Below the pieces are notes generated by a model. That model was not told the origin of the DNA and made no database searches. It was given only the letters and a program-made list of their open reading frames with translations. Position numbers and translations under genes: made by a program. Positions 1-64,000 of a DNA stretch of 64,000 nt are shown here, piece by piece. The number at the start of each line of letters is the position of its first letter. Within the stretch, counting starts at the first letter, position 1. The DNA is from Olivibacter sitiensis DSM 17696 (GTDB lineage: Bacteria; Bacteroidota; Bacteroidia; Sphingobacteriales; Sphingobacteriaceae), in the NCBI RefSeq assembly GCF_000427965.1, contig NZ_ATZA01000002.1, forward strand, positions 1-64,000, in the 5' to 3' direction.

Positions 1-252
1 GACAGGGAACTCAAAGCACTGCTCTACATGGGTGCAAAAGCTGCCGTGAAACACAACAAGGAATATCGGCTGTATTACCAGAAAAAGCAACAGGAGGGCA
101 AACCCCATTACCTAATCATGAATAATGTTATGAACAAATTATTAAGAACAATCTACAGTGTGGTAAAGAACAAAACACCATACTCACGGGACTACGTATG
201 TCTCGACCCAAGAGAGAAAAATGTAAACGGCTCCGAAAAAATAGTGGCCTAA
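1..252 (+). mobile_element. IS110-family transposase, C-terminal fragment
   Basis: This is the last 83 codons of an open frame that enters from the left edge. The protein tail has the wording typical of IS110/IS116/IS902 transposases: RELKALLYMGAKAAVKHN, then a KPH.L..NNVMNKLL segment and a closing YSRDY region. Such enzymes have a RuvC-like DEDD domain and a C-terminal serine-containing domain; only part of the latter is here. The stop lies 14 bp from the end of a convergent DUF5107 gene that is visibly shortened, so the element's right end must lie roughly at 253-275. The short tail after the stop fits IS110 elements whose long non-coding end, which encodes the bridge RNA in this family, is on the other side and outside the window. 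The family call is by eye. Confidence 0.85.
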
Positions 253-266
253 AAACTTGTAATTTA

Positions 267-2555
267 TTAGAGTATATGAAGTAATGCCAAGAGATAACGG
301 GGTTTCCAAGATGAGGATTCTTCCATTGCCCACTCCAATACAGGCGCAGACTCTTCTCTAAAGGGGAAGACATGAAACATTTCGCTATCGCCGATTAATG
401 ACAACCACTTATTTTTTTCTGCCTCCCGATCTTTATCTAACCAGGCCAGCCAAAACAATACTTCTGCATTTTTGGGAGCAAGCGCCAAAATTTGCTTGAC
501 GCCATCATATTGATTGATATTTGCATACCAGATAGCCAACTCCAAATATGTTTCTATAAGTAATTCACTTCTTATCAAAGAGGTGAAACGTTCTTTGCCA
601 TCCTCATCAAGATTGTCTGAATAACTTTCAAAACGGACAAAATGGTTCAAAGGATCCAAGTTCAAAAGAACCTTCTCTACGGAGTCTCTCGTACTTCTTA
701 AGTTCAATGCCTTCGCACATAAATAGGTCAATTGCAATGCCTCGATATTTTCACCGTTATTTTTCAACGCCTTGCGTGAATAATCCAACGATTTGCGATA
801 GTCCGTATTACGGATATACTGTTTACTTAAAGAAGTATAGGCGGCACTTTGAAGCGAAGGATCAAGGGAAGCTACCTCAAATCCATCTATGGCATCGTAT
901 TCTTTGCCCAGTTTTAGCGCCGCCAGGCCATAGTAATAATTTGCTTCTCCGTTGTATGTATCAATACTTAGCGCTCTTTGTGCATAAAAATAAGCCGAAT
1001 CGTATTGCATGTGAAACAGATGCAATTTGGACATTTCGACTAAAGATGGAACAAAATACGGGTCGACGGTAAGCGATTGCCTTATTTTTGGTTCCGCCCC
1101 GGCGTTATTCCTGAAGCGCATTAAATCCCTTCCCTGCAAATGCAATCCGTAAACTGTTCCAGTATCAACGTCAGAGGGAGTTATTATCGGTCTTTTTAAT
1201 GCATTCAACGCCTTACTTCCATCCAAGTCCAGAACAGTTTCATTGAGCTTTAACTTCACTGCTATTTCTTTGCTTGGCAAGGCCATTTCTTCATCCATGG
1301 TTTGCCCTACGGATAGTGCAACAAAACGTGAAGCTATAATTGCTCCTTTCCCATTGTAAACAAACAAACTATCGGCTATTTGACAATTAGGATCTATCTT
1401 TATTTTAATCTTATTGCCTTCTTGATGTACGACAAAAGTCCCAAGGAGATTTGCACTGGAAGGCTCGCCAATTCCACTATAAGGATACCAATATTCTGTC
1501 CAGGAATCACTTTGATATGGGGCAAATCCAAGTTGCTTAAAAGGCGTAAAACTACTTTCAAATACATTCTGATTAAAAAGCCGTCCACTTTGTATTTCTA
1601 CGTATTGTCCGCTTTCATCCGTAAGCAGCTCTTCCCATATCTTTCCTTCATCAGACTGGGCCCACAGAAAGATCTTTTTGCCCAATTTGTCTTCTCTATT
1701 GGCATAACGGATCATGCCATAATTTTTATCTTTCCAGTAAGCACCAAAATAATTGCTAAGTGCACCCAATACATGGTAAGATTTTGATCCACCAAAATCA
1801 TTCTGTTTATAAAACGAAAGATCACGCCCGTGCTCGTCTATAGGCCAAGAATGACTGCGTCCATCATGTCCGATGTAATGATTGCCAGGATATATGAATT
1901 GCAAATCGTCGCCTGCAGGCACCCCTAGGTTCATCCATGTATAATAAGGTTGTTCCAAGGAATTCGTATTGCACCAATAAGACCGGGTAGAAAAATACTT
2001 TTTGTCCTTTTCCAATTTTATTTCCATTACCCAGCGCGTGCGCGTTAGCAAGTCAAGCGTCCCAACGAAACAACTAACGCTCCCGTCATCATTAGTTCTA
2101 GTCAAATAGTCCACCGGTGTAGAAGTGTTTGGTGTATGGCCAATAATTCCATAGTTGGCTTCTATACCCCCACTTGTCCACGGTCCGCGCATGGCGATAT
2201 CCCTGAACTTGACCACCCCATTATTATAAATAAAATCTCTCTTTGAAATTTTATCATAGGCGCTCCAGATTTTGCCGCCTATTTCAGGCATAATTTGTAC
2301 CTTGATAAAATCATTCTCCATCTCCACTATTTTCCACTCCTTCTCTTCTGGTATATCCGTAAAGCCATCAAACCTATAATAGGGGTAAATTTTCTGCACG
2401 GCTGGAACTGGTTCGGGATCCGAAAAAGGATAAGTAGTATATGTTTTTGTAGATTCTGTAATAGTTGCCGTCCGTTGTGCATATAACCCAAGGGGCAGCA
2501 AGCTAATTAATGTGATAAAGAAAGACTTATTCATGAATTGTTTAATTACGTTCAT
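267..2555 (-). CDS. DUF5107 and TPR secreted protein, 3'-truncated
   Basis: A secreted protein of 762 residues. A signal peptide (LISLLPLGLYAQ) comes first, and Met8 at 2534 is an alternative start. A DUF5107-like region follows (about residues 40-400, with EIGGKIWSAYDK and WTSGGIEANYG), then a C-terminal run of TPR-like helices (from about 500, e.g. YDSAYFYAQRALSID). The DUF5107 part looks like the sugar-binding or mutarotase-like fold common in Bacteroidota; the activity is unknown. From memory, related proteins run to about 1,100 residues with more TPRs. Here the frame stops abruptly after LLALLHI, next to the IS110 end, so about 300 C-terminal residues are probably lost. It is the last gene of the susCD locus, 35 bp after the glycosidase gene. 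Whether the shortened protein works is unknown. Confidence 0.8.
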   Translation of the reverse strand: MNVIKQFMNKSFFITLISLLPLGLYAQRTATITESTKTYTTYPFSDPEPVPAVQKIYPYYRFDGFTDIPEEKEWKIVEMENDFIKVQIMPEIGGKIWSAYDKISKRDFIYNNGVVKFRDIAMRGPWTSGGIEANYGIIGHTPNTSTPVDYLTRTNDDGSVSCFVGTLDLLTRTRWVMEIKLEKDKKYFSTRSYWCNTNSLEQPYYTWMNLGVPAGDDLQFIYPGNHYIGHDGRSHSWPIDEHGRDLSFYKQNDFGGSKSYHVLGALSNYFGAYWKDKNYGMIRYANREDKLGKKIFLWAQSDEGKIWEELLTDESGQYVEIQSGRLFNQNVFESSFTPFKQLGFAPYQSDSWTEYWYPYSGIGEPSSANLLGTFVVHQEGNKIKIKIDPNCQIADSLFVYNGKGAIIASRFVALSVGQTMDEEMALPSKEIAVKLKLNETVLDLDGSKALNALKRPIITPSDVDTGTVYGLHLQGRDLMRFRNNAGAEPKIRQSLTVDPYFVPSLVEMSKLHLFHMQYDSAYFYAQRALSIDTYNGEANYYYGLAALKLGKEYDAIDGFEVASLDPSLQSAAYTSLSKQYIRNTDYRKSLDYSRKALKNNGENIEALQLTYLCAKALNLRSTRDSVEKVLLNLDPLNHFVRFESYSDNLDEDGKERFTSLIRSELLIETYLELAIWYANINQYDGVKQILALAPKNAEVLFWLAWLDKDREAEKNKWLSLIGDSEMFHVFPFREESAPVLEWAMEESSSWKPRYLLALLHIL

Positions 2556-2590
2556 TAATCCCTATAATTTGACAAGTGAGAGATAACTTA

Positions 2591-5575
2591 TCACTCAATA
2601 ATGAGCAGCCATCCTTTGTTTTTTGCTACAGGCACGGTCTCCCCTAGCTTCATTTTTGTTGCCTGCTGAAAATCTGCAATCTCTGGTGCGTAAATAGTTG
2701 CTTTTTCTGAATCAATACCAAGTCCTTTCCAGTCTATCGACAAATTCACCTGCACATCCTCTTCGGCCCAGCTTGCTAGTGCAAGCATTATTTTTCCTTC
2801 TTTTTTAAAAACCGTAGCTAAAACTTGTTGGTGATCGGTCTTTACGGGGCTGTTATCCACCCAATAGCCAATCATTTGTGACCCTTTAATCCCGAAATCA
2901 TCCCAGGCTTTCCATAGCGCCTGTGGGCCGCTTTTCTGATAAGGCAAGCGATTGGTCATTCCGTAAATCATGCCTCGCCAAGGATTTCCTCCGTCCTGCA
3001 ACATCTCTCCCATCAACCCAAAAGGGATACCGCTAATCTCGGTAAGGAAGAAATCAGGATTGTTGTTTTCATAGTCGAAATACTCACCAAACCATAATCT
3101 GTTGAGATATGGAAAATGCTCCAAATAGAGATGAGCACTATTATTAAAACCATCCCGTTCATTGTATTGGTTGGCAGAATGAAGATCTATTAAGCCAGGT
3201 CGACCGTTTTTGGTCATGACCCTTTTTATCCGTTTCATAGTTACCCGGTCAAATGCTACATCATCAAGATATATCCCATCTATACCTATATGGTCAACCA
3301 ACCAGTTCATACCTTCCACATAGTAATTGTGCCAGCGGTTCATGCCGCTGTTAATAATTGCCGCATCTTTGTAATAAGGCACAAACCATGCAGCAATATA
3401 GTCGTCATGGAGATGCTCCTGTAGCCAAGAATACCCTTTACCTGGACCAGCCGAAAACACCTCGTGTCCTAGGCTACGAAGCGGGTATAACTCATACATT
3501 CGGTTGGAAACCTCCCTTACCGTATTGTAGATTTTCACCTTCAAGCCCACCTGATGCGCAGAATCGATATACGCTTTCATCTCCTTCGTTGCTATAAAAG
3601 GGTAGTTAATATAGGGGTTTAAAGCATTTGCATGGTGAATATTAATAACATTTGCTCCGCTTTTCTTCACGGTATCAACTGGTTTATAAGCGTGAAAATA
3701 ACGCTCATCCCATTGTGCTTCTGTATTAAGGGCGTGAAAGGGAGTTAGGAGCAAGGTAAAATTGTAATATAGCGTATCGCCCGCCCGCATGTTCCGTTCT
3801 CCACTGTAGTTGTTCACAAGCAGGGACGCTCCTTCCATACTGATATCAATCCCCCCTTTATTTCCATTTCCCCATGAACTGGGTAATAGCAGGGGTTTTT
3901 GTAAATAAAAATTAGTATTCAACGGACGTTGATATTTTTCGTCACGCAGCGAGAATTGTATGCCTGCATTTACGTTACCTATCCACGCACCATCTTGGTT
4001 TTTCTTGGCAACATCCCATTTCCAGGAGATACTATCTGGCCGAAACCCACCCTTTTTACCCAGTCCTAGCATATAAGTAGCCATCTGTGGTTGGTAAGGT
4101 ATATGCATTGCAATGTCCTGCAGCTCCAAATCTTTTAAGGCGACAAGCTTAACGACATAATTAACGAAACCATCGAATTCTAGCGAAGCAGCCACCTCCA
4201 TCGTCAATTCGTCCGATACGTTGTGGCTTATCCAACTAACGGTGCCTGCCTGTTTTTTGGTTAGCGAAAGTCCTTCTGCTTTGAATTGAACATCCCCCTT
4301 ACCCGTTTTACGTGTCACGTGAAAGTGAATAGGTTCCGCCAGTAGGCTTATGGCTGTCTTTCCAATACTCGTCATTTCCGGGGTAAAATAACTCAGTATT
4401 TGTTTAGGAAATCCACTGGCATCGAGAACGACTTTACGACCTAATAAGGAAATAGCAGTATCTCCTTCTACTTCCAGTGGAGTATAAGGCTTTATCACGC
4501 TATTCTCTTGTGCCAAGGTAGAGTTCAGCCAAGGCAACCTCGTCATCCTCCACGGCTCGTCTACGCCGCCGTTAACGGCAACGGCTGGCAGCACCGTCAA
4601 GCTAATCTGTACTATCTTTTCCGGGGCATTGGCGGGTTTGATATGCACGGTGCCACTATAGATGCCCGGTTTGGTATCTTTTGGTATTTTTAGCCCACAC
4701 CACAGTGCCTGCACCTTCGATTGCGGTACGTCGACTTTCATGGACATCGGCTTCTCCGTGTAGCTAATGCCCTGTGTATTGATGCAGTCAAATGCGTCAG
4801 CAGACAAAACGGCCCCGTTCTCACTTTTTAAGGAAGAGCAACCGACCTGCACGTCCTTCAAATCTGTCTTTGCCGACCATAATCCCAACTGAAAGGCGTA
4901 GTATGCTCCTCGCTCCGTTTCTCCCTCCAGAGATAAAAGCCCAGATTTACCCTCTACCCATCGCCGAGGCAGATGTGATGACATCTTAATAGGATGGGTA
5001 TACCGTTCCGGAAAGACGAAATAGCTTTCCCCTTTGAACTTTTGTAAGTAGGCTTGTACTTCGGCTTCTGTGGCTGTCACCTCCATGGGATCATTGCTGT
5101 TGAACTCGTCTACAGCCTCCAACCGCAAGAGTATTGCGCTATTTTTAGCCTCAATGGATTTTATAGACTCCTGCTCAACTGGCCGCTTAAGGTACTCGGC
5201 TTCCGGGTAATAACGACTGCCCTTCAATCGATAGGGCAAATAGTAAACATAATAGATACCAGAGCCGGAGGTCGCTTCAAAAATAAAATCGCCCTTCTCT
5301 TCTGAAAATGCTCCATAATGAATGTTTTCTACCAACCGATTGCGGGCGCTATCGACAATAAACAAAAGTTGATCTGCGGTTACCTGACGATTTCTCCATG
5401 CAATTGATGCCTTAGCGAACTTATCCTCTCCCTTAACCAACAAAACCGCACGTTGATTGCCCAATGAATCGGCGTTCCATTTAGCTACTTCGGGTGGAAA
5501 GGGGTATTGTGCGAGGCTTTGCCGCGCGGCCAAAACGACAATAAAGAAAAGGGATATAATTCGAACAAAGTTCAT
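2591..5575 (-). CDS. putative secreted glycoside hydrolase (DUF6067-like)
   Basis: A protein of 994 residues with a signal peptide (FFIVVLAARQSLAQ). The N-terminal 600 residues look like beta-rich domains. The rest looks like a TIM barrel: INIHHANALNPYINYPF, a tryptophan-rich stretch, and IDGIYLDDVAFDR near residues 770-785, whose paired Asp recalls the catalytic Asp strand of several retaining glycosidase clans. A small beta domain closes the protein. I match it to DUF6067/GH123-like 'glycoside hydrolase domain' proteins of Bacteroidota, but substrate and catalytic residues are not known to me. It lies between the M60 peptidase and the DUF5107 gene with 34-35 bp gaps, which indicates cotranscription and a role in trimming glycans from the locus's target. 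Confidence 0.65.
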   Translation of the reverse strand: MNFVRIISLFFIVVLAARQSLAQYPFPPEVAKWNADSLGNQRAVLLVKGEDKFAKASIAWRNRQVTADQLLFIVDSARNRLVENIHYGAFSEEKGDFIFEATSGSGIYYVYYLPYRLKGSRYYPEAEYLKRPVEQESIKSIEAKNSAILLRLEAVDEFNSNDPMEVTATEAEVQAYLQKFKGESYFVFPERYTHPIKMSSHLPRRWVEGKSGLLSLEGETERGAYYAFQLGLWSAKTDLKDVQVGCSSLKSENGAVLSADAFDCINTQGISYTEKPMSMKVDVPQSKVQALWCGLKIPKDTKPGIYSGTVHIKPANAPEKIVQISLTVLPAVAVNGGVDEPWRMTRLPWLNSTLAQENSVIKPYTPLEVEGDTAISLLGRKVVLDASGFPKQILSYFTPEMTSIGKTAISLLAEPIHFHVTRKTGKGDVQFKAEGLSLTKKQAGTVSWISHNVSDELTMEVAASLEFDGFVNYVVKLVALKDLELQDIAMHIPYQPQMATYMLGLGKKGGFRPDSISWKWDVAKKNQDGAWIGNVNAGIQFSLRDEKYQRPLNTNFYLQKPLLLPSSWGNGNKGGIDISMEGASLLVNNYSGERNMRAGDTLYYNFTLLLTPFHALNTEAQWDERYFHAYKPVDTVKKSGANVINIHHANALNPYINYPFIATKEMKAYIDSAHQVGLKVKIYNTVREVSNRMYELYPLRSLGHEVFSAGPGKGYSWLQEHLHDDYIAAWFVPYYKDAAIINSGMNRWHNYYVEGMNWLVDHIGIDGIYLDDVAFDRVTMKRIKRVMTKNGRPGLIDLHSANQYNERDGFNNSAHLYLEHFPYLNRLWFGEYFDYENNNPDFFLTEISGIPFGLMGEMLQDGGNPWRGMIYGMTNRLPYQKSGPQALWKAWDDFGIKGSQMIGYWVDNSPVKTDHQQVLATVFKKEGKIMLALASWAEEDVQVNLSIDWKGLGIDSEKATIYAPEIADFQQATKMKLGETVPVAKNKGWLLIIE

Positions 5576-5609
5576 ATGCTGATCAATAATGGTAAAACTA
5601 GTGGACAGT

Positions 5610-7223
5610 TCAATCCTTTAATAAGCTAATATCTAGCTTTGGTTTTGAAAGGCTCATCGCCTTGATTTCAGCTTTGCATTTGTCCACCATATCTTGGGTC
5701 ATATTATAACTGTAATCACCATAATCATCGTACTGAAATTGCCCTACGTAGAAAAAGCCATATTGCTCAAAAAAATCTGTCAAGTCTATTCTGGACACTT
5801 CACATGCAGTCTTCACAAAATTCAATTGAAACGTTGCTGGATTAGCGCCCCTATCACCCCAGCCCCCTCTACGGCTCGGATTTCGCATGTTGGCTCCTTG
5901 CCGACGGAACGCCTCGAAGAGATCAGGATAAAAATCAGGTTGCTCGCCCTCCCTCTCAAAATACAACTGCAATTGCCAGAAAGGGATTAAGCGGTTGAAT
6001 ACATCCTTGTCTTGCAAATAGCAGATCTTACGATCTATAATGCTATCGCGTGCCTTTTGGTAGTTATTTTGTTCTGAAACCCGACTTTTATTGCCAAATG
6101 ACTTCGTCACGTAAAGAGCAAAGACATTATTACTTACCTCGCCCAATCCGCCCCAGTTAAAGAAAGGCCTCAATTGATGAACATGACCGACTTCATGGCT
6201 AAAACCCCAGCATGGGTCGCCCTTTATTACGCGATCTGGATCGACTACCAGAGACATGGCATTGCCCGGATCTGTACCCATATATGCCACCCCATCGCCA
6301 TCCCTGAACATATAATAATTATAGTTCACACGGGCCAGAATATGATTTTTTGGTACTTTATCGTATTTCACAAGTCCCAAAAGGCGGTGCTGCCGATATA
6401 CCAACGAATCGTAATTGCTGATCAATTCCTTGCCCCTTCCATAAGCGTATTTCTTGCAATCCGCTGCCGGATAAACGATTTGGATATGTTTCCCAATGGC
6501 ATCTATAATTGGATAAACAGCGTTGTCTATGAGGCTGTTCCAGTCAGCATCGTCATTTTTTGCAATGTCAAAGTATCCATTCACTTTAGCATCGGGAAAG
6601 TGAACCAGCACAGCTTGGGCATCTTCTGGCTTATCAGAAAAGTAATCGATATAAGCCAATCCGTCAAAATCCTTCAACTCAATGATGTTCACCCCATTTT
6701 GCAGCCTGAATTCCTGTTTCACCACTCCCCAACCAGCGGGATCTTTTGTTGGATCCGCGGCATTCGGTGCACGGCGATTCCAATTGGGCACTACAAGATT
6801 TACTTCTTTGCCCGGGTCAATGTTATCTACCAGTACAAGATGCTTGCCCAATGGGAGATAAACACCAGTAATATTTTCATATCTACTGTAACCATCACCT
6901 ATCATCAGCTGATTGCCTAAGTTATAAGGATTCAGGAAAGCATCGTACTTTGCAATACGATATTTTGCATCATACTGTTTAGCCAGCAACGAGCGAGCGA
7001 CTTCTTTTAATTGGGCATTTTTGATTTTCTCAATATTTCCTTTTCTCGTGCCTTTTTTTAAGGACATAGCCATTGGTGTTTCAAACAAAGAAAGGTCTGC
7101 ATAGACAGACGCTATTTCCGCTGCCGACTGTGCCAGTGATACTTGGCATATACAGGTACAACAAACGACTAGCAATACGGTCCTTTTTACCCCCAATGCA
7201 AGTTTAATAAAGCAGTTTGACAT
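5610..7223 (-). CDS. M60-family (enhancin-like) metallopeptidase
   Basis: A secreted protein of 537 residues with an N-terminal hydrophobic signal (TVLLVVCCTCICQVSLAQ). The zinc-peptidase signature is clear: HEVGHVHQ near residue 343 and a downstream Glu in WGGLGEVSNN about 15 residues later, matching HExxH(8-28)E of the M60 family. The preceding half carries the M60-like N-terminal beta region (GVYLPLGKHLVLVDN). Known M60 enzymes cleave mucins and other O-glycosylated proteins, often reading the glycan next to the scissile bond. Its place behind susCD and before a glycosidase suggests that the locus attacks glycoproteins. Cell location (periplasm or surface) cannot be read from the sequence; no lipobox is evident. 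Confidence 0.85.
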   Translation of the reverse strand: MSNCFIKLALGVKRTVLLVVCCTCICQVSLAQSAAEIASVYADLSLFETPMAMSLKKGTRKGNIEKIKNAQLKEVARSLLAKQYDAKYRIAKYDAFLNPYNLGNQLMIGDGYSRYENITGVYLPLGKHLVLVDNIDPGKEVNLVVPNWNRRAPNAADPTKDPAGWGVVKQEFRLQNGVNIIELKDFDGLAYIDYFSDKPEDAQAVLVHFPDAKVNGYFDIAKNDDADWNSLIDNAVYPIIDAIGKHIQIVYPAADCKKYAYGRGKELISNYDSLVYRQHRLLGLVKYDKVPKNHILARVNYNYYMFRDGDGVAYMGTDPGNAMSLVVDPDRVIKGDPCWGFSHEVGHVHQLRPFFNWGGLGEVSNNVFALYVTKSFGNKSRVSEQNNYQKARDSIIDRKICYLQDKDVFNRLIPFWQLQLYFEREGEQPDFYPDLFEAFRRQGANMRNPSRRGGWGDRGANPATFQLNFVKTACEVSRIDLTDFFEQYGFFYVGQFQYDDYGDYSYNMTQDMVDKCKAEIKAMSLSKPKLDISLLKD

Positions 7224-7377
7224 ATTATATATTTATCAATTACGATGTTCATAAATCTATCTTAATACCCCTTTAGATATCTCAACAGCGATGGAGGTTA
7301 TTGCACGAGATAATCCTTCCATCACTGGGTATATATCTGTCTCAATATCGAGAGATATATTAGTGTTACCCCCTAAC

Positions 7378-8364
7378 TTACCGATGCGCCACGCCAAGAA
7401 CAGTGACGGTGATTTCGTAGGTTCCTGGATAGTATGCTCTGAAAGAAAATCTCGCATTGCAGGAGTAAGTATCGTCCGCTATGTCTAAACTTTCATCAAA
7501 ATGTACATATTGGGTAGGAATGCGATAGTAATAGTTAAACCCATTGCCCAATGAATTTAATGGGAAAGGTACCACGCCATAAATAAATTCCATCCGATCA
7601 TCAAATGTTTGATAACTCAAAGAGTAATCTTGCATAGTCTGCAAATAGCCCCCCGCTGTTCCAGAATTTGGTCTACGGGCTATTTCGCCAGCGGCTGGAT
7701 TGAATGGGGTGCCATTTTTGTCAACTATGCGAACAATTATTTTATCTTCCTCACCAATCCGTTCTACACTAATTTCACCTGCTGGAAGTGTCTTTGTCGT
7801 AGATTCAGCTCCCACCATCATAGCAACGGTACTGCGAGCGGCCGGTATTTCGTAAGTTGGGGCGCTACTCAGCTCAAACTCACCTATCCTACTATAGATG
7901 TTTGTGCCAGCGGGATTGGAGATTTCCAGATCAAACTGGTAAGATCCAGTTGGGACATTCAATGTTCCCATATTTGCTTCCAACTGCCCACTATATTCAT
8001 TGATGACGATAGGAGGAAGGTCCTGATATGTACGTTTTGCATTGATCAGGTCTAGAGTAGTGTCAATTTGGGGGTCATACAAACCTGTCCACACTGGCAC
8101 GTTGTATGTCTGCGCAAATAGATCATCCACATTAGCTCCCGTTTCCTTATTGTAAACGTGGAGCAGTTTGACAGTGACGGGCTTTCCAGAACCGTCCAAA
8201 TTTAACGCCGAACTAACGGATGCTCTCCCTTGCGCCACCGCTATGGGAAATTCCTCGTACCGGATATACTGACTTAGAAAACCATCGGGTACTTTCTTGC
8301 AGGCTATGGCCGTGACAAGCGTAACGAGTGTCAGGCCTAATGCGATCTTATAGTTTCTTTTCAT
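7378..8364 (-). CDS. DUF5007 lipoprotein
   Basis: A protein of 328 residues beginning with a lipoprotein signal (LVTLVTAIAC, lipobox Cys22), then KKVPDGFLSQYIRYEE. The opening and the overall beta-rich composition fit DUF5007 proteins that accompany SusC/SusD pairs in Sphingobacteriaceae. These are probably surface glycan- or protein-binding lipoproteins, but no function is established that I know of. It sits 25 bp after the fasciclin lipoprotein gene and 154 bp before the M60 gene; that spacer carries no visible gene. The start is the only Met that gives an intact signal. Confidence 0.7.
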   Translation of the reverse strand: MKRNYKIALGLTLVTLVTAIACKKVPDGFLSQYIRYEEFPIAVAQGRASVSSALNLDGSGKPVTVKLLHVYNKETGANVDDLFAQTYNVPVWTGLYDPQIDTTLDLINAKRTYQDLPPIVINEYSGQLEANMGTLNVPTGSYQFDLEISNPAGTNIYSRIGEFELSSAPTYEIPAARSTVAMMVGAESTTKTLPAGEISVERIGEEDKIIVRIVDKNGTPFNPAAGEIARRPNSGTAGGYLQTMQDYSLSYQTFDDRMEFIYGVVPFPLNSLGNGFNYYYRIPTQYVHFDESLDIADDTYSCNARFSFRAYYPGTYEITVTVLGVAHR

Positions 8365-8389
8365 AACAATAGTTTTAATCTAGTTTCAA

Positions 8390-9079
8390 TTATCGAGCAT
8401 AAAACAACCTGTGACTATTGGATAGTACATTCACTCTCCCTGTTTGCGTTTCAATGCCCGAAGTCTGTACCAAGGTTCTTGCCCCTTGTTCAGAGGTAAT
8501 ATTGGGCGCAATGAGAGGAGAAGGTGCTGGGCCAAACAAATAGGTGTAGTACATCACCTGGGGTAGGTTGGCACTATTACTGTTATAGCCCAAATTAGGA
8601 TCGTCCGTATATTCAAACGAAACCACAGAATTTTGTCCCGCCATTTGAGTAGCATACAGCGTTCCATTATTTGTCAGATCATCGTATGTAATAACCTGAG
8701 GGACAATGTAGATATCCAGTGAATCTGCAAAACGAGGTAATTCGTACTTAATGATTGAATCTACAGTCCACATCCGAAAGGGGTCTATCTCCTGTTCTAT
8801 GGCTGTACGGTACTCTATATAAGAGTTGATGGAATAGTCGGTAGGTGCAAAGAAGGTAATACCCGGTTGGTTTATCTTATCTGCCACGCCAGCCCTATCT
8901 ACCAAAAGCAATAAGGTGTCGAACAAACCCCTATCATTGCTTTGCAGGAAATCATAGGTGGACATTTCTACTTTAGCAGTGTGTAAAGATCCACCGATAA
9001 AATAATCATCTTGTTTACAGGCTGGAATCAAAACGGCCAAGCCCAACAACATATAAAAATATTTAAACAATGTTTTCAT
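8390..9079 (-). CDS. fasciclin-domain lipoprotein
   Basis: A protein of 229 residues with a lipobox (AVLIPAC, Cys21) and one fasciclin (FAS1)-like domain: STYDFLQSNDRGLFDTLLLLVDRAG, then the typical ITFFAPTDYSIN strand, and a late NVLSNSHRLFYAR that resembles the H2 box of FAS1 domains. FAS1 domains mediate adhesion and binding. In this type of locus the protein is probably a surface accessory to the SusCD transporter. It lies 21 bp after susD and 25 bp before the DUF5007 gene, so it is in the same transcript. Confidence 0.75.
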   Translation of the reverse strand: MKTLFKYFYMLLGLAVLIPACKQDDYFIGGSLHTAKVEMSTYDFLQSNDRGLFDTLLLLVDRAGVADKINQPGITFFAPTDYSINSYIEYRTAIEQEIDPFRMWTVDSIIKYELPRFADSLDIYIVPQVITYDDLTNNGTLYATQMAGQNSVVSFEYTDDPNLGYNSNSANLPQVMYYTYLFGPAPSPLIAPNITSEQGARTLVQTSGIETQTGRVNVLSNSHRLFYAR

Positions 9080-9100
9080 AATCTATTTTTTTGAATGAAA

Positions 9101-10558
9101 TTAATGACTCTTCCACCATTCGTTTTGTGTCAACAAAGGTGCCTGTGGCAATAAGGTACGCATAGCCAAAGGCCAGAAATACCCTTGTTGAGCTATCCGA
9201 TCGCTGGAATAAATTGTGGGGTATAGGCGTTGGTGCTGTTCCATCCGGATCATATCAAACGCAGTGCAGCCTTCTCCAATGAGCTCCCTTCTGCGTTCAT
9301 CAAAGATCTCGTTGAACAAGTCATCGCCAGAACCGCTATAAGAGGCAAGTTTGGCCCTGTTCCGAATCAGGTTTAAATCAGCCAACGCACCAGATTCATT
9401 ACCATTCTTGAAACGGGACTCTGCCCTTAGCAAATAAATATCTGCCAGACGCATAAGCACCAGGTTGTTGCTGACCACATAAGTGTTTGGATTGTTTGCG
9501 TCATAATAATCGACACCCATGTACTTGGCCAAGATCCTACTCGAACCGCCCCCTGCTGCTACCTTGATAATGGTGTCTGCCCGAGCCTCGTCTTCCACGA
9601 ACAGATTGTTCAATACCTCACTGCTCAGGGGCCAAGCGCTATTTAAGCTTCTGCTCCTAATATAGGGATCAGTTAAGAATATATTGAAAAAACCTGAGGT
9701 GCCTTCATTGCTTATGGCATCATAAAGCATATTGAGCTCAAAAATACTCTCTTCTGAATGGCCATTCCATATTTGAAGGTAGTTTTCAACGTCTTCCAAG
9801 GCAAACCCTCCAGTGGTAATCACTTCATTGGCATAAGTTTCCGCATTGGAATAATCATGCTCCCATGCATAAATATGAGCCAAAAGGGCTTGTGCAGCAC
9901 TTCTGTTTGCTACGGTCACTGGTTCACCATTGTCCAGCAATTCAATTGCCTTCAGCAAATCATCCTTGCAAAATGTCAGCGTTTCTTCCTGTGGAACCCT
10001 TCCTAGTTCCGGTACGTTTTGGGGATCTTTTAATGCTTCCCTTGTCAGGATGACATCTCCCCACACTCTTTGCAGATAGAAGTATACGTATGCCCGCAGA
10101 AAGCGGGCCTCACCTTCAATCCGGTTCCGCTGTACCTCACCTCCGCTGAAACTGGAAACATCTATATTGGGCGTGTTTTCGATAATGAGATGGCATTGAT
10201 TGATGATGCTATAGAAACGGCTCCAGTTGTGTACGGCACTTTCCAGATATGGAGCATAACTAAATCTGAAGTTCCCGCTTTCCACGAGCGTATTATAGTT
10301 CCAATAGTCTCCTCCCACAGCCAAGTTACCTCCTGCAATGTCACCAAATATGAAATAGCTTCTCGTATCTCTGAAAGCATCTCTCAATAAGCTATATGCT
10401 CCGGACAACGCTTTACTTACGTTTGCCCCGTTCACCCAGAAAACCTCATCGTAGGTAGAGTTCTTAGGTTCCAAATCCAGATACTTATTGCAGCTTGGAG
10501 CAGTCAGTGATGTAGCAAGTATACCTGCCAGCACCAATCTTTTAATATTATTCTTCAT
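9101..10558 (-). CDS. SusD/RagB-family nutrient-binding lipoprotein
   Basis: An outer-membrane lipoprotein that caps the SusC barrel and captures the ligand. From Met at 10558 it has about 485 residues, with a signal and lipobox (LTAPSC, Cys23) followed by NKYLDLEP, the usual SusD opening. SusD-type TPR helices follow: RFLRAYVYFYLQRVWGDVILT in the middle and LMRLADIYLLRAESRFKNG then ERRRELIGEG towards the end. Met codons at 10576 and 10564 are also possible; the chosen one puts the basic N-region directly before the hydrophobic core. It follows susC by 31-49 bp, depending on the start. Confidence 0.95.
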   Translation of the reverse strand: MKNNIKRLVLAGILATSLTAPSCNKYLDLEPKNSTYDEVFWVNGANVSKALSGAYSLLRDAFRDTRSYFIFGDIAGGNLAVGGDYWNYNTLVESGNFRFSYAPYLESAVHNWSRFYSIINQCHLIIENTPNIDVSSFSGGEVQRNRIEGEARFLRAYVYFYLQRVWGDVILTREALKDPQNVPELGRVPQEETLTFCKDDLLKAIELLDNGEPVTVANRSAAQALLAHIYAWEHDYSNAETYANEVITTGGFALEDVENYLQIWNGHSEESIFELNMLYDAISNEGTSGFFNIFLTDPYIRSRSLNSAWPLSSEVLNNLFVEDEARADTIIKVAAGGGSSRILAKYMGVDYYDANNPNTYVVSNNLVLMRLADIYLLRAESRFKNGNESGALADLNLIRNRAKLASYSGSGDDLFNEIFDERRRELIGEGCTAFDMIRMEQHQRLYPTIYSSDRIAQQGYFWPLAMRTLLPQAPLLTQNEWWKSH

Positions 10559-10607
10559 GTTCATTGCGATATCCATGTTTTAAGTACTAAACAAATTGTG
10601 TCTATGC

Positions 10608-13600
10608 CTATAAAGTTACTTCTACGCCAAACGTAAATTTCTTGGGTAGTGGATAAGATCCTCCAGTATATTCCCCTTGTGGGCTTACCAGCTCGGCATC
10701 TGGCACACGAGAAGACTGGAAAATATGAACATTGTCCATGATACCGTAAACCCTAGCACCCTTGATACCTAACCTGCTTAGCATATTGCTGTTAAAGAAA
10801 TAACCTACCGTAATGGTTTTGATCTTAAAGTAGCTTCCATTTTCATTCCACATGGTAGAAAATGGCAAGAATTGATAATAATTCGGTCCATATGGGCTAA
10901 TCGAAGGGAAATCGGCATTGAAATTCGGGTCTTCGGCCTTAGATGGCGTCCAATAGTTAAGTCCTTCCAGATCTGGCAAGCGCTGATTGGCAAGCGTATA
11001 TGTACTGCCGTAATTCCAGATATTGGAAAATTGATTGGCCATCAAGGTGTTGATGATATCCCTATCAAAGGTAAAGGTACCCAATATTCCCAACGAAAAG
11101 TTCTTCCAGGTAAACTCATTATAGAGACCTCCCGTAAATTTAGGGTTCGGATCGCCCGTGGGCACCAAATCGCCATCTGCATTGCCCGTATCCGAATCAC
11201 TCCATACGTCCCAATCGCCATTGACATCCGACCAAACTGGGAAGCCGGGTTGTACTGGATTGTAAGTTTTGTAATAGCTTAACCTTTGTCCATTGGCGGG
11301 GTTGACAGGAATATCTTCCAATCGGTTATAAACCTGGCCCGTATAGATCAATTGTGCCCATTGGTAAATGGGATCGCCCACATTGTAATATAATTGTTGA
11401 TTAAAACCTCTGGAGTCACCGTAAAAACTTCGATTGCCGTTTGGCAAAGAGCCTAGCCTGTTTTTATTGTAACTAATATTTAGATTAGTACTCCACTGCA
11501 ACTTGCTGCTGGCATTAAGATTCCTGGTGTTGATGGTCAACTCTATACCCTCGTTCAAAATGGTCATGGGCACGTTGTACGAGAGGCGGGTATAACCAGT
11601 ATAGAAAGGGAAGTCAAAGGCCATAATCGGATCGATGGTTTCCTTTCGGTAAAAATCGGTCGTGATATTTAGCCTGTTTTTGAACAAGTAAATGTCGGCA
11701 CCGATATTGGTTTGTTTTGATTTGTTCCAGGTCAAATCGGGTTGTGTCAACGGGTTACTGCCATAGTTTGGCGTAGCAATGGAGTTTCCGTCATAAGTGG
11801 TGGAAGACATGTTCCAAGAGTTGTACGGCGCATAATAATCCGAGGGCAATGTGCCCGATAAGCCGTAACTTCCCCTGAACTTCAACAATTCGATCCATTC
11901 AACGGGTTTCAAGAAATTTTCTTCCGAGGCTAGCCAAGCTACCGACGCTGCCGGAAAATAGCCCCATTTGGTATTTGCTCCAAAACGACTGGATCCATCA
12001 GCGCGCCAAGAAGCGTTGACTATATATTTTTCTTTATAATCATAGGAGAATTGGCCCAGATAAGAGATCAGCCCAGATTCCCGCAGATTGGAGTTGGCAT
12101 CAAGGTAACGTTGAGCCACGCCCTGCACCACCTGAACGTCATCGGTAGGGAGATAGGAGCCATAAGCATATACACTTTTTATATTATCATACTCGAAGGC
12201 CTGCATCCCCGTTAAGGCAATCGTATGTGTATCAGCAAAGGTTTTTCCCCAGTTCAAAATATTGGTCACATTGTATTTGTAGTTTTCATACCGATTACTG
12301 GAAGCAAACGACTCGCCCACACTGCTCAATTCTGCCGGTTGGAACCTATCCCTCCGGTCAAATTTAGCCTGAACAGATGCTTGCAATGAATATTTAATTC
12401 CCTTAAACAAATCTATGTCTGTCTGGGAGAAAATATCTACGGCATCAGACTGGTTGTCATCCCGCAATTTGTCATATTGCCCATAGTAAAAATCATAATC
12501 ACTTTCGGTCAGTTTTACAAACGAAGAAGGCATGGACGATGCGGTAATGGGCACTATTTCGTCAACCCCTCTACCCAACCCCCTTTTGCGATCCATCCTG
12601 GACGCAGCCACTATCAGATTCGTTCTGGCATTGGGAAAAAGCCTGAAATCAAAGTTGCCGCGCATGGTATAACGTTTAAATCCCGAATTCCTGACTATAC
12701 CGTCTTCATTATAATGATTAAATGCCAGACGATAATTGAGAATATCAGTTCCTGCAGATATATTCACATCATAGTTTTGCACCGAACCCGTACGATAAAA
12801 TAAATCCTGCCAATCGGTAGCGTTGTTGAAATTTGGATTTAAACTGTCTGTAAGAACCTGTGGGATATCCGATAGTTGAGCATGGCTACCATACTCCTGG
12901 AATATCCCCATTTTGAGTCTTCTTTCTTCAGCTCCAGCTAGCGTATTTTGTAGTTCCGGCCTTTGCGTTGCGCCTACATAGGACGAAAACCTTACGGTCG
13001 GCTTTCCCATTAAACCCTTTTTGGTTTTAATCACGATGACCCCATTTGCTCCTCGTGACCCCCATACGGCAGTAGCCGCCGCATCCTTCTGGATGACAAT
13101 ACTTTCAATGTCATTGACATTGATCCCTGCAATATAGTTTGTCCCCGTTGCCGTAGATCCGGAAAGATCCGTTACAGATACCGGCATACCATCAATAATG
13201 AATAGCGGAGAACTCATGGTATTTGCCAAATCTAAATTGTCAGTATTCAAATCGCCGCTAATAGTCGTATTTCCACGAACGGTAAAGGTATTACGCACAC
13301 CTGGCTCCCCCGTAAAGTTTTGAATGTTGACCCCTGCGACACGACCTTGCAGTAAAGTTTCAAAGCTTGGCGCAGGCAGGTTTTCAATTTGTTTACCCGT
13401 AATCGTTTGTACCGCGCTGGTCGTTTTCTTGATGGACTGCTGTTGGTAACCCACAACAACCACTTCGTCAAGATCAGATCGATTTTCAAGTAATACGACT
13501 GTCACTTCTTGTGTATTCGATACATTGACTTCTTTTGTCTGAAACCCAATCATGGAAAAAGCAAGAGTGTTAGAGCTCCCGTTTAACGTTATCGTAAATT

Positions 13601-13772
13601 GGCCCCTCGTATCGGTCTGAACCGCATTCTTTGTGCCTTTTTCGATCACAGAGATGCCCGGTAAGACCTGCCCATCGCTATCGGTCACTATCCCAGTGAT
13701 CCTATTTTGCTGAGCATACGAAAAGTATGAGCAAAACCATAGCAGGATAAAAAAAGTAACTCTTTTTTTCAT
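10608..13772 (-). CDS. SusC/RagA-family TonB-dependent outer-membrane receptor
   Basis: The transporter half of the SusCD pair, about 1,054 residues from Met at 13772 (an upstream in-frame Met at 13850 would bury the signal peptide). The order is signal peptide (FFILLWFCSYFSYAQ), a carboxypeptidase-D-like domain (RITGIVTDSDGQVLPGISV), a TonB-box-like LDEVVVVGY, the plug (GKQIENLPAPSFETLLQGR, then AATAVWGSRGANGVIVIKT), and a 22-strand-type barrel ending in FTFGVEVTL. It imports ligand with TonB energy. It heads the locus; 259 bp upstream are two LacI-type operators. There is no sigma/anti-sigma pair nearby, so control by a LacI-type repressor encoded elsewhere is my inference. Confidence 0.95.
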   Translation of the reverse strand: MKKRVTFFILLWFCSYFSYAQQNRITGIVTDSDGQVLPGISVIEKGTKNAVQTDTRGQFTITLNGSSNTLAFSMIGFQTKEVNVSNTQEVTVVLLENRSDLDEVVVVGYQQQSIKKTTSAVQTITGKQIENLPAPSFETLLQGRVAGVNIQNFTGEPGVRNTFTVRGNTTISGDLNTDNLDLANTMSSPLFIIDGMPVSVTDLSGSTATGTNYIAGINVNDIESIVIQKDAAATAVWGSRGANGVIVIKTKKGLMGKPTVRFSSYVGATQRPELQNTLAGAEERRLKMGIFQEYGSHAQLSDIPQVLTDSLNPNFNNATDWQDLFYRTGSVQNYDVNISAGTDILNYRLAFNHYNEDGIVRNSGFKRYTMRGNFDFRLFPNARTNLIVAASRMDRKRGLGRGVDEIVPITASSMPSSFVKLTESDYDFYYGQYDKLRDDNQSDAVDIFSQTDIDLFKGIKYSLQASVQAKFDRRDRFQPAELSSVGESFASSNRYENYKYNVTNILNWGKTFADTHTIALTGMQAFEYDNIKSVYAYGSYLPTDDVQVVQGVAQRYLDANSNLRESGLISYLGQFSYDYKEKYIVNASWRADGSSRFGANTKWGYFPAASVAWLASEENFLKPVEWIELLKFRGSYGLSGTLPSDYYAPYNSWNMSSTTYDGNSIATPNYGSNPLTQPDLTWNKSKQTNIGADIYLFKNRLNITTDFYRKETIDPIMAFDFPFYTGYTRLSYNVPMTILNEGIELTINTRNLNASSKLQWSTNLNISYNKNRLGSLPNGNRSFYGDSRGFNQQLYYNVGDPIYQWAQLIYTGQVYNRLEDIPVNPANGQRLSYYKTYNPVQPGFPVWSDVNGDWDVWSDSDTGNADGDLVPTGDPNPKFTGGLYNEFTWKNFSLGILGTFTFDRDIINTLMANQFSNIWNYGSTYTLANQRLPDLEGLNYWTPSKAEDPNFNADFPSISPYGPNYYQFLPFSTMWNENGSYFKIKTITVGYFFNSNMLSRLGIKGARVYGIMDNVHIFQSSRVPDAELVSPQGEYTGGSYPLPKKFTFGVEVTL

Positions 13773-14030
13773 ACAATTTTTGATTAAGAAATTATTTTGT
13801 TTTTGATTTAGTTTTGTACTAGTTCTCTTCCAAAAATGAAACACCAGCACAACATGCGCGTAATTTTAACTCATACATAAACACAGTTAATTATTCAACA
13901 AATAAATAACCCCTAGAATAATAATTGGTATCGTTAGCTATGCGTAACATTGATTCTTCCTAATGTCCCGTTGAATCAACATTAATACAATAATAGCCAT
14001 GTGTTTTTACTATGACAAGTTATTTCCAAA
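13773..14030. other. susC upstream leader, no gene seen
   Basis: AT-rich non-coding DNA between susC and the tandem operators. On the minus strand there are several runs resembling promoter -7 boxes of Bacteroidota, such as TTATTTATTTG near 13898-13908, but no -33/-7 pair with correct spacing convinces me. No open frame of note and no hairpin terminator was seen. Confidence 0.4.
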
Positions 14031-14068
14031 CGCAACCGATTGCGTAATTTGCGCAACCGATTGCGTAA
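14031..14068. promoter_or_regulatory. tandem LacI-type operators upstream of susC
   Basis: The 17-mer CGCAACCGATTGCGTAA occurs twice, at 14031-14047 and 14052-14068, 21 bp apart start to start (two helical turns). Its core CGCAA-N4-TTGCG is a palindrome with central CG and fits the GCAAnCGnTTGC pattern of LacI-family repressor sites. The spacing places two dimers on one face of the helix. The sites lie about 260 bp upstream of susC and downstream of the GH43 gene. No LacI-type gene is in the window. Confidence 0.7.
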
Positions 14069-14111
14069 ATCACACTGCATTTTAACTGCAAAGACAGCAA
14101 TTTTCTTTTTC

Positions 14112-14215
14112 CCTATTAACCTACCCTATCCCCAAAAATTCAGTTGGAACCCGAACTAAAAAGCAATATAGTGCCGAGTCACCCTATTGGAGATATCGGG
14201 TCAATCCTTCTACAT
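14112..14215 (-). pseudogene. decayed C-terminal fragment of a Crp/Fnr-family gene
   Basis: Read on the minus strand, this stretch gives PDISNRVTRHYIAF, a stop, then FGFQLNFWG. This lines up with PNIPNRVAQHYIASYLGFTPEFLSK, the DNA-binding end of the intact Crp/Fnr-family gene at 15446-16045. At base level 14156-14203 matches 15500-15547 at 38 of 48 positions by hand alignment. Several in-frame stops (one just before the Pro) and no open frame upstream mark it as dead. It has the same orientation as the intact copy, and the GH43 gene lies between them. The limits are approximate; 14216-14288 shows nothing recognisable. Confidence 0.75.
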
Positions 14216-14288
14216 GCTTTGGCGATAAAAACGGGATAATCTACATGACGACTAGTCATAGATACGCCGAGACATCAAATCATGCCCA

Positions 14289-15305
14289 CTACTCTTTTTT
14301 TCGTGCATAGAGGTGCCTGAATGCGGAGGCATCAAATCGAGGAATGGCTATTTGGTGGTTTTTGTCGTGCACAAAAGCAAATGGCACAATGGCTGTCTTT
14401 CTGGGTCCTACCTTTTCGTCCGAATAATGCGTATGACAAATGTAATACCACCCCTTGTCATTTCTGAAGACGTCTCCATGTCCTGTACCTGCCCAATGGG
14501 TGTTGGCCATGCTCAGAAGTGGCGATTCCCCTATCCTTTCCCACGGACCGTACACCTTGTCCGCTACGGCCACTCCCACAGCATATTGCTTGTTCCTGAA
14601 ATCATTGGCAGAATAGAATAGGTAATAACGTCCTTCGTACTTTATTACAGTAGGCCCCTCCACCACGGGCCAATCCACTTCGTCCGTATTTTCCCATTTT
14701 AGCTCTGCATGGATACATTCCTTTAGCGTGCCAGCCACTATACCCCTATATCCGTCTTCCAGTTCTGCCACGAATATGCGGTTGCCCGCTTGCAGACGCA
14801 CATGGAACAAATAGGTTTTGCCGTCATCGTCATGAAAAATAAACGGGTCGATTTGCTTACCATCCGCTATTAAAGGTTGCTGTTCAACTTGCGCAAACGG
14901 CCCAAGGGGAGAACTGCCAGATGCTATTGCAATATTTTCATTGGCCGTATAAGCCATATAAAATCTGCCTGCATGTTCCCACACTTGTGGCGCCCAGAAG
15001 CCCCTGTCACCATAAGCAACTCGGCTATGTAAGGCATATCCGTCTAGCACCCCAACCGCCTCTTCCCAATTTTCCAGGTCTGCAGACCGAAAGACTTTGA
15101 TGCCCTGATGGGCATCATCGCCATCCGTACCATAAAGGTAATACTGCCCATCATGAAAAAAAATGGTTGGATCTGCCTGTGTAATCTGGACGCCTGTCTG
15201 ATCCACTTTGGACAACTTGCGGGCACTACACGCCATTAGCAACATCACCATACCAACAAAACAGCAGAAATGACCGTATCTTTTAAGGAAGTCCATAACC
15301 TTCAT
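14289..15305 (-). CDS. glycoside hydrolase family 43 lipoprotein
   Basis: About 338 residues from Met at 15305. It has a lipoprotein signal (MLLMAC, Cys26) and a single five-bladed beta-propeller of GH43 type. The three family acids are visible: base Asp in QADPTIF (about residue 45), modulator Asp in QIDPFIFHD, and acid Glu in VVEGPTV. GH43 enzymes are mostly arabinofuranosidases, arabinanases or xylosidases; the substrate here cannot be told. An in-frame Met at 15362 is possible but would put extra residues before the signal. It is co-oriented with the susCD locus and separated from it by about 500 bp that include the LacI-type operators, so it probably has its own promoter but a related substrate. 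Confidence 0.85.
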   Translation of the reverse strand: MKVMDFLKRYGHFCCFVGMVMLLMACSARKLSKVDQTGVQITQADPTIFFHDGQYYLYGTDGDDAHQGIKVFRSADLENWEEAVGVLDGYALHSRVAYGDRGFWAPQVWEHAGRFYMAYTANENIAIASGSSPLGPFAQVEQQPLIADGKQIDPFIFHDDDGKTYLFHVRLQAGNRIFVAELEDGYRGIVAGTLKECIHAELKWENTDEVDWPVVEGPTVIKYEGRYYLFYSANDFRNKQYAVGVAVADKVYGPWERIGESPLLSMANTHWAGTGHGDVFRNDKGWYYICHTHYSDEKVGPRKTAIVPFAFVHDKNHQIAIPRFDASAFRHLYARKKE

Positions 15306-15445
15306 ATTGCTAATTGACGCCATGGCACACGATAGCGATGCCATTGGTACAAATATGGGCATTCGCTCCTAGAATGAAGGGACAAGCTTTATCAATAAAT
15401 CGCCAAATTGTCTCAATCATTACGTTTGTCCACCTTCACAAGCTT

Positions 15446-16045
15446 CTACTTATACAACCTCCTCCTCACTTTGCTCAAAAACTCCGGCGTGAAACCAAGG
15501 TAAGAAGCAATATAATGCTGTGCCACCCTATTGGGGATATTGGGGTAGCGCTCCAAGAAATTGAGGTATTTCTCTACGGCAGAAGTGGTAACGGTCTGAA
15601 AAAGCCGCTCCTGCAAATTGGCCAGGTTGCGTTGCACCATAAGACGGAAGACCCGCTCAAACAGTGGGATTTCTTTCAACAGCAGCTCTTTGGTTTCCAG
15701 CGTGAGCAGCAGCAGTTCGCTGTCTTCCAAGGTCTCTATAAACAGTGTACTCGGTTTATGTTCTTGAAAACTAGCGATATCGCTTACCCACCAGTCTTCT
15801 ACCGCAAAGTATAGCGTCAATTCTGCTCCTTGCGCATCTATGAAATACACCCGTACACAGCCCTTGACCACATAAGCCTCAAATCGACAAATCTCTCCTT
15901 GATGCAGCAAAAAGGTTTTTTTAGGCACTTCTTTATATTGGAGCAAGTTGTTGAAAAACTGCAGCTCCTTATCGGAAAATATACCGCACTTTTGCACATT
16001 AGCATTGATTCCTGCAAATTTATCGCTGTCATCCTTCCGTATCAT
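15446..16045 (-). CDS. Crp/Fnr-family transcriptional regulator
   Basis: A protein of 199 residues with a cyclic-nucleotide-binding-like beta-barrel (KKTFLLHQGEICRFEAYVVKGCVRVYFID) and a C-terminal helix-turn-helix (NRVAQHYIASYLGFTPEFLSKVRRRL). This is the common short Crp-like type in Sphingobacteriaceae. Most lack clear cAMP-binding residues, so the effector is unknown. Its 3' end is the parent-like sequence of the decayed fragment at 14112-14215. The rhomboid gene lies 12 bp upstream in the same direction, so the two may share a transcript. Confidence 0.9.
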   Translation of the reverse strand: MIRKDDSDKFAGINANVQKCGIFSDKELQFFNNLLQYKEVPKKTFLLHQGEICRFEAYVVKGCVRVYFIDAQGAELTLYFAVEDWWVSDIASFQEHKPSTLFIETLEDSELLLLTLETKELLLKEIPLFERVFRLMVQRNLANLQERLFQTVTTSAVEKYLNFLERYPNIPNRVAQHYIASYLGFTPEFLSKVRRRLYK

Positions 16046-16057
16046 AAATGTTCATCG

Positions 16058-16696
16058 CTATCCTAAATAATAAGAAAATATACCAGCGGTGTTGTGCCAG
16101 AAAAACAACAATCCAATGATGGTACCGCCCAGCACGCCGAAGAAATGGTTCCAATGGTCAACCATTTCGTCTGATTGCCTGCTCAAGCTCAACGATACCA
16201 ATACGAACAAAAACAGCAAAACGGCAAGACCATTGAAATGTCCTATGGGCTGTATGTTCAGCATATATTTGAATGGATTGAGCAAGAGATGAATGGCCAT
16301 CAAGCCCAATGCGCCCCCAGATGAGCCCATGCTTCGCACCCTTAGATTTCTTCTATGACGCCAAGAAGATCCTATATTGGCCAAAAGAGCGCAAAGAAAG
16401 AAGAAAAACAACAACAAGAACGGAGATTGCCGCTCCAGTTTCAAATCTTTCTCCAGTCCCATCCCCACTATCAATAAAACGAGAAGATTGAGCAAGAGGT
16501 GGAGTACGTTCTTATGAACCAAGGGTGCCGTAAGCAATGTATATAATCTTTCTTTTTTGTACAGGCTATAAGGTACCATCACCAACTTCGCAAACAGCGA
16601 AGGCTTGAGAAAACCAACAATACTCACTGTTACGATTAGCAATACCAATGTGATAGTAGCTGGATTGTGCTGCAAAAATGTAGTAAAAAAATCCAT
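16058..16696 (-). CDS. rhomboid-family intramembrane serine protease
   Basis: A membrane protein of 212 residues with about six hydrophobic segments. Rhomboid landmarks are present: the HKNVLHLLLNLLVL helix (HxxxxHxxxN type), the nucleophile loop GSSGGALGLM, and a His in HWNHFFGVLGG for the Ser-His dyad. These enzymes cleave single-span proteins inside the membrane; the substrate is unknown. Transcription runs into the Crp/Fnr gene 12 bp downstream. The 124 bp upstream are shared with the divergent tricorn-like gene. Confidence 0.85.
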   Translation of the reverse strand: MDFFTTFLQHNPATITLVLLIVTVSIVGFLKPSLFAKLVMVPYSLYKKERLYTLLTAPLVHKNVLHLLLNLLVLLIVGMGLEKDLKLERQSPFLLLFFFFLCALLANIGSSWRHRRNLRVRSMGSSGGALGLMAIHLLLNPFKYMLNIQPIGHFNGLAVLLFLFVLVSLSLSRQSDEMVDHWNHFFGVLGGTIIGLLFFWHNTAGIFSYYLG

Positions 16697-16820
16697 AAAA
16701 AAGCTTTTCCGATAAAAGTGCTAAATATAGGCAAAAACCGCTGGTAACTTATGTGTTATTCTTAATTTATATGGCGATTCAATACTTATATTCGCTACAT
16801 AAATTTACTAGATTATAAAA

Positions 16821-19800
16821 ATGAAGAGATTGTTTACTCCATGCTTAGTCTTGCTCGCGACTTTTTCATCGCTGGCCCAGACAGCACCGCAATGGATCCG
16901 TTATCCTTCTGTTTCACCCGACGGGAAACAGATCGCATTCACCTACAAAGGCGATATCTACACCGTTCCCAGCACTGGCGGCGAAGCCCGTCAGCTCACC
17001 GTGCACGAAGCGCACGATTTCATGCCCGTCTGGAGCAAGGACAGCAAGCAGATTGCCTTTGCTTCGGACCGATATGGCAATTTCGATGTTTTTGTGATGA
17101 GCGCAACCGGTGGCCAGGCAAAACGCCTTACCTACCATTCCAACGACGAAGTTCCCTACAGTTTCTCCCACGACAACAGTTCCATCCTTTTTGGCGGCGT
17201 TCGTCAAGATGCGGTATTACATCGTCAATACCCTACCGCTTCGCAGCCCGAGCTTTATGCCGTGCCTGTCGCTGGTGGCCGTGTAGACCAAATCCTAACC
17301 GTACCAGCAGAGTGGGTACAGGTAAGCAAGGATGGCAACAAACTGATATACCACGACAAAAAAGGGGGTGAAAACGAGTGGCGCAAACACCACCAATCGT
17401 CCATAGCCAGGGATATTTGGCTTTATGATAAAACGAATGATAAGCACGAAAAAATAACGACATTCTATGGCGAGAATCGAAATCCGCTTTTTGCAGACGA
17501 TGAGCAAGGCATGTACTACTTAAGTGAAGAAGACGGAACATTCAACATATTCAAGTCTAGCCTTTCACAAAAGGGAGACAAACGACAAGTCACGCATTTC
17601 AAGAAATTTCCGGTACGTTTCCTGAGCAAGTCAAACAGCGACCTGCTCTGCTTTGGATACGACGGAGAAGTATATACCTTGACCGATGGCCAAGAGCCGA
17701 AAAAAGTAGACATTGCCATCCATGCACAGGACAAGAGCAACAATGACGGCATCGTCACCATCAGTAGCGGTATCAGGGAATTTGACATCTCTCCCAACGG
17801 AAAAGAAATAGCCTTCATAGCGAGAGGCGAAGTGCTGGTATCTTCTGTGGATGGCAAATTGACCAAAAGAATAACCAATACGCCAGAACAGGAACGCTTT
17901 GTAAAATTCACCCCAGACGGCAAGTCCATCATCTATTCCAGTGAACGAAATGGCAAGTGGCGTATCTACCAAACCACCAAAACACGGGAGGAAGAACCCT
18001 TCTTCTTTGCCTCCACCCTATTGGAAGAAAAGGAATTACTGAGCAATGAAAATGACAACTATATGCCCGCAATCTCTCCGGATGGGAAAAAACTGGCATT
18101 TATAGAAAATAGGCGCAGCCTAAAGGTGATGGACATTACGTCAAAACAGATCGTCACATTGCTCACGCCAGAGCAGTTGTTTTACATGCAAGATGGGGAT
18201 CAATATTTCACCTGGAGTCCCGATAGCAAGTGGCTGCTGGCTACCTACAGGCCCACCATGTCCAATGGGGAAGTCGTGTTGTTGGATGCCTCGGGCAAGC
18301 AGCCTATGAAAAACCTCACCCAAAGCGGTTATAGTGACGGCAATGCCAAGTGGGTGAACAATGGTAAGCAGATGATCTGGTTCAGCAACCGCGACGGCAT
18401 GAAGGCCCATGCCAATAGCGGGAGTTCGCAACGCGATGTGTACAGCTTGTTCTTCACTCAGGAAGCCTGGGATAGGTACAGTCTCGACAAGGACGATTTC
18501 AACCTGTTAAAGGAAATTGAAGATCTCCAAAAAAAGGATAAGGAGAAAAAGGACGACAAGGAGAAAAAAGAGGACAGTAAAGAAAAGGCGACAGTATCCG
18601 ATCTACGCTTCGATTGGGATGGCCTCGAAGAGAGAAAGGCCCGCTTGACCATTCATTCATCCAGTCTAGGAGATGCCGTACTATCCAAAGATGGCGAAAA
18701 ACTATATTATCTCTCCAGTTTTGAAAAAGGGATGAACCTATGGAGCACCAATTTACGCACAAAGGAAACCAAAATGGAGATTGCATTGAACGGAAGTTCC
18801 GGCAGCCTCGTTTGGGACAAGGAAATGAAGAACCTGTATCTCTTAAGTGGCGGTAGTATCTCAAAAATCAACCCAGAAAACAACAAAAGAGAATCCATCA
18901 GCTTTGCCGGTGATATACAGCTCGACAACGATGCCGAGAGAAAATATATGTTTGACCACGTGTGGCTGCGCACCAAGGGAATGTTCTATACACCCAACAT
19001 GCACCATGCCGACTGGGAAGCACTGCGGCCCGAATACGCCAAATATTTACCCCATATAGGCAATAGCTACGAGTTTGCCGAAATGCTCTCAGAAATGTTG
19101 GGCGAGCTCAATGTGTCACATTCCGGTGCCCGGTATAGCCGCAATATCCCCGAGGCCGATGCCACCGCATCGCTGGGCATATTGATGGATTACAACTATA
19201 AGGACAAGGGCATCAAAATAGCCGAAATACTCCAAGGAGGTCCATTGGACAAGGCTAGTATGAAGGTGAAACCAGGAATGATCATAGAGCGCATAGATGG
19301 AACAGACATCGATACCAAGCAGGATATTGCAGCCTATCTCAATCGCAAAGCGGACAAATTCACCCTGTTAGATGTGTTCGATCCCGCAAGCGGACAAAAG
19401 CAGCAAGTCACCGTTAAGCCTATTTCCCTAGCGGCCGAAAATCAATTGCTGTACAAACGTTGGGTAAAGAAAAACCAAGCCGAGGTAGATAGCGCTAGCG
19501 GCGGAACCTTGGGTTATGTACATATTCCCGGCATGAGCGATGGCCCGTACCGCAATACCTACGAGGAGATGATGGGCAAATATGCCGACAAAAAGGCCGT
19601 CATCGTGGACACCCGCTTCAACAGTGGTGGCGACCTGGTCTCCGATCTGGCCATGTTCTTCACGGGCGAGAAATTCCTGGATTACGCCACCGAGGATCGT
19701 TCCGTGGGATACGAGCCTACGTTCAGATGGACGAAACCCACTTTGGCTATGTTCAACGAGGCAAACTATAGCGATGGACATTGCTTTTCCTGTGGCTATA

Positions 19801-20057
19801 CCGATCTTGGCATTGGCAAGACCGTAGGAATGCCTGTGCCTGGCACCTGTAGCTTTGCCGGATGGGAGATGCTGCCCGATGGCACCCGTTGGGGAGCAGT
19901 GCCCATCAGCGCCAAGAACAAGGCCGGTGAGTGGCTGGAGAACAACGAGACCAAGCCCAGTATCGAAATCAAAAATATGCCTGGCATCATAGACCATGGA
20001 AGAGATCAACAGCTGGAAACAGCCATACACGAACTGGCTTCTGAAGTGACTAACTAA
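16821..20057 (+). CDS. tricorn-type S41 protease with beta-propeller and PDZ
   Basis: A protein of 1,078 residues with a signal peptide (CLVLLATFSSLAQ). It starts with TolB/PD40-like beta-propeller repeats (PSVSPDGKQIAFTYKGDIYTV and similar). A very Lys/Asp/Glu-rich linker of about 30 residues follows near 570-600, then a C1-type helical domain, a PDZ (SLGILMDYNY...GMIIERIDG) and an S41 catalytic domain. Catalytic candidates by comparison with tricorn are His767 in NVSHSGA and Ser984 in YSDGH; a late Glu in ENNETKPSIE may complete the set. Tricorn-type enzymes cut short peptides. Here a signal peptide implies the periplasm. It is monocistronic, ending in a strong terminator. Confidence 0.9.
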   Translation: MKRLFTPCLVLLATFSSLAQTAPQWIRYPSVSPDGKQIAFTYKGDIYTVPSTGGEARQLTVHEAHDFMPVWSKDSKQIAFASDRYGNFDVFVMSATGGQAKRLTYHSNDEVPYSFSHDNSSILFGGVRQDAVLHRQYPTASQPELYAVPVAGGRVDQILTVPAEWVQVSKDGNKLIYHDKKGGENEWRKHHQSSIARDIWLYDKTNDKHEKITTFYGENRNPLFADDEQGMYYLSEEDGTFNIFKSSLSQKGDKRQVTHFKKFPVRFLSKSNSDLLCFGYDGEVYTLTDGQEPKKVDIAIHAQDKSNNDGIVTISSGIREFDISPNGKEIAFIARGEVLVSSVDGKLTKRITNTPEQERFVKFTPDGKSIIYSSERNGKWRIYQTTKTREEEPFFFASTLLEEKELLSNENDNYMPAISPDGKKLAFIENRRSLKVMDITSKQIVTLLTPEQLFYMQDGDQYFTWSPDSKWLLATYRPTMSNGEVVLLDASGKQPMKNLTQSGYSDGNAKWVNNGKQMIWFSNRDGMKAHANSGSSQRDVYSLFFTQEAWDRYSLDKDDFNLLKEIEDLQKKDKEKKDDKEKKEDSKEKATVSDLRFDWDGLEERKARLTIHSSSLGDAVLSKDGEKLYYLSSFEKGMNLWSTNLRTKETKMEIALNGSSGSLVWDKEMKNLYLLSGGSISKINPENNKRESISFAGDIQLDNDAERKYMFDHVWLRTKGMFYTPNMHHADWEALRPEYAKYLPHIGNSYEFAEMLSEMLGELNVSHSGARYSRNIPEADATASLGILMDYNYKDKGIKIAEILQGGPLDKASMKVKPGMIIERIDGTDIDTKQDIAAYLNRKADKFTLLDVFDPASGQKQQVTVKPISLAAENQLLYKRWVKKNQAEVDSASGGTLGYVHIPGMSDGPYRNTYEEMMGKYADKKAVIVDTRFNSGGDLVSDLAMFFTGEKFLDYATEDRSVGYEPTFRWTKPTLAMFNEANYSDGHCFSCGYTDLGIGKTVGMPVPGTCSFAGWEMLPDGTRWGAVPISAKNKAGEWLENNETKPSIEIKNMPGIIDHGRDQQLETAIHELASEVTN

Positions 20058-20108
20058 AAAAGCAGGCCTGAACCCTTCCTTTCTTTAAAGGGTTCAGGCC
20101 TTGCTTTT
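20058..20108. terminator. bidirectional intrinsic terminator
   Basis: A 13-bp perfect stem, GGCCTGAACCCTT at 20065-20077 pairing with 20088-20100, plus outer AGCA/TGCT. It is flanked by A-runs on the left and T-runs on the right. It lies between the convergent tricorn-like and alpha/beta hydrolase genes and overlaps the end of the latter, so it can stop transcription from both sides. Confidence 0.9.
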
Positions 20109-21102
20109 ACTGCTTTAAAAAATGGAGCAAGGGCAAAAGAAAGCGTTCATAGGATTCGATATGAGGAAGATGCCCTATCCCTTCAATCTCTACAAGTTCC
20201 GCATTTCTTATTTTCTCGGCAGTTTCCCTGCCCAATTTTGGGTAGTTGCCAAGTAGTTCCTGCGCTTCCTTTGGTGCCTTGGCCTTGCCAAGAGCCGTTC
20301 TATCCCTTTGTCCTATGACCAACAACGTGGGCATTGATAGATTCCCGAACTCGTAGCAAACAGGCTGGGTAAATATCATATCATACAATAAGGCCGAGTT
20401 CCAGGCCACACGTGGATAATCGACACTGGCAAGCCAACCTGCCGAAAGCGCCAGCCACCTATCATATTCGGGCTTCCATTGATTGTCATAGTAAAAAGTC
20501 AGCTGATATTGTTTCATTTTTTCATAAGTCTGGGCCAATTCGCCCTCGTACCATTCCTCCACCGCTTGATACGGCACATGGATTTTCCAATCCTCCAAAC
20601 CTATTGGATTTTCCAATATCAGCTTTTCTACCATATCGGGATAAGATAGCGCAAATCGTGTGGCCAACATGCCTCCCATAGAATGCCCAAGCAGACTGAT
20701 TCTATCAATTCCCAAACTATCTAACAGGCCTTTTGTATTGCTTGCCAAGAGCTGAAACGTATATTGTATGCTCACCGGTTTAGAGGACTTGCCAAAGCCG
20801 ATTTGATCTGGTACGATAACCCTATAGCCTTCATCGCTTAAATCTTTTGCCGTTTGTTCCCAATAAGCGCCATTGAAATTCTTGCCATGCAACAATACGA
20901 CTACCCGTCCATTTGGTTTTTGTGGCCTCACGTCCATAAAGGCCATTTGCAAATGTTCACCCTGAATGCTTACGTGATGATATTTCACCTCAAACGGGTA
21001 ATCAAATCCCTCCAGATTGGGCCCGTAATTGGATTGTGCACACAGTATGGGACAAAACAGTGTAAACAAGCAAATAATCCCTACATTCTTCAGATAATTC
21101 AT
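20107..21102 (-). CDS. secreted alpha/beta hydrolase
   Basis: 331 residues from ATG at 21102 (the longer frame would begin with TTG at 21108). A signal peptide (LFTLFCPILCAQ) is followed by an alpha/beta-hydrolase fold: oxyanion strand VVLLHGKNFNG, nucleophile elbow GHSMGG, acid Asp in VIGQRDRTA, and the catalytic His in GIGHLPHIE. The sequence resembles epoxide-hydrolase or haloperoxidase-like enzymes; the substrate cannot be deduced. The metallophosphoesterase gene ends 14 bp upstream in the same direction, so the two are probably cotranscribed. Confidence 0.9.
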   Translation of the reverse strand: MNYLKNVGIICLFTLFCPILCAQSNYGPNLEGFDYPFEVKYHHVSIQGEHLQMAFMDVRPQKPNGRVVVLLHGKNFNGAYWEQTAKDLSDEGYRVIVPDQIGFGKSSKPVSIQYTFQLLASNTKGLLDSLGIDRISLLGHSMGGMLATRFALSYPDMVEKLILENPIGLEDWKIHVPYQAVEEWYEGELAQTYEKMKQYQLTFYYDNQWKPEYDRWLALSAGWLASVDYPRVAWNSALLYDMIFTQPVCYEFGNLSMPTLLVIGQRDRTALGKAKAPKEAQELLGNYPKLGRETAEKIRNAELVEIEGIGHLPHIESYERFLLPLLHFLKQ

Positions 21103-21116
21103 AGTCAAGCAACTTT

Positions 21117-22265
21117 TTACTTATGTTTATTTATGTCGTTAATTAGTGCCTCCAGGCTTTCTTCCTCTGCAACGATACGTTCTGGCTGTCCACTAGCTTC
21201 ATTCCTGTGCCACTTTACCAGTCGGATGCAACCTTCAGCCAATTCTATCCCCGTAATGGTACCATCATCAAAACAACAACAACCAGTATTGAAATAAGAT
21301 GGCTTGAGGTGACCATAGTCCATTTGTAGAACATCGTACTCTCTCAATCTTCTAGGTATTTCCTTCAATATCCTTGCTTCCTCGTCTGTGTTTTTCTCCC
21401 TTCTGGCCTTATCCAATCTCAGGTACAGACGCTCCAGATGGCTCAATGAATTGAATACAGGTTGATGGGTATGCCCCGTTATCAATAAGAGGTTGTTTTG
21501 CCGGGCGCTCCATTCGTACATCAATTGATTGTGCACGGATTTAAGTCGATTGTCATGCGCAGGAGTATTGATATTGATTCTCAAAAAGCTTTGTAATGGA
21601 GCCCAAATATAGGTTACAAACCATACACTGAACTTATTGCCATCGCTCTGCTTATCCCCTTGATGTCCATGTGTACAAAAAATATCAAAATGATTGCCAG
21701 TAGGAAAATTCAAACGAATGACCATTGCCCCTAGCATCCTCACCGACCTTCCGTAAATCTCTTTCAGATAGATTGGTGCCAAGGGGTCTAAATGCCAAAA
21801 GACGTCATGATTGCCATATATCTTGGCCATCGCCTTTCGCCGGTGAAATTTTGCCTCGGCCGCAAAACTGCGCTTGTTCTGGGACATAATGCTGAAGATA
21901 TTGTACTTCCAGAAATCTTCGCTATCCCCCAAATTGATATAATAGGCCTTTTGCTTGTTGTAGTAATTCAAAGCAGCCACATAATTGTCTTCGGCAGCCG
22001 CAAATTCGTCACTTCCTCCCTTATTTCCTTTATGCTGATCGCTCAATATGATGATCGGATTGCTTTTATCCATGTCCCATTCAAATAAACTATCGCTATC
22101 TGCACGCGTACACTGTTCATACAAATACGACAGTGACTCGAATACATCTTCCTTAATGGGAGCTGAAGAAACTTTATTGGCAAAATAGACAATGGGCTTC
22201 CGCAAGAAAAAATTAAGTACCTTTCTTATAGGATGAGCAATTATAGCAAGCAGTTTTATTATCAT
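21117..22265 (-). CDS. calcineurin-like metallophosphoesterase
   Basis: A protein of 382 residues. The metal-binding blocks appear in order: IILSDQHKGN, NLGDSEDFW, YGNHDVFW, FCTHGHQGD and ITGHTHQP. That is the DxH-GD-GNHD-H-GHxH set of the family, with the first Asp in SDQH. An N-terminal hydrophobic stretch may tether it to the membrane. The family includes UDP-diacylglucosamine pyrophosphatase-like and many uncharacterised phosphoesterases; this one is larger than LpxH and I do not assign a substrate. It is followed 14 bp later by the alpha/beta hydrolase gene. Confidence 0.9.
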   Translation of the reverse strand: MIIKLLAIIAHPIRKVLNFFLRKPIVYFANKVSSAPIKEDVFESLSYLYEQCTRADSDSLFEWDMDKSNPIIILSDQHKGNKGGSDEFAAAEDNYVAALNYYNKQKAYYINLGDSEDFWKYNIFSIMSQNKRSFAAEAKFHRRKAMAKIYGNHDVFWHLDPLAPIYLKEIYGRSVRMLGAMVIRLNFPTGNHFDIFCTHGHQGDKQSDGNKFSVWFVTYIWAPLQSFLRININTPAHDNRLKSVHNQLMYEWSARQNNLLLITGHTHQPVFNSLSHLERLYLRLDKARREKNTDEEARILKEIPRRLREYDVLQMDYGHLKPSYFNTGCCCFDDGTITGIELAEGCIRLVKWHRNEASGQPERIVAEEESLEALINDINKHK

Positions 22266-22337
22266 TCAGCCGTCTTTATCCACAAAAATGCAATCTTTGA
22301 TATTAACTTCCCATTAAACTTGCAAGGTGGTATTCCA

Positions 22338-23561
22338 TTAAGCATACTTCTCTTGCTCACCTACTACCCACTCACTGTATTTCCCTTTTATAGGATAAAA
22401 TATACTTACAATTGCAAAAGCTGCCAAAAAGGAAAGCGACAGCCAATACCCCTGAATTAGGTAGTCTAGAAATAAGAAAGTCAAAAACATACGTGTCAAC
22501 TCTATGTAATAGGCATAGCTCTTATGATCCAATAATGCTCCGCAATTAATCAAGGTAAGTACCAAGAGTACGCATATGAACACAAAAGACACCCCATCCA
22601 TATACTTGTAGAGCAACACGGTAAAAAATAGCACAATCAAGGCCAATGCAAGCTGTATGTTGATGTAAGATTTATAAGTGGACGACATGGGAAGCTTATT
22701 CTGATAGATCCTCAGCCTTCTCTCCAGTATGGGCCTTATACGAGGGTTCATGCTTTCGGGTCCTCCAAATAACAGTTTCAATTTATTTTTCCACTTCTTC
22801 TCTCTGCCCATTGCCACCCAAATCTCCATGTAGTAGTGAAAATGCGCCCATAGAAAGCCATAGCTCGTAAGAGGGTGGACGATCCCGTAAGTGGGTTCTT
22901 CCTCCTCTTCCACATAAGTGCCGAAAAGCTTATCCCAGAAAATGAATATATCGCCATAGTTTTTGTCCAGGTATTTTTCGTTGGCCGCATGGTGCACCCG
23001 ATGATGGGATGGTGTTACCATGATTTTTTCGATCCATCCCAACTTGCCTATCATACGCGTGTGCGTAAAGAAAGAATAAACCCCGTGCAGTAAGAGAATG
23101 GGGATTACCATATCGGGATGAAAGCCCACAAGCGGCAAGATGGACCAGAAAACCGTTCGAATAAAGGCCTGAAACAAGGTAATCCTCGCCGCCGCACTGT
23201 AGTTAAACTCTTCACTTTGGTGATGGACGATATGGGCAGCCCAGAAAAAATTGATCTCGTGCCCCAAGCGATGATACCAGTACCACACCAAATCGGTAGC
23301 CAACAACAAGAATATCCAAACATACCATTGCTTTCCTATTTCGAAAAGATGAAAGTGCTCGTAAACATAATAATAAACTGAATAGAAGATAGCCGAGAAA
23401 AAAAGATCGAACAGGCGATCAGCTATGCCTACAGAGAGATTGGCTACAGTGCTCTCGTATTTGAATACGCCAACCTTATTTGCCTTTTTGGAATAGAAAT
23501 ATTCTATCCAGATTATCAAAAGTATAGCAGGAATGCCTAAAGCGATATAATTTAGTTCCAT
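22338..23561 (-). CDS. sterol-desaturase/fatty-acid-hydroxylase family protein
   Basis: 407 residues from Met at 23561; an upstream in-frame Met at 23630 would add 23 residues without family likeness. It is a multi-span membrane protein with the histidine clusters of the di-iron family: HRLGH, HIVHHQ and HHRVHH. Members hydroxylate or desaturate lipids, and some are alkylglycerol monooxygenase-like. The C-terminal third adds several more membrane helices, which resembles the alkylglycerol-monooxygenase-like subgroup. The substrate is not determined. It is 72 bp upstream of the phosphoesterase gene in the same direction. Confidence 0.85.
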   Translation of the reverse strand: MELNYIALGIPAILLIIWIEYFYSKKANKVGVFKYESTVANLSVGIADRLFDLFFSAIFYSVYYYVYEHFHLFEIGKQWYVWIFLLLATDLVWYWYHRLGHEINFFWAAHIVHHQSEEFNYSAAARITLFQAFIRTVFWSILPLVGFHPDMVIPILLLHGVYSFFTHTRMIGKLGWIEKIMVTPSHHRVHHAANEKYLDKNYGDIFIFWDKLFGTYVEEEEEPTYGIVHPLTSYGFLWAHFHYYMEIWVAMGREKKWKNKLKLLFGGPESMNPRIRPILERRLRIYQNKLPMSSTYKSYINIQLALALIVLFFTVLLYKYMDGVSFVFICVLLVLTLINCGALLDHKSYAYYIELTRMFLTFLFLDYLIQGYWLSLSFLAAFAIVSIFYPIKGKYSEWVVGEQEKYA

Positions 23562-23671
23562 AAGTTCTGTCCATTTATTCGTGTAGATACCCGCACCACT
23601 AAATCCAAAACTAATTAATAATGTCCGCAATGGCTTGCTTTTGGCACCGCAGACAAACTAAAAATTACTTA

Positions 23672-23700
23672 AAAAAAACAAAAGCTCGGATATACCGAGC
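23672..23700 (-). terminator. intrinsic terminator of the M20 dipeptidase gene
   Basis: On the minus strand the perfect hairpin GCTCGG-TATAT-CCGAGC (23684-23700) is followed by TTTTGTTTTTTTT. It lies about 100 bp after the stop of the dipeptidase gene and before the start of the desaturase-family gene. Confidence 0.85.
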
Positions 23701-23796
23701 CCTTGAAATTACCTTTGTGATAAGGAAAGGAAAAAATTGTTTTCATAGATAGATGTCCCTTTTGAAAACAATAGTTATGCCAAAGACAATGGCTTC

Positions 23797-25173
23797 TTAT
23801 TCTTTTTTGCTCAATTGCGCATAGAATTTATAAAACAAAGGAATAGTTTCGATTCCTTTAAAGTAATTGGCTATATCGTATTTTTCATTAGGGGAATGCA
23901 AATTATCACTGTCCAAGCCAAAGCCCATTAATACTGTTTTCAAACCCAAAACGTCTTCAAAAAGCGACACAATGGGAATGCTTCCTCCACCACGGCAAGG
24001 TATCGGATCTTTTCCAAAAGATTCTTTGATGGCCAAAGCAGCTGCTTTATATGCTATGCTGTCCGTAGGCGTCACAGCGGGTTCTCCTCCGTGATGCGGT
24101 GTCACCTTCACCTGTACATATGCGGGTGCTATGGATTCAAAATGCTTAGTAAACAATTCTGTTATTTTATCACTTTTCTGATTGGGTACCAATCGCATGG
24201 AGATCTTGGCATAGGCCTTTGAAGGCAATACCGTTTTTGCACCCTCACCTATATAACCACCCCATATGCCATTCACCTCTAAGGTGGGCCTGATTCCGGT
24301 ACGTTCTATGGTAGTATATCCTTTTTCTCCCCATAGTTCCTTGATGCCCAAGTCATCTTTATACTCTTCCTCCGAGAAAGGAGCATTGTTCAATGCCTTA
24401 CGCTCTTCCTCGCTCAGTTCTTGCACATCATCATAAAAACCTGGTATAGTAATTCTATTGTTTTCATCGTGCATGGAGGCAATCATCTTGGCCAATATCG
24501 TTGCTGGATTGGCAACCGCCCCACCATATACGCCTGAGTGAAGATCACGATTTGGTCCCGTCACCTCCACTTCCACATAGCTGAGGCCTCGCAAGCCCGT
24601 TTCCAATGAAGGATGTTCCAAGCTGATCATGGCTGTGTCGGAGATCAAGACTACGTCCGCCTGAAGGCGCTCCGTATTTTCCCGGACAAATATTTCCAAG
24701 TTTTTCGAGCCAACCTCTTCCTCACCTTCTATCATAAACTTGATATTGCAGGGAATGCCCCCATTTTTCTGCATCACCTCAAAGGCTTTCACATGCATGT
24801 ATACCTGGCCCTTGTCATCACAGGCGCCGCGAGCAAATATCTTACCGTCCCTGATGGTCGGCTCAAACGGCGGCGTATGCCACAACTCCAATGGTTCGGG
24901 GGGCTGCACATCGTAGTGACCGTACACCAAAACCGTAGGCAAGGATGCATCTACTGTTTTTTCACCATAGACAATGGGATTGCCAGCTGTAGGACAAACC
25001 TCTACCTGGTCGGCTCCAGCTTCCCGCAATTTTTCTGCTAGATAGTCTGCTGCTTTCAGTACATCTCCCTTATATTTGGAATCAGCACTGACTGATGGAA
25101 ACCGCAACAAGTCGAACAGCTCATCGAGAAAACGTTGTTTATTATTTTCTATATATTCGTTTATTGAAGACAT
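23797..25173 (-). CDS. M20-family dipeptidase
   Basis: 458 residues from ATG at 25173. The longer frame to 25317 would run into the upstream RES gene and adds nothing family-like. Two-zinc M20 peptidase: His86 and Asp88 in VYGHYDVQ, the bridging Asp119 or 120 in RGACDDKG, and the catalytic Glu pair in EGEEEVGS near 151-152. A late zinc His lies in LDSDNLHSPNE. A lid domain sits in the middle. Such cytosolic enzymes (CNDP/PepV-like) split dipeptides. It has its own terminator; the promoter should lie in the 58 bp after the RES gene. Confidence 0.93.
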   Translation of the reverse strand: MSSINEYIENNKQRFLDELFDLLRFPSVSADSKYKGDVLKAADYLAEKLREAGADQVEVCPTAGNPIVYGEKTVDASLPTVLVYGHYDVQPPEPLELWHTPPFEPTIRDGKIFARGACDDKGQVYMHVKAFEVMQKNGGIPCNIKFMIEGEEEVGSKNLEIFVRENTERLQADVVLISDTAMISLEHPSLETGLRGLSYVEVEVTGPNRDLHSGVYGGAVANPATILAKMIASMHDENNRITIPGFYDDVQELSEEERKALNNAPFSEEEYKDDLGIKELWGEKGYTTIERTGIRPTLEVNGIWGGYIGEGAKTVLPSKAYAKISMRLVPNQKSDKITELFTKHFESIAPAYVQVKVTPHHGGEPAVTPTDSIAYKAAALAIKESFGKDPIPCRGGGSIPIVSLFEDVLGLKTVLMGFGLDSDNLHSPNEKYDIANYFKGIETIPLFYKFYAQLSKKE

Positions 25174-25231
25174 AATACTTTTGTTGGTTTCTTGCAAACC
25201 TACAAAAACAAGGGACAAATGTGAAAAAAAC

Positions 25232-25699
25232 TTAAGTTCTGAGTTTGGCCAATAATCGGTAGTCGGTAGCAAAATCGACAATCCTACGATAAACAACCTT
25301 TGCAAATAGTTTGGCACGGGGATTCAAGATAATATTACGTTCTTCAGGGATCAACGCAGATGGAACGGAAAAGGCCACTATAGACTCATCTTCCAGCAAC
25401 TGCGTCCCCAGCCATTGAGTATAATCGATATCTAAAGACCATGAAGGCTTCAACTTAGCCAAATCAACCTCAAAAAACGATGCCTTTCCATCAGGAACCT
25501 CCATCTCCAACAGCGCCAAATCTTGCATCTGCTCCAGACCTTGGGCATGTACGTATTTTTCCAACAAAGCAAGGGAAATGAATTGACTAGCATAAATACA
25601 GGGCACTTTTGGCGGGTTCCAACGTCCGCCATAGAGCTTAGCACCAATCCCTTCTCTATCGGCTATATAAGACCTGGAAGCTAAGCGATAAGCCTTCAT
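25232..25699 (-). CDS. RES-domain toxin
   Basis: 155 residues from ATG at 25699. It matches the RES family, named for conserved Arg, Glu and Ser: YRLAS near the N-terminus, GGRWNPP (Arg26), LALLEKYVH (Glu47) and FSVPSALIPEERNIILNP (Ser114). Characterised members degrade NAD+ by phosphorolysis and arrest growth. Its start overlaps the stop of the upstream antitoxin gene as ATGA, giving tight translational coupling. The antitoxin-first order is the usual one for Xre/RES pairs. Confidence 0.9.
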   Translation of the reverse strand: MKAYRLASRSYIADREGIGAKLYGGRWNPPKVPCIYASQFISLALLEKYVHAQGLEQMQDLALLEMEVPDGKASFFEVDLAKLKPSWSLDIDYTQWLGTQLLEDESIVAFSVPSALIPEERNIILNPRAKLFAKVVYRRIVDFATDYRLLAKLRT

Positions 25700-26142
25700 A
25701 CATAAACACCGTGCTCTATTCTTCCCAACTCGTTGAGAAGGAGTTTTACCCCCCAAAAGGATTTTAGGGAAGAAAAGCCCAATTCATTACCAAGAATATT
25801 TTTGGGATGCATTAGCCATTCTTTGAATGTAGCTGGAGATGCAAATATGGCCGCACTCTTTTGAGCCAACAGCTGGATCTGCATGAGATGCTCCGCATAC
25901 AAACCCTCAAAAGGCTTTTCGTCTTTTATATACCGTTGTAGTGTGCGATCACTGATATGCAGGACTTCTGCCCATTCTGCCTGTGACAGCGGAAGAAGAT
26001 GGTCCAGTTCCAAAAATGCACTCATAGAAAACAGGACGGGTTCTTGCTGACTATTTTTGACATAGGCGGCGACCGCCTCCGCCGCCATAGTAGAACTATA
26101 ACCTGCGTCTTGTGAAGGATCGTTGTAATTTAATCTTTTCAT
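25696..26142 (-). CDS. Xre/ParS-type antitoxin of the RES toxin
   Basis: 148 residues from ATG at 26142, which has a strong purine-rich site (GGGAGGG) just upstream; a GTG at 26265 would overlap the divergent MFS gene. The middle holds a helix-turn-helix-like stretch (LSQAEWAEVLHISDRTLQRYIKDE), and the C-terminal half is of the DUF2384/MbcA-ParS toxin-binding type (ATFKEWLMHPKNILGN...LLLNELGRIEHGVYV). It should neutralise the RES toxin and repress its own promoter through the palindrome at 26161-26178. Confidence 0.88.
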   Translation of the reverse strand: MKRLNYNDPSQDAGYSSTMAAEAVAAYVKNSQQEPVLFSMSAFLELDHLLPLSQAEWAEVLHISDRTLQRYIKDEKPFEGLYAEHLMQIQLLAQKSAAIFASPATFKEWLMHPKNILGNELGFSSLKSFWGVKLLLNELGRIEHGVYV

Positions 26143-26160
26143 AAAGCCCTCCCTACTTTT

Positions 26161-26197
26161 GTCGCACCAAGGTACGACTTTTTTTTCGGGTTTCAAA
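26161..26197 (-). promoter_or_regulatory. promoter and operator of the Xre/RES pair
   Basis: On the minus strand a -33 TTTG (26194-26197) is separated by 19 bp from a -7-like TACCTTGG (26167-26174), close to the Bacteroidota consensus TTTG-N19-TAnnTTTG. The -7 box lies inside an imperfect palindrome, GTCGCACCAAGGTACGAC (26161-26178; 7 of 9 half-site positions pair). A repressor bound there would cover the promoter, which fits antitoxin autoregulation. Confidence 0.65.
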
Positions 26198-26238
26198 TTT
26201 TTCTTTCCCTTTCCCAAAATGAGTAAGTTTGCAATTGC

Positions 26239-27444
26239 ATGGCTAGCGAAAATCGATTTCTTCACCTGTACTTTCAGTCCTACAGAGGGCTATCAGGTGC
26301 TACTTGGATGCTTGCACTTGTCATGTTGATTAACCGAAGTGGGGCAATGGTCCTTCCATTTTTGGGAGTATATATGACAGCACACCTCAAGTTTTCCTTA
26401 TCGGAGGCAGGCATTGTGTTGAGTTGCTTTGGCCTAGGAGCCGTGAGCGGCTCGTGGATTGGGGGATGGCTCACTGACAAATACGGCGCCTTCAAAATCC
26501 AGTCTGGCAGTTTATTCTTATCGGCACCCCTATTTCTTGTTCTTCCTTTGCTGCAAAGCCCTTTATCCTTAGCGATCGGCATGCTTGTATTGAGCTTGGT
26601 AGCCGATACATTTAGGCCTGCCAACTCCGTTTCTGTCTCACAATACGCCAAAAAGGAAAACCTTACGCGGGCCTTCTCCCTCAACAGAATGGCCATCAAT
26701 CTAGGTTTTTCCATTGGCCCAGCCCTTGGAGGACTACTGGCCGGCATCTCCTACAATTTCTTGTTTTATATCAATGGCATCACTTCCATACTGGCAGGTG
26801 TCACATTTTACTTATACTTCCGTAGCAAAAAGGCACGTAACGTCCTTAAAAAAGAACCAGAAGAACGAAGTTCCATCAAATCCCCATATAAAGATGGGCC
26901 GTTTTTACTTTTTTGCCTACTATGTTCACTATTTGCTATTTGTTTCTTTCAACTGCTCAGTACGCTTCCCCTGTTTTACAGAACGGATAAACTGATGACC
27001 GAAAAAGCCATCGGCCTTATTCTTGCCTTCAGCGGGCTTGTTGTATTCTCTTTAGAGATGCTCCTCGTACACATTGCGGAAAGAAAAATGAGCCCATCGG
27101 GAGCCATCGTGTTGGGTATCTTGTTATCTGGATGCTCCTTTTTTATGCTGACATTGCCAGGAGGCATTCCCATGCTATATGCATCCATATTTGTACTTTG
27201 CCTGGGAGAGATTCTGGCAATGCCTTTTACCTCTTCGGTGACGGCACAACGAAGCTCTACCGGCAACCACGGGGCCTATATGGGACTCAATTCATTGGCT
27301 TATTCCATTGCTCATATCATTTCGCCCACACTTGGCACCAAGATCGCATCCACTTGGAGTTTTGACGTACTTTGGTGGTCCACCACTATACTATGTTTAG
27401 TTACAGCATTTGCAATGCACAAAGTAATGAAACAAATGAAATAG
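26239..27444 (+). CDS. MFS transporter
   Basis: 401 residues with about twelve membrane segments and the cytoplasmic loop GGWLTDKYGAFK (MFS motif A, here G.L.D..G) after TM2. The central loop (SKKARNVLKKEPEERSS) divides the two halves. It resembles the YdeE/MdtH drug-efflux group, but the substrate is unknown. A perfect -7 box, TAAGTTTG (26224-26231), ends 8 nt before the ATG, so the transcript may be nearly leaderless; no good -33 box is seen. It is divergent from the toxin-antitoxin pair and convergent with trpA. Confidence 0.9.
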   Translation: MASENRFLHLYFQSYRGLSGATWMLALVMLINRSGAMVLPFLGVYMTAHLKFSLSEAGIVLSCFGLGAVSGSWIGGWLTDKYGAFKIQSGSLFLSAPLFLVLPLLQSPLSLAIGMLVLSLVADTFRPANSVSVSQYAKKENLTRAFSLNRMAINLGFSIGPALGGLLAGISYNFLFYINGITSILAGVTFYLYFRSKKARNVLKKEPEERSSIKSPYKDGPFLLFCLLCSLFAICFFQLLSTLPLFYRTDKLMTEKAIGLILAFSGLVVFSLEMLLVHIAERKMSPSGAIVLGILLSGCSFFMLTLPGGIPMLYASIFVLCLGEILAMPFTSSVTAQRSSTGNHGAYMGLNSLAYSIAHIISPTLGTKIASTWSFDVLWWSTTILCLVTAFAMHKVMKQMK

Positions 27445-27479
27445 CTCTATTAGCTAGAATTTGCTTTTCAAAAACATTT

Positions 27480-28268
27480 TCAGACCGATATGGGAAGTCC
27501 CTTGATATCGGCAATAAAAGTCGGTATGCGGTCCAGATAATCTTCCTTGTCCAGCAATTTGACAAATTCACTGCCGATAATGGCGGCGTCTGCATATTCA
27601 AGTGCCTGATCAAATTGCTCTTTGCCACGAATGCCAAATCCCATGACCAATGGATTCTTAAGCGCCAACGATTTCACTCTATTGAAATAGTTCGCCAAAG
27701 AAGTATCTACGTCAAGTTTATTGCCCGTGGTGGAAGCTGATGACACCATATAAATGAAGCCTGTAGTCAACTCATCAATTTGCCTGACTCTTTCCTCACT
27801 GGTTTGTGGAGTAATCAAAAAGATATTGGACAATCCGTATCTTGCGAAGATATCCTTGTAAAGTGACTCATATTCATATACGGGCAAATCCGGAACAATA
27901 ATACCATCCACCCCCACTTCCGCACAGGATTGGCAAAAATGTTCTACACCATATTGAAGCAAAGGATTCACATAGCCCATGAGCAATACCGGAATATCTG
28001 TATATTGACGTAAGTCCTTCAGCTGCTCGAATAACAGCTTCACTGTCATGCCATTTTTTAATGCCTGCTCAGAACTATGCTGTATAGTGGGACCATCCGC
28101 CACTGGATCCGAATATGGAAAGCCTATCTCCAAAAAATCAGCTCCAGAAGCCGCCAGTTGCCTGGCGATTTCCAATGTATCGTTCAGCTTGGGATAGCCC
28201 GCCGTATAATATATAGATAATAGTTTTGAGCCTTCTTTTTCCTTAAACAATTTCTTTATCCTACTCAT
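27480..28268 (-). CDS. trpA: tryptophan synthase alpha chain
   Basis: 262 residues, close to the family's usual length. It cleaves indole-glycerol phosphate to indole and glyceraldehyde 3-phosphate in the alpha2-beta2 complex. The catalytic residues are visible: Glu47 in FLEIGFPYSDP and Asp58 in VADGPTIQ. GVDGIIVPDLP and the phosphate-binding GFGIRG further support it. It is the last gene of the operon, 11 bp after trpB. Confidence 0.98.
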   Translation of the reverse strand: MSRIKKLFKEKEGSKLLSIYYTAGYPKLNDTLEIARQLAASGADFLEIGFPYSDPVADGPTIQHSSEQALKNGMTVKLLFEQLKDLRQYTDIPVLLMGYVNPLLQYGVEHFCQSCAEVGVDGIIVPDLPVYEYESLYKDIFARYGLSNIFLITPQTSEERVRQIDELTTGFIYMVSSASTTGNKLDVDTSLANYFNRVKSLALKNPLVMGFGIRGKEQFDQALEYADAAIIGSEFVKLLDKEDYLDRIPTFIADIKGLPISV

Positions 28269-28279
28269 CTTTCAATGAT

Positions 28280-29467
28280 TTAAAAACCGAAATACTTCAT
28301 ATAGTTGTCCAGATCCTTATCCCCCCTACCAGATAGGCAAACCACCACCTGTTCATTGCCCCGAAAAGTCATTTTTTCGAGTTGCGCCAATGCGTGAGCA
28401 CTCTCTATAGCTGGTATAATACCCTCCAATCGCGTGAGTAACAAGCCCGCCTGCATGGCTTCCTCGTCGGTAATGCTCACGTACTCCGCCCTACCTATTT
28501 TATGCAAAAACGCATGTTGAGGACCTATGCCTGGATAGTCCAAGCCAGCAGAAATGGAATACGGTTCTACCACTTGACCATCGTCCGTTTGCATCAATAT
28601 AGTCCTGCTTCCGTGCAACACTCCCTCTTTACCTAGCACGGACGTGGCAGCAGATTCTCCAGAATCCACTCCTTTTCCTGCTGCTTCCGCCGCTATGAGC
28701 CTAACCCCTTCTTCGTTGAGATAGTGATAAAACATCCCCATCGCATTGCTTCCACCCCCTACGCACGCAATCACAATATCCGGATTTTCACTGCCTGTTT
28801 GCTCCAAAAGCTGCTTTTTGGTTTCGGCCGAAATAATGGACTGAAATCGAGCTACCATATCTGGATATGGATGTGGGCCCACTACAGAACCAATGATATA
28901 ATGGGTATCTACCGGATTGCTTATCCAGTCGCGCATGGCCTCATTGGTGGCGTCCTTCAGGGTCTTGCTTCCCGACACAGCCGGTCGCACTTCCGCCCCC
29001 ATCATTTTCATACGTGCCACATTGGGTGCCTGCCGGGCCATATCTATCTCGCCCATATAGACTACGCATTCGAGCCCCATTAACGCACATACAGTAGCCG
29101 TGGCTACGCCGTGCTGCCCAGCACCTGTTTCAGCTATGATGCGGTTTTTCCCCAGCCGCTTGGCCAGCAGAATTTGCCCTATGGTATTGTTAATCTTGTG
29201 CGCACCTGTATGGTTCAAGTCTTCTCGTTTCAAGAATATCTTTGCTCCATAGCGCTCCGATAAGCGCTTGGCAAGATATAACGGAGATGGCCTGCCCACA
29301 TAATCCTTCATCAGTTGGTCAAACTCCGCCTTGAAAGAGGGCTCTTCCATAATCTCCAGATAGCGTTTGCGCAATTCTTCTATATTGGGATACATCATCT
29401 CGGGGATATACGCTCCTCCGAAATCACCATAATAGCCCTTTTCATTCACCTGGTAATCCATCCTCAT
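28280..29467 (-). CDS. trpB: tryptophan synthase beta chain
   Basis: 395 residues. This PLP enzyme joins indole and serine to make tryptophan. The PLP lysine is Lys91 in [10 protein letters not shown]; the phosphate loop GGGSNAMG and the late SGRGDKD are also present. It is the TrpB1 type that pairs with TrpA. Met1 and Met3 are both possible starts. It lies 5 bp after trpF. Confidence 0.98.
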
Positions 29468-29472
29468 TCACT

Positions 29473-30129
29473 TTATTCGTTAATCTCTCTAGCTGTAATA
29501 TTTTGCTCTAAAAGTGCCCCAGCCTTTCGCAATAGTTCAACATCTTTCAGGCCTGGCCTTATCTCAAAACGCGAATTCACATCTATGGCATAAAGCCTCT
29601 TATCATTTACCTTGGATAGTAGGTCTTTTAAGTTGTCTAATGCTATGCCACCACTCAAGAAATAAGGAATTCCAAAGGGATATTCCTTCAACAAGCTCCA
29701 ATCGAATACCTGGCCAGAGCCACCATATGCAATGTGCTTTGTGTCAAAAAGGAAATAATCTACATCGCCTATGTACTGCTCCAGAATAGACCAATCAAAA
29801 CCCTCAGAAATACCAAAGGCTTTAATGACCTTGACGCCATGTTGCCTCAATGCCTTGCACAGGTCTGGCCTTTCGTTGCCATGCAACTGCACGACATTTA
29901 GACCATAATTTTCTATCGCTTGATAGATAATCTCCTCTTCGGCATTGACAAAAACGCCCACCTTATTGGCCGTTGTAATGGACGATGCAAAATCCGCCGA
30001 CAAATCGCCTACGTATCTCGGCGAACGGCCATAAAAGATAAATCCAATATAGTCTGGCCGTAGCCCTAGTACATGTCCGATATTCTCGGCATCCTTCAGC
30101 CCACAAATCTTCCACTTCAACGTGTTCAT
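29473..30129 (-). CDS. trpF: phosphoribosylanthranilate isomerase
   Basis: 218 residues from ATG at 30129; its ATGA overlaps the trpD stop, so I prefer it to the TTG at 30135. This TIM-barrel enzyme isomerises phosphoribosylanthranilate. The general-base Cys is in KWKICGLKD at the N-terminus, and the acid Asp is in YAIDVNSRFE. VVQLHGNE and FLSGGIALDN are typical. The indole-glycerol-phosphate synthase gene (trpC), which usually precedes it, is missing. Confidence 0.97.
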   Translation of the reverse strand: MNTLKWKICGLKDAENIGHVLGLRPDYIGFIFYGRSPRYVGDLSADFASSITTANKVGVFVNAEEEIIYQAIENYGLNVVQLHGNERPDLCKALRQHGVKVIKAFGISEGFDWSILEQYIGDVDYFLFDTKHIAYGGSGQVFDWSLLKEYPFGIPYFLSGGIALDNLKDLLSKVNDKRLYAIDVNSRFEIRPGLKDVELLRKAGALLEQNITAREINE

Positions 30130-31133
30130 GAGCAACTAACCTTTTGCTTGCTCAGCAAAGCGTTGAAACTACTAAATGCCTTGCCGGAGAGGAGTGATTC
30201 CTCAGCTTCATAATAACAATCGGCAAGGCTTTTTTCTTGATGAATCGTCTGGATTGCTATCGCCGCATTGATTAGCACCACATTTTGCTGTGCACTGCTT
30301 CCATCTCCTTTGATGATCTTGAGAAAAATAGCGGCGGCTTCTTCAACCGTGTTTCCACCTTCAATTTCTGTGGCAGAGACGGCATCAAATCCCAATCTAT
30401 CCAAGGTAAGGTAATCCTCGCCCTTATTATTTATTATCTTCACGTCGCCCGTTAAGGAAATCTCATCATAACCATCCATCGAATAGAGAATGGTATATCG
30501 CTTATCTGTCTTCTGGTAAAGGTAAGCGTACAAACGGGCTAGTTCCAAACTGAAAACGCCTACTGACTGATACGTTGGCAGCGCGGGATTGACCAAAGGA
30601 CCAAGCATATTGAAAAAAGTTTTCACACCGAGCTCCTTGCGCACAGGAGCTACCGTTTTCATCGCTGGATGGAACAAGGGCGCATGCAGGAAGCAAATAT
30701 TCGCTTCATCCAGCCCACGACGAATTTCACCTTCATCATTGGTAAATTGATACCCTAGATATTCCATCACATTGGATGACCCGCAGCCCGAGGAAACGCC
30801 ATAATTGCCATGCTTGGCCACATGATAACCGGCACCGGCCACCACAAAAGATGCCAAGGTGGAAATATTGAACGTATTTTTGCCATCTCCACCCGTACCG
30901 CATAGATCGATGAGTTCGTAGCCCTGTACATCCACTGGCCTACGCAAATCCAGCATGGCGTCGCGAAAGCCGGCCAGCTCCTCCACCCTGATACTACGCA
31001 TGCAATAGGCCGTCATAAACGCTGCCATTTGCGACACGTTGTATTTGCCCGAAGCGATATTGGTCAGAATGGCATAGGCTTCATCCCGACTAAAAGTTTT
31101 GTGCTCAAACAGATGCGACAGTATTTTCTTCAT
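30126..31133 (-). CDS. trpD: anthranilate phosphoribosyltransferase
   Basis: 335 residues, the usual length. It transfers phosphoribose to anthranilate. PRPP-binding DLCGTGGDGKNTFNIST and the HGNYGVSSGCGSSNVME region are clear, as is FFNMLGPLVNPA. It is the first structural gene of the operon, about 110 bp downstream of the Trp-codon leader peptide and directly behind the attenuator hairpin. It overlaps trpF by 4 bp. No trpE or trpG precedes it. Confidence 0.97.
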   Translation of the reverse strand: MKKILSHLFEHKTFSRDEAYAILTNIASGKYNVSQMAAFMTAYCMRSIRVEELAGFRDAMLDLRRPVDVQGYELIDLCGTGGDGKNTFNISTLASFVVAGAGYHVAKHGNYGVSSGCGSSNVMEYLGYQFTNDEGEIRRGLDEANICFLHAPLFHPAMKTVAPVRKELGVKTFFNMLGPLVNPALPTYQSVGVFSLELARLYAYLYQKTDKRYTILYSMDGYDEISLTGDVKIINNKGEDYLTLDRLGFDAVSATEIEGGNTVEEAAAIFLKIIKGDGSSAQQNVVLINAAIAIQTIHQEKSLADCYYEAEESLLSGKAFSSFNALLSKQKVSCS

Positions 31134-31165
31134 AGTGTGTTTTTTATGCTAAATCTCCAATTGTG

Positions 31166-31210
31166 ATATAACAAAAAAGGCTTGCGCATATGGCAAGCCT
31201 TTTGTTATAT
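31166..31210 (-). terminator. trp attenuator (terminator with competing antiterminator)
   Basis: In the minus-strand transcript AAGGCTTGC (31201-31193) pairs with GCAAGCCTT (31185-31177), extended outward by A/T pairs and followed by a T-run: an intrinsic terminator before trpD. The 8-mer TTGCCATA (31196-31189), part of its 5' arm and loop, can instead pair perfectly with TATGGCAA (31242-31235), forming an antiterminator. TATGGCAA itself overlaps a pause hairpin, CATAAAG-GTTGA-CTTTATG (31257-31239), that begins right after the leader's Trp codons. The three structures exclude one another as in classical attenuation. Confidence 0.92.
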
Positions 31211-31245
31211 TACATACTACACACAACAACGGTATTGCCATAAAG

Positions 31246-31293
31246 TCAACCTTTATGCCACCACCAAAAGCTATATGCAGATATATCGTTCAT
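31246..31293 (-). CDS. trpL: trp operon leader peptide, 15 aa with WWW
   Basis: A short frame, ATG to TGA, encoding MNDISAYSFWWWHKG. Three consecutive TGG codons (31266-31258) make it a tryptophan sensor: when charged tRNA-Trp is scarce, a ribosome stalls there and masks the pause hairpin's first arm, freeing the antiterminator. When Trp is plentiful, the ribosome reaches the stop, which lies in the pause-hairpin loop, and the terminator forms. No clear Shine-Dalgarno sequence precedes it, as is usual in this phylum. The peptide itself probably has no further job. Confidence 0.93.
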   Translation of the reverse strand: MNDISAYSFWWWHKG

Positions 31294-31303
31294 AGTTACG
31301 AGG

Positions 31304-31334
31304 CAAATATGTAAAAAGAAGCTGAAACTTGCAA
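31304..31334 (-). promoter_or_regulatory. possible trp operon promoter
   Basis: Upstream of the leader peptide the minus strand shows TTG (31334-31332), 18 bp, then TACATATTTG (31313-31304), which resembles the -33/-7 arrangement of Bacteroidota but with two extra bases in the -7 box. It sits 10 bp before the leader ATG. This is a plausible promoter and no more than that. Confidence 0.35.
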
Positions 31335-31398
31335 CTACAACGGCAGAAAAAACAAATGACAGTCAAAGCTGTTCTTTCGCATAGTTTAATATAGTTAT

Positions 31399-32610
31399 AT
31401 GGATCTTCACTCTGGCCTACCCTACTGGATAATAAAAAATCCACTTTACAATTATTTCAATCCGCTGAATATATCTATTAAGACAGATGTGCTCATTATA
31501 GGTTCGGGCATTACCGGAGCTCTCGTCGCCCACGAATTGTGCAGTGCTGGAATAGCGTGCACTGTAGTAGACAAACGCAGTATTGCCACGGGCAGCAGTG
31601 CTGCAAGCACATCGCAGCTACAGTATGAAATAGATGTGCCACTATGCCAAATGGCCGATCAGCTCGGCACAGACAGGGCTGTGCCCGCCTACTTGGCAAG
31701 CCTTCAATCCATATCAGATTTAGAAACACTATTTAAAACCACAGGGGTAAACGCCTATTTTGAGCGCGTACCGAGCTTATACTTAGCAAGCAATAAACAG
31801 GGACTTAAACTTATCGAAAGAGAATATGAAATAAGAACGGAATACAAATTGCCAGTAAGTTATTTTGACAAGAAGCATTTAAAGAATCAATTCAATATCT
31901 CAGCACCTGGAGCTTTATATAACAATAGGTCTGCTCAGATGGATTGCTATGCGGCAGCAATCGGATTATTAAAACACCATATGGAAGCTAACAATCTGCA
32001 ACTGTTCTCTCATACGGAAATTGTTTCTTGGGAAGAGCGCCCCAGAAGCTATCTCTTCAAGGCATCGAACGGGAAAACAATCAGCTGCAAGTATGTCGTC
32101 ATTGCAGCGGGTTTTGAGGCAGGAAAATTCCTGCCAAAAGATGTCATGGACCTGCAGTCAACTTATGCCCTCGTTTCCCAACCTATTCAACCTAATCAAT
32201 TTTGGAAAGAACGCTGCCTCATCTGGGAAACCAGGGAACCCTATTTCTATATCAGAAGCACACAGGACAACCGCATCATTATTGGTGGAGGCGACGAGGA
32301 CTTCAAAGACCCTGTACGGAGAGACAAGCTCTTGAGAAGAAAAATAGCCTCCCTCGAAAAGCAGTTTCACAAGCTGTTCCCAGAAATACCCTTTGTCACA
32401 GACATGGCCTGGTGCGGCACCTTCAGTTCCACCAAAGATGGCCTCCCCTACATAGGCACCTGGCCAGGTAAGGAGCGTATGTTCTTTGCCCTAGGGTACG
32501 GAGGCAATGGCATCACCTTTAGCATGATTGCTGCCCAGATGATAAGGAATAGACTGACAGGTCAAAAAGATGCTAGGGAAGATATCTTCGGATTTGAACG
32601 TGCCAAATAG
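31399..32610 (+). CDS. FAD-dependent oxidoreductase (DAO/glycine-oxidase-like)
   Basis: 403 residues. The FAD-binding Rossmann motif is near residue 35 (DVLIIGSGITGALVAHEL), followed by VVDKRSIATGSSAASTSQLQYE, and a second FAD strand YVVIAAGFEAG. The C-terminus has GTFSSTKDGLPYIGTWPG and ALGYGGNGITFSMIAAQ, typical of DadA/glycine-oxidase-like enzymes. The amine substrate is unknown. It is divergent from the trp operon, with no evident functional link. Confidence 0.88.
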   Translation: MDLHSGLPYWIIKNPLYNYFNPLNISIKTDVLIIGSGITGALVAHELCSAGIACTVVDKRSIATGSSAASTSQLQYEIDVPLCQMADQLGTDRAVPAYLASLQSISDLETLFKTTGVNAYFERVPSLYLASNKQGLKLIEREYEIRTEYKLPVSYFDKKHLKNQFNISAPGALYNNRSAQMDCYAAAIGLLKHHMEANNLQLFSHTEIVSWEERPRSYLFKASNGKTISCKYVVIAAGFEAGKFLPKDVMDLQSTYALVSQPIQPNQFWKERCLIWETREPYFYIRSTQDNRIIIGGGDEDFKDPVRRDKLLRRKIASLEKQFHKLFPEIPFVTDMAWCGTFSSTKDGLPYIGTWPGKERMFFALGYGGNGITFSMIAAQMIRNRLTGQKDAREDIFGFERAK

Positions 32611-32614
32611 TTTT

Positions 32615-33235
32615 TCAATCCTTTCGCTTTTTATAGGCACCTGTATATTTTTGTTCGCCCGCTAGAATAGCAATGGATAAAGAATTTTCCTTGGGAGGTA
32701 TGGGACAGTTATAGCCCGAACTGTAGGCACAATATGGGTTGTAGGCTTTATTGAAATCGACAATTAACTTTCCATCGACAATATCTCCAAGCTTAAAGTC
32801 CAAATAACGTCCGCCGCCATAAGTTTCCTTGTCATTGGTGACGTCTGTAAATGGCAGAAAGAGATAATCGGCATACAAAGGATTGGAAGCAAGATCTACG
32901 CTCTTATAAAGGTACAGGCTCATTTCTTCACCGTTCAATTGAAAATCACGACGCGCATAGCGCAGGTAATTCTTTTCGACTCCGCTATAAGTTGGGATAA
33001 CGATGGGCTCATCACCAGCTACCAAGCTTACCTTTGCCACAACTGCATATTGGCTATCAGGTTCAAAAAAATGTAATTGTTGCACATCAGCCGAGTCCAA
33101 AGGAGCGCGCTTATCCTGCAAGAATTCTTTTTTATAGGCATCTCTATGTAGAAGTGTCCTTTCGGCGAAATCTTGTCCGTGCAAATAATTCCCACTCATT
33201 ACCAAACCTATCAAGATAAAAAATAGCTTACTCAT
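32615..33235 (-). CDS. DUF1684 secreted protein
   Basis: 206 residues with a signal peptide (LIGLVMSGNYLHGQ). The DUF1684 signature is strong: GGGRYLDFKLGD, then VDFNKAYNPYCAYSSGYNCPIPP and ENSLSIAILAGEQKY, with two or three conserved Cys. The function of the family is not known to me. It converges on the FAD oxidoreductase gene, 4 bp apart, without a visible terminator between. Confidence 0.9.
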   Translation of the reverse strand: MSKLFFILIGLVMSGNYLHGQDFAERTLLHRDAYKKEFLQDKRAPLDSADVQQLHFFEPDSQYAVVAKVSLVAGDEPIVIPTYSGVEKNYLRYARRDFQLNGEEMSLYLYKSVDLASNPLYADYLFLPFTDVTNDKETYGGGRYLDFKLGDIVDGKLIVDFNKAYNPYCAYSSGYNCPIPPKENSLSIAILAGEQKYTGAYKKRKD

Positions 33236-33391
33236 ATGCTGTTTGTTTCAAAATCAAATTTCGTTCTTAGAAGAGCAAAAATAGAAAATCAAAACATTTA
33301 TTTTTCTAAAACCAAAATACAATCAAGATGGTTATAGTCTCAACAATAGATAATATCAAAGCTTAGCCCATATCATAATCAACATTCGAAC

Positions 33392-34831
33392 ATGCGAAAA
33401 CTATACATTGTTGGTTTTATATACATTTCTTTTACCTCACAGCTATCGGCACAGGAGCTGGATCTCAATGCATGCTATAAGATTGCTCGGGAAAACAACC
33501 TATCTTTAAAGCAAGCCACATCTGCGCAAAAGGCCAGCATCTACAATCTGCAAGCAGAAAAAAACAGTTTCCTGCCCAAGGTAGACCTGCTGTCCAGCTA
33601 CACATACATGAGCAGGCCGCTCACCATCAACCTACAAGAAGCAAGAGACGGTATCGTAGCGGGATCTTCCCAGCAGAGTGTAGAAGCCGCCAATGCTGTA
33701 TATAGAGAAATAACAGGCAGTGATTTGTCTCCAGGCGTCCAACAGGGCATTTATAATACGGCAGCTAATGTTATCAACACTTTATATCCCAATTATAATC
33801 CACAACTAGCTCAACAAAGTTATTTTTTGGCTGGGATAGGCGTGCGGCAACCAATTTATCTGGGCAATAAATTAAATGCCGCGCGCAACTTGGCTGAATC
33901 GACAGCTTCTACTGCAACTATCAATGTAGATGTAGTACAAAAGGAGATCGATTTTCTTATCACGGTACAATATCTGCGACTGATGTACCTCAACACCCTC
34001 ATAGAAAAGCAGGAGAACATCCTATCGGCCATGCAAAACAACAAGCGATATACCGATGAAATGGTTAAGAACGACATCCTACCTCCCTACCAACGCAATT
34101 GGGTGAACGTAGCCCTTAGTCAGGCAAAAACCAACCTCAGCAGCCTTCACCTCGAAAAGCAGAATGCCATTCCTGAACTCAACAAACTATTGGGCCTGGC
34201 CCTGGACAATGACACCAAGGTGAGTGACACCCTCAGGTATGCAACTATTGGTACCTCAAGCCCAAACAATGAATTTTGGCTTCAGAATCCAGTATTCCAA
34301 CTGGCCAACAGCAAAACAGCATTTGCCAAGACATCGGAGAAAATCAGCAAATCATTCTCCTTACCCAATCTTTTTGCCATAGGCAACTACAACCTCTATC
34401 AAAGGGATCTGCCCGTCACCATTCCCGATTGGTTTGTGGGTTTAGAGTTGCAATGGACGCTGTTCAATGGTCAGACACGCAAGCGTACACAGGCGGCAAG
34501 GCAACTTATAGAAGAGGCTGAACTGGCGCAGCAGAACACCAGTCAAACCCTACAGGTAAGTCTCTTGGTTGCCAACAACAAGATGAAATCGCTGGAAAAC
34601 GAGGTAGCAACGCTAGACAGTGCACGCAAAGAGGCTTACAACACGACAGGCATGGTACAAAAGCGCATGCAAAATCAGCTCTCATCGCCCAAAGATCTAA
34701 ACGAAACCTTATTGGTACAAAACGAAATCGAAAAAGCATACTATACGGCCGTATTTGGATATTATCTTAGTCTGGCCGAGTATTACAATATATTAGGAGA
34801 CCCGAAACAAATAAGTGCATATATTCCATGA
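33392..34831 (+). CDS. TolC-family outer-membrane efflux protein
   Basis: 479 residues with a signal peptide (FIYISFTSQLSAQ) and two related long-helix halves typical of TolC: LDLNACYKIARENNLSLKQATSAQKAS near the start, a first half ending around the NVDVVQKEIDFLITVQYLRLMY helix, and a second with QWTLFNGQTRKRTQAARQLIEEAE. It forms the trans-outer-membrane channel of an exporter. It is the first of four overlapping genes; its TGA overlaps the ATG of the HlyD-type gene. Confidence 0.93.
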   Translation: MRKLYIVGFIYISFTSQLSAQELDLNACYKIARENNLSLKQATSAQKASIYNLQAEKNSFLPKVDLLSSYTYMSRPLTINLQEARDGIVAGSSQQSVEAANAVYREITGSDLSPGVQQGIYNTAANVINTLYPNYNPQLAQQSYFLAGIGVRQPIYLGNKLNAARNLAESTASTATINVDVVQKEIDFLITVQYLRLMYLNTLIEKQENILSAMQNNKRYTDEMVKNDILPPYQRNWVNVALSQAKTNLSSLHLEKQNAIPELNKLLGLALDNDTKVSDTLRYATIGTSSPNNEFWLQNPVFQLANSKTAFAKTSEKISKSFSLPNLFAIGNYNLYQRDLPVTIPDWFVGLELQWTLFNGQTRKRTQAARQLIEEAELAQQNTSQTLQVSLLVANNKMKSLENEVATLDSARKEAYNTTGMVQKRMQNQLSSPKDLNETLLVQNEIEKAYYTAVFGYYLSLAEYYNILGDPKQISAYIP

Positions 34832-35820
34832 AATCGGCAATAAGAAATTACTGGGCGGTAGTCATTCCCATTGCAGTAGTCATCATCGCGCTACTATTTT
34901 TCCTTCGAGCCCAAAAGGCTCAGTCAGAAGACAATTTGCTCATAGGCATGGTGGATGCCACCAACATAGACATCGCTTCGTCCATACCTGGCAGGGTGGA
35001 CTCACTGGCAGTCCACGCCGGCGATACGGTCAAAAAGGGGCAACTTCTAGCTATATTAAGCTCCACGGAAATCAACGCATTGAAAGCACAGGCACAAGCA
35101 GCCATCGTGGCAGCGCAGGGCCAGCTTGAACTGTTGCAGAAAGGTGCCAGTCCCGAACTCATCCAAGCGGCGGGAAACCTGTACCAGATAAGCCAAGAAC
35201 ACTACACCCTGTTCAACACCACCTATGGCCGCATGCAGAACCTATACAATGAAGAGGTGATATCCGGACAGGAACGCGATGTATTCTACTTCAAGAAACA
35301 AGCAGCCGAAAAGGAAATGGAAACGGCACGCCTCAACCTGCAGTTGCTGCAAAATGGAGCGCGTCCCGAATTAATCAAATCGGCCAATGCCATTGTTCAG
35401 CAGGCCGAACAGGCCTATGAGATTACCAAGTCTTTATCGGAAAACAGCAAATTATACGCTCCATCAGACGGCATCATATCTTCATTGGTAGTACACGAAG
35501 GTGAGTTGGCATCCATAGGCTACCCTATTATGAGCGTCGAAAAATGGCAGTCAAAGGTCATCCGCTTCAATGTACGGCAAGATCAGGCAGGTCTCTTGCA
35601 ATTGGGAAAGACAATACCTGTAAAGGTTCCCGGTTGCGACCCCGAGATATTCCAGGCCAAGGTAGTCAGTATTTCGCCTACATTGGAATTTGCCAATTGG
35701 ACGCCTAGCAAGGACAGGGGAAAAGTAGAGCTCCGCACATTCACCATTGAACTGGAACCCGAAGAGCAAAGCAAGGTACAAGGTTTGCGCTCGGGAATGA
35801 CGGCATCTTTGTCCCTGTAA
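34828..35820 (+). CDS. HlyD/EmrA-type periplasmic adaptor protein
   Basis: 330 residues with one N-terminal membrane anchor (AVVIPIAVVIIALLFFL). A biotinyl-lipoyl-like half (IASSIPGRVDSLAVHAGDTVKKGQLLAILSS) is followed by a coiled-coil hairpin (GQLELLQKGASPELIQAAG and a repeat ending QNGARPELIKSAN), the second lipoyl half (LYAPSDGIISSLVVHEGELA) and a beta-barrel domain. It bridges the inner-membrane permeases and the TolC channel. The start overlaps the upstream stop by 4 bp. Confidence 0.93.
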   Translation: MKSAIRNYWAVVIPIAVVIIALLFFLRAQKAQSEDNLLIGMVDATNIDIASSIPGRVDSLAVHAGDTVKKGQLLAILSSTEINALKAQAQAAIVAAQGQLELLQKGASPELIQAAGNLYQISQEHYTLFNTTYGRMQNLYNEEVISGQERDVFYFKKQAAEKEMETARLNLQLLQNGARPELIKSANAIVQQAEQAYEITKSLSENSKLYAPSDGIISSLVVHEGELASIGYPIMSVEKWQSKVIRFNVRQDQAGLLQLGKTIPVKVPGCDPEIFQAKVVSISPTLEFANWTPSKDRGKVELRTFTIELEPEEQSKVQGLRSGMTASLSL

Positions 35821-35844
35821 TGTACAAAAAGTATAAACACCAAG

Positions 35845-37014
35845 ATGGGAATAATCGGGAAAATAACCCTTAGAGAGTGTAAACGGATATGGAAGCTGCC
35901 GGTCTTCTATGTAGTGATGCTTATTCTCCCAGTTGTCGTTTTTTCCTTTTACGGCCTCATCTATAAAGCTGGGGAGACAAAGCAATTGGCCTTTGCCATA
36001 TGGGATGAGGACAACTCTACCATTTCGCGACAGCTCATTTTTCTGCTCCAACAACGCGATGCACTTCACGTACAACAACAGCGGGCACACAATGAACAGG
36101 AAATCAAAGACCTTATGCTACAGAACAAGGTTTATGGCGCCGTACATTTCCCGAAGGATATGGCAGCTCAATTGTACAGTAAGAAATCTGTCACTGTTAC
36201 CATTTACGCCAATGCCACTTACCTGGTACCGTCCAAGATGATCTACAAGGCTGTAGCGGAAGTGATTCTGACAGCCAACGCGGGCGTCAATCTTCAAAAA
36301 CTGACAAAACAAGGCATGCCCGAAGGGCAAGCAATGGCCATTGCCAATCCAATCCAGCTTACTACTTACCAGTTATACAATCCCAATTACGATTATCAAG
36401 AATATCTCGTACCAGGGCTCATTACCGTAGGCATGCAAATGGTGCTTATCATCAGCAGCATGCTTGCCCTCAACTACGAACGCAAAACAGGCAGCTTGCC
36501 CGCGCTGAAGGCATTGGCGCATGGCTCTGCTTCCCATATCATTGCCGGAAAACTTTTGGCACATTTACTTTTTGCATGGGTCAATTTTGTGCTCATTGCC
36601 TTTGTATTGTTTCCCATCTTTCAGATAGGGGTATTTGCGGCAACGGGAAAGTTTTTTGTCCTTTACACCCTATTTGCGCTGGCCTGCTTTGCCGTGGGTT
36701 TCTTCATTTCGGCTTTGCTACGCGATGTTATGCTTGCAGGCGATACCGCATTGTTTTACACTTCGCCCTCATTCGTCTTTAGCGGCTATACATTTCCGCG
36801 CTGGGCCTTGCCTTGGTACGACCAATTCTATGCTCAGATCATGCCATATACCCCCTTTTTAGATGGTTTCATCAGTACCTATTTCATGGAATTGCCCCTG
36901 TACCATGCCGCAGAGGCCATGGGAAAGCTCGCCCTGTTTTGCGTGGTACTTATCCCCACGGCAATCATACTGTTTCAACGTCAACTCAATGCATTAGCCC
37001 ATGAAACAGCGTAG
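35845..37014 (+). CDS. ABC-2-type transporter permease
   Basis: 389 residues with one TM at the N-terminus, a large periplasmic region (residues about 45-180), and five hydrophobic segments in the C-terminal half, ending in YTFPRWALPWYDQFYAQIMPYTPFLDGF, which fits the ABC-2 (YhhJ/YbhR-like) permease family. It should form a heterodimer with the next gene product. Its last 14 bp overlap the next gene. No nucleotide-binding subunit is encoded in the operon. Confidence 0.9.
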   Translation: MGIIGKITLRECKRIWKLPVFYVVMLILPVVVFSFYGLIYKAGETKQLAFAIWDEDNSTISRQLIFLLQQRDALHVQQQRAHNEQEIKDLMLQNKVYGAVHFPKDMAAQLYSKKSVTVTIYANATYLVPSKMIYKAVAEVILTANAGVNLQKLTKQGMPEGQAMAIANPIQLTTYQLYNPNYDYQEYLVPGLITVGMQMVLIISSMLALNYERKTGSLPALKALAHGSASHIIAGKLLAHLLFAWVNFVLIAFVLFPIFQIGVFAATGKFFVLYTLFALACFAVGFFISALLRDVMLAGDTALFYTSPSFVFSGYTFPRWALPWYDQFYAQIMPYTPFLDGFISTYFMELPLYHAAEAMGKLALFCVVLIPTAIILFQRQLNALAHETA

Positions 37015-38203
37015 AAGCACTTTCTTACATGCCTTCCTCAGGGAATGGCGCCAAGTACCCAAGGACCATAGCCTCTTGCTCACCTTGCTTATTGCGCCAT
37101 TGCTGTATGCATTCTTCTATGGCAGTATCTACATCAACAAGGAAGAAGGCGCCGTACCCCTGGCCATAGTGGACGAAGATGGTTCCGCCATATCGAGACA
37201 ACTCGACCAACTGGTCAGTTATTCACCCAGTATAGAAGCCATACATTTCACGGATCTAGGCAGCGCCCAGAAACAATTTGATGAAGGAAAAGTGCAGGGG
37301 ATTTTTTATATCCCCAATGGCATGGAGAAACTTATTTTCAGCAATAAGCAGGCAAATGTGACACTGACGATCAATGCATCTCGTTTCCTACCATCAAGCG
37401 ATATTCTTTCATCCGTGCAGCAGATTGTACTTACCGTAGGTGCTGGTGTACGGTTGCAATACAATGAGAAAAAGAAAGGCTTAGATCAAGTACAGGCTAT
37501 GAAAGAAGCTATGCCCATCAACCTAGATTATAGACCATTATTCAACTCCCGATCCAGTTACGGAGCCTTTCTATTGCCTGGCCTACTAGCTATCATTCTA
37601 CAGCAGACATTATTAATAGGCATAGCCGAAAGCCTTGCCGCGGAGCGAGAGCATAAACGACTGTTTGAGTGGCATCGCGGACAGGTTTCAAGTGGCATTT
37701 GGGGCAAAGGATTGTTTTATTTTTTGCTGTTCGCTTGTTACGCCTTTTTCTTTATAAATGTCAATTTTCGCGTACTGGATCTAACCAACAAAGCCAATGG
37801 GCTACAATTGGCTATATTGTTTGCCTTATTTATCGCAACCATTATCCCGCTGGGACAATTTCTGGGTTCCTTTTTCAAATCGCAGCTGTTATGTCTTCAG
37901 GTGATGGCATTCAGCTCCTATCCCATTTTCCTAATTACTGGATTACCATGGCCTTTCTCCTCACTCCCTTATTATGTCCAATGGTTTTCTAATCTGCTTC
38001 CAACTACACCCTTCATTCGCATATACGTTTCCATGGTCTCTGGCGGTGCGCAATTGGCTCAGATGAGTGGAGACATTCTCCACCTGTCTTTCCTGTTCTT
38101 GTTATACAGCGCATTATGCCATTGGCGCATCGCCTCAATCAACAAGCTTTCAAAACCCAGGTCACAAGATTCCTATACAAATACTTCAACAAACATCAAA
38201 TAA
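37001..38203 (+). CDS. ABC-2-type transporter permease
   Basis: 400 residues with the same plan as its upstream paralogue: an N-terminal TM (LLTLLIAPLLYAFFYGSIYI), a periplasmic domain (VPLAIVDEDGSAISRQL mirrors FAIWDEDNSTISRQL in the neighbour), and C-terminal membrane helices ending near LPTTPFIRIYVSMVSGG. The clear likeness between the two suggests a duplication giving the two halves of the permease. It ends the exporter operon, 21 bp from the convergent NYN gene; no hairpin terminator is seen. Confidence 0.9.
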   Translation: MKQRRSTFLHAFLREWRQVPKDHSLLLTLLIAPLLYAFFYGSIYINKEEGAVPLAIVDEDGSAISRQLDQLVSYSPSIEAIHFTDLGSAQKQFDEGKVQGIFYIPNGMEKLIFSNKQANVTLTINASRFLPSSDILSSVQQIVLTVGAGVRLQYNEKKKGLDQVQAMKEAMPINLDYRPLFNSRSSYGAFLLPGLLAIILQQTLLIGIAESLAAEREHKRLFEWHRGQVSSGIWGKGLFYFLLFACYAFFFINVNFRVLDLTNKANGLQLAILFALFIATIIPLGQFLGSFFKSQLLCLQVMAFSSYPIFLITGLPWPFSSLPYYVQWFSNLLPTTPFIRIYVSMVSGGAQLAQMSGDILHLSFLFLLYSALCHWRIASINKLSKPRSQDSYTNTSTNIK

Positions 38204-38224
38204 AGCCGCGTTACCGCAATACAA

Positions 38225-39073
38225 CTAGTTAATAGATCGCGTTTTTACATCTTTCGCCCTTCTCCTAGTCGCTTTTTGAGGCTCCTTTATCCTTACGTAT
38301 ACATGCTTAATTTTTGTCTTTTCTGTATTTTTCTCTTCCAAGTCAAAATAGGCATCCAGCGATTTGAACAGGGGAGTAAGTTTGGAAAATCCGTATACAC
38401 GGGGGTCAAAATCGGGCTTCCTTTTGCTAATCAATGCTCCGATACCAGCCAAAGGAGCCCATCCGCTCTCATCCGCCACATCGTTAACCGTAACCTTGAG
38501 AAGATTCATGGTCTCTGGATCAATTGGCTCATATAGCTGCGTCGTGTGATCGACCTGCTTTGTTGCGCTTCCTTCGACAAGCGTCGATTTATTGGGCTGT
38601 TTCCCTTTTACTACGGGCTTGGTAGCGGTTTCCTTCGCAAGGATTTCAATATATATGAACTTGTCGCAAGCGGCAATAAAGGGTTTGGGCGTCTTCTTTT
38701 CTCCCACGCCAATTACCAACTTACCCGATTCCCTTAATCGGATGGCAAGACGCGTAAAATCACTGTCACTGGAAACAATGGTAAACCCATCTACTTGATC
38801 GCTATGTAAAATATCCATTGCATCTATAATAAGCGCTGAGTCTGAGGAGTTTTTACCAGTCGTATAACTATATTGCTGTATTGGCGTAATGGCATGGGTG
38901 AGAAGTGGTTCTTTCCAACCCGTCACATGCGATTTTGTCCAGTCGGCGTAAATCCGCTTGATGGAGGGAACACCGTACCGCTTCACCTCATTTAGTATAC
39001 TCTCTACTTTTGTGCTCGACACATTATCGGCATCAATCAATACGGCAATTTTCAAATCTGTCTCCTGTGCCAT
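38225..39073 (-). CDS. NYN-domain (PIN-like RNase) protein with OST-HTH domain
   Basis: 282 residues. The first 155 form a NYN/LabA-type nuclease domain with acidic positions in AVLIDADNVS, DSALIIDAMD and IVSSDSDFTRLA, which would hold a metal ion. After a linker (about 155-190) comes a LOTUS/OST-HTH-like RNA-binding domain (LLKVTVNDVADESGWAPLAGIGALISKRKPDFDPRVYGFSKLTPLFKSL). The C-terminal tail is basic. It is probably an RNA-processing or decay enzyme; the target is unknown. It converges on the exporter operon. Confidence 0.88.
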   Translation of the reverse strand: MAQETDLKIAVLIDADNVSSTKVESILNEVKRYGVPSIKRIYADWTKSHVTGWKEPLLTHAITPIQQYSYTTGKNSSDSALIIDAMDILHSDQVDGFTIVSSDSDFTRLAIRLRESGKLVIGVGEKKTPKPFIAACDKFIYIEILAKETATKPVVKGKQPNKSTLVEGSATKQVDHTTQLYEPIDPETMNLLKVTVNDVADESGWAPLAGIGALISKRKPDFDPRVYGFSKLTPLFKSLDAYFDLEEKNTEKTKIKHVYVRIKEPQKATRRRAKDVKTRSIN

Positions 39074-39174
39074 AAAAATACTATTGATTTACATTGATAT
39101 GATGGAGAAGCTCACAAAAACCATTTTTTTGAAAATAAAACATATAAAAGCAACTGATAGTTCTCCTAAATGTT

Positions 39175-40191
39175 TTATGCCTTTACATCAAAATATCGCT
39201 TTAAGAATACCGCCTTGGAGTCATGATAAGATGTAACAGCTCCTATGACATGCAAAAACTTGATGTAGTACCAAGCTAAATCAATCTGATGTCGCAGAAA
39301 ACCCGAGCGAGCACTATTGGGAAATAGGTGGTGATTGTTATGCCATTCACCGGCGACAATGCCTGGCCAAGCCTGATTGATCGACATATCATTTTCGTTT
39401 AAATCATATCCCTTTTTTCGTTTGTCGACACCTTTACCATGCCCTTCGTAATTAAAGGTCCTTACACCTATTGCCCAAAACGCGGCAGCACCAAATAAGG
39501 TGCAAGCCAGTGCGTGTCCGCCAATAAGATATGCCAAGGCATACCAAACTACCCAATTCAGCATACAGGCTAAAACCGCATGCCAAGGATGGACAATCGA
39601 TCCCCACTTCTGATAGGCAGCATATGTATTTGGGCGGACACCCGTATGTGCCATCAAATTTATCGTGCGACGGTATTCGTCAGAGGTTAAGTTCTTCGAG
39701 ATGGGCTGATGGTTCACATCTGCCAGAAAACAATACAAAAAGCCCGCACTGGCATTATATGGATCTCCTGGCTTGTCAGACTTAGCATGATGCACATGAT
39801 GAGAAATGACGTAGATTTCTTCTGGAATCATGCTGATCGTCAAATTCTGAGTGAATATTCTCCAAAAAGCATTTCTAAATGTATAGGCCCTATGCGTGCA
39901 ATAACGATGATGCCAAATAGTACCGTGCGTTCCCATGATCACCATGCTGTAAACAAAGGCGACAAGAAGCAAACCGATGCTGAAATACTCGAAAATAAAG
40001 AGATAGAGCAAAGGCAGTAACAAAACAACACGCAACCAACTAAAAAACGGCAGCCAGTTTTTGCGTGTGTGAAAGATATTCAAACGCTTAAAAAATTCCT
40101 TGAAAATTTGTTTAGAGGTAGGTTTAACTAGGTTTCCCTCTTGGTCTGACCACCCGTATGATGGTGGATCCAATACTTTATCTAATAGCAT
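39175..40191 (-). CDS. acyl-CoA desaturase-type fatty-acid desaturase
   Basis: 338 residues, a membrane di-iron enzyme. The three histidine boxes are present: HHRYCTHRAY, SHHVHHAKS and EWHNNHHLFP. The spacing of hydrophobic spans between them is that of delta-9-type acyl-CoA or acyl-lipid desaturases. It introduces double bonds to adjust membrane fluidity. A further Asn-rich EGHGKGVD region after the fourth span is typical. It stands alone, with about 100 bp on the 3' side and 65 bp on the 5' side. Confidence 0.93.
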   Translation of the reverse strand: MLLDKVLDPPSYGWSDQEGNLVKPTSKQIFKEFFKRLNIFHTRKNWLPFFSWLRVVLLLPLLYLFIFEYFSIGLLLVAFVYSMVIMGTHGTIWHHRYCTHRAYTFRNAFWRIFTQNLTISMIPEEIYVISHHVHHAKSDKPGDPYNASAGFLYCFLADVNHQPISKNLTSDEYRRTINLMAHTGVRPNTYAAYQKWGSIVHPWHAVLACMLNWVVWYALAYLIGGHALACTLFGAAAFWAIGVRTFNYEGHGKGVDKRKKGYDLNENDMSINQAWPGIVAGEWHNNHHLFPNSARSGFLRHQIDLAWYYIKFLHVIGAVTSYHDSKAVFLKRYFDVKA

Positions 40192-40256
40192 CTTACGGAT
40201 AATTTTCGAAAGATACTCTTAAAAAATGACAATTCCTTGCACTGGCCAATATTAAT

Positions 40257-40862
40257 TCATTGGAACTTGGATTCCAGCTGTCTCCTAATTATCCTTTTCC
40301 AATCAAAATATCCTAATATAGCGACAATAAAAAGTATGGCGGTCAAAACGGCGTACATGGGCAATTCCTTATGAATAAGTAAAGGGATGGCAAAAGCATT
40401 GCTAACATTCAGGAACAACCAATTTTCTATTTTGCGTCGTGCCAAGAGCCACATGCCTGCCCATGCCGTGGCGCTCACCCAAGCATCCCAAAGCGGCACG
40501 GTAGAGTCCGTATGGTACCTAAGTACGCAATACAAGAACGGCGTACCAATACCGACTATGGCGAGTGCAATGGACCACTGCTGCATATCGGAGTAGGCAA
40601 CGGGCACTGCCGGCTCGTGTACCCGTCGATACCAATGGTACCATCCATACACGCTCATAATCAAATAATAGAGATTGAGCAAAATTTCCGCATATAAACC
40701 CGCCTCCCATAACACGAAAAGCGTAATGAGAATACTGATGATACCGCATGGATAAAGCGCTATCTTATTGGCCTTGGCCAAGAATACCTCCAATATGCCA
40801 AAGGTGACACCTATCCACTGTAAAAGAGGAGTTTCCAATAACTGTTGCCAGAAAAGTTTCAT
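40257..40862 (-). CDS. pnuC: PnuC-family nicotinamide riboside transporter
   Basis: 201 residues with about seven membrane segments. PnuC features include GILEVFLAKANKIALYPCGIIS at the N-terminus, LNLYYLIMSVYGWYHW in the middle, and IENWLFLNVSNAFAIPLLIHKELPMYAVL near the end. The family moves nicotinamide riboside or, in relatives (PnuT/PnuX), thiamine or riboflavin by facilitated diffusion. No TPP or FMN riboswitch is visible upstream, which favours NR but does not prove it. Its ATG overlaps the stop of the MG2-like gene as ATGA. Confidence 0.9.
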   Translation of the reverse strand: MKLFWQQLLETPLLQWIGVTFGILEVFLAKANKIALYPCGIISILITLFVLWEAGLYAEILLNLYYLIMSVYGWYHWYRRVHEPAVPVAYSDMQQWSIALAIVGIGTPFLYCVLRYHTDSTVPLWDAWVSATAWAGMWLLARRKIENWLFLNVSNAFAIPLLIHKELPMYAVLTAILFIVAILGYFDWKRIIRRQLESKFQ

Positions 40863-43657
40863 TGCACTGTCAATTTACCGTAAGCTACACCCAACCCGCC
40901 TTGCAGATCGCTCCCTTCTACCACCACGCCATAGCTTCCTTTTCTATCAGAGGTATAAAACGTGACGGTGGCTTTACCAGATTCGTCCGTAATGACCATT
41001 GGTTCCCAATGAATGGTAGCACGTACGTCTTCATATGCTGCTTTACCTTCCACCATTTCGTACCTTGGTCTATAGAACTCCTTGGGCCATACAAAAGGCA
41101 TGGGCCTCACATGGGCCACCCCTGGCGTTTTCTTGAATATGGGCCCATGACCAGACCGGGTAGTAATTTCCAGGTAGGTGGGTGGATCGAGCCCCATGTT
41201 CATCCGTTCCATGGGATCCAGAAACCTATTATGGTAGTTGTTACTATACTTGGAAGAGTGCATCACCTCCACCCCCAACACATCATTGCCGCTGAAGCTT
41301 TTTAAATAATTCTCCATAAAAAGCAATTTCTCATTTGACTGCCCTGTGAACGCCTCAAAGAAAAAATCCAGATCCACGCCATCGAAGATGAGCTTGGTAA
41401 CCCGATTTTGCACCTTAAACACCAATTTGGCATTTTGTCCTTTTCCAATGTACCCAACCGTAAAACTACCCACTTTCTCCTTAATAATCTGCAAGAGATC
41501 CTTATCCCCTTCCTGCACGAGCACCTCCTCGCTCAATACCTGATCTGCCCCACCAGCACCATTGAGATTCTTTGAGTTTTTCACCACCGCATTGGCCGTC
41601 ACCTCCACCTCCCTGAGCTTGATAGCATTGGCGTCATAGCCATTTACTGCGATGGATACATTACGTTGGTATTCCTGCTGCTCACGTATGCGACGTCGCA
41701 TGGTGCTATCCAAACCCACATACCATGCCTTTATGGGATATATTTTAGTTTTGGGTATTTCCGCCGCCTCAATTTCTTTCATCTCCAGCCCTATATTGAA
41801 ACTTTTGTTGCGCCTGTTCCTCGCTTGCACCAAAAAGGCGGCCGTGTCAAATGGGGCAATATCCTGAAAGCGGAAATGTCCTTTATTGTCCGTTAACGTA
41901 TCGGCATAGAATAGCTGCTCGCCCGTTGCCAATAGGAGAACATTGGATTGCTCTACAGCCTTTCCAAATGCGTTCTTCACCGTGCCTTCGATACTAAATA
42001 TAGGCTCTGGATCGTACTGAATTGCTTGTTTCAACAACGGCGTATCGTACCTTACCCATCCCTGTGTCAATAGCAAACAATCCATGGCGCGAGCCGCGCC
42101 TTCCTGTCCCGAGTAGTAAAAACCTGGTTCTTCTACATAGCCTCTCAAATCGGAACCGAGATAGTGGTAATTCCAAATGTTCTGCTTGTACTCATCGAGC
42201 GTGTATTGGCCATCATCGGTCACGGCCAAGGAAAAACTGCCACGCACGGGCTCTCCCAAGGTATCGGTCACTTTGATTTCCAGCGCCACGCTGTCCTTGG
42301 TGCTGTAGTGTTCTTTATCGGGCGACAGGGCAATGGACAGGGCCCGTTTTCTCAAGCGATTGTATACTAACCTTTCGGACAGGATAGCTCCTTCCGGTGT
42401 CCGTACACTGAAACGCACGATACCCTCTGGGAAATAATGCCTTGGAAGCCGAATATAATGCTGTTTGGTATCTGTCTTCAGCAGGGCACCATAGCACATG
42501 ATCCCCCCAATCTGTCCAATCAGCATCAATCTGTCTACCCTTCCCATTTTCTCGGATGGCCATACGTATTCAATGGATAGGAGAATCTCATCTTGGTTTC
42601 CTTCATCATCGTGGTGCAGTACCACGCCATGGCTTTCCATCTTGGGCAGCTCATAGGACCTTTCGCTTCCGTCAGGAAACGTCACTTTTGCTCGATATTC
42701 CCCCACGGGCAAAGTGGGAAAGTCTACTTTCCCCATTCCCTTATGTAAGGTGGCAAAGTGAGCCACTTGCTTACCTTCTGCATCCAAGATTTCACCTTTC
42801 ACCTGTACCCCCTTGCCAAATCCATCGATAGCCTTGACACCCAGCACCGTAGGCATATCCGTCACCCAGTGGCCACCTTCGGGCAAAAACTGTACATCGT
42901 ATCGCTGCGGTACCAATTGCGCCCAAGGAAAGCGGGCCAGTTTGTCGCGTTCTGTTTCCAATACAAGATTTAGGTTGGCCATATCCACCTTCTCGGGCAT
43001 AGTGAGAGAGAAATCCATTTGACCACTGCCGCTTGGCAAAGCTTTGCTTTGAGCCACGATCTTTTCATTGCCGCTTACCAGCTTTAGACTCACCGCGTCG
43101 CGTCCCAACTTCTTATCACCCAAGGGATATAAGGCAAGGGAAAGATCGATCTGTTTATTAGCCTTACTATTTGCTACCTTAATGGGCGCGCTTTTTACCC
43201 CCCACTGCTGCTCATAATCTCCCACCACATCCAAATAGCGCATGAAATAATGTTCTTCCCCAAAATTCTTCATCCAGTGGGTATAAGCCCTAAGTAGGAG
43301 TCTGCCGGGCTTCACCTTATCCACATCCAGTACAAATTCCCCATAACTGCTTCCCGCAAACGAATGTATCCTAGATCGCTGTATCAAAGCACCTGTGGCG
43401 TCAAAAAGTTCTACGTAAACTATGCCGCTCAAAGCTGATATCCCGCCCGTTTCGCCGTCCATCGCATAAGCCTTGTACCATATCGTATCCCCCGATATAT
43501 ATTGTTCCTTATCTGTATGAACGTAGACTTTTTCACGCGGCATCTTAGCCCTAAGGCTATCTAAGTCATCTTGCACTTCCAAGATCGCTTCTCTCTGGGC
43601 ATAGACAACGGTATGAACCGACAGAAAGAAGCAGCAGAAAATCAAGTAGTATCTCAT
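40859..43657 (-). CDS. secreted MG2/plug-like large protein
   Basis: 932 residues with a signal peptide (FCCFFLSVHTVVYAQ). An N-terminal macroglobulin-like MG2 domain (KVYVHTDKEQYISGDTIWYKAYAMD) is followed by several Ig-like domains (e.g. LSIALSPDKEHYSTKDSVALEIKV), a carboxypeptidase-D-like insert (FSIEGTVKNAFGKAVEQSNVLL), and a stretch resembling the TonB-receptor plug (LLQIIKEKVGSFTVG...LIFDGVDLDFF). There is no barrel. It ends in another Ig-like domain. Proteins of this plan are common in Bacteroidota; their role is unsettled. It is translationally coupled to pnuC by a 4-bp overlap. Confidence 0.75.
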   Translation of the reverse strand: MRYYLIFCCFFLSVHTVVYAQREAILEVQDDLDSLRAKMPREKVYVHTDKEQYISGDTIWYKAYAMDGETGGISALSGIVYVELFDATGALIQRSRIHSFAGSSYGEFVLDVDKVKPGRLLLRAYTHWMKNFGEEHYFMRYLDVVGDYEQQWGVKSAPIKVANSKANKQIDLSLALYPLGDKKLGRDAVSLKLVSGNEKIVAQSKALPSGSGQMDFSLTMPEKVDMANLNLVLETERDKLARFPWAQLVPQRYDVQFLPEGGHWVTDMPTVLGVKAIDGFGKGVQVKGEILDAEGKQVAHFATLHKGMGKVDFPTLPVGEYRAKVTFPDGSERSYELPKMESHGVVLHHDDEGNQDEILLSIEYVWPSEKMGRVDRLMLIGQIGGIMCYGALLKTDTKQHYIRLPRHYFPEGIVRFSVRTPEGAILSERLVYNRLRKRALSIALSPDKEHYSTKDSVALEIKVTDTLGEPVRGSFSLAVTDDGQYTLDEYKQNIWNYHYLGSDLRGYVEEPGFYYSGQEGAARAMDCLLLTQGWVRYDTPLLKQAIQYDPEPIFSIEGTVKNAFGKAVEQSNVLLLATGEQLFYADTLTDNKGHFRFQDIAPFDTAAFLVQARNRRNKSFNIGLEMKEIEAAEIPKTKIYPIKAWYVGLDSTMRRRIREQQEYQRNVSIAVNGYDANAIKLREVEVTANAVVKNSKNLNGAGGADQVLSEEVLVQEGDKDLLQIIKEKVGSFTVGYIGKGQNAKLVFKVQNRVTKLIFDGVDLDFFFEAFTGQSNEKLLFMENYLKSFSGNDVLGVEVMHSSKYSNNYHNRFLDPMERMNMGLDPPTYLEITTRSGHGPIFKKTPGVAHVRPMPFVWPKEFYRPRYEMVEGKAAYEDVRATIHWEPMVITDESGKATVTFYTSDRKGSYGVVVEGSDLQGGLGVAYGKLTVQ

Positions 43658-43852
43658 AAATTGGTCGTCTCAATCGTTCACCGTTGCCTTATAGCGCACT
43701 GAATAAATAACAAAACAAGACGAATTTAAGTTTTTTGTTGCATTTCTGCCAGTTCCAGAGTATGAAAATCCACACTTCATAAATCCCTGATTTCAACTAG
43801 TCATTCTATCCGAAACTGTTTTTATCTTTGACTTTGAATAATTCATAACGCC

Positions 43853-44704
43853 ATGAGATACCTCATTTTTATACTTCTCACTATAGCCTCAACCTGTATG
43901 AACGCAATAGCACAAGAAGATGAATACGTAGGTTCCTATAATGGATCTAGACCTGAACTAGCCTTTCAACTATATATTTTGCCAGAGCAGGATTTTGTGG
44001 TTATGATGAGCTATGGTGCTGTAGACAGAATTGTGATAGGGAAATGGGAAAAGCAAGGAGATGGGATTTTCCTGAAGGAAGAACAAGCGCCGCAACCGCC
44101 TTTTTTAGTTTATCAAGCCAAAGGCGATGGACCCGAAAAGGTGTTTTCTTTTCATAACTTCGACCAAAATACTACTACTGCATTCCGCCTATTGGAAAAG
44201 TTCAATGCAGATAGCTTGGTTTACATTCATCTGCCAGATGAGACAAGGTTCAGCCGTAGCAATATTTTAAATGTGCCCGAAAACAGCACGACGACATTTT
44301 TCATCAGCCGAAATTTGACGGAAGACGATTGTGAAGTGTATGAGTTTGAACTAGACAAAGGATATGAGAGCGTGTCGCTGTATTATAATTATGGGTTGGA
44401 CGAACCTCCCTTTGAAGCCAATGCCATACTGAAAGACCACAAACTCTATCTCACCGATTCCTTTGGCGACGCGAATCCCTTGGGCAGTAAAAATCCCCTT
44501 CCGGAAGACTACAAAGATTTGGTGGCGGAGGCAAAAGCATATACGGCTATTCCGGATAGCTTTAGTGACGAACAGTCTGATGTAAAAGTTACGTACTATC
44601 TGCTAAAACCAAAAAACAGCTTTAAAAGCGCCTTACACCTGGATGCGAACAGGGCTTACTTTCGTTCTCAGGACGACACCTATCCGCCTTCTTCTCAAGA
44701 GTAA
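43853..44704 (+). CDS. secreted protein of unknown function
   Basis: 283 residues with a signal peptide (IFILLTIASTCMNAIAQ). I recognise no family. The body is acidic and beta-rich, begins DEYVGSYNGSRPELAFQLYI and contains an apparent repeat of 'expected-value' type strands; two Cys are absent apart from one at DDCEVY, so no disulfide pair is evident. It is divergent from the MG2-like gene (195 bp between) and convergent with sbcC (39 bp). A single-gene transcript is likely. Confidence 0.7.
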   Translation: MRYLIFILLTIASTCMNAIAQEDEYVGSYNGSRPELAFQLYILPEQDFVVMMSYGAVDRIVIGKWEKQGDGIFLKEEQAPQPPFLVYQAKGDGPEKVFSFHNFDQNTTTAFRLLEKFNADSLVYIHLPDETRFSRSNILNVPENSTTTFFISRNLTEDDCEVYEFELDKGYESVSLYYNYGLDEPPFEANAILKDHKLYLTDSFGDANPLGSKNPLPEDYKDLVAEAKAYTAIPDSFSDEQSDVKVTYYLLKPKNSFKSALHLDANRAYFRSQDDTYPPSSQE

Positions 44705-44743
44705 GGAAAACGAAATAACATAGAGTACATTCCATTTCAATAT

Positions 44744-47700
44744 TTACTCCCAATTCCCTTTCACCCTGGTTCCTTTGTCCGCATCGTTCACCACATGCAG
44801 ATACACATCGATTTCTTGCTGTAGTTCTTCCACATGCGATATGATTCCCACTATTCTGTTTTCCTTCCGTAGGGATTTGAGGGTATCAAAGGCTACCGCT
44901 AGGGATTCCTTGTCGAGCGATCCAAAGCCTTCGTCAAGGAAGAAGAAGTTCTGCTTCGCTTTGTTCTGTTGCTGCACGGACTCGGCCAGTGCCAAAGCCA
45001 AGGAAAGCGACGCCTGAAAAGTCTGCCCCCCAGAAAGGGTCTTAGCCAAGCGCACCTTGCCGTCGTTGAGGAAATCGCGTACCTGAAACTCGTTCTTATC
45101 GGTCACCTCCAGTTGAAGTTGTTGCCTTGTGAGTTTATGGAAACGCTTGTTGGCCGCGTCGCAAAGCTGTTGCAGGTAAACAGATGAAATATAGCTTACG
45201 AAACCGCTCCCTTTGAAGAGATTTTTCAGAACGCCCAGGTTGGCCGTCCTGCGCTCCAAGACTTCCAGTTCCCGCAATAATCCAGTCTTTTCCTCCAACA
45301 TATGCACATGGCGCTCATAACCTGTTTTTTCGGCTACGTAAGAGTCATTCTGCTCCTGTAGCCTTCGCCTGGCTTCTATTAACCGATTCTTCAATTCTTC
45401 AAACGTTTCTGCATCAAAACGTCGGCCTTCTACCTGCTGCTCCAAGTGCAATAGTTTTCCTTGCGCACTGAAGAGCTGCTGTTTGTGCTGTTCCAGCTTT
45501 TTTCGCATCTCATCAAGCGCTATCGCCTTTTTCAAAATAGCCCGCACCTCTTCCAGACTGCTAAAATAAGAGTTTGATAAGGCCTCTTGCAATTGCTCTT
45601 GCACCACGGCCATCCTTTCGCTTTCGGCCTTTATATTGTCCTCTACCGAAGCAATACGCTCGGCTAGCGTCGCCTTCAGCCGCTGTTGTTCCACCAATAA
45701 GATCTGAATTTGCTCATATTGACTGCTTACTTGGCTAATCGTTTCCGTAGTATGTGCCAACATATCGTGCAATTCGTCTTTGCCTTGCTGCATTTCTTCC
45801 TTGGACAACACCTTGATCTGTCCTTTCAACGTAGCGAGCTCCCCTTGCTTTGCCCCTTGCTCGGCAATGAATTTATGCAGTGCCTGCTCAAATCTTGCTA
45901 TTTCGTTTTCTACCTCATGCAGCTTTTTTTCCTTTTCCGATCTATCTTTATCCAGATTTTCTAACTCGTGCTTCAGAGATTGAGCAGTTTTGAGTGCTGC
46001 CTCCACTACGCCATTGTCATTTGGTTGGTAACGCTGCCAATGAAATGTGGCCAAATGCGCCTTTTGCTCTTCGTCGATTTCTTGCACACGCCCTTGGGAA
46101 GCTTGCAGCTGTTCTTCCAGCTGCCTTCTTTCTTGCAGCAAGAGCTGCAAGCTTTGCTCCCACTGCATCAGTTCCTCCTGCCGCTTTCTTATTTCCGCAA
46201 GCTGTGCTTCCTTATCTTGCAAGTGACCTTTTACATCGCTTACTTCCAACACATGAGGGTGATCTATAGCGCCACACAAAGGGCAAGGCTCCCCAGCTTG
46301 CAGGGCTGAGGCAAACTCGCCTAATCGCAATTGCAACTGATCGTGCATAAATTGTTGCTGCAGCTGCTTGGCCTTCAGTTCACTTTCTTCCCAGAGCTGC
46401 CGTATACGCATCGGCACATCATCTTCGTTATGCAATTTTACCTTTTGCAGGAAGGTTTCGTAATTCGAAGTAGCGAGCGCAATCTTACCCTCGATAGTGC
46501 TGCATTCCCGTACCTGTTGTTGCCTTTTCTCATCCAAGAAAGCCTTTTTCCCATACCAGGCCTGTAGCGCGCTCAATTGTTGCATATCGGGCATTTTAGC
46601 CTGTATTTGCTGAACAGATTCTTGTATGGTCGTCAAATTTTGCTTCAGCTCTTCTTGTTCTTGCTTTTTATCGTGCACTACTTGCAGTCCCTTAGAGACC
46701 CGTTCATTTAACGTATTCAGGGATGTCTCCACCGTATGGATACGTAGGGCACCCTCCAAGTCCGCCTGTTTTAGCTTCAGGTTATCGAGCGTTTGGTATG
46801 CCGCATGTATACGTGCATATTCTTGCTGTATCTCCATAAGACGCGTATCCGCTATTTTGCCGTCTTGTATGTGTTTTTCCAATGCCTCTTTGCGTCTGGA
46901 GATACCGTCCAACAGTTCGTCTTGCCGCAGCAATTGCACCTTAAAATTCCTTTCTACATACTCATAGTCGACGATTTGCTGTTCCATTGCGGCAAAAGCT
47001 TCGGCCTGTTCATTCAATTTCTCCAAATCGGACTTGGCCGCTTTCAGTTCCTCAAAAAGTTGCCGTAGCCGCTCTTGCTCCTTGAATGTGGCCTCCTCTA
47101 CCTCGATGTACGCCTGGAGCTTTTCCAAGGCCAACCGCATTTCGGCCAAGCTTTTGCGTTGCATCTCCAGCCTTTCCTCATCTATTTCAGTAAAGGCGAC
47201 CAACCTACCTTTCAACTGATGGACCTTCTCATTGTTCTTTCTTTCCAAGCTGGCCGTTTGCTGAAAAAACTCAAACCTATCCAGTTGGAAAATCTCTTTT
47301 AGCATGTCAGTTCTGGCCTTGTCGCTCAGCTGCAAGAACTCCTGAAACTTTCCCTGCGGGATGATGATGGTACGCCGGAAGTTTTCATAGCTCAGTCCCA
47401 GTAGCTGCTCTGCCGTGGTGTGTTCCAGTGGTAGCCACTGCTGTTCCACCTTCCTATAGGCCGATCTGACGAAGGTCTTTACGTCGTCAAAGTTCTTTCT
47501 GTTGCGCTTACCCTGCACTACAAAACGGTACTGCCGGCCATCATGGTTCTCGAACACAAAATCGATGAGCAATTCATCGGACTTGAGGTTCATCATGTTA
47601 TAGTTGCGGCTATCCGCTCTGTTCAGCCGTTCGGTATCGCCGTACAAGGCATAGGCAATGGCTTCCAATATAGACGATTTGCCCGAGCCCACCGTGCCGA

Positions 47701-47800
47701 ATATGCCAAACAACTGTGCCTCTATCAATCGGTCGAACAAGATGACCTGCTCACCCTGATAGGAATATAATCCTTTTATCTTTAATGAAATGGGAATCAT
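44744..47800 (-). CDS. sbcC: SbcC, ATPase subunit of the SbcCD nuclease
   Basis: 1,018 residues, an SMC/Rad50-like protein. Walker A lies at residues 35-42 (GTVGSGKSS). Two very long coiled coils flank the zinc hook CPLCG near residue 505. The C-terminal ATPase lobe has signature LSGGQTFQASLS and Walker B FFFLDEGFGSLD. With SbcD it opens and cuts DNA hairpins and protein-blocked ends. It follows sbcD with a 4-bp ATGA overlap. Confidence 0.97.
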   Translation of the reverse strand: MIPISLKIKGLYSYQGEQVILFDRLIEAQLFGIFGTVGSGKSSILEAIAYALYGDTERLNRADSRNYNMMNLKSDELLIDFVFENHDGRQYRFVVQGKRNRKNFDDVKTFVRSAYRKVEQQWLPLEHTTAEQLLGLSYENFRRTIIIPQGKFQEFLQLSDKARTDMLKEIFQLDRFEFFQQTASLERKNNEKVHQLKGRLVAFTEIDEERLEMQRKSLAEMRLALEKLQAYIEVEEATFKEQERLRQLFEELKAAKSDLEKLNEQAEAFAAMEQQIVDYEYVERNFKVQLLRQDELLDGISRRKEALEKHIQDGKIADTRLMEIQQEYARIHAAYQTLDNLKLKQADLEGALRIHTVETSLNTLNERVSKGLQVVHDKKQEQEELKQNLTTIQESVQQIQAKMPDMQQLSALQAWYGKKAFLDEKRQQQVRECSTIEGKIALATSNYETFLQKVKLHNEDDVPMRIRQLWEESELKAKQLQQQFMHDQLQLRLGEFASALQAGEPCPLCGAIDHPHVLEVSDVKGHLQDKEAQLAEIRKRQEELMQWEQSLQLLLQERRQLEEQLQASQGRVQEIDEEQKAHLATFHWQRYQPNDNGVVEAALKTAQSLKHELENLDKDRSEKEKKLHEVENEIARFEQALHKFIAEQGAKQGELATLKGQIKVLSKEEMQQGKDELHDMLAHTTETISQVSSQYEQIQILLVEQQRLKATLAERIASVEDNIKAESERMAVVQEQLQEALSNSYFSSLEEVRAILKKAIALDEMRKKLEQHKQQLFSAQGKLLHLEQQVEGRRFDAETFEELKNRLIEARRRLQEQNDSYVAEKTGYERHVHMLEEKTGLLRELEVLERRTANLGVLKNLFKGSGFVSYISSVYLQQLCDAANKRFHKLTRQQLQLEVTDKNEFQVRDFLNDGKVRLAKTLSGGQTFQASLSLALALAESVQQQNKAKQNFFFLDEGFGSLDKESLAVAFDTLKSLRKENRIVGIISHVEELQQEIDVYLHVVNDADKGTRVKGNWE

Positions 47801-49020
47801 TGTTCGTTTTCCTCCGCTCTTACTTCCTTAAAAAGAGCCAATAGTTCCTCATTTGGCTCTTGTCCATACCGATGTTCGAAATACTGGGCAAATAACTCTT
47901 CCATGCGCAAATTCATGTCTATTGCCTGGCGTTCGTTGCCAACATGTGCCTTGTGGGTCACTTCGGGTATGATGGTCACGATACCATTATGCGATTGCAA
48001 GAGTCGCCTCCTGTCATCCGCACTCATAAAATCGCCGCTTACCATGGTCAATTCAACTAAGGCCTCGGGATTTTCCCCCAACCAAAGCAAGGCCTCCTCT
48101 ACACTGGAAAATCGCTTGCGATACAATTGTTTACCCTCATGCAACGCCAATTTTTCAAATTGCGCGAAAGACGCAGGCAACACCTCCACCAGCACGGCAT
48201 ATTTCTGCTGCCCTGCCTCGGAAAAACTGTAAGCCAAGGGGCTGCTACTATATACGATTGGCATGCGATCTTTGTCCATCTCCTGAAAGCGATGAAGGTG
48301 CCCCAATGCCGCATACTGTATTTGGGATGGTATCGCTTGTGTGTACACGGCTTGCGCTCCACCAATGTGGAGGATAGGTTTTTCATCTTCTGGCTCTTCT
48401 GGTGGCTGTTCTCCCTGTTTCATCATGTACAGGTGCGCCATAAGGAAATTGACCCCTTTTTCATCGCAATAGGTATCGGCCAGCCTTTGCCAGTGGCCAT
48501 GCAATAGGTCGCGCATTTGTGCCTCTGCATCTTCCAGTCCCAAAAAAGTGCGCAAGCGAAACTCGTTGGCATAGGGCGTGAGCAATAGCCGTAAGGGATA
48601 ATCATATTGGGGAAGTCGGATTTCCAGAAAGCCAGGCTCACTTCTGGTCACCGCTACCCCGGTCTCTAGCGCAAATGGCGCTATATGCGAATAGGGATAG
48701 CCCGCAAACAAGATACCGCATTCCCTTGCCAAGGGATCTGGCGCCTCGATGCGCTCTGGCGAATCGTGATTGCCGGCAATGGCGATCACAGGACGGCGCC
48801 CATTGTTAGTCAGCTTCTTTAGCACCTTGTATAATAGCTCGATAGCCTCCGAAGATGGGTTGTAGGCATCAAACAAATCGCCCGCTACCAAAACGGCATC
48901 TACCTCGTGCTCATCGGCCAGATTGATCAACTCTTCCAAAACAAGTCGTTGCTCATCCAATCTGGAAAATCTTTCCAGACGCTTGCCCAGATGCCAGTCG
49001 GCCGTGTGCAATATCTTCAT
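47797..49020 (-). CDS. sbcD: SbcD, nuclease subunit of the SbcCD complex
   Basis: 407 residues, an Mre11-like metallophosphoesterase. Metal-binding blocks in order: HTADWHLGKR, VAGDLFDAYNPS, IAGNHDSPER, FLMAHLYMM and ALGHLHRFQ. A C-terminal capping domain follows. It supplies the endo/exonuclease activity to the SbcC ATPase. It is the first gene of the pair; the 233 bp upstream are shared with the divergent TauE-type gene. Confidence 0.97.
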   Translation of the reverse strand: MKILHTADWHLGKRLERFSRLDEQRLVLEELINLADEHEVDAVLVAGDLFDAYNPSSEAIELLYKVLKKLTNNGRRPVIAIAGNHDSPERIEAPDPLARECGILFAGYPYSHIAPFALETGVAVTRSEPGFLEIRLPQYDYPLRLLLTPYANEFRLRTFLGLEDAEAQMRDLLHGHWQRLADTYCDEKGVNFLMAHLYMMKQGEQPPEEPEDEKPILHIGGAQAVYTQAIPSQIQYAALGHLHRFQEMDKDRMPIVYSSSPLAYSFSEAGQQKYAVLVEVLPASFAQFEKLALHEGKQLYRKRFSSVEEALLWLGENPEALVELTMVSGDFMSADDRRRLLQSHNGIVTIIPEVTHKAHVGNERQAIDMNLRMEELFAQYFEHRYGQEPNEELLALFKEVRAEENEQ

Positions 49021-49253
49021 ATGGTAAATAAACTAAAAAATTCTGCTAACAAAAAATCAATTTGTCGCTTTGGTTTTCCTCGCAAAACTGTAAGATCGCA
49101 AAGCAGTTGATATATAATGCCATAAAGCGATTTCCATTATAAACCACTAGATTCAAAAGAATTAAAAAACATACAACACAAATTCTATGGAAACCATAGG
49201 CTTTATTTTACTTGTTTTCACAAGCGCAATAAGGGATAATCCTTTATATTTGA

Positions 49254-50105
49254 ATGAAATTCAAAAAGCTAATGACCGTTTTAACTTTTACCCTTATCCT
49301 GTTCGTAGGCGCTTTCTGTGCCGGTTTGGTAGGTTCGCTGACCGGACTGGGAGGAGGCGTCATCATCATTCCGTTGTTGACCGTCATTCTCGGAGTAGAC
49401 CTGCACTACGCCATCGGCACGGCCCTGGTTTCTGTCATTGCTACCTCTTCCGGCTCTGCCGCAGCTTATGTGAAAGAAGGCATTACCAATATGAGGCTAG
49501 GAATGTTCCTGGAGATAGCTACGACCATCGGCGCCATCGTAGGAGCATTGTTATCCGCAATTGCCCCTTCCAGCTATATCGCCATTCTTTTTGGCTTTGT
49601 GCTGATGTTCAACTCCATCAATTCGCTTCGCAAGAAAGAAGAGCATCCAGTGGTGCAATCTAGCCCTTTGGCCATCAAGTTGAAACTTCCTAGCTCCTAT
49701 CCCAGCAAAAATGGCCCTATAGCCTATGGGACAAAGAATGTGATGGGCGGTTTTAGTATGATGGGCCTAGCGGGAGTGCTATCTGGACTATTAGGTATTG
49801 GCTCGGGGGCGTTCAAGGTGATTGCCATGGACAATATCATGAAGATTCCCTTCAAGGTGTCTACCACTACCAGCAATTTCATGATGGGGGTAACAGCGAC
49901 TGCCAGTGCCGTTATCTACCTGCAAAAAGGCTATATAGAACCTGCCATCTGCATGCCAGTACTTATTGGGGTGCTACTTGGTGCCATGGCCGGCGCTCGT
50001 ATCCTTATTCGCTCAAACCCAAAGGCCCTGCGTTTGTTTTTTGCACTTGTCATCTTGCTATTGGCCTTCAACATGATCTATAACGGGTTCAAAGGAAACA
50101 TATGA
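49254..50105 (+). CDS. TauE/SafE-family permease
   Basis: 283 residues, about eight membrane spans in two related halves, each with a glycine-rich opening (GLVGSLTGLGGGVIIIPLL and GLAGVLSGLLGIGSGAFKVIA). The family exports sulfite and other sulfur or organic anions; the substrate is unknown here. A -7-like TATATTTG (49245-49252) touches the annotated ATG, so Met7 (49272) could be the true start if that box is active. The DUF1634 gene follows after 133 bp containing a repeat element. Confidence 0.9.
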   Translation: MKFKKLMTVLTFTLILFVGAFCAGLVGSLTGLGGGVIIIPLLTVILGVDLHYAIGTALVSVIATSSGSAAAYVKEGITNMRLGMFLEIATTIGAIVGALLSAIAPSSYIAILFGFVLMFNSINSLRKKEEHPVVQSSPLAIKLKLPSSYPSKNGPIAYGTKNVMGGFSMMGLAGVLSGLLGIGSGAFKVIAMDNIMKIPFKVSTTTSNFMMGVTATASAVIYLQKGYIEPAICMPVLIGVLLGAMAGARILIRSNPKALRLFFALVILLLAFNMIYNGFKGNI

Positions 50106-50226
50106 GACATGAGACGCTCGACATAAGACACAAGAAAGCTGGCAAATCGGAAAGTTAGTCTTGATACTTGATACTTACCTGCCTACCGCAGGCAGGCGTC
50201 TTGATACTATCTACTAATAGATAAAT
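50104..50226. repeat. Bacteroidota-type intergenic repeat with hairpin
   Basis: Low-complexity degenerate units (GACATGAGAC / GACATAAGAC, then TTGATACTTGATACTT and CTTGATACTATC) surround a 7-bp hairpin, CCTGCCT-ACCGC-AGGCAGG (50178-50196). Such degenerate short-unit repeats with this GC-rich hairpin are scattered between genes in many Sphingobacteriaceae and Flavobacteriia. It separates two genes that act together and may be transcribed with them. Confidence 0.6.
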
Positions 50227-50238
50227 ACTAATAAAAAA

Positions 50239-50634
50239 ATGCAAAACACCAACAAAACCATAGCTGACAAGGACATACAACAAATCATAGGCAATATACT
50301 GCGCTACGGCATCTGGTTGGCATTGGGCGTAGCCGCCATTGGTGGTATCATCTATATTTATAGGCATGCGCAGGAAACGGTAGACTATAGTCACTTCGTA
50401 GAGCACGACGAAAACCTATTTCACTTGGTTTACCTCGCTGCAACGGGCATGTTTCAATTGAAAGGAAGAGCCATTATCTTGGTAGGTGTACTATTGCTCT
50501 TTCTGACACCTGTACTACGGCTTATCTTTTCGCTCGTGGCCTTTCTGTTCGAAAAAGACTACCTATACGTCGTGATTACGGCACTGGTCATCGTTATTAT
50601 CTGTGTCAGCATCTTCTTTGGTTTTTCGCATTAG
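50239..50634 (+). CDS. DUF1634 membrane protein
   Basis: 131 residues with three membrane segments: LRYGIWLALGVAAIGGIIYIY, GRAIILVGVLLLFLTPVLRLIFS and YLYVVITALVIVIICVSIFF. The arrangement and the neighbouring TauE-type gene fit DUF1634, a small protein that regularly accompanies TauE/SafE permeases and may be an accessory subunit. It has no known catalytic motif. Confidence 0.85.
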   Translation: MQNTNKTIADKDIQQIIGNILRYGIWLALGVAAIGGIIYIYRHAQETVDYSHFVEHDENLFHLVYLAATGMFQLKGRAIILVGVLLLFLTPVLRLIFSLVAFLFEKDYLYVVITALVIVIICVSIFFGFSH

Positions 50635-50824
50635 TAGCTTTCAGCTGTCAGAAATTAACTATCAGCCGCAAGACCCAGAGCGCTTCTTTACCGAGATAAG
50701 CTCTATATCCGAAACGGATATCAAGCCGGTCAACTTTTGGCAAAGCCAAATCCGCCAAACTTTAATTTCGTTATATTGTTAAATTATCAAAAATATCACA
50801 TGCCAACAGACAAATCCTTAGCTA

Positions 50825-51802
50825 ATGAAAGTATTTATTGATAGAAAAATCCCTGAAGTAGGATTGGAAAAACTAAAAGCCGCGCATATTGAGATTGAAG
50901 AGTGGACTGAGAACAGAGAACTAAGCAAAGATGAATTGATAAACTATTGTCAGCAAAGCGATGCTTTTCTAAGTGCCGGATCTAACAGCCTGGATGCAGA
51001 TTTTTTGGACCAATGCAGCCACCTGAAAGTTATTGCCTTGCACTCGGTGGGCTATGACAGAGTAGATATAGAAAAGGCAACAGAACTGGGCATTCCTATC
51101 GGCAACACGCCGGGCGTGCTAAGCAAGGCAACGGCAGACATTGCCTTTCTACTCATGCTTAGCGTATCCAGAAAAGCGATCTTCCTCCATCAACAAATAA
51201 AAAACGACCAATGGCATTTCACACAGCCTACAGACAATTTGGGAGTGGAGCTGGAAGGCAAAATCCTGGGTATCTTCGGCCTTGGCAGCATCGGCTTTGA
51301 ATTGGCAAGAAAGGCAAAAGCTGCTTTTGACATGAAAATCATCTACCACAACCGCGGCCACAATGAACAAGCCGAAAAAGAGTTGGACGCAAAAAGGGTG
51401 AGCTTTGAGGACCTACTGTCGCAGAGCGACGTGCTTTCTGCCCATGCGGCGCTCACCACAGAAACCAAGGGCAAATTCGACATGGACACTTTCAAGAAAA
51501 TGCGCAAGAATACCATATTTATCAATACTTCCAGAGGTGGCGTCCATCGGGAAGAAGATTTGATCGCCGCTCTTCAACAAGGCATTATCTGGGGCGCCGG
51601 CTTGGATGTCACCAACCCCGAACCGATGGCGGCAGACAATCCACTACTGGATATGCCCACAGTGGCAGTATTCCCCCATATAGGCTCTCAAACGGTAGAA
51701 ACGAGGGACCAAATGGCCTTGATGGCCGCCGAAAATATCATTGCCGCGCTAGAAGGAAGAAAGATCCCCACATGTGTCAATAAGGAAATTTACAATTCAT
51801 AG
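50825..51802 (+). CDS. D-2-hydroxyacid dehydrogenase
   Basis: 325 residues. The NAD(P)-binding motif GIFGLGSIG is near residue 150; catalytic Arg in NTSRGGVH (about 238), Glu in VTNPEPM region and His in FPHIGSQT (about 287). The sequence is closest in feel to glyoxylate/hydroxypyruvate or glycerate dehydrogenases, reducing 2-keto acids. The substrate is uncertain. Two inverted repeats lie in the 190-bp region before it (50705-50721 and 50736-50750). Confidence 0.9.
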   Translation: MKVFIDRKIPEVGLEKLKAAHIEIEEWTENRELSKDELINYCQQSDAFLSAGSNSLDADFLDQCSHLKVIALHSVGYDRVDIEKATELGIPIGNTPGVLSKATADIAFLLMLSVSRKAIFLHQQIKNDQWHFTQPTDNLGVELEGKILGIFGLGSIGFELARKAKAAFDMKIIYHNRGHNEQAEKELDAKRVSFEDLLSQSDVLSAHAALTTETKGKFDMDTFKKMRKNTIFINTSRGGVHREEDLIAALQQGIIWGAGLDVTNPEPMAADNPLLDMPTVAVFPHIGSQTVETRDQMALMAAENIIAALEGRKIPTCVNKEIYNS

Positions 51803-51950
51803 CGCAACAGACTCCCTCTTTTTAGGTATAAGACAGGAAAGATAGCCGTTTCGCAAATGACGGAAAGCAATTTTTTTCCTGTTTTTTACGTTTATCCTTA
51901 TTAGAATAAGCAAAAACTTATTTCGGAAACCAATATATAAACGGAAAATT

Positions 51951-53483
51951 ATGATAAGGAAAATATCTTGTAAGGTCTTTCTGCTCGTTGCCCTTGTTTC
52001 TCTTTTTTCATGTAAAAGGGATAATCATATCCCAGAAGGCACAGAACCTAGTCTCCTCTCATTCGAATTCAAAAAAGCATTGAACCCCTCCCTAGTCTAT
52101 GATGTGCAAACGGAGATAATAGATGATACCATTTATGCCTATACCTTAGCGGGTACGGACATTGCAAATCTAATTCCTAATTTCGAACATGCTGGGGAGC
52201 AGGTAATCGTCAACGGCGAAATACAGGAGAGCGAAAATAGCCCTCAAGATTTCAGGCAATTGGTGAAGTATATAGTCAAGGCACAAAATGACGAAACGCA
52301 TACATATGTCGTTAAGTTTGAAGATACCGGACTTCCTGCCATCTATGTAACAACTGCAGGTGCTCAGGAAATTGCTAATAGAGAAGATTACGTGGAGGGG
52401 AATATGAAGATCGTAAGGGGCTTTCAAAATGACATATTGTATGAAGGGCCTTTGGAAATAAGGGGACGCGGAAACTCCACTTGGGAAATGCCCAAAAAAC
52501 CATTTAGGGTGAGGCTGAAAGAAAAAGCACCTTTGCTGGAAATGCCATCTAACAGACATTGGGCCTTAATGGCAAACTATGGCGATAAATCACTCATACG
52601 CAACGACATCGCTTTTGAACTAAGTCGCAGGTTAGAATTAGAGTATACCCCGAGGCAACAATATGCTGACATGTTCCTAAACGGCGAGTATATAGGCAAT
52701 TACAACCTCACCGAACATATCCGAGAAGATAAGGATCGTGTAAACATTGAAGAAAGCAATGGTGGCTTTATACTAGAGGCAGATGGCTACGCCTATGCCG
52801 AACCTGTATATTTTATCACCCCTAAGGAAATGCCCATCACGGTCAAATTTCCGGACGAAGACGATATTACGCCCGAACAATTAGATTATATCACTACCTA
52901 TTTTACTACATTTGAGAATAGCCTGTTTTCCGAGTCGTTCAGCGATCCAGAGATAGGATATCAACAATACTTTGATATGGAGACCTTTGTAAACTACTAC
53001 CTGGTAAACGAGATATGTGGTAATCCAGATATGTTTTGGAGCACTCGGATGTATAAGAAAAGCACAGATGATCCCAAAATATACACGGGTCCGGTATGGG
53101 ACTTCGACTTGGCATTCAACAACGACAGCCGCCTCAACGATGCCGTTAGAACCTTAATGCTAACCGATGCTCATGAACCGAAAACATGGATGCGAAGATT
53201 TGCACAAGATGCAAACTTCAAAAAAGCAGTACGCGATCGATGGAATGCCTCAAAAGCCAATGCCATAGACAACATCAATGAGTATATTGACCTACAAGCT
53301 AAGCGATTGCAACGAAGCCAAGCACTGAACTTCAAAAAATGGAATATCCTACAGAATCCCGATATTCATTTAAATTGGTATGTCGGCAGTACCTATCAAG
53401 ATTATATCGAGTTCATCAAAACCTATTTTAACACAAGGATTGCATGGCTAGACGAAACCATCAACGGTGCCCAATTCGATTGA
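51951..53483 (+). CDS. CotH-like kinase-fold lipoprotein
   Basis: 510 residues with a lipobox (LVSLFSC, Cys21). An N-terminal Ig-like or cadherin-like domain (about 30-125; LSFEFKKALNPSLVYDV) precedes a CotH domain: IRGRGNSTWEMPKKPFRVRL, WALMANYGDKSLIRN, MFLNGEYIGNYNLTEHI and the metal-site strand VWDFDLAFNND. CotH in Bacillus phosphorylates spore-coat proteins; bacterial surface homologues are unstudied to my knowledge. It is a single gene with 148 bp before it. Confidence 0.88.
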   Translation: MIRKISCKVFLLVALVSLFSCKRDNHIPEGTEPSLLSFEFKKALNPSLVYDVQTEIIDDTIYAYTLAGTDIANLIPNFEHAGEQVIVNGEIQESENSPQDFRQLVKYIVKAQNDETHTYVVKFEDTGLPAIYVTTAGAQEIANREDYVEGNMKIVRGFQNDILYEGPLEIRGRGNSTWEMPKKPFRVRLKEKAPLLEMPSNRHWALMANYGDKSLIRNDIAFELSRRLELEYTPRQQYADMFLNGEYIGNYNLTEHIREDKDRVNIEESNGGFILEADGYAYAEPVYFITPKEMPITVKFPDEDDITPEQLDYITTYFTTFENSLFSESFSDPEIGYQQYFDMETFVNYYLVNEICGNPDMFWSTRMYKKSTDDPKIYTGPVWDFDLAFNNDSRLNDAVRTLMLTDAHEPKTWMRRFAQDANFKKAVRDRWNASKANAIDNINEYIDLQAKRLQRSQALNFKKWNILQNPDIHLNWYVGSTYQDYIEFIKTYFNTRIAWLDETINGAQFD

Positions 53484-53537
53484 GAATCCCGTCCTCGTCA
53501 ATCGCCTGTATTCCTAAACGCGGTTAAATATTGCAAA

Positions 53538-54275
53538 CTAGCGAAGATGAAACAAATCATCCACACCTAACAATCGACGGCAAGTGAACCCTTCGGCATA
53601 TTTGGCTCCGATGTACTTTCCGTATTCCATTGCCCTACCTTTTACATACTCGAAAAAGTCGGGATTGGAAATATAAGTTTGTGGCTCATCGGACGAATAG
53701 TCTTCGTGAAAGAACTGTGAACGATATGCCTTTATGGCCTCTAGCTTTCGCTCCCAGAAATCGGTGATATCAATGGCAATATCGGGCTTGATATAATAAT
53801 CCTGTATGGATTGCAGCAAAAGTCGCGGTCTGTGTACCTCTTGCGCTTCACCATCTAGCGCAGTTTCTATTTTGCGCAGTCCCGACAGAAAACAGGCATC
53901 GTTTATCAAATCGCCCGAGCGCCCGTGGTCTGGATGGCGATCAAACAAAGCATTGCTGATGACAATCTCCGGCTTATATTTTCGTATTTCCCGCACTACT
54001 TGCAATTGATGCTGCTCATCGTTGCGAAAAAATCCATCGCACATTTTTAGGTTATCCCTTACGCTGAGTCCCATGATCCGAGAAGCCTCGCTGGCCTCAG
54101 CCATTCTCGACTCCACCGTCCCTCTCGTGCCTAACTCCCCTTGCGTAAGATCCACGACCCCCACTTTTTTTCCCATCGCTACATGCTTCATAATGGTTCC
54201 AGAACAGCCTAATTCGGCATCATCAGGATGCACTGTGAGCACCAGTATATCAAGTTTTATTGTTGGTATATCCAT
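53538..54275 (-). CDS. bshB1: bacillithiol biosynthesis deacetylase BshB1
   Basis: 245 residues, LmbE/PIG-L fold. Zinc ligands are visible in TVHPDDAELG (His16, Asp19) and a second His in DRHPDHGRSG. It removes the acetyl group from GlcNAc-malate to give GlcN-malate, the second step to bacillithiol. The length and the SNALFDRHPDHG block are those of BshB1 from Bacteroidota. It follows the glutathione-peroxidase-type gene by 36 bp, suggesting one thiol-redox transcript. bshA and bshC are not in the window. Confidence 0.93.
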   Translation of the reverse strand: MDIPTIKLDILVLTVHPDDAELGCSGTIMKHVAMGKKVGVVDLTQGELGTRGTVESRMAEASEASRIMGLSVRDNLKMCDGFFRNDEQHQLQVVREIRKYKPEIVISNALFDRHPDHGRSGDLINDACFLSGLRKIETALDGEAQEVHRPRLLLQSIQDYYIKPDIAIDITDFWERKLEAIKAYRSQFFHEDYSSDEPQTYISNPDFFEYVKGRAMEYGKYIGAKYAEGFTCRRLLGVDDLFHLR

Positions 54276-54311
54276 GTATATATTTAGCCTTACCCGTTAA
54301 CAAACGGATGT

Positions 54312-54797
54312 TTAAAGTAGCTCCTCTATTTTTCTTTTCAACCTTTTCGATTCGGGATTGGTAAAGCTGTAGAAATAATCCACCACCTCACCATCTCGGT
54401 TTATCAAGTACTTGTGAAAGTTCCACCAAGGTTTACTGTTGACATGTCCATTCAGCGCCTTTTGCGAAAGAAACTTATAGACGGGATGTGTTTTCTCACC
54501 TCTAACGTGTACCCTATCAAATACTCTAAAATGAAGTTTTTGATCAACCCGACAGTAGTTTTGCAGTCGCTCCCCGGATAAACTTTCTTGTCCACCAAAA
54601 TCGTTGCTTGGGAACGCGATGACCTCAAATCCCTTGTCCTTATAAGTTTGATACAGTGATTCCAACTGCTGATACTGTGGGGTAAAACCACATTCGCTTG
54701 CTGTATTGACCACCAACAAAACTTTTTTTTGAAAAATGCTAAAATCCACCACTGTACCATCTGGTCGGACGGCACAATAAGAATAAAACGTATCCAT
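54312..54797 (-). CDS. glutathione-peroxidase-family thiol peroxidase
   Basis: 161 residues. The peroxidatic Cys is in NTASECGFTPQYQQLE (about residue 36). The usual FPCNQFGGQEP block reads FPSNDFGGQE, so the Cys and the Gln of that block are replaced. A likely resolving Cys is in LQNYCRVDQ, and Trp and Asn of the active site are in KPWWNFHKYLI. This is the monomeric Cys type that uses thioredoxin rather than glutathione; next to bshB1, bacillithiol or a bacilliredoxin is a possible partner (inference). Confidence 0.92.
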   Translation of the reverse strand: MDTFYSYCAVRPDGTVVDFSIFQKKVLLVVNTASECGFTPQYQQLESLYQTYKDKGFEVIAFPSNDFGGQESLSGERLQNYCRVDQKLHFRVFDRVHVRGEKTHPVYKFLSQKALNGHVNSKPWWNFHKYLINRDGEVVDYFYSFTNPESKRLKRKIEELL

Positions 54798-54804
54798 ATC
54801 CTTT

Positions 54805-55425
54805 TTAGAAATAGTGGTACGTGCGGTCTACGTTGCGGAGTATATTTTCTATGTCCCTCTGTTCTTCGGGATCATAAGTAGCTTTTAGATTATGCCCAAA
54901 TACACGGGCTACCGATTGATAGAAAAAAGCCGAAACCCCACCACGCAACTCACGCACCAGTTCATAACTAGAACTGCCTGTTTGCCTATCAATGAGCATA
55001 ATAAGGATCTTCCCTTGATTGACGGACATCTTCTTTATCTCTCTATTGAACATACCTTTGATTTCAGCCTCACAGGCCTTCACCAATCGTTTCTGTTCCT
55101 TCCGATCACCTGTCATAGCCAAATCACGTTGCAACTTATCATAGCGTTGTTCTGCAAAACGCGCATAAGGCAACACCTTCATTACATTATACTTGAGTCT
55201 ATTATATTTGGCCTTTTCCTCAGGTGTTTTAAACACCCTGACAGCATATACCTGTACTTCAGGCAAAGGAATCCAAGGCAAGCGCTCTCCATTAATGACC
55301 GTTACAGGCAGTTTGATTTGCCGTTTAGGCGCAGAGGCAGTATCAACAATGGCCATATCTTGAGCCATTGTCTTCCCGGAGAAAAACAGAAATACAGGCA
55401 CTACAAATAGCAGTCTATTTTTCAT
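54805..55425 (-). CDS. DUF4294 secreted protein
   Basis: 206 residues with a signal peptide (VVPVFLFFSGKTMAQ). It belongs to DUF4294 by its LPEVQVYAVRVFKTPEEKAKYNRLKYNVMKVLPYA block and the later GKILIMLIDRQTGSSSYELVRELRGG. The function is unknown. It is the first of three co-directional genes, 7 bp before the peroxidase gene and divergent from rel. Confidence 0.88.
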   Translation of the reverse strand: MKNRLLFVVPVFLFFSGKTMAQDMAIVDTASAPKRQIKLPVTVINGERLPWIPLPEVQVYAVRVFKTPEEKAKYNRLKYNVMKVLPYARFAEQRYDKLQRDLAMTGDRKEQKRLVKACEAEIKGMFNREIKKMSVNQGKILIMLIDRQTGSSSYELVRELRGGVSAFFYQSVARVFGHNLKATYDPEEQRDIENILRNVDRTYHYF

Positions 55426-55580
55426 ATTGTTTAACCTCTAACAAACTTACGCATAAATAACAAAACCTCAAAAGCACACCCCAACCCCCCTTAAACTACA
55501 AGGAAAAATTTTGAATGTGTATCCTGCAAAAAAACAGTATTTTTTATGTAAATTGCCAATAAATCGTACTTTGCGTACGT

Positions 55581-55601
55581 CTTTGATTAGCAATATCAAA
55601 G
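55581..55601. promoter_or_regulatory. inverted repeat upstream of rel
   Basis: CTTTGAT and ATCAAAG form a perfect 7-bp inverted repeat around TAGCAAT. A second short one, CGTAC-TTTGC-GTACG (55565-55579), lies just before it. They sit 45-80 bp upstream of the rel ATG and could be an operator or leader hairpins. No partner protein is suggested. Confidence 0.4.
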
Positions 55602-55645
55602 TTACGAATTTAATATTCAGATTCGCAATAGTTTACAACAAGAAG

Positions 55646-57859
55646 ATGAAGGAAGTCACGATAGATCTAGAAGCGGAAAAAAAAGAAATACTGAAGCGGT
55701 ACAGGGCTTTGCTGCGTGCTTGCAAGCCTACTTTGCAAAAAGGGGATAAGCAAATGATTAGGCGTGCGTTCGATCTGGCGCTTGAAAGCCACAAGAATAT
55801 GCGCCGTAAGTCTGGCGAACCCTACATTTACCATCCCATCGCCGTGGCACAGATCGCCGCGGAGGAGATCGGCTTGGGAACAACTTCCATAGTCTGCGCC
55901 CTGCTGCACGACGTGGTGGAAGACACAGACGTCACGCTGGAACAAATTGAAAACCAATTCGGCAAAAAAGTGGCCAAGATTATAGATGGCCTTACCAAAA
56001 TATCGGGCATATTCGACCCCAATAGTTCCATTCAGGCCGAGAACTTCCGCAAGATGCTACTCACATTGGCCGACGATGTGCGGGTAATACTCATCAAGCT
56101 GGCAGACCGCCTGCACAACATGCGTACCATGGAGTTCATGGCTAGGGACAAACAATTGAAAATAGCCTCCGAAACCAGTTACCTTTACGCTCCCCTCGCC
56201 CATCGCTTAGGACTATACGCCATCAAATCCGAGCTAGAGGACCTCAGCATGAAGTATACCGATCCAGATACTTATAAGTTCATCGCGAGGAAACTGAACG
56301 AAAAGAAAGCCGAGAGAGAAAAATATATCCATCAGTTTGTAGCGCCTATCCAAGAGATCATCGCCGAGCAGGGAATCAAGGCCAGGGTCTTCGGACGCCC
56401 AAAATCTATCTTCTCCATATGGAACAAGATGCGCAAAAAGTCCATTCCTTTTGAGGAAGTCTATGACCTATTCGCCATCCGCATCATCATAGACACCACG
56501 CCCGAAATGGAAAAAGCCGAGTGCTGGAAAGCCTATTCCATCGTTACGGATCTCTATCGCCCTAATCCCGATCGCCTGCGCGATTGGATTTCCTCGCCAA
56601 AAATCAATGGCTATGAATCGTTGCATACAACCGTAATGGGTGCCAAAGGACAATGGGTGGAAATCCAGATCCGTACCGAGCGCATGAACGAAATAGCGGA
56701 AAAGGGCTTTGCCGCGCACTGGAAATATAAGGAATCCAACTCCGATAGTGGACTGGATCAATGGATTCAGAAAATCCGAGACATACTAAGCAATCCCGAA
56801 CAAAATGCGCTCGACTTCGTCGACGATTTCAAGATGAACCTCTTCTCCGATGAGATTTTTATCTTTACACCAAAGGGAGCGCTTATTCAGCTACCTGCCG
56901 GTGCTACGGCGCTTGATTTTGCTTTTGAAATACATTCCGACCTAGGAGCTAGCTGTATAGGCGCCAAGGTGAACCACAAGCTGGTGCCACTTTCATACAA
57001 ATTGGCCAATGGCGACCAAGTAGAAATCATCACTTCAAATAAACAGACTCCTAAAGAAGACTGGCTCAATTTTGTGGTGACAGCCAAAGCTAAGTCCAAA
57101 ATAAAATCGGCACTCAAGGAAGAGAAAAGAAGGATTGCCGAAGACGGCAAAGAGATACTGGAAAGGAAGCTCAAATCACTAAAGATCACCTATAATACGG
57201 ACAATTTAAATAAACTCGCTGCCTTCCTTAAACTCCCTTCCACGCAAGATCTCTTCTACAATGTGGCAAAAGGATTGACAGACCTAAAACAACTGAAAGA
57301 CTTTGCCGCATCTGAAAGAAGCATCGACACCTCGCCTGGCCCCAGCACACGTATCGAACAACATATAGACGGGCTGTCCAAAAAGGTAGATAAAAAAGCC
57401 GATGACACGCTACTAATAGGTGACGATATGCAAGCAATAGACTATACACTGGCCAATTGCTGCAACCCCATACCTGGTGATGATGTATTTGGCTTTGTCA
57501 CCGTCAATGACGGCATCAAGATTCACCGCACGAACTGTCCCAATGCATCCAAGCTGATGGCAAATTATGGCTACCGCATTGTGAAAGCCCAATGGGCATC
57601 ACGCAACGAAAGTGCCTTTTTGACGGGATTACATATCGTGGGAATAGACGATGTAGGCCTCATAAATAAGATCACAGCTGTCATATCGCAAGATTTCAAA
57701 GTCAACATCAGATCATTAAGTATAGGCAGCAATCAAGGTATATTTGAGGGCAACATCATGGTTTATGTAAACAGTACAGAACACCTAGAGAACCTCATCA
57801 ATAACCTCAAACATATTAAGGGCGTAACAGGTATCACAAGATATGATTCCGAAAATTGA
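55646..57859 (+). CDS. rel: bifunctional (p)ppGpp synthetase/hydrolase Rel
   Basis: 737 residues from ATG at 55646 (the frame extends upstream only with a TTG). The hydrolase HD domain has His63 (YHPI) and His88-Asp89 (LLHDVVEDTD). The synthetase domain has FAIRIIID and GYESLHTTVMG (about 320) and EIQIRTERM. TGS lies near 408-470, the Cys-Cys zinc-finger-like region at NCCNPIPGDD (about 603), and ACT from about 658. All key motifs are intact, so both activities are expected. It is the single long-form enzyme of the stringent response. Confidence 0.97.
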   Translation: MKEVTIDLEAEKKEILKRYRALLRACKPTLQKGDKQMIRRAFDLALESHKNMRRKSGEPYIYHPIAVAQIAAEEIGLGTTSIVCALLHDVVEDTDVTLEQIENQFGKKVAKIIDGLTKISGIFDPNSSIQAENFRKMLLTLADDVRVILIKLADRLHNMRTMEFMARDKQLKIASETSYLYAPLAHRLGLYAIKSELEDLSMKYTDPDTYKFIARKLNEKKAEREKYIHQFVAPIQEIIAEQGIKARVFGRPKSIFSIWNKMRKKSIPFEEVYDLFAIRIIIDTTPEMEKAECWKAYSIVTDLYRPNPDRLRDWISSPKINGYESLHTTVMGAKGQWVEIQIRTERMNEIAEKGFAAHWKYKESNSDSGLDQWIQKIRDILSNPEQNALDFVDDFKMNLFSDEIFIFTPKGALIQLPAGATALDFAFEIHSDLGASCIGAKVNHKLVPLSYKLANGDQVEIITSNKQTPKEDWLNFVVTAKAKSKIKSALKEEKRRIAEDGKEILERKLKSLKITYNTDNLNKLAAFLKLPSTQDLFYNVAKGLTDLKQLKDFAASERSIDTSPGPSTRIEQHIDGLSKKVDKKADDTLLIGDDMQAIDYTLANCCNPIPGDDVFGFVTVNDGIKIHRTNCPNASKLMANYGYRIVKAQWASRNESAFLTGLHIVGIDDVGLINKITAVISQDFKVNIRSLSIGSNQGIFEGNIMVYVNSTEHLENLINNLKHIKGVTGITRYDSEN

Positions 57860-57890
57860 AAAAGCATTTACAGCGCTTTTTCAATCACTT
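57856..57890 (+). terminator. intrinsic terminator after rel
   Basis: A 10-bp stem, TTGAAAAAGC (57856-57865) with GCTTTTTCAA (57875-57884), includes the rel stop codon and is followed by a weakly T-rich stretch. A Fur-family gene starts 60 bp on with its own ribosome-binding site. Confidence 0.65.
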
Positions 57891-57944
57891 TTTAATGCCA
57901 TTTTTTTTAAATAGCTTTGTAACTTAATAAGGAGTACCATCACA

Positions 57945-58439
57945 ATGTCGACAGCAGAAAACAAAAATACGGTAAAAAAGATTTTCGAGGCCTACCTCGA
58001 GAACAAAAGTCTGCGCAAAACTCCAGAGCGCTTTGCCATCTTGGAAGAAATCTATTCCCGAAATGACCATTTTGATGTGGAGTCCCTGTACATCCACATG
58101 AAGAATAAAAGGTACCGTGTCAGTAGGGCTACGGTATACAATACACTGGAGCTATTAGTCTCTTGCGATTTGGTTACCAAGCACCAGTTTGGCAAGAACA
58201 TGGCGCAATTTGAAAAATCATACGGATTTAAGCAACACGATCATATCATCTGCATAGAATGTGGAAAAGTAGTGGAATTCTGCGATCCCCGCATCCATCA
58301 AATACAAAGCATGATGGGCGAGCTGCTACACTTTGATATCAAGCACCATTCGCTCAATCTATATGGCGTATGCAGTGACTGCAAGGCAAAGAAAGCACAT
58401 GAAGCCAAAATGCAGAATAAAGATTTGGCGACTGCTTAA
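57945..58439 (+). CDS. Fur-family metalloregulator
   Basis: 164 residues. A winged helix (ESLYIHMKNKRYRVSRATVYNTLELLV) is followed by the dimer domain with metal ligands: QHDHIICIECGKVVEFCDP (His and CxxC) and CSDCKAKK (second CxxC), the structural zinc site of the family. Whether it senses iron, zinc or peroxide cannot be told. A GGAG ribosome site lies 10 bp before the ATG, unusually clear for this window. Confidence 0.93.
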   Translation: MSTAENKNTVKKIFEAYLENKSLRKTPERFAILEEIYSRNDHFDVESLYIHMKNKRYRVSRATVYNTLELLVSCDLVTKHQFGKNMAQFEKSYGFKQHDHIICIECGKVVEFCDPRIHQIQSMMGELLHFDIKHHSLNLYGVCSDCKAKKAHEAKMQNKDLATA

Positions 58440-58468
58440 TTGACATGGAAAATATATTCTTAATATAG

Positions 58469-58532
58469 GCTGCCTGATTATCTTTCGTTCCATACATTTG
58501 TTGCGAAAAATAGTCAGGCAGCTTTTGTTTTT
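58469..58532 (+). terminator. intrinsic terminator after the Fur-family gene
   Basis: A 9-bp stem, GCTGCCTGA (58469-58477) and TCAGGCAGC (58514-58522), closes a 36-nt loop and is followed directly by TTTTGTTTTT. It separates the Fur-family gene from purA. Confidence 0.85.
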
Positions 58533-58579
58533 AAAATTATTCATAAACGCTAACAACAGATTAATAAAACAACATAGAA

Positions 58580-59857
58580 ATGATGAAAGTCGATGTGCTT
58601 TTGGGACTGCAATGGGGTGACGAAGGCAAAGGTAAAATCGTGGATGTATTGACTCCCGACTACGACCTCATAGCTCGTTTCCAAGGCGGACCAAATGCAG
58701 GCCATACATTGGAATTTGATGGGCAAAAGTATGTGCTAAATACGATTCCTTCGGGAATATTCAATCCAAAAACCTTGAATTTGATAGGAAATGGCGTCGT
58801 CATAGACCCTATCATTCTAAAACGTGAACTGGACAACCTGAAGAAAAATGGTTTCGATCCAGTAAAAGAAGGCAAGTTAGTATTGGCTCGCAGAGCACAT
58901 CTTATATTGCCCACCCATCAGCTATTAGATGCTGCGTCCGAAAGCAACATGGGGACAAAGAAAATCGGGTCTACGCTAAAAGGTATCGGCCCGACTTATA
59001 TGGATAAGACTGGCAGGAACGGTATCCGTGTAGGAGACACCACTTTGCCCGATTTTAAGGAAAGATATCAAAAATTGGTGGACAAGCACAAGTCTATCCT
59101 ATCCCATTATGGAGAAATACCCGACTTCAGCGAGAAAGAAGCTGCTTTCTTCGAGGCCATTGCATTCATCAAGACGATCCCTCACGTAGATAGCGAACAA
59201 CTAGTAAACAATTACCTCAAAGAGGGTAAGAAAGTATTGGCGGAAGGCGCACAAGGCACCTTGCTCGACATCGATTTCGGATCGTATCCATTTGTCACCT
59301 CATCCAATACCACTACGGCTGGCGCCTGTACCGGACTGGGCGTAGCACCCAAAAACATCGGTGACGTGATAGGTATCTTCAAGGCTTATTGTACCAGGGT
59401 AGGTGGCGGCCCTTTTCCCACCGAGCTGCATGACGAGACTGGCGAAACCCTAAGGCAGGTAGGACATGAATTTGGAGCCACAACTGGTAGAGCCCGCCGT
59501 ACCGGTTGGATAGATCTTCCAGCACTTAAATACGCTATCATGCTCAATGGCGTGACAGAACTGGTAATGACCAAGGCAGATGTATTGAACGATTTTGCCG
59601 AAATCAAGGTCTGTACACATTACATTCAAAATGGGGAAAAAGTAGATTTAATGCCTTACGACATTATCACTCATGAAGCAAAACCGGTATACGAAACCGT
59701 AAAAGGCTGGCAAGAAGACATCTGCCACATCAAAGCTGAAAGCGAAATCCCACAAGCGTTGAAAGATTATATAGCCTATTTGGAAAAACACCTAGAAGTG
59801 CCCATCAAGTACCTCTCCGTAGGCCCAGACAGGTTGCAGACGCTTGTATTGAACTAA
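58580..59857 (+). CDS. purA: adenylosuccinate synthetase
   Basis: 425 residues, normal length. It condenses IMP and aspartate with GTP on the way to AMP. The P-loop-like LLGLQWGDEGKGK lies near residues 7-19, followed by PNAGHT, GPTYMDKTGRNGIRVGD, the IMP loop TTTAGACTGLG, and TTGRARRTGW. Two ATGs in tandem (58580 and 58583) can serve as start. Confidence 0.98.
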   Translation: MMKVDVLLGLQWGDEGKGKIVDVLTPDYDLIARFQGGPNAGHTLEFDGQKYVLNTIPSGIFNPKTLNLIGNGVVIDPIILKRELDNLKKNGFDPVKEGKLVLARRAHLILPTHQLLDAASESNMGTKKIGSTLKGIGPTYMDKTGRNGIRVGDTTLPDFKERYQKLVDKHKSILSHYGEIPDFSEKEAAFFEAIAFIKTIPHVDSEQLVNNYLKEGKKVLAEGAQGTLLDIDFGSYPFVTSSNTTTAGACTGLGVAPKNIGDVIGIFKAYCTRVGGGPFPTELHDETGETLRQVGHEFGATTGRARRTGWIDLPALKYAIMLNGVTELVMTKADVLNDFAEIKVCTHYIQNGEKVDLMPYDIITHEAKPVYETVKGWQEDICHIKAESEIPQALKDYIAYLEKHLEVPIKYLSVGPDRLQTLVLN

Positions 59858-59869
59858 AAAGGCATATCC

Positions 59870-61165
59870 ATGTATGAGGTAGTTTTTGACCATAAAGATG
59901 CCTTGGAACTGTATACAAAGAAAGCCCTTCAATGGGCTTCTTTGTTTGATCAATTTTGCTATCTCAATGGCAACCAGTTAGATGATCGATATGGCAAATA
60001 CCATGCTATACTTGCTGTGGGTGCTAAATCTCAATTTGTATGGGGAAAGCAGGGAAATAGCGACACCTTTTCTCAGCTCCAAGCCTTTCTAGACACCAAG
60101 AAAGGCGATTGGAAGTTTGGTTTCCTGACATACGATCTTAAGAACAAAATAGAGAAACTCCACAGCCCGAAGACACCTTCCATCGTTTTCCCGCTCTCCT
60201 ATTTTTTCGTTCCCCAACACTTGCTGCTAATAGACAAGGACGACCTACGGGTAGAGATCCAATCGGATGAACCCAATGACATACTCCATCAAATCCGTGA
60301 GCAGGAAATCCAGCATGCGGCATTCGTGTTCAAAGGTGAAATACACCCCAAAACTAGCAGGGAGAAATATGTCGAAATCTTTGAAAACCTGAAACGGCAC
60401 ATCTTAAGAGGAGACATCTACGAGGTCAATCTCTGCCAAGAATTTGTGGGCGAACAGACGTCGATAGATCCACTCCAAGCCTATTGGACACTAAACAGTA
60501 TATCCCCCGCCCCCTTCTCATCCATGTTCAAGCACAACCAAAAATATGTGTTATGCACATCGCCAGAGCGCTTTTTGGCAAGAAGAGGGAAACAACTCAT
60601 CAGCCAACCCATCAAAGGCACGGCAAAAAGGGGCAATGATGAGCAAGAAGACGATCATATCAAAAACACATTGTTGCACGACCCGAAGGAAAGAAGCGAG
60701 AATATCATGATCGTAGACTTGGTGCGCCATGATCTCACAAAAAGTGCCGAAGCAGGAACGGTGCGGGTGCTCGAACTTGCCGGTCTGCACAGTTTCAAAA
60801 CAGTACATCAGCTCATTTCTACCGTAGCTTGTGAAGTGAGGAATAACATAAATGAAACAAACATCATTGCCAATACCTTTCCCCCAGGTTCCATGACCGG
60901 TGCTCCAAAGATAAGCGCCATGCAGCTGATAGATCGATACGAGGAAAGCGCACGCGGCATCTATTCGGGCTCCATCGGATACTTCTCCCCCGATGGGGAT
61001 TTCGACTTCAACGTGGTAATAAGAAGTTTGATATATGATGCCAACCAAGGGCTCATCTCCTTTCACGTAGGTGGGGCCATCACCGCACTGGCCGATGCCG
61101 AAAAAGAATATGAAGAATGTTTAACGAAGGCAGCTGGGATTTTGCAATTATTGGAATTGCATTAA
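59870..61165 (+). CDS. pabB: aminodeoxychorismate synthase component I
   Basis: 431 residues of the chorismate-binding family. The block SQPIKGTAKRG (Lys near 248) has the PIKGT lysine characteristic of PabB; anthranilate synthase (TrpE) has PIAGT. GSMTGAPK near residue 342 is the usual active-site block. With an amidotransferase it makes 4-amino-4-deoxychorismate for folate. No pabA is adjacent. It starts 12 bp after purA, so cotranscription is likely. Confidence 0.93.
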   Translation: MYEVVFDHKDALELYTKKALQWASLFDQFCYLNGNQLDDRYGKYHAILAVGAKSQFVWGKQGNSDTFSQLQAFLDTKKGDWKFGFLTYDLKNKIEKLHSPKTPSIVFPLSYFFVPQHLLLIDKDDLRVEIQSDEPNDILHQIREQEIQHAAFVFKGEIHPKTSREKYVEIFENLKRHILRGDIYEVNLCQEFVGEQTSIDPLQAYWTLNSISPAPFSSMFKHNQKYVLCTSPERFLARRGKQLISQPIKGTAKRGNDEQEDDHIKNTLLHDPKERSENIMIVDLVRHDLTKSAEAGTVRVLELAGLHSFKTVHQLISTVACEVRNNINETNIIANTFPPGSMTGAPKISAMQLIDRYEESARGIYSGSIGYFSPDGDFDFNVVIRSLIYDANQGLISFHVGGAITALADAEKEYEECLTKAAGILQLLELH

Positions 61166-61225
61166 CTGCACTATTTCGGAAAGGGCGACCCTTGAAATAC
61201 ATCTCCATTTCTCGAGTCTCCTCGC

Positions 61226-61450
61226 TCATTCCTTGGCCTTCACCTCATCTGCCCGCACGATAGTCCTCACTAGCCAGTCGTGGTCATCGCTCTTACACCT
61301 TTCCAAGAAAACGGTATAAGCGTGTGCCTTACCATCTTCTCCAAGCAATTCAAATTCGAACTTCACTTCTCCTAAGTCATTCTCCTTGCTGAAGTCTACT
61401 TCATCCAAGTGGCTATAGACATATTCCTTTATTTCGTCGTCGCTATGCAT
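61226..61450 (-). CDS. small acidic protein, unknown function
   Basis: 74 residues from ATG at 61450 (the longer frame begins with TTG). It is acidic and soluble, starts MHSDDEIKEYVYSHLDEVDF and ends HDWLVRTIVRADEVKAKE, with a beta-strand-rich middle (GEVKFEFELLGEDGKAHAYTVFLERC). No family is recognised. It lies alone on the minus strand between pabB and a small membrane-protein gene. Confidence 0.6.
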   Translation of the reverse strand: MHSDDEIKEYVYSHLDEVDFSKENDLGEVKFEFELLGEDGKAHAYTVFLERCKSDDHDWLVRTIVRADEVKAKE

Positions 61451-61592
61451 GTTTTTCAAGATTTGAATTATCAACTAAACAACTGTGGCAGCTATTTTGT
61501 TGTTCGAATAGCGATAAACAAAAATGATGAAAAACAAACCCCCAATTAAAGTGGGCCTAGTACAATAAACAATTCAAGAAAAAAAATCTATC

Positions 61593-61775
61593 ATGGAAAA
61601 CAGAGAAAAGATCAACAAAAAAATTGAGAAGGATTACAATGCTCATCAAGAAAATCCCGGACCATCGGAAGAATCCATCAAAGAAAAAGACGACAAGCCC
61701 GTAGCCAATACCATAAAATGGGTCATCGCCATTGCCGTTATAATTATGGCAATTATTTATTTCTTTTTCTTATAA
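61593..61775 (+). CDS. small tail-anchored membrane protein
   Basis: 60 residues. A charged, Lys/Glu-rich N-terminal 40 residues is followed by a single hydrophobic segment that reaches the C-terminus (WVIAIAVIIMAIIYFFFL), as in tail-anchored proteins. The codon use and a separate start support a real gene. The function is unknown. Confidence 0.6.
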   Translation: MENREKINKKIEKDYNAHQENPGPSEESIKEKDDKPVANTIKWVIAIAVIIMAIIYFFFL

Positions 61776-61878
61776 TTTAAACGGACAATACCAAGCATAG
61801 TCAAATATGCCTATTTTTGCGTTTCAAATACATAAAGTCATCTTTCATCATTTGATACTTTTTTAATTTTACTCCATT

Positions 61879-64000
61879 TTGAAGAATTTCGGCAGAATCG
61901 CATTTAAAGTAGTACTATGGCTCATCGGGTCCATTATCGGCTTAGTCCTATTGATATTCATTCTCATCAGGATTCCTGCAGTACAGAATTTCATCGTACA
62001 AAAGGCGGTTACCTTCTTAGAAAACAAAATTAAAACTCCCGTAAGAATAGCCCGTGTATCGCTGGACTTACCCAAACTGATTGTGCTAGAAGGTGTCTAT
62101 TTTGAAGATCAGAAGCAAGATACGCTTTTAGCTGGCGATAAATTGATGGTCGACATCAGTCTGCTGAAACTTCTGAAAAACAAAGTGGAGATCAATGAGA
62201 TAGACCTAGAGGGGATAACTGCCAAGATAGATAGAACGCTTCCCGACAGCGCTTTCAACTTCGATTATATCATTAGGGCATTTGTCAGTGAGGATCAGGA
62301 AGAACCCAAACCTGAAGACACCACCTCTACCATGGAGTTTTCCATCGACAAAATAAAACTCGATAGGATCCGACTGGTATATCACGATGAGATAATAGGT
62401 ACAGACGTCGATTTCAATCTCGTTCATTTCGATACGCGCATTAAGGTATTCGATCTCAATAACATGAATTTTGAGATCCCCAACATCAACATAAAAGGCA
62501 TCAACACCAACCTGAAACAATGGCAAGTAGCGCAGGCAGAGGATATTCCTTCTCCTGACGACCTCGGCGTAGAGCAAGCTACCGGCGATACGGCAGCCAT
62601 GCCAGGCCTCAAGCTAGGTAGAATCAATCTGGAGGACATACGCCTAGCCTACAATGACGAAAGCTCGGCAATGGATGCCAAGGTTGCTTTCAAGAAACTG
62701 TTGGTGAATATCAATTCCCTTGACCTGAACAAGGAACTCGTTGACATTAAAGACCTGCTGTTGCAGGAGTCCAAATCGAGCATCGTTTTTGGGAAGACCA
62801 ATCCCAAAACTACTGCCACTGCCAGCACCGCGGATACGTCCTCCATCAACTGGCAGGTAAAAGTGGGCGATATTAACCTCGCCAACAATGAACTTTCGTT
62901 CTACGATGCCAATCAGCCAAAGATCAAACAAGGGATGGATTATTCCAATATCGACATCAAGCAATTTGACCTAAAGCTGGAAAACCTGTTCTTCTCTATG
63001 GACTCCATTAGCGGAAACTTGAACCAATTGAATTTCAAGGATAGAAGCGGATTGGAGCTGAAACGTGCGGAGACGGACTTTGCTTACAACGATCACGGAG
63101 CAACACTGTCCAACCTCCTTATCGAGACACCAAATACGCTGATCAGAGATAGGGCAGTGGTACAATATGCTTCTTTGGAAAGGTTAAGCGACGAAATTGG
63201 CAATATGTCGCTGGACGTCAACGTAAATCGCAGCCATGTAGGCATGAAGGACATCCTGCTGTTGATGCCCGATATAGCCACCATGCCGGAAGTACAGCCC
63301 CTGAGAAACCAAACTTTCAAAATCCACGGGAAAATAAATGGTAAAGTCAACGACTTACGCATCCCTAATCTGGAATTCAGCACCCTCAACCAGACCAAGA
63401 TACATGCCAGTGCCCATATCAAGGGATTGCCCGACACCGATAAGCTATATGCCGATCTGGTGATTAAAGATTTCAGAACCAGCAAAGGAGACCTGGATAG
63501 AATGTTGGCAAAAGGCATACTGCCCGATAGCATCAACATTCCGCAAAACATGCAGTTGCAGGGCTCTTTCAAGGGCGGCATGAGTAACTTCATCACGTCC
63601 ATGCATCTGAAAACAAGCAATGGCAACGCCGATGTAGATGCCAAATATAATGTGAATGGTCAACGGGACACCAGCTATAATGCCAATCTTAACATTGCCG
63701 ACCTGGATGTAGGCCATATCATGATGGATACCACTTTGGGTAAAGTTTCCTTTGAGGCGGAGCTGCAAGGCACTGGCCTAGATCCTTCAAAAATGGTGGC
63801 CGAAGCCAAGGCTACCCTGATCAGTGCGGAAGCAATGGGATATACTTATAAAGATATCCAGCTAGAGGCACAGGCCAATGCAGGAGACATGACGGCAAAG
63901 ATGAATAGCGATGATCCCAATATCCAGTTCAATATGGATGCCTCTGCCAATATGCAAGGTCAATATCCGCGTGTATCGGCACGATTGATGATTGACAGCG
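61879..64000 (+). CDS. TamB/AsmA-like translocation and assembly protein, N-terminal part
   Basis: An open frame of at least 707 codons running off the right edge. The first residues (KNFGRIAFKVVLWLIGS) lead into one membrane anchor, then a long beta-rich region with AsmA/TamB character: RIARVSLDLPKLIVLEGVYFED, GINTNLKQWQVAQ and repeated short strands. TamB-type proteins bridge the inner and outer membranes and take part in lipid transport or barrel assembly. An in-frame TAA at 61864 leaves only TTG (61879) or ATT as a start before the membrane anchor, so I infer a TTG start; the next in-frame ATG would lose the anchor. Confidence 0.85.
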   Translation, partial: MKNFGRIAFKVVLWLIGSIIGLVLLIFILIRIPAVQNFIVQKAVTFLENKIKTPVRIARVSLDLPKLIVLEGVYFEDQKQDTLLAGDKLMVDISLLKLLKNKVEINEIDLEGITAKIDRTLPDSAFNFDYIIRAFVSEDQEEPKPEDTTSTMEFSIDKIKLDRIRLVYHDEIIGTDVDFNLVHFDTRIKVFDLNNMNFEIPNINIKGINTNLKQWQVAQAEDIPSPDDLGVEQATGDTAAMPGLKLGRINLEDIRLAYNDESSAMDAKVAFKKLLVNINSLDLNKELVDIKDLLLQESKSSIVFGKTNPKTTATASTADTSSINWQVKVGDINLANNELSFYDANQPKIKQGMDYSNIDIKQFDLKLENLFFSMDSISGNLNQLNFKDRSGLELKRAETDFAYNDHGATLSNLLIETPNTLIRDRAVVQYASLERLSDEIGNMSLDVNVNRSHVGMKDILLLMPDIATMPEVQPLRNQTFKIHGKINGKVNDLRIPNLEFSTLNQTKIHASAHIKGLPDTDKLYADLVIKDFRTSKGDLDRMLAKGILPDSINIPQNMQLQGSFKGGMSNFITSMHLKTSNGNADVDAKYNVNGQRDTSYNANLNIADLDVGHIMMDTTLGKVSFEAELQGTGLDPSKMVAEAKATLISAEAMGYTYKDIQLEAQANAGDMTAKMNSDDPNIQFNMDASANMQGQYPRVSARLMIDS

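Follow-up and report, generated by a model that had tools for sequence, protein, structure and literature searches.

A probable trp attenuator before trpDFBA of Olivibacter sitiensis and a second, different candidate before trpEGC

The trpDFBA operon of Olivibacter sitiensis DSM 17696 is very probably controlled by a ribosome-mediated transcription attenuator, a reading for which the sequence, its conservation among relatives, covariation in the 1:2 and 3:4 helices, the adjacent promoter boxes and computed folding all argue. Judged from its sequence the leader appears to be a genuine trp attenuator, well conserved and of a kind already known; the novelty lies in its pairing with a second, different attenuator, and in the very short predicted 5' ends. 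As an attenuator the leader is textbook, and Bacteroidota were already known to carry such leaders. Its value is as a test system, in which a phylum without Shine-Dalgarno pairing apparently couples ribosome and polymerase on the leader; a leader start codon that lies a few bases from the predicted RNA 5' end adds to this interest, and two independent versions in one genome should respond to one Trp-tRNA signal.

The window analysed here is a stretch of 64,000 nucleotides (contig NZ_ATZA01000002.1, positions 1 to 64,000), and the features of the operon and its leader are collected in table 1. The trpD, trpB and trpA products score above their NCBIfam cut-offs, and TrpF is named from matches below cut-off. 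A divergent gene that starts at 31399 resembles FAD-dependent oxidoreductases in profile matches below cut-offs. Elsewhere in the window, at 60113-61159 (+), there is a second gene for a chorismate-binding enzyme; since its product has 34% identity to the organism's own TrpE over 112-466, it appears to be a PabB-like or isochorismate synthase-like paralogue rather than trpE.

Table 1. Positions in the window of the trpDFBA promoter elements, leader and genes.
Feature	Position	Strand	Basis
-33 promoter element (TTG)	31332..31334	-	T, T and G in 96, 99 and 72% of 120 distinct trpD promoters
-7 promoter element CATATTTG	31304..31311	-	Bacteroidota consensus TAnnTTTG, one mismatch
10-nt spacer; predicted 5' UTR of ~6 nt; no Shine-Dalgarno sequence by eye	31294..31303	-	
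Leader peptide ORF trpL, MNDISAYSFWWWHKG + TGA	31246..31293	-	Read from sequence; conserved
Three tandem Trp codons TGG TGG TGG	31258..31266	-	WWW in 108 of 120 distinct trpD leaders
1:2 (protector/pause) hairpin CATAAAG/CTTTATG	31239..31257	-	Covariation
Segment 2, TATGGCAA, antiterminator 5' half	31235..31242	-	Sequence, pairing, folding states
Segment 3, TTGCCATA, antiterminator 3' half (terminator 5' arm and loop)	31189..31196	-	Sequence, pairing, folding states
3:4 intrinsic terminator with T-run	31173..31203	-	Covariation
trpD	30126..31133	-	TIGR01245, 310.9 bits, cut-off 199.05; ATG at 31133
trpF	29473..30135	-	Best NCBIfam matches phosphoribosylanthranilate isomerase, 153.4 bits, below model cut-off of 216
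trpB	28280..29467	-	TIGR00263, 593.5 bits, cut-off 392.45
trpA	27480..28268	-	TIGR00262, 234.2 bits, cut-off 102.35

The codons of trpL are ATG AAC GAT ATA TCT GCA TAT AGC TTT TGG TGG TGG CAT AAA GGT TGA. A first-pass annotation of this DNA had described, before trpD, such an ORF with three TGG codons, a hairpin, an 8-bp antiterminator and a terminator, and our reading agrees with it base for base; TATGGCAA (31242-31235) and TTGCCATA (31196-31189) are perfectly complementary. The terminator and its T-run are present as claimed, but they extend beyond the 31201-31177 given for them, since the arms AAAAGGCTTGC (31203-31193) and GCAAGCCTTTT (31185-31175) span 31203-31175 and the T-run reaches 31173. 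The pause hairpin that was said to begin right after the Trp codons is likewise there, but the folded 1:2 stem also includes the Trp codons. Sequence and computed folding states bear out the further statement that the three helices share segments and exclude each other. The 124-nt leader RNA has a folding energy of -48.1 kcal/mol (z -5.96), which is equalled by 0 of 200 shuffles. TGGTGGTGG occurs a single time in the window, both strands counted, and when the window was scanned for ORFs of 7-32 codons with at least three identical W, H, F, C, Y or M residues in a row, trpL alone among the eight ORFs found was then followed by a terminator-like hairpin. Taken alone, the spacer-arm pairing of the window copy is within chance (11 of 100 spacer shuffles pair as well), and so it is conservation that carries the case.

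We searched 201 genomes of the family for trpD and obtained a match in 185. Sixty-nine trpD loci from this search (30 + 39) were inspected together with 80 named loci, of which 58 were taken by title as Sphingobacteriaceae or close to them (Sphingobacterium, Parapedobacter, Pedobacter, Mucilaginibacter, Pelobium, Pararcticibacter and some vaguely titled MAGs) and the other 22 belong to other or unstated groups, e.g., Algoriphagus; some genomes contribute to both the named and the unnamed set, so that the counts are not independent. A leader was scored where AnnTTTG is followed 2-25 nt later by the start codon of an ORF that has no more than 36 codons and contains W-W or W-x-W. By this rule 125 of the 126 family loci, among them that of the window, have a leader before trpD, and 120 of these leaders are distinct. 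The sole locus without a leader by this rule is L200. One further locus, L013 from a genome of the same genus, was left out of the count with just 183 nt between trpD and the contig end, and shows no leader or terminator in those 183 nt; its genome does carry a trpE leader (L082). Conservation of the Trp codons in relatives, whose absence the first-pass annotation had named as a ground for abandoning its reading, is strong: the three Trp positions are W in 100, 97 and 91% of 104 distinct peptides, and the other residues vary. In 95 of the 120 distinct leaders the Trp codons begin at codon 10. A GGCA core was found in 88 of the 120, and the last Trp codon lies 17-19 nt from it in 81 of these 88; the distance from the stop codon to the core varies widely. 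Among the 22 named loci from other groups, 19 have no W-W-type ORF within 800 nt before trpD, and the three that do (L202, L214 and L215) have one that is unlike the trpD leader. As to gene order, 20 of the 24 loci from L196 on have trpC after trpD, and none of the 56 loci L140-L195 do; two of the 24 are Sphingobacteriaceae by title.

Covariation in the trpD leader was tested with 500 shuffles on 40 aligned sequences out of the 120. In the 1:2 helix 36 cells are changed on both sides against a shuffled mean of 13.9, and in the 3:4 helix 29 against 10.2, and neither value is reached in any of the 500 shuffles; one terminator pair is GC in 19, CG in 18 and AU in 3 sequences. When drawn in the register of the window copy, the 2:3 helix is paired in 74.3% of cells (slid versions reach at most 54.7%), and this fraction is no better than that of shuffles, since 251 of 500 reach it in the 40-leader alignment and 217 of 300 in a set of 115 distinct sequences. 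The compensatory stem changes predicted for relatives are thus found in 1:2 and 3:4 but give no signal in 2:3, because the 2:3 core GGCAA:UUGCC is nearly invariant. Its outer three pairs are local to the window copy and a few relatives, so that the 8-bp antiterminator is exact here but in relatives only the 5-bp core is general.

In the organism's own genome trpE, trpG and trpC lie on another contig, apart from trpDFBA; the TrpC and TrpG products pass a profile cut-off, and the best TrpE model is below cut-off. The attenuator upstream of this trpE spans L007 1605-1744 (contig C1) and consists of an ORF with WWW (L007 1605-1655) and a terminator with the arms CCCGACG and CGTCGGG; the pairing of its segment 2, GCGCCGGG, with CCCGACGC contains a single mismatch. 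This second attenuator and the promoter boxes next to the ATG were both absent from the first-pass annotation. A search of 61 genomes for trpE gave a match in 59 (in some a paralogue only), and in the best 30 of these 59 a Trp leader and a terminator of the CCCGACG type precede trpE in every case. The start codon of these leaders is ATG in 28 and, by eye, GTG in two; five of the 30 loci are without the AnnTTTG box of the strict rule. After trpE come trpG in all 30 loci and trpC in 29, the last locus being cut by the contig end. In the terminator (3:4) of the trpE type nine cells are changed on both sides against 1.7 in shuffles, a value reached by 0 of 500. Covariation in its 2:3 helix is weaker (11 cells against 5.7, with 1 of 500 shuffles reaching it, and with 132 of 500 for pairs changed on both sides and 490 of 500 for further pair types). 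Compensatory changes are therefore seen across 1:2 and 3:4 in the trpD type and across 3:4 and, in part, 2:3 in the trpE type.

A covariance model of the trpE leader was run on a class-wide draw of 247 genomes. It gives at least 47 bits in eight family genomes, with further family genomes possible among the non-matches, and five of the eight (G013, G014, G035, G036 and G051) lie outside the model and have the match directly before trpE. At E 0.01 it matches 95 of the 247 genomes, most of them below 40 bits and with rough E-values, and matches below 40 bits were taken as ordinary terminators. Of the weaker matches, L249 and, in the organism's own genome, L250-L253 are by eye plain terminators near gene ends, where tblastn found no trp gene. 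At L246, from another Bacteroidota family, a WWW leader (MRIILNNNWWWLNS) and a terminator lie directly before trpE, and this is a real trpE-type leader. Both loci were inspected in 26 genomes, and by hand count 25 of them carry both attenuators; the exception, G015, is the genome whose trpD locus is L013 at the contig end. In the open-access literature we found no paper on a trpEGC leader or on two attenuators in Sphingobacteriaceae.

Alignment of the 120 distinct trpD promoters on the -7 box reveals a shared TTG element about 20 nt upstream of that box. At the two positions that AnnTTTG leaves free, T and A occur in 96 and 93% of the 120 relatives, the A and the TTTG being required by the rule. 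From TTTG to the start codon there are a median of 10 nt in trpD leaders (range 5-19; 10 in the organism's own genome) and 6 nt in the 25 boxed trpE leaders (5-8 in 23, and 15 and 23 in two; 7 in the own genome). Boxes that end this close to the start codon predict nearly leaderless starts. In 464 kb of the own genome, with first ATGs taken as start codons, 72 of 241 operon-leading ORFs have TAnnTTTG within 80 nt, and the spacing from box to ATG in these 72 genes is bimodal, with seven at exactly 4 nt, eight at 5-8 nt and a broad group from 20 nt (median 24). The 4-nt cluster suggests a class of leaderless mRNAs; if 4 nt does mark leaderless genes, the 5' UTR would be about 6 nt long in the trpD leader and about 3 nt in the trpE leader. 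Published values include a median of 32 nt with ~3.7% under 10 nt in B. thetaiotaomicron (PMC7366714) and a median of 24 nt with 5.5% leaderless in F. psychrophilum (PMC9723704).

As in leader-peptide attenuators, a short ORF rich in Trp codons lies directly upstream of a trp operon, and an antiterminator and a terminator with a common segment exclude each other, as seen in the sequence, in the folding states and in cognate versus swapped pairing. For the trpD leader we infer the transcription start, the initiation mode, the stalling, the read-through and the response to tryptophan, as follows. Transcription would begin a few bases upstream of the leader ATG, and ribosome loading would do without Shine-Dalgarno pairing. 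With ample Trp-tRNA the ribosome at the stop codon would cover segment 2 and prevent 2:3, and with 2:3 blocked 3:4 would form and transcription would end before trpD. Under a shortage of Trp-tRNA the ribosome would stall on UGG UGG UGG, covering segment 1 and leaving segment 2 free; 2:3 would then form before segment 4 is made, and the polymerase would read through. The trpEGC attenuator elsewhere in the genome would follow the same logic with unrelated sequence.

We computed folding states for these ribosome positions on partial RNA that extends to the end of segment 3, with the ribosome represented by masking 12 nt that begin with the A-site codon. For the window RNA P(2:3) is 0.00 without a ribosome, 0.94, 0.97 and 0.97 with the first, second and third Trp codon in the A-site, and 0.00 with the ribosome at the stop codon. 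Masks of 11, 13, 15 and 17 nt keep this pattern (P(2:3) at the stop at most 0.11), and a 9-nt mask gives 0.61 at the stop, which makes the stop-codon state footprint-dependent. Among the relatives, with the stalled value taken as the best over the last Trp codons, spacer-arm pairing exceeds 0.5 in the stalled state in 120 of 120 trpD and 30 of 30 trpE leaders, at the stop codon in 25 of 120 and 0 of 30, and without a ribosome in 20 of 120 and 19 of 30. In view of this last figure the trpE-type leaders may read through in the no-translation state. The stalled state beats both others by 0.1 in 110 of 120 trpD leaders but in just 15 of 30 trpE leaders. Shuffled spacers also often pair in the stalled state (median 0.51 for trpD and 0.46 for trpE), and 0 of 20 shuffles reach the real value in just 37 of 120 trpD and 12 of 30 trpE leaders (3 of 20 do so for the window copy); more is therefore to be learned from how the ribosome positions differ. 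In 112 of 120 trpD and 27 of 30 trpE leaders the spacer pairs more strongly with its own terminator arm than with one drawn at random from the other type. Its pairing with the arm also beats that of spacers shuffled by dinucleotide (no more than 5 of 100 as good) in 81 of 120 trpD and 22 of 30 trpE leaders, and the window copy is not one of these.

The first-pass annotation had thought the leader unreported, which does not hold, since it is of a kind already known: the Rfam family RF01692 (Bacteroid-trp) matches the window copy over its full length (1-131). Like that family it lies upstream of trp genes in Bacteroidota and has a Trp leader ORF. Since the match scores 41.6 bits, below the cut-off of 49, and the cut-off is passed by two of the 20 trpD loci scanned, the window's own included (L011, 53.1 bits, and L012, 49.6 bits, both of the same genus), the leader is a divergent relative of RF01692 and no formal member. 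With 18 of the 20 trpD loci and all 20 trpE loci scanned giving no Rfam match at cut-off, these scans suggest that Rfam misses many trp leaders of Sphingobacteriaceae. The AUG, the UGG run, the 1:2 stem and the AAAAGGCUUG terminator arm of RF01692 align with the window copy. RF01692 differs in that its best 30 matches in the phylum precede trpE (27) or trpB (3), versus trpD here, and that 20 of those best 30 have 16-18 nt between TTTG and ATG, versus 10 nt in the window copy. In a phylum-wide draw of 395 genomes RF01692 has matches in 47 at E 0.01, of which 37 exceed the cut-off. At L110, L115 and L136, from two other families (f11 and f12), a Bacteroid-trp leader lies before trpB, with trpE after it. 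Two weak matches in the own genome (C75 and C23) were taken as chance, with no Trp leader by eye. RF01692 is the family described by Weinberg et al. 2010 (PMC2864571), Bacteroid-trp RNA has been named before the trp operon of F. psychrophilum (PMC6414381), and a transcriptome paper reports strong indications of attenuation by leader peptides upstream of amino acid operons (PMC9723704).

The enteric Trp_leader family, RF00513, scores 25.7 bits against the window copy, below its cut-off of 41. The enteric comparison system is E. coli trpL. Both have a short ORF with tandem Trp codons, mutually exclusive 1:2, 2:3 and 3:4 helices and a U-run, whereas the window copy has three Trp codons, no visible Shine-Dalgarno sequence, a Bacteroidota promoter and trpD as the first gene of the operon. 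The two would thus appear to work alike, a likeness of operation rather than shown homology. On balance we favour the view that in Sphingobacteriaceae the split trpEGC and trpDFBA operons are run by two leader-peptide attenuators of the same logic with unrelated stems (GGCUUGCC/GGGUUGCC before trpD and CCCGACG before trpE), the trpE type matching no Rfam family at cut-off, and that with both ORFs a few bases from the RNA 5' end a nearly leaderless initiation free of Shine-Dalgarno pairing drives attenuation.

Several other explanations of the trpD leader were weighed. That a short TGG-bearing ORF happens to precede a terminator would fit the chance-level antiterminator pairing of the window copy alone, but the leader in 125 of 126 loci, together with the covariation, makes such a coincidence scarcely credible, and we rejected a chance ORF on the conservation of the leader in family trpD loci. 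Were TrpR, TRAP or a T-box the regulator and the hairpin a plain terminator, the conserved Trp codons would be left unexplained; the own genome has no TRAP match and no T-box (RF00230, 0 covariance-model matches) at E 0.001, and its single weak TrpR-family match (21.7 bits, cut-off 27) contains an internal stop. Such regulation is extremely unlikely, and we rejected a T-box, TRAP and a clear TrpR on these matches. It is very unlikely, too, that the ORF is translated with the nascent peptide sensing free tryptophan, or with a signal other than charged tRNA-Trp: peptide sensors do exist, TnaC being an example, but here strong conservation is confined to the W run, and the spacing of 17-19 nt between this run and the antiterminator core, kept by 81 of 88 leaders, is the one that stalling at the Trp codons predicts.

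A reading that is compatible with attenuation, and unlikely as the main role, is that the terminated leader, ~125 nt long and with a nearly leaderless ORF, works chiefly in trans, as a small RNA or small mRNA that possibly links both trp operons. The model for this is rnTrpL of S. meliloti, which begins at the trpL ATG and acts in trans on the trpDC mRNA of a second operon (PMC7298713). The leader ORF is at the RNA 5' end there and is predicted to be so in O. sitiensis, where it lies near the promoter boxes, and in both the trp genes are spread over more than one operon; the weak conservation of the non-Trp residues argues against a function of the peptide. The two systems differ in that S. 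meliloti is described as attenuating trpE(G) and using rnTrpL in trans on trpDC (PMC7298713), whereas here there is an attenuator on each operon.

The own genome has a further leader of this general form. At L222 (-), with its start at 4632 on contig C1, a Thr/Ile leader (MINITTTIIISIIGHKSQRGE) and a terminator stand 208 nt upstream of an aspartokinase-like gene of 816 aa that looks like thrA and is followed by thrB-like and thrC-like ORFs; from its sequence this is likely a third attenuator of the genome.
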